From: Clostridia bacterium
GTDB taxonomy: Bacteria > Bacillota > Clostridia > Oscillospirales > Acutalibacteraceae
DNA: 34,081 bases
Reading direction: 5' to 3'
Assembly (NCBI GenBank): GCA_017410195.1
Contig: JAFQRF010000061.1
Location: 1 to 34,081 of the forward strand
The translations under genes were made by a program, and so were the position numbers. The notes under the pieces are model-generated. The model saw nothing but the letters and a program-made list of their open reading frames with translations, was not told the DNA's origin and searched no databases. This document shows positions 1-34,081 of the stretch, in pieces. The first letter of the stretch is position 1. Each line of letters opens with the position of its first letter.

Positions 1-118
1 AGCCCTGGGGAACGGGGAGACCGATCTTTGTCATTTCTGCAAGGTTTGCGCCTTTGCCGCCGAGGGTGTTACGCATTGTTGCGTCGCCTTCGGAGAACAA
101 ATAAACATACTTGTACAT
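1..118 (-). CDS. ppdK: Pyruvate, phosphate dikinase, N-terminal fragment
   Basis: Only the first 39 codons lie in the window; the rest runs off the left edge. The translation starts [20 protein letters not shown] and continues with [20 protein letters not shown], the glycine-rich N-terminal nucleotide-binding signature of PPDK/PEP-synthase enzymes; the MYKYVYLF start is typical of clostridial PPDK. The enzyme interconverts pyruvate + ATP + Pi and PEP + AMP + PPi in the cytoplasm, and in anaerobes works in PPi-linked glycolysis or anaplerosis. The ATG at 118 is preceded on the minus strand by GGAGGTAG (about 125-132). Identity rests on the N-terminus only, but that segment is highly diagnostic. 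Confidence 0.9.
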
Positions 119-194
119 TGGAATCTACCTCCATATAAAATTATAAACATTATTAATGAGTGCAATCCGCCGTTGACGGAATGAACCATTTATG

Positions 195-203
195 ATTATA
201 ACA
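195..203 (-). promoter_or_regulatory. Candidate extended -10 promoter for ppdK
   Basis: On the minus strand the sequence reads TGTTATAAT, an extended -10 (TGn plus a consensus TATAAT), about 75 nt upstream of the ppdK ATG. No good -35 hexamer is present at 16-18 bp, which fits an extended -10 promoter. Supported by sequence match only. Confidence 0.4.
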
Positions 204-370
204 GATACAAAAACAAATTTCCATATATTTTTAAGAAAATATAGTAAATTTTCTTGTTAGATTTTTAGTAACTATTTACATATCGGGCATATTTATGCGG
301 GCGCTGTTGAAAAGATATACGGAAATGATGTATAATCAATTCGGAATTATGTTGCTTTGCAAAAGCTGAA

Positions 371-417
371 TTCTCTCCCTCAGGGTCTATGACCCAGCTC
401 CCTCGTCAGAGGGAGCC
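371..417 (-). repeat. Hairpin repeat, copy 1 (minus orientation)
   Basis: Read on the minus strand this copy begins GGCTCCCTCTGACGAGGGAG and ends in AGGGAGAGAA, with an 8-bp perfect stem (GCTCCCTC/GAGGGAGC, loop TGAC) followed by a second small hairpin. It is the inverted partner of the copy at 475-518. The type resembles small non-coding palindromic repeats of gut Clostridia. No coding potential was seen. Confidence 0.75.
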
Positions 418-474
418 ATAACAGATATCTTCTGCTTTAAATTATTTTACTGCATATATCTTGCTTTCCCTTTA

Positions 475-518
475 GGCTCCCTCTGACGAGGGAGCTGTCC
501 GTAGGACTGAAGGAGAGA
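475..518 (+). repeat. Hairpin repeat, copy 2 (plus orientation)
   Basis: Stem GCTCCCTC (476-483) pairs with GAGGGAGC (488-495) around loop TGAC. A second hairpin GTCC-GTA-GGAC (497-507) and an AAGGAGAGA tail follow. It is nearly identical in its first 24 bases to the inverted copy at 371-417, so the pair could also form one long stem across the 57-bp AT-rich spacer. Confidence 0.75.
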
Positions 519-580
519 TATTGATCATTCAGTTTAAATCAATATTTGCACACACATAAAACAATTTTTTTGTTTTTTCC

Positions 581-611
581 TTGACATTTACCTTGGGTAA
601 AATATTAAAAT
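581..611 (+). promoter_or_regulatory. MerR-type promoter with operator dyad in a 19-bp spacer
   Basis: TTGACA (581-586) and TAAAAT (606-611) are separated by 19 bp, longer than the usual 17. The dyad TTTACC-TTG-GGTAAA (587-601) fills the spacer. This is the known architecture of MerR-controlled promoters, in which the dimer untwists an over-long spacer. The next gene downstream encodes a MerR-type regulator, so autoregulation is the simplest reading. Confidence 0.75.
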
Positions 612-634
612 AACCCCGAAAGGAGGTCGGTTTT

Positions 635-1825
635 ATGAAAATGAAAGATGTAATTGAAAAAACGGGACTGACCGACAGAGCGGTAAGGCTTTACATTGAC
701 GAGGGACTTGCCCTGCCCGCCATCGAGGAATCCTACAGCGGAAGAAAAAGCATTGATTTTTCCGAAAGCGATGTTGAACGGCTGAAAAATGTTGCGCTTC
801 TTCGCAAAGCAGGATTTTCGATTGCCGATATAAAAAGCATTGTTGACGATAATTCAACCGCAAAAATTATTGTTGAAAATTTCATTGAGCAGACGGAAAA
901 CAACATCGCTCACGAAACGGAAATCGTTGAAAAGCTCAGAGGAATTTCATTTGACGAAGATGTAACGCTCGAAACAATCTGCAATTCACTTTCGGCAACG
1001 GTTGAAGAAAAAGAAGTGCCAAAAGAGGATTTGAAATCATATTTATGGAATAAAATCGAAAAAAACACTTTCAAAGCATTCGGAATTGCATCGATAACGA
1101 TAACGGGAATTATTTATGCTCTGACCTTCGTTTCCTGGCTTCATGATTACAGACATATTACTTTTACGGACTCATGGTTTTCATGGATGCTGCTTGTCTA
1201 CTCTGGGTGGATAATCATTGATATTTTCGGCATTCTGCTGGTTTTGCTCAACCTTAACAAGTCGCCGAAAAGAAACAAGAAATTCCGCAGAATAATCTCA
1301 GGAACAATCACTGTTCTGATGATCCTTATCGGATACTTCGCTTTTGTTCCGACGCTTTTTTCAGCACTTTCGCCTCCCGTTTACTCAATGACAACCGATG
1401 TCAACGATTATATGGTGTTGGACTATTGGGTAGACGAAAACTACGGTGATGAAATCCGCACCCTCTTCCCTGCCGAAATTCCCGAGGAAGCATTAAAATC
1501 ATCGGATAATCTTTATTCGGATATTCCGTTTACGACAAAATACTATTACAAACATTCTTATAATCTTGACCAATTTGTGGAGATTGTTGCAGAATGGAAA
1601 TTGTCTGTAGATGAATTTGAAAAAGCAAAAAGAGCAGCTCTGTCAGGTATTAAATGCACAGAGGAAAAAGGCAATTGGGTTCTCGTTTATTACCAAGAGG
1701 ACTCTAACTATTATGCAGATAATTGCATTTTTGCATATAACGACGAGCAAAGAAAAGTCAGGTATATTGCAGACATAGCCGTCGGAGACCGTTCTTCACA
1801 GTATTACCTCTCCCTCGACTGGTAA
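635..1825 (+). CDS. Membrane-spanning MerR-family transcriptional regulator
   Basis: The N-terminus (about 1-70) is a MerR winged helix: VIEKTGLTDRAVRLYIDEGL is followed by the RLKNVALLRKAGFSIADIKSI stretch. A helical segment (75-125) may be the dimerisation coiled coil. Three hydrophobic helices follow at about 147-169, 182-207 and 220-244, then a roughly 150-residue polar, tyrosine-rich tail. With the DNA-binding domain inside the cell, three helices place this tail outside, so the protein may be a one-component receptor that binds DNA from the membrane. Most MerR proteins are soluble and far shorter than 396 aa. The start is set by AGGAGG at 621-626, 8 nt before the ATG. The ligand is unknown. 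Confidence 0.8.
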   Translation: MKMKDVIEKTGLTDRAVRLYIDEGLALPAIEESYSGRKSIDFSESDVERLKNVALLRKAGFSIADIKSIVDDNSTAKIIVENFIEQTENNIAHETEIVEKLRGISFDEDVTLETICNSLSATVEEKEVPKEDLKSYLWNKIEKNTFKAFGIASITITGIIYALTFVSWLHDYRHITFTDSWFSWMLLVYSGWIIIDIFGILLVLLNLNKSPKRNKKFRRIISGTITVLMILIGYFAFVPTLFSALSPPVYSMTTDVNDYMVLDYWVDENYGDEIRTLFPAEIPEEALKSSDNLYSDIPFTTKYYYKHSYNLDQFVEIVAEWKLSVDEFEKAKRAALSGIKCTEEKGNWVLVYYQEDSNYYADNCIFAYNDEQRKVRYIADIAVGDRSSQYYLSLDW

Positions 1826-1841
1826 CATCAAGGGTTTTCAC

Positions 1842-1863
1842 GGCGGGATGAGGGCATCCCGCC
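1842..1863. repeat. GC-rich palindromic hairpin downstream of the MerR-type gene
   Basis: GGCGGGATG (1842-1850) and CATCCCGCC (1855-1863) form a perfect 9-bp stem with a 4-nt loop. No T-tract follows, so it is not a canonical terminator. It looks like a REP-type extragenic palindrome and may protect the 3' end of the mRNA. Confidence 0.55.
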
Positions 1864-1901
1864 CTACACAAGGTCTTGAAAAAATCAGACGTATGATATA
1901 T

Positions 1902-1938
1902 AATCGGTGTGGATTAATTCCGCACCGATTTTTATTTC
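1902..1938 (+). terminator. Rho-independent terminator of the MerR-type gene
   Basis: A 12-bp stem (1902-1913 with 1919-1930, one G-T wobble, loop TTAAT) closes with CACCGATT running into TTTATTT. It lies about 75 bp after the stop codon, past the GC-rich palindrome. Confidence 0.75.
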
Positions 1939-1958
1939 AAACGGAAGCTTACTACTTG

Positions 1959-2003
1959 GGCTTCCTCTGATGAGGAAGCTGTCCGTAGGACTGAAGGAGA
2001 GAT
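1959..2003 (+). repeat. Hairpin repeat, copy 3 (plus orientation)
   Basis: The sequence starts GGCTTCCTCTGATGAGGAAG and continues with the GTCCGTAGGAC hairpin and AAGGAGAGAT tail seen at 475-518. Substitutions in the first stem are compensatory (GCTTCCTC pairs with GAGGAAGC), so the hairpin rather than the primary sequence appears conserved. Confidence 0.75.
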
Positions 2004-2043
2004 GATTTTGCGTAAGTTTGTTGAAATTCAATGATTCCTACCA

Positions 2044-2099
2044 TTCTCTCCCTCCGTCTTTTGCTTCGCAAAATCCACCTCCCTCGTCAGAGGGAGGCT
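2044..2099 (-). repeat. Hairpin repeat, copy 4 (minus orientation, long variant)
   Basis: Read on the minus strand it has a GCCTCCCTC-TGAC-GAGGGAGG hairpin, then a longer second hairpin built on TTTTGCGAAGCAAAA, then GGAGGGAGAGAA. It pairs in inverted orientation with copy 3. The same long variant recurs at 6777-6829. Confidence 0.7.
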
Positions 2100-2151
2100 G
2101 AAAATTCGTTGCACCAAAAACATATAATCACAAAAACAACGGTCATGTTTT

Positions 2152-3459
2152 ATGGAAATATTAACTTTATCTCTCTTCTGCCTTGCGCTGATGATATGCA
2201 TTATCCTTGACTTGTCGGTGCTTTACGCACTTGCGGCGGGGCTTATCATTTTCTGCGCTTATGCAAAAATCAAAAAGCATTCTTTCAAGGCAATATTCAA
2301 AATGATTTTTGACGGAATCAAAACATCAAAAAACATTCTGATTGTCTTTCTTATTGTCGGCGTGCTGACCGCCACGTGGCGTGCAAGCGGAACAATTCCG
2401 TTCATCATCTGCTCTGCGGTGAAGCTGATAAATCCAAGCGTTTTCGTGCTGATGACCTTCCTGCTGTGCTGCGGCGTTTCGTTCCTTATGGGAACGTCAT
2501 TCGGCTCAGCGGCAACGATAGGCGTCATCTGTATGACAATGGCTCATTCGATGAATATAAATCCCGTCATCGCAGGCGGCGCAATGCTTTCGGGCGTACT
2601 TTTCGGCGACAGATGCTCCCCCGTTTCAACGAGCGCACTCCTCGTTTCGGAGCTTACAAAAACCGACATTTTCAGAAACATCAGAAATATGTTCCGCACG
2701 GCGGCTATCCCCTTTCTGCTGACCTGCGGTGTGTATCTGATTCTCGGATTTTCCGCAGGTGACGGCGGCGAAGTACCCGATCTTAACGCTCTTTTTTCAA
2801 AAGAATTCAGCCTGCATTGGCTTTCGGTCATCCCTGCTGTTGTGATACTCACGCTCTCGCTTCTGAAAGTAAAAGTTAAATTTGCAATGCTCGCAAGCAT
2901 CGTTTCAGCCGTTATTGTCAGCATTTTTGTTGAGGATACGGAAATTCCGTGGCTTCTGCGCACGATGATTTTCGGCTTTGAGGCGGAAAATGCTGAAATC
3001 AGCCGTATGATTAACGGCGGCGGTCTTGTTTCAATGCTGAATGCGGCGGCGATAGTCTGCCTTTCATCAGCTTATTCGGGCATCTTTGCAGCAACAGGGC
3101 TTCTTCATTCTCTGAAAGAAAAAACCGATGCGCTGAGCAAAAAAATAACGCCTTTCGGCGCAACGATGGTAACATCAATTTTCACTTCGCTCATTTCCTG
3201 CAATCAGACTCTTGCAATCATCCTCGCACATCAGCTTTGCGAGGGCAGCGAAAAGGATGCAGACAAAGCGGCAATCAACCTCGAAAACTCGGCAGTTGTT
3301 ATTTCGCCGCTTGTGCCGTGGTCGATAGCGGGTGCCGTTCCGCTTGCATCGTCGGGCGCACCGACAGCATCGCTTCTTGCGGCGTGCTACTTATATGTTT
3401 TGCCGATATATACGTTCACCGTTTCAATAATCAAAAGCAAAAGGAGAGATTGTAAATGA
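2152..3459 (+). CDS. nhaC: NhaC-family Na+/H+ antiporter
   Basis: This 435-residue protein is almost entirely hydrophobic, with roughly 10-11 membrane helices. It carries the family hallmark GDRCSPVSTS at 152-161 and the glycine/serine-rich FLMGTSFGSAATIG stretch at 111-124. NhaC-family carriers exchange H+ for Na+, and some exchange organic acids such as malate/lactate, across the cytoplasmic membrane; substrate cannot be read from sequence. No clear Shine-Dalgarno precedes the ATG at 2152, which is unusual for this window. The stop overlaps the next start as ATGA (3456-3459), so translation is probably coupled to the DUF4838 gene. Confidence 0.85.
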   Translation: MEILTLSLFCLALMICIILDLSVLYALAAGLIIFCAYAKIKKHSFKAIFKMIFDGIKTSKNILIVFLIVGVLTATWRASGTIPFIICSAVKLINPSVFVLMTFLLCCGVSFLMGTSFGSAATIGVICMTMAHSMNINPVIAGGAMLSGVLFGDRCSPVSTSALLVSELTKTDIFRNIRNMFRTAAIPFLLTCGVYLILGFSAGDGGEVPDLNALFSKEFSLHWLSVIPAVVILTLSLLKVKVKFAMLASIVSAVIVSIFVEDTEIPWLLRTMIFGFEAENAEISRMINGGGLVSMLNAAAIVCLSSAYSGIFAATGLLHSLKEKTDALSKKITPFGATMVTSIFTSLISCNQTLAIILAHQLCEGSEKDADKAAINLENSAVVISPLVPWSIAGAVPLASSGAPTASLLAACYLYVLPIYTFTVSIIKSKRRDCK

Positions 3460-5342
3460 CAACTCTGAAAGCCGTAATCGCTCTTATTCAGGTTATCCTT
3501 GTTGCTGCGGGGCTGATTCCCGTCAGCACCGAAATTAATTACGGCGGCGTGGCTTACGAAGCTCCTGCCGTAACCGCTCCGATGTATATAGTCCGTGACG
3601 GCGAAACGGACTTTTCAATCGTGACGGCGGAAAATGCCGATGAATGCATCCTCACCGCCGTGAGCGAAATGCAGACATACATCGAAAAAATCTGCGGTAC
3701 AAAGCTCCCCCATATCACCGAATCCGAGCTTCCCGAGGGCGGAAAAGCAATAATTATCGGCAATACGGAGCTTGCAAAAGCTCTCACCGACACCGACTGC
3801 TCGAAAATCGGCGAGGACGGTTTTCTGCTTTTCTCCGACGGTAATCATCTTATCATAAACGGTTCAGACAGCAGAGGCACTCTCTACGGTGTATACACCT
3901 TCCTTGAAGATTATCTCGGCGTGCGCTGGTTCACTCCCGAGCTTGAGGTTGTACCCGAAAGCAGCGATATCATTATCGATTCTGCCGTAAACCGCATCAT
4001 TGAACCCTCGTTTTCAATCCGCAGGAATGACACCTCCGGTACAACCGACGCCTACCGTGCAAGAAGAAAAATGAATGTTTCATTCTGGAAAGAAGCTCCC
4101 GAATACGGCGGCGCACTCACCTACGTGCTGTGGGATGTCACTCTCGATAAGCTCGTTCCCGATGCTCTTTTTGCGGAGCATCCCGAATATTTCGCAATGA
4201 ACCCCGACGGTACGCGCACTACAGACCACGTCTGTCTGAGTCATCCCGAGGTTCTTCCGATTGCGGTTGAAAACGCACGGAAAGCCATTCTCGGATGCGA
4301 AAGAGAAACCTCGGACCATATCCACATCGGTCAAAAGGACAATTCCAACTACTGCCATTGCGAAGCCTGCGAAGAACTCTATGAAAAGCACGGCAGCATT
4401 TCCGCTCCGACGGTTATTTTCACCAATAATTTTGCTGATGCACTCGACGATGAATTCCCCGATTTCACGTTCACTTTCTATGCATACGGTGAAACCGACC
4501 GTCCCCCGACAGACAAAAATCTCCGCTGCAACCCGAATGTTGTTCCCGTTCTCTGCGGAATCCACAGAGCATGCCGCAGCCACCCGATAACCGAATGCGG
4601 CGCGCAGGACGGCGACGAAACTTTTGAAAACCTTTACGGCGAAAGAGAGGCAACCGTCGCCCTTGACCACGCCGAATGGGTTAAGCTTGCAGACAAAACT
4701 TACATATACGACTATACGATTAATTTCCTCAACACAGCTCAGTTCTTCTCGAATTTCGAAACGATGCAGTCAACGATGAAATACATGCACGGTATCGGAA
4801 TCACGGGTTATGTTTACAACTGCGGCGACGGTCATTATGCTGCTTTCAACGAGCTGAGAAACTATCTTCTTACAAAGCTTCAATGGGATGTCGACTGCGA
4901 TGTTGAATATCACATGGTTGATTTCCTGAATGCCTTCTACGGCGAGGATGCGGCGCCCTATATTAAAGAAATCATCGACATTCAGACCGCATATCTCAGA
5001 GAAACGGGTCATGCCTTTGACTTTGATTGGCACTATCAGGCAGGATTCATTCCCCTCAACGTCTGCGCAAAGCTCGATATTCTCTGGCAGAAGGCGCTCA
5101 ATGCCGATATAACAGACGAGCAGCGCTTTGAGGTTGAAATTGCAAATCTCAGCTGGGAATACTTCAAATCCAATCTGTTTATAGGAGAATATTTCTTCCT
5201 CAATCCGTTCAGACTCAAGGCAAACGAAGAGCTTTACGACGGCTTTATATCACACGGGCTTGACAGAGTTTCGTCATTTGCAACCATCCCCGAAAAAAGC
5301 GAAATTGATTTCATTAACCGCCCGTACACATGGGGCAAATAA
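3456..5342 (+). CDS. DUF4838-type secreted/anchored glycosidase-like protein
   Basis: The 628-residue product starts with a hydrophobic stretch (about 5-22) that looks like a signal peptide or anchor. A domain at about 40-170 resembles the N-terminal domain found on GH20/GH67-type glycosidases (AAVSEMQTYIEK-like segment, IIIGNTELA, LYGVYTFLEDYLGVRWFTP). A DUF4838-like barrel follows, with the Cys-rich HIHIGQKDNSNYCHCEACEE motif and FTFYAYGETDRPP. Such proteins are presumed carbohydrate-active but no activity is established from sequence. The gene overlaps nhaC by 4 nt and is followed 15 nt later by luxS, so the three are probably cotranscribed; a shared substrate is not obvious. Confidence 0.75.
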   Translation: MTTLKAVIALIQVILVAAGLIPVSTEINYGGVAYEAPAVTAPMYIVRDGETDFSIVTAENADECILTAVSEMQTYIEKICGTKLPHITESELPEGGKAIIIGNTELAKALTDTDCSKIGEDGFLLFSDGNHLIINGSDSRGTLYGVYTFLEDYLGVRWFTPELEVVPESSDIIIDSAVNRIIEPSFSIRRNDTSGTTDAYRARRKMNVSFWKEAPEYGGALTYVLWDVTLDKLVPDALFAEHPEYFAMNPDGTRTTDHVCLSHPEVLPIAVENARKAILGCERETSDHIHIGQKDNSNYCHCEACEELYEKHGSISAPTVIFTNNFADALDDEFPDFTFTFYAYGETDRPPTDKNLRCNPNVVPVLCGIHRACRSHPITECGAQDGDETFENLYGEREATVALDHAEWVKLADKTYIYDYTINFLNTAQFFSNFETMQSTMKYMHGIGITGYVYNCGDGHYAAFNELRNYLLTKLQWDVDCDVEYHMVDFLNAFYGEDAAPYIKEIIDIQTAYLRETGHAFDFDWHYQAGFIPLNVCAKLDILWQKALNADITDEQRFEVEIANLSWEYFKSNLFIGEYFFLNPFRLKANEELYDGFISHGLDRVSSFATIPEKSEIDFINRPYTWGK

Positions 5343-5357
5343 AAAGGAGACATATAA

Positions 5358-5810
5358 ATGAACAGAATCACAAGCTTTACCGTTGACCACGACCTTCTGA
5401 CGGAAGGCATTTACGTTTCACGCATTGACGGCGATATCACAACCTATGACCTGAGAACAAGAGTCCCCAATTCGGGCGATTTTATGGACACGACAACGGC
5501 GCATACCGTTGAGCATATGTTTGCAACATTCGTGAGAAACTCCGAGATAAAGGACGATGTTATTTATTTCGGACCCATGGGCTGCAGAACGGGATTTTAT
5601 CTTCTTGTTCGCAATGCAGATAACGCAAAAATCCTTGAAATAACAAAGAAAATCCTTGCCGATATCATCGCCTATGACGGAGAGGTTTTCGGCAACACCC
5701 GCAAAGAATGCGGCAATTATCTTGACCTTGACCTTGCAAAGGCAAAGGAAGAATGCAGAAGATACCTCAAGGCTCTTGAAGCAGAGCAGACATTTGAATA
5801 TAAGGCATAA
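5358..5810 (+). CDS. luxS: S-ribosylhomocysteine lyase LuxS
   Basis: The enzyme cleaves S-ribosylhomocysteine to homocysteine and DPD, the precursor of AI-2, in the activated methyl cycle. Metal ligands are visible: H49 and H53 in HTVEHMFATFVRN, and C118 in ECGNYLDLDL. The catalytic cysteine is C76 in GPMGCRTGFYLL, with E52 in the HxxEH-type motif. At 150 residues it is full length. It belongs to the branch with DLRTRVPN in place of the proteobacterial DLRFxQPN. AAAGGAG precedes the ATG. It is the last gene of an apparent operon with nhaC and the DUF4838 gene and ends in a strong terminator. No Pfs nucleosidase gene lies nearby. Confidence 0.95.
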   Translation: MNRITSFTVDHDLLTEGIYVSRIDGDITTYDLRTRVPNSGDFMDTTTAHTVEHMFATFVRNSEIKDDVIYFGPMGCRTGFYLLVRNADNAKILEITKKILADIIAYDGEVFGNTRKECGNYLDLDLAKAKEECRRYLKALEAEQTFEYKA

Positions 5811-5859
5811 AAAACGGTCGGATTTCATCAAAGAAATCCGACCTTGATTTTTTATTTTG
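5809..5859. terminator. Bidirectional terminator between luxS and the DUF2238-like gene
   Basis: A perfect 10-bp stem (GGTCGGATTT at 5816-5825 with AAATCCGACC at 5834-5843, 8-nt loop) is followed on the plus strand by TTGATTTTTTATTTT. On the minus strand it is followed by GTTTTTT (from A5809-5814). It serves both convergent genes. Confidence 0.9.
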
Positions 5860-6613
5860 TTGCCTTCTCTGCTTCTTTCTGTTCAAGCTCAAATGCGTTC
5901 TTGCCCTTGTGACGGTAAGGAACGAATTTAATGAAAATATAGGCAAGAAGTGCGCCGACGGAATTGAGAACGATATCCGCCATTGTGTCCATAATGGGCC
6001 ATCTCTCGGGAACGATGGGATCAAAGAGTGTAAGCTCCTTGGGTGTGCCGAGTGCAAGCTCGAGCGACCAATGCTGCGCATCGCCGGGATAGCCGCCCAT
6101 CATGCCTGCAATCTGGTCAAAGCTGAACTCAAACAGCTCCCAGCAGGTTGATGCGAGGAACGAAAATCCGACCGAGGCAAGAAGAATGAGAGTCATGGGT
6201 GCGGTTGATTTTCTTGCTTTGAGAATGGCGCAGACGATTTCATAGCCGAAGAATACGCATGCTCCGCCGCCGACAAAGTGAAGGGCAACGTCCCACCATC
6301 TGAAATCATAGTAGAGATTGAGAAACTTTCCGCCGAACGAGCCGCACCAGATCATAACCATAAGTGCGGACTGGAAGCCCGATGCAACATGACGGAAAAT
6401 GCTCTTTTTGGGGAATGCCATAAAAATCTCCCATGCGAAGGTGCAAAGGAAGTTTGCGCCGACCTGAAGGGGGTCGGTGATATCAAAAGCTTCGCCCTCT
6501 GCGGGAAAAAAGCCTTTGACAAACGCAAAAAGAAGCGTTGCTCTGAGAATCCACCAGAATACGAATCTGTAGGTCGGACAGTTGTCCTTTAATCGCTGAA
6601 TATAATCTTTCAT
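5852..6613 (-). CDS. DUF2238/YjdF-like integral membrane protein
   Basis: With the start at 6613 (CGGAGAAAAAC before ATG) the protein has 253 residues and about six hydrophobic segments. Conserved-looking motifs are WWDVALHFVGGG, CWELFEFSFDQIAGM and DTMADIVLNSVGALLAYIF, the pattern of the DUF2238 membrane family. These proteins have no established function. A longer reading frame reaches to 6763, but the extra 50 codons lie across the promoter at 6660-6688 and look like non-coding sequence. The gene is monocistronic and convergent with luxS. The family call is by motif memory, so moderate. Confidence 0.6.
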   Translation of the reverse strand: MKDYIQRLKDNCPTYRFVFWWILRATLLFAFVKGFFPAEGEAFDITDPLQVGANFLCTFAWEIFMAFPKKSIFRHVASGFQSALMVMIWCGSFGGKFLNLYYDFRWWDVALHFVGGGACVFFGYEIVCAILKARKSTAPMTLILLASVGFSFLASTCWELFEFSFDQIAGMMGGYPGDAQHWSLELALGTPKELTLFDPIVPERWPIMDTMADIVLNSVGALLAYIFIKFVPYRHKGKNAFELEQKEAEKATK

Positions 6614-6659
6614 GTTTTTCTCCGTTCGTGTGTTTATAATTCGGCGTTCAGCCAAGCAA

Positions 6660-6688
6660 AGTATATCAGCAATTCTCGCCCGTGTCAA
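6660..6688 (-). promoter_or_regulatory. Sigma-A-type promoter of the DUF2238-like gene
   Basis: On the minus strand TTGACA (6688-6683) and TATACT (6665-6660) are separated by exactly 17 bp. Transcription would start near 6653, giving a roughly 40-nt leader before the ATG at 6613 and ruling out the longer frame. Confidence 0.8.
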
Positions 6689-6776
6689 CAAAAGTTTGAT
6701 TTTATTGAAATGATGTGATATTATATATAAAATTGCAACACAAATCATTCCACAATACTGCACAGCAATTTATTTC

Positions 6777-6829
6777 AATCCTCCGTCTTTTTGCTTCGCA
6801 AAAATCCACCTCCTTTGCCAAAGGAGGCT
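6777..6829 (-). repeat. Hairpin repeat, copy 5 (minus orientation, long variant)
   Basis: On the minus strand it reads AGCCTCCTTTGGCAAAGGAG, then a TTTTTGCGAAGCAAAAA hairpin, then GACGGAGGATT. The stem CCTCCTTTG/CAAAGGAGG has diverged from copy 4 but is still self-complementary. Confidence 0.7.
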
Positions 6830-6857
6830 AATCTTGACCGAAACTTTCTTTTCAACA

Positions 6858-6901
6858 GGCTCCTTAAAAAAAGCTGTCGAGCATAGCGAGACTGAGGATT
6901 G
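6858..6901 (+). repeat. Hairpin repeat, copy 6 (plus orientation, degenerate)
   Basis: It begins GGCTCCTTAAAAAAAGCTGT and continues CGAGCATAGCGAGACTGAGGATT. It matches the order of the other copies, but the first stem is decayed. It forms the inverted partner of copy 5, 28 bp away. Confidence 0.55.
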
Positions 6902-6915
6902 ATTATAAACCACTC

Positions 6916-6930
6916 ATAGGCAAAGCCTAT
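6916..6930. repeat. Short perfect hairpin in the alaX leader
   Basis: ATAGGC-AAA-GCCTAT forms a 6-bp stem with a 3-nt loop, 6 nt upstream of the AAGGAG ribosome binding site (6937-6942). It could modulate initiation or be incidental. Confidence 0.35.
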
Positions 6931-6949
6931 CATCACAAGGAGAGCAAAA

Positions 6950-8086
6950 ATGACAGAGAAACTTTACTATGAAAATCAATACATAAAGGAATTCACCGCA
7001 ACGGTTGTTTCCTGCACCGAGGGCAAGCGAGGCTTCGAGGTTATCCTTGACAAAACGGCATTCTTCCCCGAGGGCGGCGGTCAGCCCGGCGATACGGGAT
7101 TTATCGGTGCATCCGAGGTTATTGACACCGTTGAAAGCGGCGAGGATGTTGTTCACATCTGCAGAGAAGCCGTGACGGGTGAGGTTGAATGCAGACTCGA
7201 CTTTGAAAAGAGATTTTCAAACATGCAGGAGCATACCGGCGAGCATATTTTTTCGGGTATTATCCATTCAATATGCGGCTGCGACAACGTGGGCTTTCAC
7301 ATGGGCGAACACAGCGTGACGGTTGATTTCAACTGTGCCGTCACTCAGCAGCAGCTTGATGAAGCTGAAAGACTCTCAAACGAGGCGATTTATAAAAATA
7401 TTCCCGTTGAGGCGATTTATCCGACCGACGATGAGCTTTGTAACTATGATTACAGAAGCAAAAAGGAAATCAAGGGTCAGGTACGTCTGACACGCATTGA
7501 AGGGATTGACCTCTGTGCCTGCTGCGGCACTCACGTTGCATTCACGGGCGAGGTCGGCATCATCAAGGTTATTTCTGTTATGAACTATAAATCAGGCGTG
7601 CGTGTCACCCTGCAAATCGGCAGAAAAGCTCTTGCCGATTACTGCGAAAAAAATATCAGCGTTCACGAAATATCGGCGCTTCTCAAAGCAAAAACAGAAG
7701 AAATCACATCTGCTGTTGAGCGTGTTATGGCTCAGCTTCAGGAGTCGAGATATAAATATTCCGCTCTCAAAAAAGAGATTTTTGCGGTAAAAGCTGCAGA
7801 TGCATCGGGAGAAAAATACATTGCATTTGATGACGGCGGAGAAGCCGAGGATGCGAGGATTTTCAGCGATATGCTTGCAGAAAAATGCGTGATTGCGGCG
7901 GTTTTCTCGGGAAATGACGAAAACGGCTATAAATACGCAATCACAAGCCGCACCGAGGATGTCAGAGCAATCGGCAAGGAGCTGAATACGGCTTGTAACG
8001 GCAGAGGCGGCGGCAAGCCCGATATGGTTCAGGGTTCGGTTGCTGCAAAACGTGAGGAAATTGAAAATTTTTGGAATAAGATTTAA
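6950..8086 (+). CDS. alaX: Alanyl-tRNA editing protein AlaX, long (AlaX-L) type
   Basis: This stand-alone trans-editing enzyme hydrolyses mischarged Ser- or Gly-tRNA(Ala). The N-terminal part matches the AlaRS second additional domain: TAFFPEGGGQPGDTG at about 36-50. The zinc site is visible as H95 and H99 (EHTGEHIFSG) plus C191 and H195 (CACCGTHV). The C-terminal part (about 230-378) is coiled coil plus a DHHA1-like domain ending in the GRGGGKPDMVQGS signature. At 378 residues it is the long form. The start is supported by AAGGAG at 6937-6942. It is followed by a strong terminator and so is probably transcribed alone. Confidence 0.9.
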   Translation: MTEKLYYENQYIKEFTATVVSCTEGKRGFEVILDKTAFFPEGGGQPGDTGFIGASEVIDTVESGEDVVHICREAVTGEVECRLDFEKRFSNMQEHTGEHIFSGIIHSICGCDNVGFHMGEHSVTVDFNCAVTQQQLDEAERLSNEAIYKNIPVEAIYPTDDELCNYDYRSKKEIKGQVRLTRIEGIDLCACCGTHVAFTGEVGIIKVISVMNYKSGVRVTLQIGRKALADYCEKNISVHEISALLKAKTEEITSAVERVMAQLQESRYKYSALKKEIFAVKAADASGEKYIAFDDGGEAEDARIFSDMLAEKCVIAAVFSGNDENGYKYAITSRTEDVRAIGKELNTACNGRGGGKPDMVQGSVAAKREEIENFWNKI

Positions 8087-8097
8087 AAATGTATAAG

Positions 8098-8126
8098 GGG
8101 GGCATCGGCAGAATGCCCCCTTTTAT
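8098..8126 (+). terminator. Rho-independent terminator of alaX
   Basis: GGGGGCAT (8098-8105) and ATGCCCCC (8113-8120) form a perfect 8-bp stem with a 7-nt loop, followed by TTTTAT, 12 bp past the alaX stop. Confidence 0.85.
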
Positions 8127-8175
8127 CTATAAAAAATGTAATAAAACCCGGCTGTTTTTTTGTTGATATTTATAC

Positions 8176-8204
8176 TTGTAATTACAAATTAACAAGATTA
8201 AAAT
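8176..8204 (+). promoter_or_regulatory. Candidate promoter of the V-ATPase operon with a palindrome at the -35
   Basis: TTGTAA (8176-8181) and TAAAAT (8199-8204) are spaced 17 bp, about 20 nt before the first gene. The -35 lies in a perfect 12-bp palindrome, TTGTAATTACAA (8176-8187), that could be an operator. The hexamers are only fair matches. Confidence 0.45.
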
Positions 8205-8225
8205 AGGGATGAAAGAAGGTGCGTT

Positions 8226-8579
8226 ATGGATAAAGATAAAATAATAAAAGAAGAAAGCGATAATCTCGGCAGCGTTATAAAACATCTCGTTGAATTCGAT
8301 GCCCGCCAGAGAGAAATCATTTCTTCCGAAATCGCATCAAGAGAAACAAAGCGCAGGGAGCTTGAGGCTCAGCGAAACACAATAAATGAAAAATATATGT
8401 CGCAGGCAAATGAAAAGCTTGCAAAGCTTGAAGCGAGTGAAAACGCCCGTGCCGAAAAAGCGGTTAAGGCTGCCGAAGCCGCAGCATCAAAAAATATTGC
8501 AGAGCTTGAAAAAACGGCGGCGCAAAACAGCAATTACTGGATTGAAGAAATATATAAAAGAACGATAGCGGGAGAATAA
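8226..8579 (+). CDS. ntpF: V-type ATPase peripheral-stalk subunit G/H-like
   Basis: A 117-residue, strongly charged, Ala/Glu/Lys-rich protein predicted to be almost one continuous coiled coil (about 5-100), with no hydrophobic segment. This fits the G/H (NtpF) subunit that pairs with subunit E in the peripheral stalk of bacterial V-type ATPases. Its position as first gene of a nine-gene ATPase operon supports the call more than its own sequence does. GAAAGAAGGTG precedes the ATG. The C-terminus ANYWIEEIYKR-like tail is typical of clostridial versions. Confidence 0.8.
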   Translation: MDKDKIIKEESDNLGSVIKHLVEFDARQREIISSEIASRETKRRELEAQRNTINEKYMSQANEKLAKLEASENARAEKAVKAAEAAASKNIAELEKTAAQNSNYWIEEIYKRTIAGE

Positions 8580-8614
8580 AATATTCCCGAATTTTTTGAA
8601 AGGGGGCAAAAAGC

Positions 8615-9670
8615 ATGGAATCGAGAGCATCCAACTCCGTTATGACGAGAGCGAGAGCCAAATACGGCGCAAGCATGAGTGATGCGGATTTTGATGCGCT
8701 TGCAGGGCTGTCAAGCCTTGGCGAAGCAGTCACTTTTCTGAGAACAAGAACCCATTTTGCTCCGTATTTTGAAAAGCTTGCCTCCGACACTTCTCTTTCG
8801 AGAATCAAGCTTGAATCAGCGGTCAGGACTGCGTTTATGACCGAAGCTCACCGACTTTGCGGGTTCGAGAAAAACGTGGGTAATACAATTTTAAAATATA
8901 TAACCATAAGCAGCGAAGCGGAGCTTCTGCTTGATTATATCATCAATCTTTCGCAGGGTACTCCCGAAAAAATGATTTTTAAGCTCCCGTCAAAATATGT
9001 CAGCCCGACAAAGCTTGATTTTTCCGGACTCTTTCAGATAACCGATGTTGCACAGCTCGCAATTTATCTTCGTAAAACAAAATTTGCAAAGCTTGCAACG
9101 GTTCTTCCGAAAAATAACGGCGGCGAATTTGATATCTCGCTTATCGAAGCAACGATTGAACGAATCAAATACGGCATAGTTTTTAATACAATCAATAAGG
9201 CGTTCCCCGCCGAAACAGCAAAAACTCTTTCCGAAGGTATTCTTATGAGGATTGAGCTGACTGATTTCAACCTTATCTACAGAGCAAAAAAATATTACGG
9301 ACTTTCCGAAAATTATATACGCACAAATCTTATCGGCTACCGCTGCCTGCTCCCGTTAAGAACTGCGGAAAGCATACTTGCGGCGAAAACCGCCGACGAA
9401 GCGCTCGGAATACTCAAAAAATCACGCTACGCCGCAAAAATTGAGCGCCACGGCATTGAAGATGTCGAGCTTTTCTGCAAAAAGGCAGCGATTGATTCCG
9501 ATATAAGGCAGATTCATTTTTCCGCCGACCCTGCAGTTGTGCTTGCGGCATATCTTCGCATTTTTGAAACGGAATGCGACAATATAGTCAAAATCATTGA
9601 GGGTATCTCGTACAAGATGCCCAAGGAAGAAATAATAAAAAATCTGATTATTATAAAGAAAGGAGCGTGA
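8615..9670 (+). CDS. ntpC: V-type ATPase subunit C (V0 d/AC39 family)
   Basis: This 351-residue soluble, alpha-helical protein matches the AC39/subunit d family that caps the rotor ring and joins it to the central stalk. Family features include the N-terminal ARAKYGASMSDADFDALAGL segment, the LEEYL-like LLDYIINLSQGTP helix and the repeated pattern of three helical lobes. AAAGGGGGC precedes the ATG. Only 4 nt separate it from subunit I, so the two are probably translationally linked. Confidence 0.85.
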   Translation: MESRASNSVMTRARAKYGASMSDADFDALAGLSSLGEAVTFLRTRTHFAPYFEKLASDTSLSRIKLESAVRTAFMTEAHRLCGFEKNVGNTILKYITISSEAELLLDYIINLSQGTPEKMIFKLPSKYVSPTKLDFSGLFQITDVAQLAIYLRKTKFAKLATVLPKNNGGEFDISLIEATIERIKYGIVFNTINKAFPAETAKTLSEGILMRIELTDFNLIYRAKKYYGLSENYIRTNLIGYRCLLPLRTAESILAAKTADEALGILKKSRYAAKIERHGIEDVELFCKKAAIDSDIRQIHFSADPAVVLAAYLRIFETECDNIVKIIEGISYKMPKEEIIKNLIIIKKGA

Positions 9671-9674
9671 GTGA

Positions 9675-11591
9675 ATGGCTGTTGAAAAAATGAGGCTTCT
9701 GACGGTACTCGGTCCCTACGAAAGCCTTGACCGAGTTATAGAGCTTTGCATCGATGCCGAATGCTTTCAGCCCGAAAACGCATCGGAATTCATGGGCGAT
9801 TCCGAGGGTTTCTCCTACATCAGCGAAGAAAATCCTTATTCCTTCAGGCTTATGAAGGTCAAAGAGATTTTTGAGCATTTCGGTCAGCCGCCGAAATTCA
9901 TTGAAGACTGCTCTGCGGTTGATGTTGATGAGGCTAACAGAAGAATCGATGCCCTTTACGAAACGATAAAGACCATAAATGACCATGACACGCTCGTCAA
10001 CACAAGAATTGATGAAATCAAGCGTGCAATTGAGCAGCTTTCACATTTCGAACACATGGATATCAACCTTGACGATGTTTTTGACTGCGACTATATCCGT
10101 GTGCGCTTCGGACGTCTGCCGTTTGACGGCTTTGAAAAACTGAAAAAATACAACAAGGATATAAGCTCGATTTTTTATCCCGATTCGAGCGACGACGTTG
10201 GCTACTGGGGAATGTATGTCACTCCGATAGACAAAGCCGCCGAAGCAGACAGGGTTTATGCTTCACTCTTCTTTGAAAGGCTGCGTCTGCCCAGCTATGA
10301 CGGCTCGCCCGCCTCAACGTTAAAGCATCTTCAGGAAGAACTCGCATCCCTCGAAGAAAGCAAAAAACAGATTGACGAAAGCGACGATATCTATTTTGAA
10401 GACCACACCGAGCTTTTCAATCTTTACTATTCAAAAATAAAAATTCTCTGCGATTCGTTTGAGGTTCGCAAATACGCCGCAAAATATCATACAAGCTTTT
10501 TCCTTGCGGGATGGGTACCCAAAAAGGATGAAAAAAGACTGACGGATATGCTCCACTCCGTTGAGGGAGTTGAGGTTGAAGCGGCTGAGCCGAATGAATT
10601 CAAAAAGCTTACTCCCCCGACGAAAACGAAGAATTCAATCCTCACGAGAGCTTATCAGTTCTACACGGAAATTTACGGTGTCCCGTCTTATAATGAGGTT
10701 GACCCCACTCCCCTTGTTGCGGTAGTCTATACGCTTCTTTACGGCATCATGTTTGCCGACCTCGGTCAGGGAATCGTCCTCGCAATTGTCGGCTGGCTGA
10801 TGTTTAAGCTCAAAGGCATGAGGCTCGGAAAAATCCTTATCCCCTGCGGAATAAGCGCCGCACTTTTCGGAACGGCATTCGGCAGCGTTTTCGGATATGA
10901 AGAGCTGCTTGACCCGATGTTCCATGCACTCGGCTTTGAAGAAAAACCGATTCACATTATGGACTCCGCTCTGATGTTCATCGTTGTTTCAATTGTGCTC
11001 GGCGTTGCGGTTATCATCGTTTCAATGCTGTTCAACGTCGTTTCGGGCATCAAGAAACGGGATATGGGCAGCGCAATCTTCGGTCACAACGGAATTGCGG
11101 GAATTGTTCTTTACTCATCGCTGATTCTGCTTCTTATCAACATGTTCATGGGACTCGGCATCAGCACAAAGACTCTTGCAATCGGCGGTATTCTTATCCC
11201 CGTTATCCTGATTTTCCTGAAGCACCCGCTCGGCGATGCTGTTACGGGAAGAAAACCGAAAATTGAAAGCATTTCGGATTTCATAATTGAGAATTTATTT
11301 GAGCTTTTCGAGGTTATTCTCAGCTACATGTCGAATACGCTCAGCTTCCTGCGTGTCGGCGCATTCGTGCTTATTCACGCCTGCATGATGTCAACCTTCT
11401 CGGCTCTCGCAGGAATCGCAGGCGGCGGTGCGGCGGAAATAATTATAATGATATTCGGCAACATTTTTGTTATCGCACTCGAAGGTCTGCTTGTCGGCAT
11501 TCAGGTACTCAGGCTTAACTTCTATGAAATATTCAGCAGATTCTATGACGGCGACGGTATTCCGTTCAACCCAATCAAAATAAACAGTTAA
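9675..11591 (+). CDS. ntpI: V-type ATPase subunit I (a-subunit)
   Basis: The 638-residue stator protein forms the ion half-channels against the c-ring. The N-terminal half (about 1-330) is soluble and helical/coiled coil, and binds the peripheral stalks. The C-terminal half contains about seven to eight membrane helices starting with DPTPLVAVVYTLLYGIMFADLGQG. The functionally essential arginine that releases ions from the c-ring glutamate is seen as R560 in SNTLSFLRVGAFVLIHA. The size is normal for bacterial and archaeal subunit I. The ATG at 9675 lies 4 nt after the preceding stop and follows AAAGGAGCG. Confidence 0.95.
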   Translation: MAVEKMRLLTVLGPYESLDRVIELCIDAECFQPENASEFMGDSEGFSYISEENPYSFRLMKVKEIFEHFGQPPKFIEDCSAVDVDEANRRIDALYETIKTINDHDTLVNTRIDEIKRAIEQLSHFEHMDINLDDVFDCDYIRVRFGRLPFDGFEKLKKYNKDISSIFYPDSSDDVGYWGMYVTPIDKAAEADRVYASLFFERLRLPSYDGSPASTLKHLQEELASLEESKKQIDESDDIYFEDHTELFNLYYSKIKILCDSFEVRKYAAKYHTSFFLAGWVPKKDEKRLTDMLHSVEGVEVEAAEPNEFKKLTPPTKTKNSILTRAYQFYTEIYGVPSYNEVDPTPLVAVVYTLLYGIMFADLGQGIVLAIVGWLMFKLKGMRLGKILIPCGISAALFGTAFGSVFGYEELLDPMFHALGFEEKPIHIMDSALMFIVVSIVLGVAVIIVSMLFNVVSGIKKRDMGSAIFGHNGIAGIVLYSSLILLLINMFMGLGISTKTLAIGGILIPVILIFLKHPLGDAVTGRKPKIESISDFIIENLFELFEVILSYMSNTLSFLRVGAFVLIHACMMSTFSALAGIAGGGAAEIIIMIFGNIFVIALEGLLVGIQVLRLNFYEIFSRFYDGDGIPFNPIKINS

Positions 11592-11603
11592 AGGAGAATT
11601 ATC

Positions 11604-12083
11604 ATGTCATCATTCACTATTGCACTTTGCGTTATTCTTCCCATCCTTGCTCTCGTTGTTTCCGTATGGGCATCCATACGCTGCATGGATAAAACCCACA
11701 GCGGTAAAACCGCTTTCGGCAGACAGCTTCTCGTTCTCGCGGTTGCTCTCACCGTTGCATTCTCGTGCATGGGCGTTGCATTTGCAGCCGAAGACAGCGC
11801 ACCCGCAGCGGAAACAGCAGCCGTTGAAACCGTCGAAGAAGAACCCGAATCCGACGGCGGAATTGCTCAGGGTCTGAGCTTTATCGGCGCCGCTCTTGCC
11901 ATCGGTCTTGCGGCTATCGGTGCCGGCATCGCACTTGCTTCGGGCGCACCCGCAGCCATCGGTGCCGTTGCGGAAGACCCGAAATCCTTCGGTAAGGCAA
12001 TGATTTTCGTTGCTCTCGGTGAAGCTGTTGCCATTTACGGCTTCATCATCGCCTTCCTCATGATTCTCCCCACACTTCAGTAA
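11604..12083 (+). CDS. ntpK: V-type ATPase subunit K (c-ring proteolipid) with an extra N-terminal segment
   Basis: The C-terminal 75 residues are the rotor-ring hairpin: a glycine/alanine-rich helix (about 88-122), loop EDPKSFGK, and a second helix with the ion-carrying glutamate E140 in FVALGEAVAIYGF. The N-terminal part has two hydrophobic helices (4-26 and 41-61), the second ending AFAAE, then an acidic Ala/Glu linker (62-86). These do not look like a duplicated c-hairpin. At the positions where the Enterococcus hirae Na+ ring has Gln110 and the Thr after Glu139, this protein has L111 and A141, which suggests H+ rather than Na+ (inference). It lies between subunits I and F. Confidence 0.9.
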   Translation: MSSFTIALCVILPILALVVSVWASIRCMDKTHSGKTAFGRQLLVLAVALTVAFSCMGVAFAAEDSAPAAETAAVETVEEEPESDGGIAQGLSFIGAALAIGLAAIGAGIALASGAPAAIGAVAEDPKSFGKAMIFVALGEAVAIYGFIIAFLMILPTLQ

Positions 12084-12084
12084 A

Positions 12085-12390
12085 ATGAAATTCAGACTTA
12101 TCAGTGACAGCCATGATGCGCTCACCGGCATGCGTCTCTCGGGAATTGAAGGCGTATTTGCCAAAACGGCGCAGGAGGCGGAAAAACATTTAAACGAATG
12201 CATCGCCGATGAAACCGTCGGCATAGTCCTTATCACGGAACGCCTTGCCGCAAAATGCCCCGAATTTATCGACGAAATAAAGCTCAATATGAGCCGACCT
12301 CTTGTTGTAACCATCCCGGGTTCAAAGCGTGACGAGCCGCAGGATAATATCATGCGCTATGTCCGTGAGGCAATAGGTATTAAATTATAG
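12085..12390 (+). CDS. ntpG: V-type ATPase subunit F
   Basis: A 101-residue soluble protein of the Rossmann-like subunit F family, part of the central stalk with subunit D. Visible hallmarks are the short N-terminal strand KFRLISDSHDALTGMRLSGI, TVGIVLITERLAAKCPEFID and the RPLVVTIPGSK segment. It starts one base after the subunit K stop with no separate strong ribosome binding site, which implies coupled translation. Confidence 0.9.
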   Translation: MKFRLISDSHDALTGMRLSGIEGVFAKTAQEAEKHLNECIADETVGIVLITERLAAKCPEFIDEIKLNMSRPLVVTIPGSKRDEPQDNIMRYVREAIGIKL

Positions 12391-12402
12391 GATGGTGAGA
12401 AT

Positions 12403-12999
12403 ATGATTCAGCAGGCAAAAATCAACAGCTTCATCAATTCAATAAAAGATACTGCGGAAGAAAAAAGAGCCGCTATCAGTGCGGAAACACAGCATATGCT
12501 TGATTCCGAAACGGCTGAAATGGAGGCTTTGGCAAAAAAGGCCGCAGACGATTATATAAACGCAAAAACCGCTTCAATAAAGCTTGAGGCAGGCCGCCGC
12601 ATATCCGAAAGCGCATCAGAATGCAGAAAAAAGGTTTTCAGCCGCAGAAACGAAATTGCGGATAAAACACTTTCTTCCGTGGCAGAAAAACTCGGTGAAT
12701 TTACAAAATCCGAGGAATACAAAGCCTTTCTTTTCGGCTGTGCAGAAAAAATTCTTGACGATTTCGGCAGCGGCAACGTTACCCTGCTTCTCAGACCCGA
12801 GGATATGAAATTTGAAGCAGAGCTTGAAGCAAAATTTCCGAACGCTTCGGTTTCGCAGGATGATTCAATCAGAATCGGCGGACTCAAGGGCATCAATTCC
12901 ATTGTCACCCTTCTGATTGACGACACTCTCGACAGCCGCCTTGAACAGCAGAAAAGATGGTTCGAGGAAAATTCAGGTCTTTACATCAGCATGAGATGA
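12403..12999 (+). CDS. ntpE: V-type ATPase subunit E
   Basis: This 198-residue protein forms the peripheral stalk with the G-like subunit. It has a long charged N-terminal helix (about 1-95), then a globular alpha/beta C-terminal part with the family pattern RIGGLKGINSIVTLLIDDTLDSRLEQQK. No membrane segment is present. Start context is GGATGGTGAGAAT before the ATG, 12 nt after the subunit F stop. Its place just before the catalytic subunits is typical. Confidence 0.88.
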   Translation: MIQQAKINSFINSIKDTAEEKRAAISAETQHMLDSETAEMEALAKKAADDYINAKTASIKLEAGRRISESASECRKKVFSRRNEIADKTLSSVAEKLGEFTKSEEYKAFLFGCAEKILDDFGSGNVTLLLRPEDMKFEAELEAKFPNASVSQDDSIRIGGLKGINSIVTLLIDDTLDSRLEQQKRWFEENSGLYISMR

Positions 13000-13009
13000 G
13001 GATAAAAAT

Positions 13010-14767
13010 ATGTCCAACAATAAAATTTTCGGAATAAACGGACCGGTTGTCACCGTTGCCGATACCAAGGATTTTTCCATGCAGGAAATGGTCTATGTCG
13101 GCAGGGAAAAGCTGGTCGGTGAGGTTATTTCCATTGACGATAAGCTCACAACAATCCAGGTTTACGAGGTAACAACAGGTCTTACCCCCAGTGAACCCGT
13201 TGAGGGTACGGGCAGCGCAATTTCCGTCACCCTCGGACCGGGCATAATCAAAAATATTTATGACGGCATTCAGCGTCCGCTGCGTGAAATTGCGGAAAAG
13301 ACGGGTGAATTCATCGAAAGAGGCTGCTTTGCACCCGGAATCGATGAACATACCCTCTGGGATGTTACCGTGACTGCAAAGGTCGGCGACGAGCTTTGCG
13401 GGGGCGAGGTTTATGCAACCTGCCCCGAAACGGAGTCGATTATCCACAAAATCATGGTTCCTCCCGGAATAAGCGGAAAGGTTACTTTTGCCGCCGCAGA
13501 CGATCATTACACCGTCAACACGAAAATTCTTGAAATAACCGATAAAAGCGGCAAGGTTCACGAGCTTACGCTCTGTCACAAATGGCCTATCAGAACAGCT
13601 CGTCCCATAAAGAAGCGTCTGCCCTGCACCGTTCCGCTTATCACGGGTCAGAGGGTTATCGACACCCTTATGCCCGTTGCCAAGGGCGGTACGGCGGCAA
13701 TCCCCGGCGGCTTCGGCACGGGTAAAACGATGACTCAGCATCAGCTTGCAAAATGGTGCGATGCGGATATCATTATCTACGTCGGCTGCGGCGAAAGAGG
13801 CAACGAGATGACGCAGGTTCTTGACGAATTCGGTGAGCTTATCGACCCGAGAACAGGCAGAAAGCTGACCGACAGAACCGTTCTTATCGCCAACACCTCG
13901 AATATGCCCGTTGCGGCAAGAGAAGCTTCGATTTACACGGGCATCACCCTTGCGGAATATTACCGCGATATGGGTTACGCAGTCGCAATGATGGCGGATT
14001 CAACCTCGAGATGGGCTGAGGCGCTGCGTGAAATCTCGGGCAGACTCGAAGAAATGCCTGCAGAGGAGGGCTTCCCTGCATATCTGCCGTCAAGACTTGC
14101 GGCATTCTATGAAAGAGCAGGCAGAGTAACCACTCTCGGTTCAGACGAAGGTTCGGTTACGGTCATCGGCGCCGTTTCTCCTCAGGGTTCGGACTTTTCG
14201 GAACCCGTCACGCAGAACACCAAGCGCTTCACCCGTGTCTTCTGGGCGCTCGACAAGTCGCTTGCATATGCAAGACACTATCCTGCCATCAACTGGACCG
14301 ACAGCTACAGCGAATACGACGGCGACCTTGCCGATTACTACAACAATAACGTCAATCTTTCCTTTATGGATTACCGCAGACAGCTTCTTTCTCTTCTTCA
14401 CGAAGAAAGCAAGCTTATGGAAATCGTAAAGCTGATCGGTGCGGATGTTCTTCCCGATGACCAAAGGCTTGTCATTGATATTGCAAGGGTTATCAGGGTC
14501 GGTTTTCTTCAGCAAAACGCTTATCACAAGGATGATACCTACGTTCCGCTCGAAAAGCAGTTCCTGATGATGAAAACAATCCTTCATCTTTACGAAAAGG
14601 GCAAGGCACTCGTTGCATCGGGCAAACCCGTTGCGGGCATTGCAAGATCAGGCATTCTTGAAAAGCTTATCAAGATGAAATACGATATTCCCAACGGCAG
14701 TCCCGAAATGTTTGACGATTACATCACCGAGATTGATTCCGTCATAAATGAGCTTATGGCGAAATAA
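13010..14767 (+). CDS. ntpA: V-type ATPase catalytic subunit A
   Basis: The catalytic head subunit hydrolyses or makes ATP. The P-loop is PGGFGTGKTMTQ (G233-T240), and the catalytic glutamate is E262 in YVGCGERGNEMTQ. The non-homologous insertion typical of A-type/V-type A subunits lies at about 110-200. The start MSNNKIFGINGPVVTV and the length of 585 residues are standard. GGATAAAAAT precedes the ATG, 10 nt after subunit E. Whether the complex makes ATP or pumps ions is not determined by sequence; in fermentative Clostridia the V-type is often used as a pump. Confidence 0.97.
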   Translation: MSNNKIFGINGPVVTVADTKDFSMQEMVYVGREKLVGEVISIDDKLTTIQVYEVTTGLTPSEPVEGTGSAISVTLGPGIIKNIYDGIQRPLREIAEKTGEFIERGCFAPGIDEHTLWDVTVTAKVGDELCGGEVYATCPETESIIHKIMVPPGISGKVTFAAADDHYTVNTKILEITDKSGKVHELTLCHKWPIRTARPIKKRLPCTVPLITGQRVIDTLMPVAKGGTAAIPGGFGTGKTMTQHQLAKWCDADIIIYVGCGERGNEMTQVLDEFGELIDPRTGRKLTDRTVLIANTSNMPVAAREASIYTGITLAEYYRDMGYAVAMMADSTSRWAEALREISGRLEEMPAEEGFPAYLPSRLAAFYERAGRVTTLGSDEGSVTVIGAVSPQGSDFSEPVTQNTKRFTRVFWALDKSLAYARHYPAINWTDSYSEYDGDLADYYNNNVNLSFMDYRRQLLSLLHEESKLMEIVKLIGADVLPDDQRLVIDIARVIRVGFLQQNAYHKDDTYVPLEKQFLMMKTILHLYEKGKALVASGKPVAGIARSGILEKLIKMKYDIPNGSPEMFDDYITEIDSVINELMAK

Positions 14768-14779
14768 AGAGGAATCACC

Positions 14780-16153
14780 ATGATTAAAGAATATATTGGT
14801 TTAAATGAAATAGCAGGCTCCCTTGCGGTTCTTGACGGAGTTAAGAATCCCGGCTACGAAGAGGTTGTTGAGTTCAACGTTGCCGACGGAACAAAGCGCA
14901 AGGGCAGAATAATACGTATCGACGGCGAAAGAGTTGTTGTTCAGGTTTTTGAAGGAACAAAGGGTCTTTCACTCAAAAACACAAGCACCGTTCCCACGGG
15001 CAGACCCATGGAGCTCAAGCTTTCCGAGGAAATTCTCGGCAGAGTTTTCGACGGTGCAGGCAGACCGATTGACGGCTTCGGCGAAATATATCCTGAGGTT
15101 CTCAGGGATATCAACGGTTCATCAATCAACCCAGTTTCAAGAGTTTATCCGAGAAACTACATTGCAACGGGCATTTCTTCGATTGATGCGCTTTCAACTC
15201 TTATCAGAGGTCAGAAGCTCCCGATTTTCTCGGGCTACGGCATGAAGCATAATGAGCTTGCGGTTCAGATTGTCCGTCAGGCAAAAATCACGGGCGCATC
15301 AAGCGATAATTTTGCAGTTGTTTTTGCCGCAATGGGCGTCAAAAATGATGTTGCGGACTATTTCAGACGTTCGTTTGAAGAATCGGGCGTGCTTTCCAAG
15401 GTTGTCATGTTTCTCAACCTTTCCGATGACCCGATTATCGAAAGAACAATCACTCCCCGATGCGCTCTGACCGCCGCCGAATACCTTGCATTCGAAAAGG
15501 GTATGCACATTCTCGTTGTTATGACGGATATGTCATCCTACTGTGAGGCACTGCGTGAATTCAGCTCCTCAAAGGGAGAGATTCCCGGCAGAAAAGGCTA
15601 TCCCGGTTATCTTTATTCCGACCTTGCTTCGCTCTATGAAAGAGCCGGTATGATAAAAGGTAAAGAAGGCTCTGTTACGCAGATACCCATTCTCACCATG
15701 CCCAATGACGACATCACTCACCCCGTACCCGACCTTACAGGCTACATCACCGAGGGTCAGATTGTTCTTGACCGCTCTCTCGACAGCACGGGAATCTACC
15801 CGCCCGTGAGCATCCTTCCGAGCCTATCACGTCTTATGAAAGACGGCATCGGTGAGGGCTACACAAGAGAGGACCATTCATCGCTTGCAAACCAGCTTTT
15901 CTCGGCATATGCCAAGGTTCAGGATGCGATTTCGCTGGCATCGGTTATCGGCGAAGACGAGCTTTCGGATATTGACAAAAAATATCTCGAGTTCGGCAGA
16001 GCATTTGAAAACCGTTTTATAAATCAAGGCGCAAACGAAAACCGCTCCATTGAAGAAACTCTCGACCTCGGCTGGGAAATTCTGACTCTCCTGCCCGAAA
16101 GCGAGCTTGACAGAGTGAGCGATGAATTGATAGAAAAATACTACCGCAGATAA
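14780..16153 (+). CDS. ntpB: V-type ATPase regulatory subunit B
   Basis: This non-catalytic head subunit alternates with A in the hexamer. At 457 residues it is full length and carries the conserved segments [44 protein letters not shown] (degenerate nucleotide-binding loop lacking GKT), and [20 protein letters not shown]. The missing Walker A lysine is normal for B subunits. It lies 12 nt after subunit A and 12 nt before subunit D. Confidence 0.97.
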
Positions 16154-16165
16154 GGAGCTGAAACC

Positions 16166-16774
16166 GTGTCGACCAAGGTATCGCCAACCAAAGGCAATCT
16201 TATGAAAATCAAAAAATCGCTGGAGCTTGCCAAGGTCGGCTACGAGCTGCTCGACCGCAAGCGCAATATCCTTATCCGTGAAACAATGAACATGATTGAA
16301 AGCGCAAAGGATATCCGTCAGCGCATAAATGAGAGCTACCGTCTTGCTTACGAAGCTCTCGAAAAAGCAAACATGAGCATGGGCGTTGTTGACGATTTTG
16401 CGGCATTTGTACCCGTCGAAAACGGTCTTTCCGTATCATCAAGAAGTGTCATGGGCGTCGAAATTCCGACGGTTACTCTTGAAGCGGAGAAAATCGATAA
16501 CTATTACGGCTTCAAGCGCACCACCGCAAAGCTTGATGAGGCGTACAAGCTCTTCAACGATGCAAAAATTCTGACGGCAGAGCTTGCCGAAACCGAAAAC
16601 AGCATTTACCGCCTCGCAACGGGTATCAAAAAGGCTCAGAAGCGGGCAAACGCACTCAAAAATATCGTTATCCCCCGCTTTGAGGAACAGGTCAAATCAA
16701 TCTCCTCCGCTCTTGATGAAAAGGAGAGAGAAGAATTCTCGAGGCTTAAGGTTATCAAGACTTATATAGAATAA
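16166..16774 (+). CDS. ntpD: V-type ATPase subunit D (central rotor shaft)
   Basis: A 202-residue coiled-coil protein that forms the rotor axle. The N-terminus STKVSPTKGNLMKIKKSLEL is the family signature, and the C-terminal helix RANALKNIVIPRFEEQVKSI is equally diagnostic. The start is GTG at 16166, preceded by AAGGAG (16152-16157) with 8-nt spacing; no ATG in frame gives this conserved N-terminus. It is the last gene of the operon. No clear terminator follows, and the next gene has its own promoter. Confidence 0.95.
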   Translation: MSTKVSPTKGNLMKIKKSLELAKVGYELLDRKRNILIRETMNMIESAKDIRQRINESYRLAYEALEKANMSMGVVDDFAAFVPVENGLSVSSRSVMGVEIPTVTLEAEKIDNYYGFKRTTAKLDEAYKLFNDAKILTAELAETENSIYRLATGIKKAQKRANALKNIVIPRFEEQVKSISSALDEKEREEFSRLKVIKTYIE

Positions 16775-16795
16775 ATAAAAATATTTCATCAAAAG

Positions 16796-16824
16796 TTGAC
16801 AGAACTGAAAAAAAGTGTTATTAT
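16796..16824 (+). promoter_or_regulatory. Strong promoter for the secreted zinc-finger gene
   Basis: TTGACA (16796-16801) and TATTAT (16819-16824) are spaced 17 bp, and TGT directly before the -10 makes it an extended -10 as well. The leader before the ATG at 16879 is about 48 nt. Confidence 0.8.
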
Positions 16825-16878
16825 GACCTATGAACTGTGCGAAGCACAAATTATATTTATCGAAAGGAACAATCCAAC

Positions 16879-17301
16879 ATGAAAAAGCTCACAGCAATTG
16901 TACTTGCTCTTGTTTTTGCTCTTTCGGCAGCAACAGTAGCATTTGCAGCAACATCAGTTTATGAATGCCCCGCTTGCGGCGCAATCGTAGAAGGCGAAAA
17001 AGAATTCAACACTCATCTTGAAAAAACATGCCCCGAAGTAGGCTCCGAAGGCAAGCTCAAGGAATGCCCCTATGAAGGCTGCGACGCTGCTTTCAAGATT
17101 CAGGCAGAATACGACAAGCACCTCGAAATCTGCTACTTCAAGCCCGAACCCTCAATCGCTGACAAGGTCTCTGATTTCATCGCAGGCATCGATTTCAAAG
17201 AAGTTTTCGGTAAAGTTACAGACTTCCTCGGCGGTATTGACTTCGCAGGCATCATCGAAAAGGTTGTCGGCTTCATCAGCGACGCTGTTGGCAATCTTTA
17301 A
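16879..17301 (+). CDS. Secreted small protein with two C2HC zinc fingers and 16-residue repeats
   Basis: The 140-residue precursor has a signal peptide (MKK, hydrophobic core 4-20, cleavage likely after AFA at 23). Two fingers follow with classical C2H2-type spacing: C30-x2-C33-x12-H46-x4-C51 and C63-x4-C68-x12-H81-x3-C85. The second also has the F and aromatic core positions of eukaryotic fingers (Cx3F, x5, Y, x2, H). The C-terminal 43 residues contain two 16-residue repeats, SDFIAGIDFKEVFGKV and TDFLGGIDFAGIIEKV, plus a partial third; these could be amphipathic helices. The start at 16879 follows AAAGGAAC; an upstream ATG at 16837 would spoil the signal peptide. The gene is monocistronic. 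Function is unknown. Confidence 0.75.
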   Translation: MKKLTAIVLALVFALSAATVAFAATSVYECPACGAIVEGEKEFNTHLEKTCPEVGSEGKLKECPYEGCDAAFKIQAEYDKHLEICYFKPEPSIADKVSDFIAGIDFKEVFGKVTDFLGGIDFAGIIEKVVGFISDAVGNL

Positions 17302-17318
17302 TTCTTATAATGCATCAG

Positions 17319-17347
17319 GGAGCAGTCCTCACGGGCTGCTCCTTTTT
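17319..17347 (+). terminator. Terminator of the secreted zinc-finger gene
   Basis: GGAGCAGTCC (17319-17328) pairs with GGGCTGCTCC (17333-17342) around a 4-nt loop, followed by TTTTT. It overlaps the 3' end of the convergent P-type ATPase gene. No T-tract serves the minus strand. Confidence 0.85.
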
Positions 17348-19962
17348 CTTATATAAAACATTTTTCCGATTTCGCCCGTTATCAACGGTACAAGCGAAAG
17401 CCCGATAACAATTGCCCATTGAATTGCGTTGAGCGCAACAACACCGAAAATCTCCGCAAGCTGCGGAATGACCACAACCGCTGCCTGAACAAGCGAACAG
17501 ACTGCAACCGCAAGGTTCATCATTCTGTTACCGAAAACTCCTGCTTTATAAAGCGTAACGGAAGAACGGGTATTGACCGCATGCATTATTTCGCAAAAGC
17601 TGAGGGTGCAGAATGCCATTGTTCTGCCGAGCGCCGTTGAATTCTCCGTTCCGAACATGAGACTTCCCATGAGATAGGCAAGAATCGTGAGCGTTCCGAC
17701 GAGCATTCCTTCAAGCGAAATATCAATCCACAGACCGTCCGAGAAAAAACCCTTTTTGGGTGAAATCGGCGGTCTTTTCATTATATCTTTTTCTGTTTTC
17801 TCCGTTCCGAGTGCCATTGCAGGCAGAGAATCCGTAACAAGATTGACCCAGAGAAGCTGAATGGGTATCAGCGGCGGTGCAAGCCCGAGAAGAGATGCCG
17901 CAAAAACAGCCAGGATTTCGCCGATATTTGTGCCGAGCAGAAAATGCACGGCTTTTTTTATGTTGTCAAATATACCTCTGCCTTGCTCAACCGCCTTGAC
18001 TATAGTTGCAAAGTTGTCATCGGTCAGAATCATATCTGCCGCATTTTTTGCAACGTCCGTTCCGCCCTTGCCCATTGCGCATCCGATATCCGCCGCCTTC
18101 AGCGCAGGTGCATCGTTGACTCCGTCGCCCGTCATTGCAACTATCTCTCCCCTTGCTCTGAATGCCTTGACGATTCTCACCTTATGCTCGGGGCTGACGC
18201 GGGCAAACACCCTGCAATTTCTGACTTCCTGCGCAAGCTTTTCATCGTTCATCAGGTCAAGCTCGTTTCCCGTAACGGCACGGAAGCCGTCCTCGAGTAT
18301 ACCGAGCTTTTTTGCTACGGCGCAGGCGGTAACAATATGGTCGCCCGTAATCATAACGGGAATTATCCCCGCCTTTTTGCACGTTGCAACCGCCCGTGCC
18401 GCCTCGGGTCTGGGAGGGTCAGTCATACCGATAAGCCCTGCAAAAACCAGTTTGTTTTCAACGTTATCAGATTCCCCTGAAGATGCTCTGTAAGCAACAG
18501 CAATAACCCTGAGCGCGTCCTGCGCCATCTGCTCATTCTGCAGGAGTATTCTTCTTCTCATGCTCTGAGTCATTTCCGTTATGCTTCCGTTTACCGCTGC
18601 ACGTACGCAAAGGGGCAGAACAACATCGGGGGCGCCTTTAACAATCAACCGTGTTTCGCTGCGAAAACGGTTGACCGTTGACATCATTTTTCTCTCGCTC
18701 GAAAACGGGTTTTCGTGCAGTCTCGGAAAATCATTATCAAATGAGAAAACTTTTTCTCCGATATCATATGCGGCGGAAATGATTGCGGTTTCGGTCGGGT
18801 CGCCGCTGAAGGTGACTGTTTTCCCTTTTCGTGCGGAGCGTGAATTGTTGCAAAGTGCGCCCATAATCAGAACTGCTCTTCCGTCATCACTCTCAGCGGA
18901 TATTTCTCCCGAAGCATTTCTGATTTGAGTGACCGTCATTTTATTCTGCGTGAGTGTACCCGTTTTGTCCGAGCAGATGACCGTTGCCGCACCGAGAGTT
19001 TCAACCGCAGGCAGATGACGGATGATTGCATTGCTCTTTGCCATACGCTGAACGCCCATTGAAAGAACTATCGTCACAATCGCAGGCAGGCCCTCGGGAA
19101 TTGCGGCAACCGCAAGGCTGACGGAGAGCATAAACGACGGCAGAATCCCCGTTTTTCTTATGATTCCCAGAACGAAAACAACTGCACATATTGCCAGCGC
19201 ACCCACTCCGAGTGCCTTGCCGATTTTGCCGAGCCTTTGCTGCAGCGGCGTCTGCGGTGCTTCCTCGCTTGCAAGCAGGTGAGCGATTTTGCCGACCTCG
19301 GTAGCCATTCCAGTTTCCGTCACAATCGCCTTGCAATTACCCGCAATAACTGTTGTTGAGGAAAAAATCATGTTTTTGCGCTCTGCAAGAGGACAATTTT
19401 CGGGATACATCGTTTCGGAATATTTTTCGCACGGCTCGGATTCTCCTGTCAGCGCACTTTCCTGAACCTTCAGTCTGTTCGCAGAAATAAGCCTTGCATC
19501 GGCAGGAATCATATCTCCGCTTTCGAGAAGAATAAGGTCACCCGGAACAAGCTGAGCAGCGGAGATTTTTTTCGTTTTGCCCGAACGGATGACACTTGCG
19601 GTCGGTGCGGACATTTTTTTGAGCGCCTCAATCGCCTTCTCTGCTCTCTGCTCCTGAAAAACACCGATTGCGGCGTTGAGAACGACAATTGCCAGAATCA
19701 CAATCGGTTCAACAAAATCTCCGCTGCCCTCAATCATGCTTGTGAGAAACGAAATTATGCATGCTATGAATAAGATAATCACGCAAAAATCCGCAAACTG
19801 AGCAAAAAATCTGCGCAAAAGCGATGTTTTTTTCTTTCCCTCCAGTCTGTTTTCACCGCATTTTTCAAGCTTTTTCCGTGCAGCTGAGTCGCTTAGCCCC
19901 TGAACGGTGTCACTTTTGAGTTCTTCAGCGGTCTGAATTGATGTTTTGGTGTGCCAGAGCAT
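17329..19962 (-). CDS. P-type Ca2+-transporting ATPase (type IIA, SERCA-like)
   Basis: The 877-residue pump starts at 19962 behind GGGAGGA; the 14 upstream codons are rejected. Landmarks: TGES at 172-175 (dephosphorylation), phosphorylated D332 in CSDKTGTLTQ, KGAPD nucleotide-site segment, and TGDGVND at about 611-617. Ion-site residues known from SERCA are all present: E290 in PEGL (M4), N679 and E682 in GTNIGEI (M5), N707, T710 and D711 in WVNLVTD (M6), and E791 in LSFCEIMHAVN (M8). This suggests two Ca2+ sites, unlike single-site PMCA-type pumps. It probably exports Ca2+ from the cytoplasm. Mn2+ transport cannot be excluded. It stands alone on the minus strand, downstream of the abrB-like gene and its terminator. 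Confidence 0.92.
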   Translation of the reverse strand: MLWHTKTSIQTAEELKSDTVQGLSDSAARKKLEKCGENRLEGKKKTSLLRRFFAQFADFCVIILFIACIISFLTSMIEGSGDFVEPIVILAIVVLNAAIGVFQEQRAEKAIEALKKMSAPTASVIRSGKTKKISAAQLVPGDLILLESGDMIPADARLISANRLKVQESALTGESEPCEKYSETMYPENCPLAERKNMIFSSTTVIAGNCKAIVTETGMATEVGKIAHLLASEEAPQTPLQQRLGKIGKALGVGALAICAVVFVLGIIRKTGILPSFMLSVSLAVAAIPEGLPAIVTIVLSMGVQRMAKSNAIIRHLPAVETLGAATVICSDKTGTLTQNKMTVTQIRNASGEISAESDDGRAVLIMGALCNNSRSARKGKTVTFSGDPTETAIISAAYDIGEKVFSFDNDFPRLHENPFSSERKMMSTVNRFRSETRLIVKGAPDVVLPLCVRAAVNGSITEMTQSMRRRILLQNEQMAQDALRVIAVAYRASSGESDNVENKLVFAGLIGMTDPPRPEAARAVATCKKAGIIPVMITGDHIVTACAVAKKLGILEDGFRAVTGNELDLMNDEKLAQEVRNCRVFARVSPEHKVRIVKAFRARGEIVAMTGDGVNDAPALKAADIGCAMGKGGTDVAKNAADMILTDDNFATIVKAVEQGRGIFDNIKKAVHFLLGTNIGEILAVFAASLLGLAPPLIPIQLLWVNLVTDSLPAMALGTEKTEKDIMKRPPISPKKGFFSDGLWIDISLEGMLVGTLTILAYLMGSLMFGTENSTALGRTMAFCTLSFCEIMHAVNTRSSVTLYKAGVFGNRMMNLAVAVCSLVQAAVVVIPQLAEIFGVVALNAIQWAIVIGLSLVPLITGEIGKMFYIRKRSSP

Positions 19963-20032
19963 TTTATTCCTCCCTGTTTGTGAGCATTTATGCAAATTCT
20001 TCAACCGTTAATCATATATATTCACATGGGGA

Positions 20033-20066
20033 TAAAAAAATCCCCGAACAACCGAAGTTGTTCGGG
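20033..20066 (-). terminator. Terminator of the AbrB-like gene
   Basis: A perfect 10-bp stem (CCCGAACAAC at 20043-20052 with GTTGTTCGGG at 20057-20066, loop of 4) is followed on the minus strand by GGATTTTTTT. It separates the AbrB-like gene from the P-type ATPase. Confidence 0.9.
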
Positions 20067-20076
20067 AATATATGCT

Positions 20077-20319
20077 TTATTCGGCTTTGAGCTTTTCAAG
20101 GCAGCTTGTGCAAATAAACTTACCTTCAAACTCGTGAAGCTCGGATTCTGCTTTGCAGAAAATACAATTGCTGACTGCTTTTTTGACTATTATCTGCTTT
20201 CCGTCAGAGAACAGCTCAACTGCGCTTCCCTGCTCAACAATGCCAAGCTCTTTTCTGATTTGCATGGGAATAACAATTCTGCCCACACTGTCAATCTCAC
20301 GAATAAATCCTGCAAACAT
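20077..20319 (-). CDS. AbrB/SpoVT-type regulator with C-terminal zinc ribbon
   Basis: This 80-residue protein has an N-terminal AbrB swapped-hairpin DNA-binding domain (about 3-48): IREIDSVGRIVIPMQIRKEL and then the AVELFSDGKQIIVKK strands. The last 30 residues hold C52-x2-C55 and C70-x2-C73, a small zinc-ribbon-like pair. AbrB-family transition-state regulators usually repress stationary-phase or sporulation genes as tetramers. The start is supported by GGAGGTAG on the minus strand. The promoter (20367-20395) contains an inverted repeat at its -35, which fits autoregulation. Targets are not shown. Confidence 0.88.
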   Translation of the reverse strand: MFAGFIREIDSVGRIVIPMQIRKELGIVEQGSAVELFSDGKQIIVKKAVSNCIFCKAESELHEFEGKFICTSCLEKLKAE

Positions 20320-20366
20320 TATTTTCTACCTCCATATGGGGGTAATCCCCGTTAAATTTCAATCTT

Positions 20367-20395
20367 TTTATACCATATTTTGACATTTTTGTCAA
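20367..20395 (-). promoter_or_regulatory. Promoter of the AbrB-like gene
   Basis: On the minus strand TTGACA (20395-20390) and TATAAA (20372-20367) are spaced exactly 17 bp, about 45 nt before the ATG at 20319. Confidence 0.8.
20380..20395. promoter_or_regulatory. Inverted repeat over the -35, candidate operator
   Basis: TTGACA-TTTT-TGTCAA is a perfect 6+6 inverted repeat that includes the -35 box of the AbrB-like gene. A protein bound here would block RNA polymerase. AbrB-type proteins bind AT-rich, loosely defined sites, so self-binding is possible but unproven. Confidence 0.45.
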
Positions 20396-20472
20396 TAGAA
20401 AAAGGAAATTTTTGTAAAATTAATTCTTAACGGCTGTTATTCTGACAATCTTTGAAATTCGGAGGCGAATCA

Positions 20473-21069
20473 ATGATAAATTACATCTGGTCGGCAATGA
20501 TAATTTTTTCTGTCATCACCGCCTTTTTTACGGGATCAACCGATGCTCTGACCTCGGCAATCATTTCAAGCGCATCGGATGCTGTTTCGCTCTGCATACG
20601 CCTCGGCGGAACAATCTGCCTTTGGGGCGGACTTATGGAAATTGCAGAGAAATCAGGGCTTACGGGTGCGGTATGCAGGCTTCTTTCTCCGTTTCTGAAA
20701 ATTATTTTTCCCAAAATGAATATGAAAGGCGCAACGGCAAAGGCGATATCAATGAATGTTACGGCAAATCTTCTAGGTCTGGGCAACGCTGCAACGCCGC
20801 TCGGTCTTGAGGCAATGAAACGGCTTCAGTCCGAAAACTCTTCAAAGGATAAAGCAAGCAGCGACATGATAAAATTCGTCGTTATGAATTCCGCAGCTTT
20901 TCATCTGATTCCCACAACGGTTGCGGCAATGCGGCAGGATTACGGCAGCAAAAATCCGTTTGACATTATGCCTGCCTCGTGGGTTTCTTCGGCGTTTGCG
21001 CTTGTTGTCGGGCTGACAGCAGCAACCGTCATCATCAGGATTTCGGAGGTCATTAAATGGAAAAAATAA
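20473..21069 (+). CDS. spmA: Spore maturation protein A
   Basis: A 198-residue membrane protein of the SpmA/nucleoside-recognition (Gate) family with about four to five hydrophobic helices. Characteristic stretches are ISMNVTANLLGLGNAATPLGLEAMK and FVVMNSAAFHLIPTTVAAMR. In Bacillus, SpmA and SpmB together affect spore core dehydration and heat resistance. The ATG at 20473 follows GGAGG (20461-20465); an in-frame TTG at 20452 is rejected because it lies before that site. It overlaps spmB by 13 nt. No clear sporulation-sigma promoter was recognised upstream. Confidence 0.93.
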   Translation: MINYIWSAMIIFSVITAFFTGSTDALTSAIISSASDAVSLCIRLGGTICLWGGLMEIAEKSGLTGAVCRLLSPFLKIIFPKMNMKGATAKAISMNVTANLLGLGNAATPLGLEAMKRLQSENSSKDKASSDMIKFVVMNSAAFHLIPTTVAAMRQDYGSKNPFDIMPASWVSSAFALVVGLTAATVIIRISEVIKWKK

Positions 21070-21578
21070 CATCTTACATATTGCCTGTTATCACCGCCGT
21101 AATTGTTATTTTCGGATTCGCAAAAGGTCTGAAGGTTTTCGACTGCTTTGTCACCGGAGCATCAAGAGGGCTGCAATCTGCGGTAAAATTGCTGCCGCCG
21201 CTGATGGGTCTCGTTGTCGGAGTGACAATGCTCAGACAATCGGGTGCGCTTGAAGTGATAACAAAAATGCTCTTGCCGCTTGCAAAACTCACGGGCATAC
21301 CTTCCGACGTTTTGCCGCTGACGGTTTTAAGCCCGATATCAGGCAGCGGTTCGCTGACAATGTTTGAGCAGATTCTCAAAAATTTCGGTCCGGATTCGGT
21401 TGAAGGCAGGGTTGCTTCGGTCATAATGGGGTCAACCGAAACAACCTTCTATGCCGTGACAGTCTACTACGGCTCGGTCGGTATCAGAAAAAGCGGATGC
21501 ACCGTGCCTGCCGCACTTCTTGCCGACATGACAAGCTTTATTGTTTCGGCGATGAGTGTAAGTGTTTTTGATATTTAA
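21057..21578 (+). CDS. spmB: Spore maturation protein B
   Basis: This 173-residue partner of SpmA has about four to five membrane helices and the same Gate fold. Diagnostic motifs are LPPLMGLVVGVTMLRQSGA, SPISGSGSLTMFEQIL and MGSTETTFYAVTVYYGSVGI. The 13-nt overlap with spmA implies coupled translation. The pair is evidence that the organism forms, or descends from formers of, endospores. Confidence 0.93.
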   Translation: MEKITSYILPVITAVIVIFGFAKGLKVFDCFVTGASRGLQSAVKLLPPLMGLVVGVTMLRQSGALEVITKMLLPLAKLTGIPSDVLPLTVLSPISGSGSLTMFEQILKNFGPDSVEGRVASVIMGSTETTFYAVTVYYGSVGIRKSGCTVPAALLADMTSFIVSAMSVSVFDI

Positions 21579-21597
21579 TTGTATTGTAACTTTTTTG

Positions 21598-21626
21598 TTG
21601 AAAATTTTTGAGTTCCATGTTATATT
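21598..21626 (+). promoter_or_regulatory. Promoter of the patatin-like phospholipase gene
   Basis: TTGAAA (21598-21603) and TATATT (21621-21626) are separated by 17 bp, about 50 nt before the ATG at 21682. Confidence 0.65.
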
Positions 21627-21681
21627 GTCTGTGTATGCGGCATTTTTGCATATTTAAAATAAATATAAGGTGGACATTGAT

Positions 21682-22530
21682 ATGATAGGAATTATTGATG
21701 TCGGCGGCGGCATGAGAGGCATTTATACGAGCGGTCTTTTCGATTATCTGATGGATAAGGGCATATCGTTCAAATATTACCTCGGGGTTTCCTCCGGCAG
21801 CGCAAACCTGATTGCCTATGCGGCGGGTCAGAGAGGGAGAACGTACAGATTTTATACCGAAGATGCATTTGACAAAAAATTCATGGGTATCGGAGCATAT
21901 TTCAGAACCGGAATGATAATGAATCTTGACAAGATTTTTGAAAATCCGCTCAGCGGCGATAATGTGCCCGATTTCAACGAGTTTGTGAATGCGGATTTCA
22001 GATTCACGGCGGTTTCAACGCATATGAAATCACTCGAGCCTGCCTATTTTACCAAAGAGGATTTGAAGCACAACAATTTTTCCGCTCTCAAAGCGGCGGC
22101 AGCAATGCCCGTAGCGTGCAGAAGACCCGTTAAATTTAACGGCGAGCTTTATTTTGACGGCGGACTCTCAGACCCGATTCCCTATCAAAAAGCATTTGAC
22201 GACGGGTGCGACAAGGTTATAGTCTGCATCACGAAACCGGAACATGAGCGCAAAGACATTCTTCCGTGGTACATAGTAAAGCCTTTGCTTATAAAGTATC
22301 CTCACGTTGCGGATTCCGTGCTTGACCTTCACACCAAATATAACGAAGGCGTTGACGGCGCACTCAGACTCCGGGAGGAGGGCAAGGTTCTTGTTGTCGC
22401 TCCCGAAGAATGCTTCGGAATAAACACAATCACAAGAGAGCTTGACGGGCTCAACAAGCTCTATCAGCTCGGCTACAAGGACGGCAGAAAAATTGAGGAA
22501 TTCCTCATTGCAAACGAACAGTATATTTAA
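21682..22530 (+). CDS. Patatin-like phospholipase
   Basis: A 282-residue serine acyl-hydrolase with the Ser-Asp dyad of patatins. It has the oxyanion loop DVGGGMRGIYTSG (6-18), nucleophile S37 in GVSSGS, and D159 in FDGGLSDPIP. It resembles the bacterial YjjU/RssA-like group and acts on lipids or acyl esters in the cytoplasm; it has no signal peptide. The ATG at 21682 is 8 nt after AAGGTGG. A GTG at 21670 would add four residues but overlaps the ribosome binding site. It has its own promoter and terminator, so it is monocistronic. The physiological substrate is unknown. Confidence 0.9.
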   Translation: MIGIIDVGGGMRGIYTSGLFDYLMDKGISFKYYLGVSSGSANLIAYAAGQRGRTYRFYTEDAFDKKFMGIGAYFRTGMIMNLDKIFENPLSGDNVPDFNEFVNADFRFTAVSTHMKSLEPAYFTKEDLKHNNFSALKAAAAMPVACRRPVKFNGELYFDGGLSDPIPYQKAFDDGCDKVIVCITKPEHERKDILPWYIVKPLLIKYPHVADSVLDLHTKYNEGVDGALRLREEGKVLVVAPEECFGINTITRELDGLNKLYQLGYKDGRKIEEFLIANEQYI

Positions 22531-22534
22531 GCGG

Positions 22535-22567
22535 TAAAGGGCAGTTTTTTTCTGTCCTTTATTTTTT
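22535..22567 (+). terminator. Terminator of the patatin-like gene
   Basis: TAAAGGGCAG (22535-22544) pairs with CTGTCCTTTA (22552-22561) with one wobble and a 7-nt T-rich loop, followed by TTTTTT. Confidence 0.8.
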
Positions 22568-22595
22568 CTTAATAAATTCTTAGAGATTTACCCTG

Positions 22596-22624
22596 TTTAA
22601 AATTAGAAATTAAAGGTCTATAAT
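22596..22624 (+). promoter_or_regulatory. Promoter of the 34-residue lipoprotein gene
   Basis: A consensus TATAAT (22619-22624) follows a weak TTTAAA (22596-22601) at 17 bp. The -10 sits in GTCT-ATAATAC-AGAC (22616-22630), a 4+7+4 inverted repeat that might be an operator or chance. Confidence 0.55.
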
Positions 22625-22664
22625 ACAGACATAAGTTAAAACAAAAACACAGGGGGACATTAAA

Positions 22665-22769
22665 ATGATGCTTTTCAAATTCTTTACGGTTGTTATTCTC
22701 GCACTTACACTTGCGGCTTGCGTGCTTTCGGGTCAGGAGGCTCCTGATACCGAAGAAGAAGCGGCATAA
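22665..22769 (+). CDS. Tiny lipoprotein, 34 residues
   Basis: The frame reads MMLFKFFTVVILALTLAAC, then 15 more residues ending in an acidic DTEEEAA tail. LAAC is a good lipobox, so the mature product would be an acylated peptide of about 16 residues on the outer face of the membrane. AGGGGGA (22651-22657) sits 7 nt before the ATG. The gene has its own -10 (22619-22624) and terminator (22786-22820). This compact, self-contained unit supports a real expressed gene although it is too short for routine gene calls. It resembles small entericidin-like or orphan lipoproteins only in size. It lies directly before a two-component system. Function unknown. Confidence 0.7.
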   Translation: MMLFKFFTVVILALTLAACVLSGQEAPDTEEEAA

Positions 22770-22785
22770 AAAATCTGTCTCATAG

Positions 22786-22820
22786 GGGGCTGTCTTAACA
22801 TGACAGCTCCTTTTTCTTTT
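22786..22820 (+). terminator. Terminator of the tiny lipoprotein gene
   Basis: GGGGCTGTC (22786-22794) pairs with GACAGCTCC (22802-22810; one G-T wobble), 7-nt loop, then TTTTTCTTTT. The end of its T-tract is also the first base of the next promoter. Confidence 0.85.
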
Positions 22821-22848
22821 TGACACACGGATTACACACGGGTATAAT
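22820..22848 (+). promoter_or_regulatory. Perfect consensus promoter of the two-component operon
   Basis: TTGACA (22820-22825) and TATAAT (22843-22848) with exactly 17 bp between them: a full sigma-A consensus. The start site would be about 20 nt before the response-regulator ATG. Confidence 0.9.
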
Positions 22849-22876
22849 ATAATCAAGCCGAAAGGAGGCGGTTGGG

Positions 22877-23545
22877 ATGTATAAAATTCTGTTTGCCGAC
22901 GACGAAACAAAAATAAGGGAAACGGTCAAAGACTATATGACCGCAAAAGGACTTGATGTCATCCTTGCCGAGAACGGCAAAAGAGCCGTTGAATATGCCG
23001 AAAACGGAGAATTCGACCTGATAATTCTTGACGTTATGATGCCCGTCAGAAACGGGCTTGATGCTTGCAGAGAAATACGCAGCTTTTGCAGCACCCCGAT
23101 AATTTTTCTCTCCGCTCTCGGCGAAGAGCATGACCTTCTCGGTGGCTACGGCAGCGGAGCGGATGACTATATCGTGAAGCCTTTTCCGCTTTCGGTGCTT
23201 TATCAGAAATGCGTTGCAACAATAACACGCAGCAAGGGTCTTGACCGCAAAAACAGACTTACTGTTTCAGGAATTACACTTGATAAGAACACAATGAAAA
23301 TTCACGCAGACGGCAGGAAAATAACCCTTGCAAGCAAGGATTTTCAGCTTCTCGAATATCTGATGATTAACAAAAACACCGTGCTGAGCCGAAGCCTTAT
23401 TCTCAGCAGGATATGGGGCTATGATTTTGAGGGTGACGACAGAGTTGTTGATACCCACATCAAAATCATCCGCAAGGCACTCGGCAAAAACGCCGCCTGC
23501 ATCAAAACGGTTATCGGCTCGGGCTATTGCTTTGAGGAGGTGTGA
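22877..23545 (+). CDS. OmpR-family response regulator
   Basis: A 222-residue DNA-binding response regulator. The receiver domain (1-115) has the acidic pocket D8/D9, phospho-acceptor D52 in LIILDVMMP, S79 in FLSAL, and K101 in DDYIVKPF. The C-terminal winged helix (about 128-222) has the OmpR pattern ITLASKDFQLLEYLM, LSRIWGYDFEGDDRVVDTHI and IKTVIGSGYCFE. GGAGG (22864-22868) precedes the ATG. The histidine kinase gene starts 4 nt after its stop, so the two form a cognate pair. Confidence 0.95.
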   Translation: MYKILFADDETKIRETVKDYMTAKGLDVILAENGKRAVEYAENGEFDLIILDVMMPVRNGLDACREIRSFCSTPIIFLSALGEEHDLLGGYGSGADDYIVKPFPLSVLYQKCVATITRSKGLDRKNRLTVSGITLDKNTMKIHADGRKITLASKDFQLLEYLMINKNTVLSRSLILSRIWGYDFEGDDRVVDTHIKIIRKALGKNAACIKTVIGSGYCFEEV

Positions 23546-23549
23546 ATAA

Positions 23550-25148
23550 ATGAAAAAGAAAAAACTTATGTCGCTTATTGCTCTCGGTCTTGCTCTCGCA
23601 TATCTTGCAGGTGCATTAATTTTATTCTACGCAACTAGCTCCGTTCTCAGCGTAAGATTCAGTCAGCAGGCTGAAAGAATCCGGCTTTATAACCCGATGA
23701 ACAGCTATGCATATCACGAAATGAATATCAAGGAATATTCGGAAATATATATGTATCAAAACAGCGGAAATTATCCTTTATTCCCTTATGCAGCGGCAAT
23801 TTTTGACAAGGACGGCAACATTGTTGCACGCTCCGGAAGCTGGTTGAGATGCTATGACTTTGAAGGTGAAAATTTTCATTGTTATCTCGAGCCGTACATG
23901 ACAAGTGAAATCAAAAAGACGGTAGCGGAAAACCAAAAAGAAACCGGATATCTTTTTTCTCACAGGTTTGAATATAACATCAAAAACGGTGAGATTGTTC
24001 CCGTAAAGCTTGTTGTTTGTGATTATAACACCGAAAACAGATTTGCTCCCGAAAATCTTATAACCCTAACATTTTCGGATGAAAAGGCGCAGTACAGCAT
24101 CACGGATAACGAAGAAAGCGGCAGCAACGTAAATATTTATACCACATTTGTTGACACCGATGAAAACCGCTATGAACACAAGCTGTATACCGAGCTTTAC
24201 GAAACTATTGAAAGCGAAGAAATGAAAGAAAAAATGGTCAGGCTTTGTTCCCAAGATAATTACGGCGGAGGCGGATCAAGTTCATCGGCATATTTTGATT
24301 ACTACGATATGATTGAAGTTGACGGCAAAAAATACTGCATTTTACAGCTTTCAAAGCGAAGTGAGTTCCTCGGTACACTTCTTTCGCACCAATTCCGTGA
24401 ATTTCTCATCATGGAACTGCTTGTTTTCATTTTTATCGGCTTCATAATCGTTCTTACTGCAAACAATATTTACAACAAAAACAAAAAGCTTGAAAATGCA
24501 AGAGTTGCATTTACGGGTGCGGCAGCGCATGAACTGAAAACTCCGCTTGCAGTTATCTCCAACCAATGCGAATGCATATTGGAAGATATCGCTCCGGAAA
24601 AAAACAAGGATTATGTTGAATCTATTTACGATGAGGCAAAAAGAATGAACAACCTTATTGTTACGCTTCTTCAATATAACCGTGTTTCTGTGCTGGATAA
24701 AATCAACAAAGAAAAAACCGACCTCGCTTCTCTTGCAAGGTCGGAAACAGAAAAATACACTTCCATTTTCGAGAAAAAGAACATTGATGTTGAAATCGAT
24801 ACCGAAAAATGCGAAATCAGCTGCAACACGGAGCTTCTCGCTCTTGTTATCGATAATTTCCTTTCGAATGCCGCAAATCACACACTTCGGAACGGCAGAG
24901 TTAAAATAACCGTCAAGAAAGGCGTTCTGACTGTATATAATTCGGGCAGCTATATCACGGCTGAGGATGCACAGCACATATGGAACGAGTTTTACCGTGA
25001 GGATAAGGCAAGAACGAGCGGCAAAAATTCAACGGGCATGGGTCTTGCCATGAGCAAAAAAATTCTGCAGCTTCACGGATATAAATACGGCTTCAAAAAT
25101 ACCGACAGCGGAGTGGAATTTTATTTTTCTGCCGTCAGGCACAATTGA
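23550..25148 (+). CDS. Sensor histidine kinase
   Basis: The 532-residue kinase has one N-terminal helix (about 7-29), a large extracytoplasmic domain (about 30-283) of no recognised family rich in Tyr, Asn and acidic residues with a GGGGSSSS linker, and a second helix (about 284-305). The dimerisation domain carries phospho-acceptor H327 in AAAHELKTPLAVISNQ. The ATPase domain has N-box LVIDNFLSNAANHT and G2-like STGMGLAMSKKIL. The usual G1 Asp is replaced in VYNSGSYITAEDAQHIWNEF, a variant common in VanS-like Firmicutes kinases, so activity is not ruled out. Signal unknown; the adjacent tiny lipoprotein is a candidate neighbour. Confidence 0.93.
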   Translation: MKKKKLMSLIALGLALAYLAGALILFYATSSVLSVRFSQQAERIRLYNPMNSYAYHEMNIKEYSEIYMYQNSGNYPLFPYAAAIFDKDGNIVARSGSWLRCYDFEGENFHCYLEPYMTSEIKKTVAENQKETGYLFSHRFEYNIKNGEIVPVKLVVCDYNTENRFAPENLITLTFSDEKAQYSITDNEESGSNVNIYTTFVDTDENRYEHKLYTELYETIESEEMKEKMVRLCSQDNYGGGGSSSSAYFDYYDMIEVDGKKYCILQLSKRSEFLGTLLSHQFREFLIMELLVFIFIGFIIVLTANNIYNKNKKLENARVAFTGAAAHELKTPLAVISNQCECILEDIAPEKNKDYVESIYDEAKRMNNLIVTLLQYNRVSVLDKINKEKTDLASLARSETEKYTSIFEKKNIDVEIDTEKCEISCNTELLALVIDNFLSNAANHTLRNGRVKITVKKGVLTVYNSGSYITAEDAQHIWNEFYREDKARTSGKNSTGMGLAMSKKILQLHGYKYGFKNTDSGVEFYFSAVRHN

Positions 25149-25160
25149 ATCTCTTTTTTC

Positions 25161-26039
25161 TCAAAGATAAAACTCTTTAATATAGCTTTCAACATCAGCC
25201 CTCGTACCTTTGAAAGGTCCGGGGGTTTCCATTTTGAGCGAAACGGTTGCCGTTGCGGTCAGGAGCGCATCGGGAATGGACTTTGACAGTCTTTCATTGA
25301 TGTAGGCGGCAAAGGTTGTGTCACCCCTGCCGGTTCTTCCGCTAAGATTTCTCGCCTTTATAGGGCAGGTGTAAAATTCTTTTCCGTCATAGACGAGAAC
25401 TTCGGTATTATGAGTAATAAGAATTTCTTTTGCACCCCATGAATAAAGATGCTTTGCCGCCTCTCTGCGGTCGGTGCAGCCTGTCATTATTTCAGCCTCA
25501 GCTGCATCGGTTTTAAGATAAGTTATATAAGGAAGGCATTCCTTTTTCTCTTTCCAGTCCTCAAAATACATCGAGCCGTTATCCGCAACATGGCGCAGCA
25601 TCGCCTGAACATCAAGCGCAACGGGTGCTTTCTTTGAAAGAGTGCGGATTAGTTCCGCATCAAAATCGCCGTAAACAAGCCCTGCAAGATGATAGATTTC
25701 ACAGTCAAGAGAAGGCAGCTCCGCCGCATTGAACGGGTCGCCGACGGAAAGGCAGGTACTCGTTCTGCGTTCCTTGTCCGGGGTATGGTAAACATTCACC
25801 ATGTCGCAGGATTTTTCGCTCGGCAGGCAGAAAAGATTTTCTTCGGGAACGGTGAAGCTTTTGAGTCTTTCCCTGTCTTTTTCGGCAAGCTTTGTTACCG
25901 CCGCAACGTTATGACCGAGCGCATTTGCGCTTGCGGAAGAAAACACAACCGCACCGCCGACGATACGAACGGTGTTGCCGAGATGGTCGGTATTTGAATC
26001 CATGGTCGCATGACCGATTATCATTGATGTGTATTTCAT
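25161..26039 (-). CDS. PfkB-family (ribokinase-like) sugar/nucleoside kinase
   Basis: A 292-residue cytosolic kinase. The catalytic base is D240 in the anion-hole motif GRTGRGDTTFAAYI, and the N-terminal GG signature appears as RIVGGAVVFSSASANALG (26-43). It transfers phosphate from ATP to a hydroxymethyl group of a sugar or related alcohol. In the window it is the last gene of a minus-strand operon after a PI-PLC X-domain gene (3-nt gap), so an inositol or inositol-phosphate type substrate is conceivable; that is inference from position only. It converges on the histidine kinase gene with 12 nt between stops and no visible terminator. Confidence 0.85.
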   Translation of the reverse strand: MKYTSMIIGHATMDSNTDHLGNTVRIVGGAVVFSSASANALGHNVAAVTKLAEKDRERLKSFTVPEENLFCLPSEKSCDMVNVYHTPDKERRTSTCLSVGDPFNAAELPSLDCEIYHLAGLVYGDFDAELIRTLSKKAPVALDVQAMLRHVADNGSMYFEDWKEKKECLPYITYLKTDAAEAEIMTGCTDRREAAKHLYSWGAKEILITHNTEVLVYDGKEFYTCPIKARNLSGRTGRGDTTFAAYINERLSKSIPDALLTATATVSLKMETPGPFKGTRADVESYIKEFYL

Positions 26040-26042
26040 ATT

Positions 26043-26939
26043 TTATTTACCGATTGCCCTTTTGTATTTCTCAACCATTTCATCCTTAACAATGCCTTTG
26101 TTCAGGTTGAGCGAAAGAATTTCATTTGCTTTCATATAGTCTGCAGTCATAAAATCTCCTGCAACAACGTTAACCTTTTCAACAAGCTTCGGGTCTGCCG
26201 CAATCTCGGCAATAATACCGGGGAAATACTTGCGTGACAGCTTGTCGAGGTCGTCGGGCCACTTTGTCCAGCCGTTTTCCGTACCGAGATTCGGAGTCTG
26301 CTGAGTCTGGAACCAGAAAAAACCGTCTGTATCAAGATTACGCAGATAACTGACGATTTCCTTTGCGAATTTCTCAGGCTTATAGCCGTAAACCTCCGAA
26401 CTCCAAGGACCGAGAACGGGGCAGTCATTACTGAAATCATATTCCTTGTTTTCGTTGATAATTATATATTTTTTGCCCGATTTCCTGATATCGCCCATGG
26501 TCAGACTGCTGATATCGCCATATCCTGTAAGTGCATATTTTTCGGGGCTGAGATATTCTCTGATGAGCCTTGAGGTTTCATCCTTGTTGCCCTTGTAGCT
26601 GAGCTTGAAAGGACCTATCTGCTGGTTCATGTATGTCATCATTTTAATAACAAAAAACTCCTCGCTCTGCTCAAGAATCATTTTCAGGCTCTCGAACGCA
26701 AGCTGCGCAGGCATACCCGTCATAATACCGTGACCGACAAAAAGTCTGCCCTTACGGTCGGCTTTAAGTCTGATATCAAAAAATCTTACGCCGTACTGAT
26801 ACTGTTCAAAAAGCGTACCGTTCTGGCATCTTGCGAGCTTTGACATGCCCATCGTACCCGAATTATGGGTACCGGGCATTGCAATCTTCGTGATTTTCGC
26901 TTCGTCTTTGATATATGACATCCAATTTTTATAAAACAT
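26043..26939 (-). CDS. PI-PLC X-domain phosphodiesterase, no signal peptide
   Basis: This 298-residue protein matches bacterial phosphatidylinositol-specific phospholipase C. It has the catalytic H25 in MPGTHNSGT, R57 with D55 in RFFDIRL, and H70 in FVGHGI, the two-histidine arrangement of the bacterial enzymes. Bacterial PI-PLCs are usually secreted, but this one begins MFYKNWMSYIKDEAK, with no hydrophobic signal, so it should stay in the cytoplasm. The gap to rlmI upstream and to the PfkB gene downstream is 3 nt on each side, so all three are one operon. It may act on an inositol-containing lipid or another phosphodiester; the substrate is unproven. Confidence 0.85.
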   Translation of the reverse strand: MFYKNWMSYIKDEAKITKIAMPGTHNSGTMGMSKLARCQNGTLFEQYQYGVRFFDIRLKADRKGRLFVGHGIMTGMPAQLAFESLKMILEQSEEFFVIKMMTYMNQQIGPFKLSYKGNKDETSRLIREYLSPEKYALTGYGDISSLTMGDIRKSGKKYIIINENKEYDFSNDCPVLGPWSSEVYGYKPEKFAKEIVSYLRNLDTDGFFWFQTQQTPNLGTENGWTKWPDDLDKLSRKYFPGIIAEIAADPKLVEKVNVVAGDFMTADYMKANEILSLNLNKGIVKDEMVEKYKRAIGK

Positions 26940-26942
26940 CTC

Positions 26943-28166
26943 TTACACCACCTGAAAAATATAGAATTTGAGGTAATCCGTTTCGGGAACATTCCAGAGT
27001 ACGGGATGGTCGCACGCCTGCTGACGGGCTTCAATCTGCTTGAGCTGAACGCCTGCATCCGCCGCCGCATCATGGAGCATCTTAACAAAAAGTTCGTTCT
27101 TCATAAAATGTGAGCAGGAGCAGGTTGCGAGGTATCCGCCTCTCGGGAGAAGCTTCATTGCTCTGTAGTTTATTTCTTTATATCCTCTTTCCGCACTGTG
27201 TACGGTTTTGCGGCTTTTTGTGAATGCGGGAGGGTCAAGAATGATGAAATCATAAGGCTTTCCGCCCTTTGCTTCAAGCTCGGGAAGAAGGTCAAAAACA
27301 TCGGCGGCAAGGAAATCCATTCTGCCGTCAAGGCCGTTTCTTTCGGCGTTTGCCTTTGCCATTTCAACCGCCGTTTTTGAAACGTCAACTGCGGTCACAT
27401 GCTCTGCACCTCCCATTGCGGCATTGAGCGCAAATGAACCCGTATGCGTAAAGCAGTCAAGCACTTTTTTGCCCTTTGCAATTTTTGAAATTGCAAGGCG
27501 GTTATATTTCTGGTCGAGGAAAAATCCCGTTTTCTGCCCGTTTTCGACATCGACGAGATATTTTATTCCGTTTTCGCAAATCTCCGTAACAGTGCTTTCG
27601 GGATGGGGTATCGTTTCATACCATCCTTTATATTGTTCAAGTCCTTCAAGCTCACGGATAGCAACATCGTTTCTCTCAAAAAGACCGCTTATTTCTTCGC
27701 CGTAATCACGCAGGATTTTAACAACCGACATATATATCATATCTTTGATTTTATCCATGCCGTAGGAAAGCATCTGGGTGACGATTATATCCGAAAAACG
27801 GTCAACCGTCAGCCCCGGAAGCCCGTCGGCTTCTCCGAAAACAAGACGGCAGCAAGAGAAGTCATTTCCCATGACGGTTTTTCTGTAATCTATTGCATAT
27901 TTCAGCCTTCTTTCCCAGAATGCAGGGGAGAAGGTTTCGTTTGCGTTTGAGGATAGAACACGCACTCTTATTTTGCTGTTGAGGCTTAAGAAGCCCGTGC
28001 CGAGATAGGAGCCTTTTGTTGAAAGAACATCAACAAGACAGCCGTTTTCAAGCTCGCCGAAGGTCTGCATTATCTCCGCATCATATACCCACGGATGACC
28101 TTTTTTGAGTGCGGCTTCAGCCTTTTTTGTTACGGTTACAATCGGAAATTTACGTTTGTTTTTCAT
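26943..28166 (-). CDS. rlmI: Class I rRNA methyltransferase, RlmI-like (PUA + SAM domain)
   Basis: A 407-residue cytosolic protein with an N-terminal PUA-type RNA-binding domain (about 1-75, KKGHPWVYDAEI) and a C-terminal Rossmann methyltransferase domain. SAM motif I is DCFTHTGSFALNAA, and motif IV is ILDPPAFTKSRK. E. coli RlmI makes m5C1962 in 23S rRNA, the likely activity here, though RlmK/other RNA m5C targets cannot be excluded. It is the first gene of a minus-strand operon with the PI-PLC and PfkB genes. The Shine-Dalgarno is weak (AAAGTGAT). The promoter is at 28219-28248. Confidence 0.88.
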   Translation of the reverse strand: MKNKRKFPIVTVTKKAEAALKKGHPWVYDAEIMQTFGELENGCLVDVLSTKGSYLGTGFLSLNSKIRVRVLSSNANETFSPAFWERRLKYAIDYRKTVMGNDFSCCRLVFGEADGLPGLTVDRFSDIIVTQMLSYGMDKIKDMIYMSVVKILRDYGEEISGLFERNDVAIRELEGLEQYKGWYETIPHPESTVTEICENGIKYLVDVENGQKTGFFLDQKYNRLAISKIAKGKKVLDCFTHTGSFALNAAMGGAEHVTAVDVSKTAVEMAKANAERNGLDGRMDFLAADVFDLLPELEAKGGKPYDFIILDPPAFTKSRKTVHSAERGYKEINYRAMKLLPRGGYLATCSCSHFMKNELFVKMLHDAAADAGVQLKQIEARQQACDHPVLWNVPETDYLKFYIFQVV

Positions 28167-28218
28167 AAAAATATCACTTTCATTGTCAACAATATACTGC
28201 GTTTGTAAAATTAAATTT

Positions 28219-28248
28219 ATTTTATCACATTTTTATCGGCATTGTCAA
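28219..28248 (-). promoter_or_regulatory. Promoter of the rlmI / PI-PLC / PfkB operon
   Basis: On the minus strand TTGACA (28248-28243) and TAAAAT (28224-28219) are separated by 18 bp, about 50 nt before the ATG at 28166. Confidence 0.7.
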
Positions 28249-28260
28249 CGGATTGGCAAA

Positions 28261-28276
28261 GTTAGTGAATACTAAC
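28261..28276. promoter_or_regulatory. Operator-like palindrome GTTAGTGAATACTAAC
   Basis: Two perfect 6-nt arms (GTTAGT and ACTAAC) around GAAT. The shape resembles operators of TetR/MarR-type repressors in Clostridia. It lies 12 bp upstream of the rlmI-operon -35 and about 100 bp upstream of the hydrogenase -10. No such regulator is encoded in the window. Confidence 0.4.
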
Positions 28277-28372
28277 CGTTCAAAAAGGAATAAATATACA
28301 AAAAATACATAAAAAAACCCTTTAAATCGTGAAAAAAATATCGATAAAAAAGTAGCATTTTCTATAATTGTA

Positions 28373-28381
28373 TGTTATAAT
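28373..28381 (+). promoter_or_regulatory. Candidate extended -10 promoter of the hydrogenase operon
   Basis: TGTTATAAT is a perfect extended -10 with no good -35; a second TATAAT lies 13 bp upstream (28363-28368). The leader to the hydC ATG at 28469 would be about 80 nt. Confidence 0.5.
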
Positions 28382-28468
28382 GACTTAGAATGCAGGATTG
28401 CGGCATTTACGTCTGCAGACCTGCGGATAATAATCTGTTTAAATTTTCATTCAGGAGGAATGACTTAG

Positions 28469-28963
28469 ATGGTTAAGAAAATCAGCAACCTGCCTTTTAC
28501 AGGCACTCCCGAACAGGAAGCACAGCTCAAGGCTATCATCGCAGAATGCAAGGATGATAAGAGCATGCTTATGCACGTTATGCAGGAAGCACAGAACATT
28601 TACGGCTATCTGCCCATCGAGGTTCAGACCATGATTGCAGACGGCATGAACGTTCCCCTTCAGAAGGTTTACGGCGTTGCAAGCTTCTATGCTCTGTTCT
28701 CACTCACTCCCAAGGGCAAGTACAACGTTTCGGTTTGCCTCGGTACTGCTTGCTATGTTAAGGGTTCACAGGAAATTCTTGATAAAATCTGCGAAGTTCT
28801 CGGCGTTGAACCCGGCGAATGCACAGAAGACCTCAAATTCTCGGTTGAGGCTTGCCGCTGCATCGGTGCCTGCGGTCTTGCCCCCGTTTTCACAATCAAC
28901 GAAGACGTTTACGGCAGAGTAACTCCCGACGAAATTCCCGACATCCTCGCAAAATACAACTAA
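28469..28963 (+). CDS. hydC: NuoE/HydC-like [2Fe-2S] subunit of NAD-dependent [FeFe]-hydrogenase
   Basis: A 164-residue thioredoxin-like ferredoxin subunit. Helical N-terminus (about 15-70, MHVMQEAQNIYGYLPIEVQ), then the [2Fe-2S] ligands C90-x4-C95 and C131-x3-C135. In HydABC and related complexes this subunit works with the NuoF-like HydB and hydrogenase HydA to bifurcate electrons between ferredoxin and NAD(H). The same fold serves complex I and formate dehydrogenases, but the hydrogenase-type cassette and HydB-like gene downstream favour HydC. AGGAGG precedes the ATG. First gene of the locus; seven genes separate it from HydB. Confidence 0.92.
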   Translation: MVKKISNLPFTGTPEQEAQLKAIIAECKDDKSMLMHVMQEAQNIYGYLPIEVQTMIADGMNVPLQKVYGVASFYALFSLTPKGKYNVSVCLGTACYVKGSQEILDKICEVLGVEPGECTEDLKFSVEACRCIGACGLAPVFTINEDVYGRVTPDEIPDILAKYN

Positions 28964-28997
28964 TCTTTAACCGCAAAGCGGAAAATGAGGGATTGAT

Positions 28998-29354
28998 ATG
29001 ACTATCAACAACATTAAAGATTTACTCGGCGCAGAGGTTCTGTGCGGCAGCGAGCATCTTGAAAACGATGTTCATTCTGCCTGCGGAAGCGACATGATGA
29101 GCGACGTTCTTGCATATGTAAAGAATCAGGCGGTGCTTTTGACGGGACTTGTCAATGCGCAGGTTATCCGTACCGCAGAGATGATGGATATGATGTGCGT
29201 TGTTTTTGTGCGTTCGAAGCGACCTTCGTCCGATATGATAGAGCTTGCAAACGAGTGCGGCATCGCAGTGCTGACCACTCCGCTGCGCATGTATGATGCT
29301 TGCGGAATTCTCTATTCGAACGGGCTGAGAGGAAACGGTGAATCAAATGGCTGA
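28998..29354 (+). CDS. Single-domain DRTGG protein, first copy
   Basis: A 118-residue protein consisting of one DRTGG-type domain: MTINNIKDLLGAEVLCGSEH at the start, a VLAYVKNQAVLLTGL strand-helix, MCVVFVRSKRPSSDMIELAN, and GIAVLTTPLRMYDACGILY. DRTGG domains occur beside CBS domains and in phosphotransacetylase N-termini and are thought to bind ligands or proteins, not to catalyse. Its stop overlaps the next gene by 8-17 nt, depending on the start chosen there. A second DRTGG protein lies after HydS. Such small DRTGG proteins are recurrent neighbours of clostridial NADH-dependent hydrogenases. Function unknown. Confidence 0.82.
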   Translation: MTINNIKDLLGAEVLCGSEHLENDVHSACGSDMMSDVLAYVKNQAVLLTGLVNAQVIRTAEMMDMMCVVFVRSKRPSSDMIELANECGIAVLTTPLRMYDACGILYSNGLRGNGESNG

Positions 29355-29769
29355 ACCCTTGGTATTCCGATTTGATGTTGACGGTGACAATTTCACCTCT
29401 GCGGGTCAGGCTTCGGTGCAGGTCAAAAAGAATCTGCGTCAGCTCGGCATCGACCCGGAAACAATCCGCCGCGTTTCGATAGCTATGTATGAAGGCGAAA
29501 TCAACATGGTTATCCACGCAAAGGGCGGTCAGGCGGATGTTATCGTCAGCGACGGATGTATTGAAATAATTCTGGCAGACAAAGGTCCCGGAATCGCAAA
29601 CATCGAGCAGGCTATGCAGGAGGGCTTCTCAACCGCCCCCGACAATATCCGCTCTCTCGGCTTCGGCGCCGGCATGGGTCTGCCCAACATGAAAAGATAT
29701 ACCGATGAAATGCAGATTGATTCGGTTGTAGGCGAAGGAACAACCATCACTATGAAAGTAAAGTACTGA
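29347..29769 (+). CDS. RsbW-like GHKL ATPase / serine kinase-type protein
   Basis: A 140-residue stand-alone histidine-kinase-type ATPase domain of the anti-sigma/RsbW type. N-box is YEGEINMVIHA (N53), G1 box is DKGPGI (78-83), and G2 is GFGAGMGLPNMK (105-116). RsbW-type proteins phosphorylate serine of a partner or sequester a sigma factor; no partner with a STAS domain or sigma factor is visible here. The ATG at 29347 gives a conserved-looking MAEPLVFRF start, while GTG at 29338 is closer to GAGAGGA (29327-29333); both overlap the DRTGG gene, so translation is coupled. It directly precedes the HydS-like gene. Confidence 0.85.
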   Translation: MAEPLVFRFDVDGDNFTSAGQASVQVKKNLRQLGIDPETIRRVSIAMYEGEINMVIHAKGGQADVIVSDGCIEIILADKGPGIANIEQAMQEGFSTAPDNIRSLGFGAGMGLPNMKRYTDEMQIDSVVGEGTTITMKVKY

Positions 29770-29799
29770 GCCTGACGAATCGGGAAGGAGTGTATTTTT

Positions 29800-31098
29800 A
29801 TGAATACATACATTCATTCGGTTGCTCTTGACCCGAGCAAATGTACCGGCTGCACAACCTGCATGAAGCACTGCCCGACCGAGGCAATCAGAATCCGTAA
29901 CGGCTGCGCCGTTATCGATTCCGAGCGCTGCATCGACTGCGGCGAGTGCATCCGTAATTGCCCCAACAACGCCAAAAAGAGTATTTGCAACTCTTTTGAC
30001 GAAATCAAAAAATACAAATTCAAAATCGCATTGCCCGCACCCGCACTTTTTGCTCAGTTTGATAATCTTGACAACATAGGCTATGTGCTTCAGGGTTTGC
30101 TTGATATCGGATTTGACGATGTGTTTGAGGTTTCAAAGGGTGCCGAGCTTGTTTCGTCATATACCCGCCTCTATCTCCAGACCGAGGGAATCAAAAAACC
30201 TGTTATCAGCACGGCATGTCCCGTTGTGACACGACTTATCGTGCTGCGATTCCCGTTCCTTAAGGATAACCTTATTCCTCTTCTGCCTCCCATGGAGGTT
30301 GCCGCAAGGCTCGCAAGAGAAAGAGCGTTAAAAGAGCATCCCGAGCTTAAAAGAGAGGATATCGGAGTTTGCTTTATTTCTCCGTGTCCCGCAAAGATGA
30401 GCTACGCAAGGAACGGCTTCGGAAGCTACAAGAGTGAGGTTGACCTGGTAATTTCAATGAGCGAAATTTACCTTCAGCTTATCAATGTTATGAAGCGTGA
30501 AAAGCTTTGCGAGGTTTCGAGCGAAGCAGGAAGAATCGGTCTGAGCTGGGCGATATGCGGCGGCGAAGGCTCCGCACTTTTCAACGACAAAATTCTTGCG
30601 GCGGACGGAATAAACAACGTTATCTCCGTTCTCGACCAGATAGAGGACGGCAACATTCCTCCGATTGATTTTGTTGAACTTAATGCTTGCCCGAGCGGAT
30701 GCGTGGGCGGAGTTCTGACAATTGAAAATCCCTATGTTGCCAAAAACAGACTTCATACCTTAAGACGTTATATGCCCGTTTCTCTCAATAAATCAGAGGA
30801 TGATGAGGGATATATCCCACATGAATGCTTCTTTACCGACCTGCCGAATTATAATCCGCTCAACAGACTGAGCGATAACATCGGCGAATCTATGAGACTT
30901 ATGTCAAAGATTCAGGCGGTGCGCAAGGAGCTTCCGGGCATCGACTGCGGCTCGTGCGGCGCACCGAACTGCCGTGCTTTTGCAGAAGATATCGTCATGG
31001 GGCATGCAGACAGAAAAGACTGCGTAATTGCTTATAAGGAGCTTCTTAAAAGGTATCTCAACGAAAACAGCGGAGGTGATTCGGTTGACGGTGAATGA
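29800..31098 (+). CDS. hydS: Sensory-type [FeFe]-hydrogenase (HydS-like, group C/D)
   Basis: The 432-residue protein has two N-terminal [4Fe-4S] motifs (C15/18/21/25 and C44/47/50/54), a hydrogenase core, and a C-terminal ARC-like cluster motif (C383, C386, C391, C408 in CGSCGAPNC). All four H-cluster cysteines remain: C140 (L1, TACP), C196 (L2, SPCPAK), C297 and C301 (L3, ACPSGC). The proton-relay cysteine of TSCCP is A139, and the two Met near the cluster are S194 and N295. These changes mark putative sensory hydrogenases such as Thermotoga HydS, which turn over slowly. Unlike group C members it has no PAS domain. It sits between kinase-like and DRTGG genes, so a sensor of H2 or redox is the best inference. 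Confidence 0.85.
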   Translation: MNTYIHSVALDPSKCTGCTTCMKHCPTEAIRIRNGCAVIDSERCIDCGECIRNCPNNAKKSICNSFDEIKKYKFKIALPAPALFAQFDNLDNIGYVLQGLLDIGFDDVFEVSKGAELVSSYTRLYLQTEGIKKPVISTACPVVTRLIVLRFPFLKDNLIPLLPPMEVAARLARERALKEHPELKREDIGVCFISPCPAKMSYARNGFGSYKSEVDLVISMSEIYLQLINVMKREKLCEVSSEAGRIGLSWAICGGEGSALFNDKILAADGINNVISVLDQIEDGNIPPIDFVELNACPSGCVGGVLTIENPYVAKNRLHTLRRYMPVSLNKSEDDEGYIPHECFFTDLPNYNPLNRLSDNIGESMRLMSKIQAVRKELPGIDCGSCGAPNCRAFAEDIVMGHADRKDCVIAYKELLKRYLNENSGGDSVDGE

Positions 31099-31405
31099 GC
31101 TTGCAGCTATGCCCGGATTCAAAACCGTTTCCCTGCCCGACGGTGATCGTGAAATAAATAACATTTATATCGGCGACCTGCTGAGCTGGGTTATGGGCAG
31201 AGCAAAGGCTGACGGTGCATGGATAACGATTATGTCCAACATCAACATCGTTGCCGTTGCATCCCTTGCCGATGTTGCATGCATAATTCTCGCAGAGGGC
31301 GTGACTCTTGATTCAACCGTTGCACAGACGGCGGAAATGAAGGGCGTCAATGTTCTTACATCGGATTTGCCCGCCTACGAAACGGCAATGCTTCTTAAGA
31401 TATGA
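31085..31405 (+). CDS. Single-domain DRTGG protein, second copy (TTG start)
   Basis: A 106-residue DRTGG-type domain: MTVNELAAMPGFKTVSLPDG, IYIGDLLSWVMGRAKADGAW, NINIVAVASLADVACIILAEG and GVNVLTSDLPAYETAMLL. The start is TTG at 31085, 8 nt after GGAGG (31072-31076); it overlaps the HydS-like stop by 14 nt and gives a start matching DRTGG relatives. A GTG at 31091 is less well spaced. The stop overlaps the PHP gene as ATGA. Paralogous to the 28998 gene in fold but clearly diverged. Probable ligand- or protein-binding partner of the HydS module. Confidence 0.8.
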   Translation: MTVNELAAMPGFKTVSLPDGDREINNIYIGDLLSWVMGRAKADGAWITIMSNINIVAVASLADVACIILAEGVTLDSTVAQTAEMKGVNVLTSDLPAYETAMLLKI

Positions 31406-32136
31406 AGAAGAAATACTACTACGATTTGCATATGCACTCCTGCCTGTCGCCCTGCGGCGACGACGATATGACTCCGAATAACATTGCAGGCATGGGCGTT
31501 ATCGCAAAGCTCGATATCATGGCTTTGACCGACCACAACACCTGCCTCAACTGCCCCGCATTTTTCAAGACGGCGCAGGCAAACGGAATCGTACCTGTTG
31601 CAGGCATGGAGCTGACTACTGCGGAAGATATCCACCTCGTCTGCCTTTTTGAGCAGCTTGATGATGCGCTGAAATTCAGCGAAACGGTCAATCTCCGCAG
31701 AATACCCTTTAAAAACCGAGTTGATATTTTCGGCCAGCAGATGATAATGAACGAAAACGACGAGGTTATCGGAGTTGACGATTATCTGCTTTCGAATGCG
31801 ACGCAGATAACGGTTGACGAAGCGCCGGCACTTGTGAATTCATTCGGCGGAATTTGCTACCCTGCCCACATCGACAGAGAAGCAAACGGAATTGTCGCCA
31901 CCCTCGGCGTTTTCCCCAATATGCCGTTCTTCCCGTGTGCAGAGCTTCACGATTCCGATAAAAAAGATGAATATATTAATAAATTCCCGATTCTTGCGGA
32001 CAAGCCGTTGGTTATCTCTTCCGATGCTCACTATCTGTGGGATATAAACGGCAGGCTCAACTGCTTTGAGCTTGACGTTGAAGAAGAAACTCCCGAAAAC
32101 ATCCGCAAAAAGCTTTTCGAAAGGCTCAGGGGATGA
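31402..32136 (+). CDS. PHP-domain metal-dependent phosphoesterase
   Basis: A 244-residue PHP (polymerase and histidinol phosphatase) domain protein. Metal-binding motifs: H10 and H12 in DLHMHSCLSPCGDDDMTP, D44/H45 in LTDHNT, E70 and H78, H156 in YPAHIDR, and D208/H210 in SSDAHY. These form a trinuclear site typical of phosphoesterases. It is full length. The 4-nt ATGA overlap with the DRTGG gene implies coupling. Its last codons and TGA stop (32134-32136) lie inside the left end of a MITE-like element, so the native C-terminus may have been trimmed or extended slightly. A role reversing phosphorylation by the nearby GHKL proteins is speculative. Confidence 0.9.
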   Translation: MKKKYYYDLHMHSCLSPCGDDDMTPNNIAGMGVIAKLDIMALTDHNTCLNCPAFFKTAQANGIVPVAGMELTTAEDIHLVCLFEQLDDALKFSETVNLRRIPFKNRVDIFGQQMIMNENDEVIGVDDYLLSNATQITVDEAPALVNSFGGICYPAHIDREANGIVATLGVFPNMPFFPCAELHDSDKKDEYINKFPILADKPLVISSDAHYLWDINGRLNCFELDVEEETPENIRKKLFERLRG

Positions 32137-32402
32137 CGAAAACAGTCGAAACGTGCCTTAAAAGGCATCTTTTCGGCAAATCAAGGCTTATCGTCTTTGC
32201 AAGGTTTAACCTTGCGGCATCCTCTGCACCCTGATTTTCTCGAAAATCTGCTCTTTTAAGGTCGAAGATTTTTCACGGAGAAGATTTTCGTTCATCCGAG
32301 GCACAAAACGCAGCAAATCCTGACGGATTTGCGAGTATTTTAACGAAGGAGGAGTGGAAATCAGCCCGTGAAAAACAGGTTTAGACTATTTCCGTCATCC
32401 CC
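32129..32402. mobile_element. MITE-like element, 274 bp, 24-bp terminal inverted repeats
   Basis: The left end (32129-32152) and right end (32379-32402) are inverted copies matching at 21 of 24 positions; the outermost nine (GGGGATGAC / GTCATCCCC) are identical. A possible 2-bp target duplication CA flanks it (32127-32128 and 32403-32404). The interior has no gene but several hairpins: GCAAGGT-TTA-ACCTTGC (32199-32215), GATTTT-CTCG-AAAATC (32233-32248), and GCAAATCC-TGAC-GGATTTGC (32313-32332). It sits exactly between the PHP and ATPase genes of the hydrogenase locus. Without a transposase it would be non-autonomous. Confidence 0.7.
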
Positions 32403-32405
32403 CAT

Positions 32406-32957
32406 ATGAAAGAATTATCATTGAACATTCTTGATATCGCAAAAAACTCAGTCAAGGCAAAAGCTGAGAATATTCTTATAAAGCTCGACGAAACTGACGA
32501 AACCCTGACTTTAACAATCAAGGATGACGGTTGCGGAATGAGCGAAGAAACGGTTCAGAATGTTATGAACCCGTTTTACACAACGCGAACAACAAGAAAT
32601 GTCGGCATGGGTGTTCCGCTTCTCAAGCTTGCGGCGGAGCAGACGGGCGGAAGCATAGAAATCACATCCGTCTGCGAAAACGACAGCCCCGAAAATCACG
32701 GAACAACGGTCACGGCGGTTTTCTTCAAAAATCATCTTGATTTTACTCCGCTCGGAGATGTTATTTCAACCGTAACGGTGCTGATTCAGGGTTCGCCCGA
32801 TATCGACTGGAAGTTTGTTCACACGCTGAAAGGCGAAAGCGTTGAGCTGGACACAAAGGAGCTTCGTGAGGTTCTCGGCGATGTTCCGCTTGACAGCTAC
32901 GAGGTTATAAAATGGATAGAGGACTTCCTTAAGGAAGCCTATGACTCCGTTTCATAA
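32406..32957 (+). CDS. GHKL-type ATPase, second in the hydrogenase locus
   Basis: A 183-residue protein with a single histidine-kinase-like ATPase domain (about 1-112): N-box LNILDIAKNSVKAKAENI (N14), G1 KDDGCGM (40-45), and the TTRTTRNVGMGVPLLKLAAEQ lid with G2 at 67-70. A short C-terminal domain (about 113-183) of unknown type follows. It lacks a dimerisation/phospho-acceptor His domain. The start MKELSLNILDIA is typical of the family. No Shine-Dalgarno is visible within 20 nt of the ATG because the MITE-like element ends 4 bp upstream. Role probably regulatory, as for the first GHKL protein. Confidence 0.85.
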   Translation: MKELSLNILDIAKNSVKAKAENILIKLDETDETLTLTIKDDGCGMSEETVQNVMNPFYTTRTTRNVGMGVPLLKLAAEQTGGSIEITSVCENDSPENHGTTVTAVFFKNHLDFTPLGDVISTVTVLIQGSPDIDWKFVHTLKGESVELDTKELREVLGDVPLDSYEVIKWIEDFLKEAYDSVS

Positions 32958-32989
32958 TACAATAAATAATTAAAGAGAGGATAGATGTT

Positions 32990-33361
32990 ATGAAATCATT
33001 GGCTGAGCTTGCAGCAATCAGAGAGAAGATGAAGGATAAGGTTGTTCTTCGTGAAGGCAGCGGCGAAATCAGAGTTGTTGTCGGCATGGCAACCTGCGGC
33101 ATCGCAGCAGGCGCAAGACCCGTTCTCAACGCATTTGTTGAGGAAGTAGGAAAGGCAGGACTTGCAGATAAGGTTACCGTTTCGCAGACAGGCTGCATCG
33201 GCGTTTGCCAGTACGAACCCGTTGTTGAAATCTTTGAAGCAGACAAAGAAAAGGTTACCTACATCAAGATGACTCCCGAAAAGGCAGCCGAGGTTGTTGA
33301 AAAGCACCTCAAGGGCGGCAAGGCTATTCAGGAATACACAATCAGCAACGCTATCTCATAA
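32990..33361 (+). CDS. Thioredoxin-like [2Fe-2S] ferredoxin next to HydB
   Basis: A 123-residue protein of the family encoded immediately before NuoF-like hydrogenase subunits. After a charged helix (1-25) it has VVVGMATCGIAAGARPV with C36 and TVSQTGCIGVCQYEPVVEI with C69 and C73. Only three cysteines fall in the cluster region, which is usual for this family. It likely relays electrons within or to the HydABC-type complex. AGAGAGG precedes the ATG. HydB starts 16 nt downstream. Confidence 0.88.
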   Translation: MKSLAELAAIREKMKDKVVLREGSGEIRVVVGMATCGIAAGARPVLNAFVEEVGKAGLADKVTVSQTGCIGVCQYEPVVEIFEADKEKVTYIKMTPEKAAEVVEKHLKGGKAIQEYTISNAIS

Positions 33362-33377
33362 TGGAGGTTAAATAATT

Positions 33378-34081
33378 ATGATTCGTTCCCATGTATTGAT
33401 TTGCGGCGGTACCGGCTGTACTTCATCGGGCAGTAAGGTACTTATGTCCACTTTTGAAAGCGAAATCGAAAAGAACGGTCTCGCCGAAGAAGTAAAAGTT
33501 GTTCAGACGGGCTGTTTCGGTCTTTGCGCCCTCGGCCCCGTTGTTATCATTTATCCTGAAGGCACTTTCTACAGCCGCGTTCAGGAAGCAGACGTAGCAG
33601 AAATCGTTTCCGAGCATCTTCTCAAGGGCCGTCTTGTTGACAGACTTGTTTACAAAGATGCAGACGAAAGCGTTATTGAAGAAGCAGGCAAAACAATTTC
33701 TCTTAACGACACCAACTTCTATAAGACCCAGAAGAGAGTTGCTCTTCGTAACTGCGGTCTTATCGACCCCGAAAATATTGATGAATACATAGCTATGGAC
33801 GGCTATGCAGCTCTCGGTAAGGTTCTCACAGAGATGACTCCCGAGCAGGTTGTTCAGGTTGTCAAGGATTCAGGTCTCCGCGGCAGAGGCGGCGGCGGTT
33901 TCCCCACCGGTCTCAAGTGGAGCTTCACAGCAGCAAACGCAGCAGACCAGAAGTATGTTGTTTGTAACGCTGACGAAGGTGACCCCGGCGCATTCATGGA
34001 CCGTTCGGTTCTTGAAGGAGACCCCCATTGCCTTATCGAAGCTATGGCAATCTGCGGCTACGCAACAGGCGCAACCGAAGG
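33378..34081 (+). CDS. hydB: NuoF/HydB-like NADH-binding flavoprotein subunit, 5' part
   Basis: 234 codons are present; the gene leaves the window at the right edge. The N-terminal thioredoxin-like domain has C9, C14, C46 and C50, as in Thermotoga-type HydB. After a linker (about 85-125) the NuoF fold begins with the NADH-binding loop [16 protein letters not shown] (167-181), then [21 protein letters not shown] (FMN site). In the bifurcating HydABC complex this subunit carries FMN and exchanges electrons with NAD(H). GGAGG (33363-33367) precedes the ATG. The HydA gene is expected downstream. Confidence 0.93.

Follow-up and report, generated by a model that had tools for sequence, protein, structure and literature searches.

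What does a putatively sensory [FeFe]-hydrogenase do among kinase-like, phosphoesterase and DRTGG proteins encoded next to subunits of a bifurcating-type hydrogenase? The question is raised by the window analysed here, a stretch of 34,081 nucleotides from a Clostridia bacterium that is one whole contig. Open reading frames together with Pfam and NCBIfam scans returned the same gene order as the initial annotation, and the genome, which is 93.6% complete, holds two DRTGG matches in total, both inside the cassette. The features are as follows.

28167..28468, + strand: operon promoter region (alignment of upstream regions)
28469..28963, + strand: HydC/NuoE-like thioredoxin-fold [2Fe-2S] subunit, module 2 (PF01257, 174 bits; conserved linkage)
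28998..29354, + strand: DRTGG-1, module 1 (PF07085, 33.4 bits, cut-off 25.2)
29347..29769, + strand: SpoIIAB/RsbW-like GHKL ATPase, module 1 (HATPase_c_2, 44.7 bits)
29800..31098, + strand: group D-like [FeFe]-hydrogenase (HydS), module 1 (Fer4 twice, Fe_hyd_lg_C, C-terminal FeS)
31085..31405, + strand: DRTGG-2, module 1 (PF07085, 28.9 bits, above cut-off; TTG start inferred)
31402..32136, + strand: PHP-domain phosphoesterase, module 1 (PF02811, 40.8 bits, cut-off 26.4)
32129..32402, no strand: MITE-like insertion between PHP and GHKL (terminal inverted repeats)
32406..32957, + strand: GHKL ATPase lacking HisKA, bridging the two modules (HATPase_c, 61 bits)
32990..33361, + strand: thioredoxin-like [2Fe-2S]-type protein, module 2 (PF01257, 30.2 bits)
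33378..34081, + strand: HydB/NuoF-like subunit, truncated at the contig end (Complex1_51K)

The promoter region contains an extended -10-like sequence, TGTTATAAT, kept in most of the close relatives aligned. DRTGG-2 most likely starts at TTG 31085 behind GGAGG, overlapping hydS, and GTG 29338 is an alternative start codon of the ATPase gene. The 269 bp gap between the PHP and GHKL genes shows 46-nt imperfect terminal inverted repeats (72%); the insertion is missing from locus L033, with a HydS 97% identical, in which the stop codon of PHP and the start codon of GHKL overlap, and a partial copy (77% over 123 bp) lies at another place in the genome, all of which makes the MITE proposed earlier plausible. 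A weak Rex-like box at 28242-28259, with 11 of 14 positions, does not exceed what chance would give in the window. On this, and on the lack of any Rex match in the genome of the window, we reject Rex control of the window operon and keep it as a feature of other genomes. In the comparison of upstream regions, one control takes in coding upstream sequence and a shuffle control covers composition.

Scans with Pfam and NCBIfam gave no PAS match in the hydrogenase, which has two N-terminal [4Fe-4S] motifs and a C-terminal Cx2Cx4Cx16C at residues 383/386/391/408, conserved at 1.00. In CpI numbering, group D enzymes have a residue other than Cys at C299 and Ser or Thr at M353 (PMC8163306); matched by motif and not by structure, these positions correspond to A139 in STACP and S194 in ISPCPAK. 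Likewise, the charged residues R30, R32, E392, D393, D378 and D403, conserved in 70 group D proteins (PMC13104023), have as counterparts R31, R33, E396, D397, D382 and D407, placed relative to the cysteines. In a tree with no TamHydS sequence among its rows, 31 HydS rows formed one clade (100/99), apart from 13 HydA rows and from eight group C-like rows, the latter being its sister branch. From these sequence features, the window hydrogenase belongs with group D (M2e). This is a class without PAS, the output domain that the initial annotation had linked with HydS-type enzymes; PAS belongs to group C (M2f), whose sensory [FeFe]-hydrogenases bear it, or another signalling domain, on the hydrogenase chain itself.

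The five genes for DRTGG-1, the SpoIIAB/RsbW-like ATPase, the group D hydrogenase without PAS, DRTGG-2 and the PHP protein (module 1) constitute one phylum-wide unit. We examined 120 diverse loci, picked by hand from part of the listed hits, about one per genus and well inside contigs; all five genes were contiguous in 96 of the 115 assessable ones (70 of 81 families), and in all 50 assessable close relatives. At least one member was missing from its place in the other 19 diverse loci, most often PHP and DRTGG-1. Co-occurrence followed the same pattern: genomes with HydS contained the cassette-type ATPase in 40/40 cases and PHP in 38/40, and the corresponding values were 2/40 and 0/40 for genomes without HydS, picked by hand from the listed misses of a search that scored part of the first-look candidates. 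Weaker ATPase matches of 48-59 bits, in 15 other HydS-minus genomes, are probably SpoIIAB/RsbW. Of the two ATPase-positive genomes lacking HydS, one (G104) has a contig that stops just after the ATPase gene, so its hydrogenase may sit in an assembly gap. There are also exceptions: four HydS operons of one family (L146, L147, L150 and L246) have no ATPase, DRTGG-1 or PHP nearby, and genome G578 retains DRTGG-1-ATPase-DRTGG-2-GHKL without HydS. The conserved linkage and co-occurrence that the initial annotation had called for are thus found across the survey loci and genomes, and its expectation of co-loss holds in part, with ATPase and PHP nearly absent where HydS is absent, but with exceptions such as G578. 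Of 398 genomes sampled in the phylum, 160 match the hydrogenase at E ≤ 1e-40; a few of these matches, among the weakest, may fall outside group D.

Natural fusions of neighbouring genes additionally back this linkage, joining DRTGG to ATPase, ATPase to hydrogenase, hydrogenase to DRTGG and PHP to GHKL. Among 220 loci, DRTGG-1 is fused to the ATPase in six, DRTGG-2 to HydS in two and PHP to GHKL in three. The DRTGG part of the fusions in L123 and L130 scores below the Pfam cut-off of 25.2 (21.5 and 22.2 bits), yet reaches 134 and 122 bits, a strong match, with the profile built from the cassette. In mean-field DCA of operon-paired alignments, all ten pairs exceeded their own shuffled pairing in strong links, so that this analysis cannot tell contact from shared history. 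The pTM values suggest that domain placement in the structure models is not random; in alignment A5, behind the ATPase-HydS model, about the first nine residues of HydS-only rows are misplaced. In all, the cassette is well supported as a physical unit.

Module 2, comprising HydC, GHKL, the thioredoxin-like protein, HydB and HydA, usually lies downstream of module 1. Of 106 loci flanked by 8 kb or more on each side, 79 had a downstream HydB in the same orientation, and 20 showed no HydB within the fetched stretch; elsewhere, the cassette heads rnf operons (four loci) or stands alone. These loci speak against HydABC as sole partner. Nesting between HydC and HydB, the arrangement first noticed, is universal among close relatives showing both genes, but accounts for only 15 of 79 diverse loci, with 64 in the other order (a tally with family labels typed in from tables). 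The GHKL and thioredoxin-like proteins, initially counted as cassette members, mostly adjoin HydC/HydB, although the three PHP fusions tie GHKL to the cassette. GHKL matches (E ≤ 1e-10) occurred in 5 of 40 HydS-minus genomes, searched as genomes, and in 184 of 213 HydS loci, counted at the loci. At E ≤ 0.01 this protein gave no matches other than HATPase and none to HisKA, so by sequence it would not be a histidine kinase as judged by that dimerisation/phospho-acceptor domain. The thioredoxin-like protein has three invariant Cys columns (Cys 36, 69 and 73) among 172 relatives, not four, at odds with its earlier label of [2Fe-2S] ferredoxin.

Module 1 proteins retain their active-site motifs. 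In the ATPase, E52, N56, D81, G83, G85 and the GxGAGMG motif are conserved at 99-100% (numbering from GTG 29338), and its family profile matches SpoIIAB structures at E of about 3e-12; it thus appears to have the Bergerat fold of the SpoIIAB/RsbW kinases with intact ATP-site residues. Both DRTGG proteins pass the Pfam cut-off and show the fold, with D32, S35 and T49 of DRTGG-1 conserved at 98-99% in 184 relatives. The PHP protein exceeds its Pfam cut-off and has the motifs of metal-dependent phosphoesterases: H10, H12, D44, H45, E70, H78, H156, D208 and H210, which we take to be metal ligands, are conserved at 98-100% in 179 relatives.

Taking together the unit, its co-inheritance and fusions, the conserved motifs and the predicted folds, all directly supported, we propose, with a probability of roughly 60%, that module 1 works as a single signalling unit responding to H2/redox, with the ATPase as kinase, PHP opposing it and output to HydABC or Rnf. 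Reversible H2 turnover and an H2-induced conformational change are reported for TamHydS, the group D (M2e) enzyme of Thermoanaerobacter mathranii (PMC8163306, PMC13104023), and by analogy HydS would equilibrate with H2 and change conformation. Because H2 leaves the C-terminal cluster of TamHydS unreduced (PMC8163306, PMC13104023), the relay would not be simple electron transfer to that cluster. In this model HydS, physically coupled to the ATPase on one side and to DRTGG-2 on the other, might gate the ATPase, a putative Ser/Thr-type kinase dedicated to the cassette. The regulatory partner of the ATPase, nucleotide-binding and/or phospho-accepting, would be DRTGG-1, to which the ATPase is fused in some species, while in others the ATPase bears CBS domains; PHP could reverse the signal as phosphatase or nucleotide phosphoesterase, and GHKL and the DRTGG proteins would carry the output to whichever electron-handling enzyme is linked, usually HydABC and Rnf in some genomes. 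A narrower version, which we advance tentatively, is a phospho-switch in which a SpoIIAB-type kinase, gated by a catalytically tuned hydrogenase, has DRTGG, not STAS, as its dedicated partner and substrate, PHP resets it, and H2/redox and adenylate inputs set HydABC/Rnf flux. The candidate acceptor is Ser35 of DRTGG-1, a nearly invariant residue that begins a helix in the L123 model, together with its DRTGG-2 counterpart.

The same genes might instead handle a nucleotide second messenger, with DRTGG/CBS binding adenine nucleotides, PHP hydrolysing the ligand, the ATPase being no kinase but a nucleotide-dependent binding switch, and HydS adding a redox input. The ATPase carries CBS domains in three loci, the relatives of DRTGG-1 with a solved structure include a CBS-DRTGG region, that of the Clostridium perfringens pyrophosphatase, CBS-pyrophosphatases are reported to respond to adenylates and diadenosine polyphosphates, and the PHP protein resembles nucleic-acid-processing PHP enzymes. 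We nonetheless find this rather doubtful: the ATPase retains its motif set and SpoIIAB fold, the CBS domains were seen in those three loci only, and inspection by eye of the 45 commonest neighbour clusters revealed no enzyme that makes nucleotides.

The solved structures nearest to the ATPase in sequence and fold are those of SpoIIAB and RsbW, which could point to anti-sigma partner switching, the ATPase sequestering a sigma factor, an unlinked STAS protein countering it and HydS tuning the balance. This is very unlikely, however, because the ATPase misses the equivalog cut-offs (TIGR01925, 63.5 of 135 bits; PRK04069, 21 of 145), inspection by eye of the linked genes (the same 45 clusters, from 140 loci) turned up neither a sigma nor a STAS gene, and the constant neighbours are DRTGG proteins. 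It is likewise unlikely that the genes serve HydABC as accessories of its assembly or structure and take no part in signalling; the frequent downstream HydB would fit, but not the 20 loci showing none in the fetched stretch or the four heading rnf operons, and HydB-like genes (E ≤ 1e-30) occur in 26 of the 40 HydS-minus genomes, where cassette genes are nearly absent.

How group D 'sensory' hydrogenases without PAS transfer their signal is a question already raised (PMC8163306, PMC13104023). Our survey points to the likely partners, uses natural fusions to place them in order and yields fused proteins suitable for purification, and the question therefore becomes directly testable. It matters because many of the 160 hydrogenase-carrying genomes are those of fermenters, where H2 release affects product yield; the DRTGG phospho-switch, if true, would be a separate kind of phospho-switch. 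In the portions of the literature consulted, we found no description of the DRTGG/PHP module or its fusions, although a sigma-54 hydrogenase fusion (PMC6615313) and a group D hydrogenase next to HydABC and a histidine-kinase-like ATPase (PMC8163306, PMC13104023) are already in print.

Among known systems, TamHydS shares the two N-terminal [4Fe-4S] motifs, the H-domain, the C-terminal Cx2Cx4Cx16C, the lack of PAS, the absence of Cys at C299 and the Ser at M353, and it also adjoins a bifurcating hydrogenase and a histidine-kinase-like ATPase; unlike here, an AraC regulator is reported there, and the excerpts of those papers mention no DRTGG/PHP partners, fusions or Rnf linkage. The SpoIIAB/RsbW Ser kinases differ in the equivalog scores and in their linked STAS/sigma partner, not recognised here, and the CBS-DRTGG region of family II pyrophosphatase in that DRTGG stands alone in the cassette, whose members include no pyrophosphatase. 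Group C (M2f, TmHydS) enzymes, also proposed H2 sensors and the sister branch in our tree, have their signalling domains on the same chain, whereas here these are separate neighbour proteins. Lastly, HydABC(D) of Acetobacterium woodii has in HydD an extra subunit without predicted cofactor (PMC6288185), and the GHKL and three-Cys proteins are candidate counterparts of this extra subunit beside HydABC.

The final 5.6 kb of the window, which contig look-up confirmed to be one complete contig, is filled by nine tightly packed genes on the same strand: HydC, DRTGG-1, a SpoIIAB/RsbW-like ATPase, an [FeFe]-hydrogenase (HydS), DRTGG-2, PHP, a GHKL ATPase, a thioredoxin-like protein and a truncated HydB. 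ORF analysis and Pfam/NCBIfam scans upheld the gene content and order proposed in the initial annotation, with slight corrections to gene starts and to the product labelled a ferredoxin, which is the thioredoxin-like protein. The PHP and GHKL ATPase genes are split by a MITE-like insertion (window positions 32129-32402) that has terminal inverted repeats and interrupts a PHP/GHKL overlap; a partial copy occurs elsewhere in the same genome (G000:C84:2271-2394).

Domain scanning of HydS identified two Fer4 motifs, the H-domain and a C-terminal FeS domain, and no match to PAS. Across 200 relatives, conservation is 1.00 at all sixteen of its cluster cysteines, those of Cx2Cx4Cx16C among them. At the positions that distinguish group D from group A, according to PMC8163306 and PMC13104023, HydS carries Ala and Ser, and it also has the charged residues published there for 70 group D enzymes. 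In a tree of 52 rows, the 31 cassette hydrogenases grouped into a single clade; this lay next to the group C-like rows, with the HydA rows placed separately. HydG is encoded in the window's genome, so the host is probably able to assemble an H-cluster.

HydS matches (E<=1e-40) were retrieved from 184 of 391 genomes of the class and 160 of 398 of the phylum, and we analysed 80 named contigs plus 120 hand-picked loci from 84 families. In the hand-picked loci, HydS is immediately preceded by the ATPase in 116/120 and has DRTGG-1 upstream in 105/120, while DRTGG-2 adjoins it downstream in 115/120, with PHP in 104/120. An unbroken run of all five genes occurs in 96/115 hand-picked loci that have enough flank on both sides, in 50/50 assessable close relatives and, by family, in 70/81. 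The most frequent order, DRTGG-ATPase-HydS-DRTGG-PHP-HydC-GHKL-thioredoxin-like-HydB-HydA, occurs exactly in 43/120 loci, and the HydC-first order of the window in 15/120. For loci flanked by 8 kb or more on each side (n = 106), HydB is encoded downstream in the same orientation in 79 and at another position in 7; in the remaining 20 it was not found within the fetched stretch. The five-gene module is a real, phylum-wide unit.

Co-occurrence was evaluated in 40 genomes with HydS and 40 without. The cassette-type ATPase (>180 bits) and DRTGG-1 (>100 bits) were each found in 40/40 versus 2/40 genomes, and PHP (E<=1e-20) in 38/40 versus 0/40. Fifteen other HydS-minus genomes gave ATPase matches of 48-59 bits, probably SpoIIAB/RsbW. 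For DRTGG-1, two HydS-minus genomes besides the two just counted gave weaker matches of 72 and 42 bits. GHKL (E<=1e-10) and HydB-like genes (E<=1e-30) appeared in 5/40 and 26/40 HydS-minus genomes, respectively. As for the HydS-minus exceptions, the locus of G104 stops at a contig edge, and G578 retains DRTGG-1-ATPase-DRTGG-2-GHKL, with no HydS or PHP at that locus.

In G574, DRTGG-2 and a 57-residue PHP fragment precede HydC-GHKL-thioredoxin-like-HydB. A response regulator gene precedes the ATPase-HydS pair in G722 (locus L119) and in locus L136, whose regulator was domain-scanned; in G693 and G722, DRTGG-1, DRTGG-2, PHP and GHKL are grouped on a separate contig. The same four genes occur without a hydrogenase in loci L235 and L236, flanked by folC-type and radC/mreB genes (radC and mreB identities scanned in L235 only), and in L236 a Rex gene adjoins them. 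One family (f125; L146, L147, L150 and L246) has the operon HydS-DRTGG-thioredoxin-like-HydC-HydB-HydA, with no ATPase, DRTGG-1 or PHP nearby. Genomes G850 and G587 additionally carry a fuller cassette elsewhere.

Rex genes were present in 13/140 fetched neighbourhoods, eight of them directly upstream in the same direction (two members scan-checked). Sites with at least 12 of the 14 positions of a Rex consensus lie upstream of 26/190 operons, versus 1.95 expected by shuffling and 27/2025 other genes. The window operon has only a weak Rex-like box, and a search of its genome gave no Rex match. RnfC-type genes occur in 20/140 neighbourhoods, and rnf genes, whose names were confirmed on five subunits, directly follow the module in place of HydABC in L161, L164, L167 and L209.

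We consider the module to be probably a signalling unit of partly known kind with undescribed partners. By analogy with TamHydS, the group D enzyme of Thermoanaerobacter mathranii, HydS would sense H2 or redox state and gate the attached SpoIIAB-like ATPase; DRTGG-1 (and CBS) might regulate the ATPase or accept phosphate, PHP would counteract, and GHKL could provide the connection to HydABC or Rnf. The motifs conserved among relatives are compatible with the ATPase and PHP being active enzymes. This gated-ATPase scheme, with phosphotransfer as a putative step towards a putative target, is the most likely reading; its rivals are that the module acts through nucleotide signalling, that the ATPase switches an anti-sigma interaction, or that these proteins play a structural role.

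The accessible literature covered on DRTGG domains, and on hydrogenases in connection with DRTGG, PHP, anti-sigma proteins, kinases or group D, yielded no account of a DRTGG-ATPase-HydS-DRTGG-PHP module. Papers on Thermoanaerobacter and C. thermocellum describe a group D-like hydrogenase with a histidine kinase upstream of bifurcating hydrogenases, or kinases, phosphatases and PAS sensors there, and PMC6615313 mentions sigma-54 activators with hydrogenase domains. In 8/140 neighbourhoods a group C-like hydrogenase forms part of a histidine-kinase, sigma-54 or chemotaxis-receptor chain. Fusions to a sigma-54 activator domain lie near cassettes at L163:12656-14941 (also with a Fis-type HTH), L120:17088-19499, L127:2-2233 and L121:17619-19601; L141 has a hydrogenase-PAS-histidine kinase chain with an NtrC-type partner, and L119 a hydrogenase-MCP chain. 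On group C-like signalling chains the hydrogenase fold can be read as a pluggable sensor; for group D, the plug appears to be the SpoIIAB-like ATPase.
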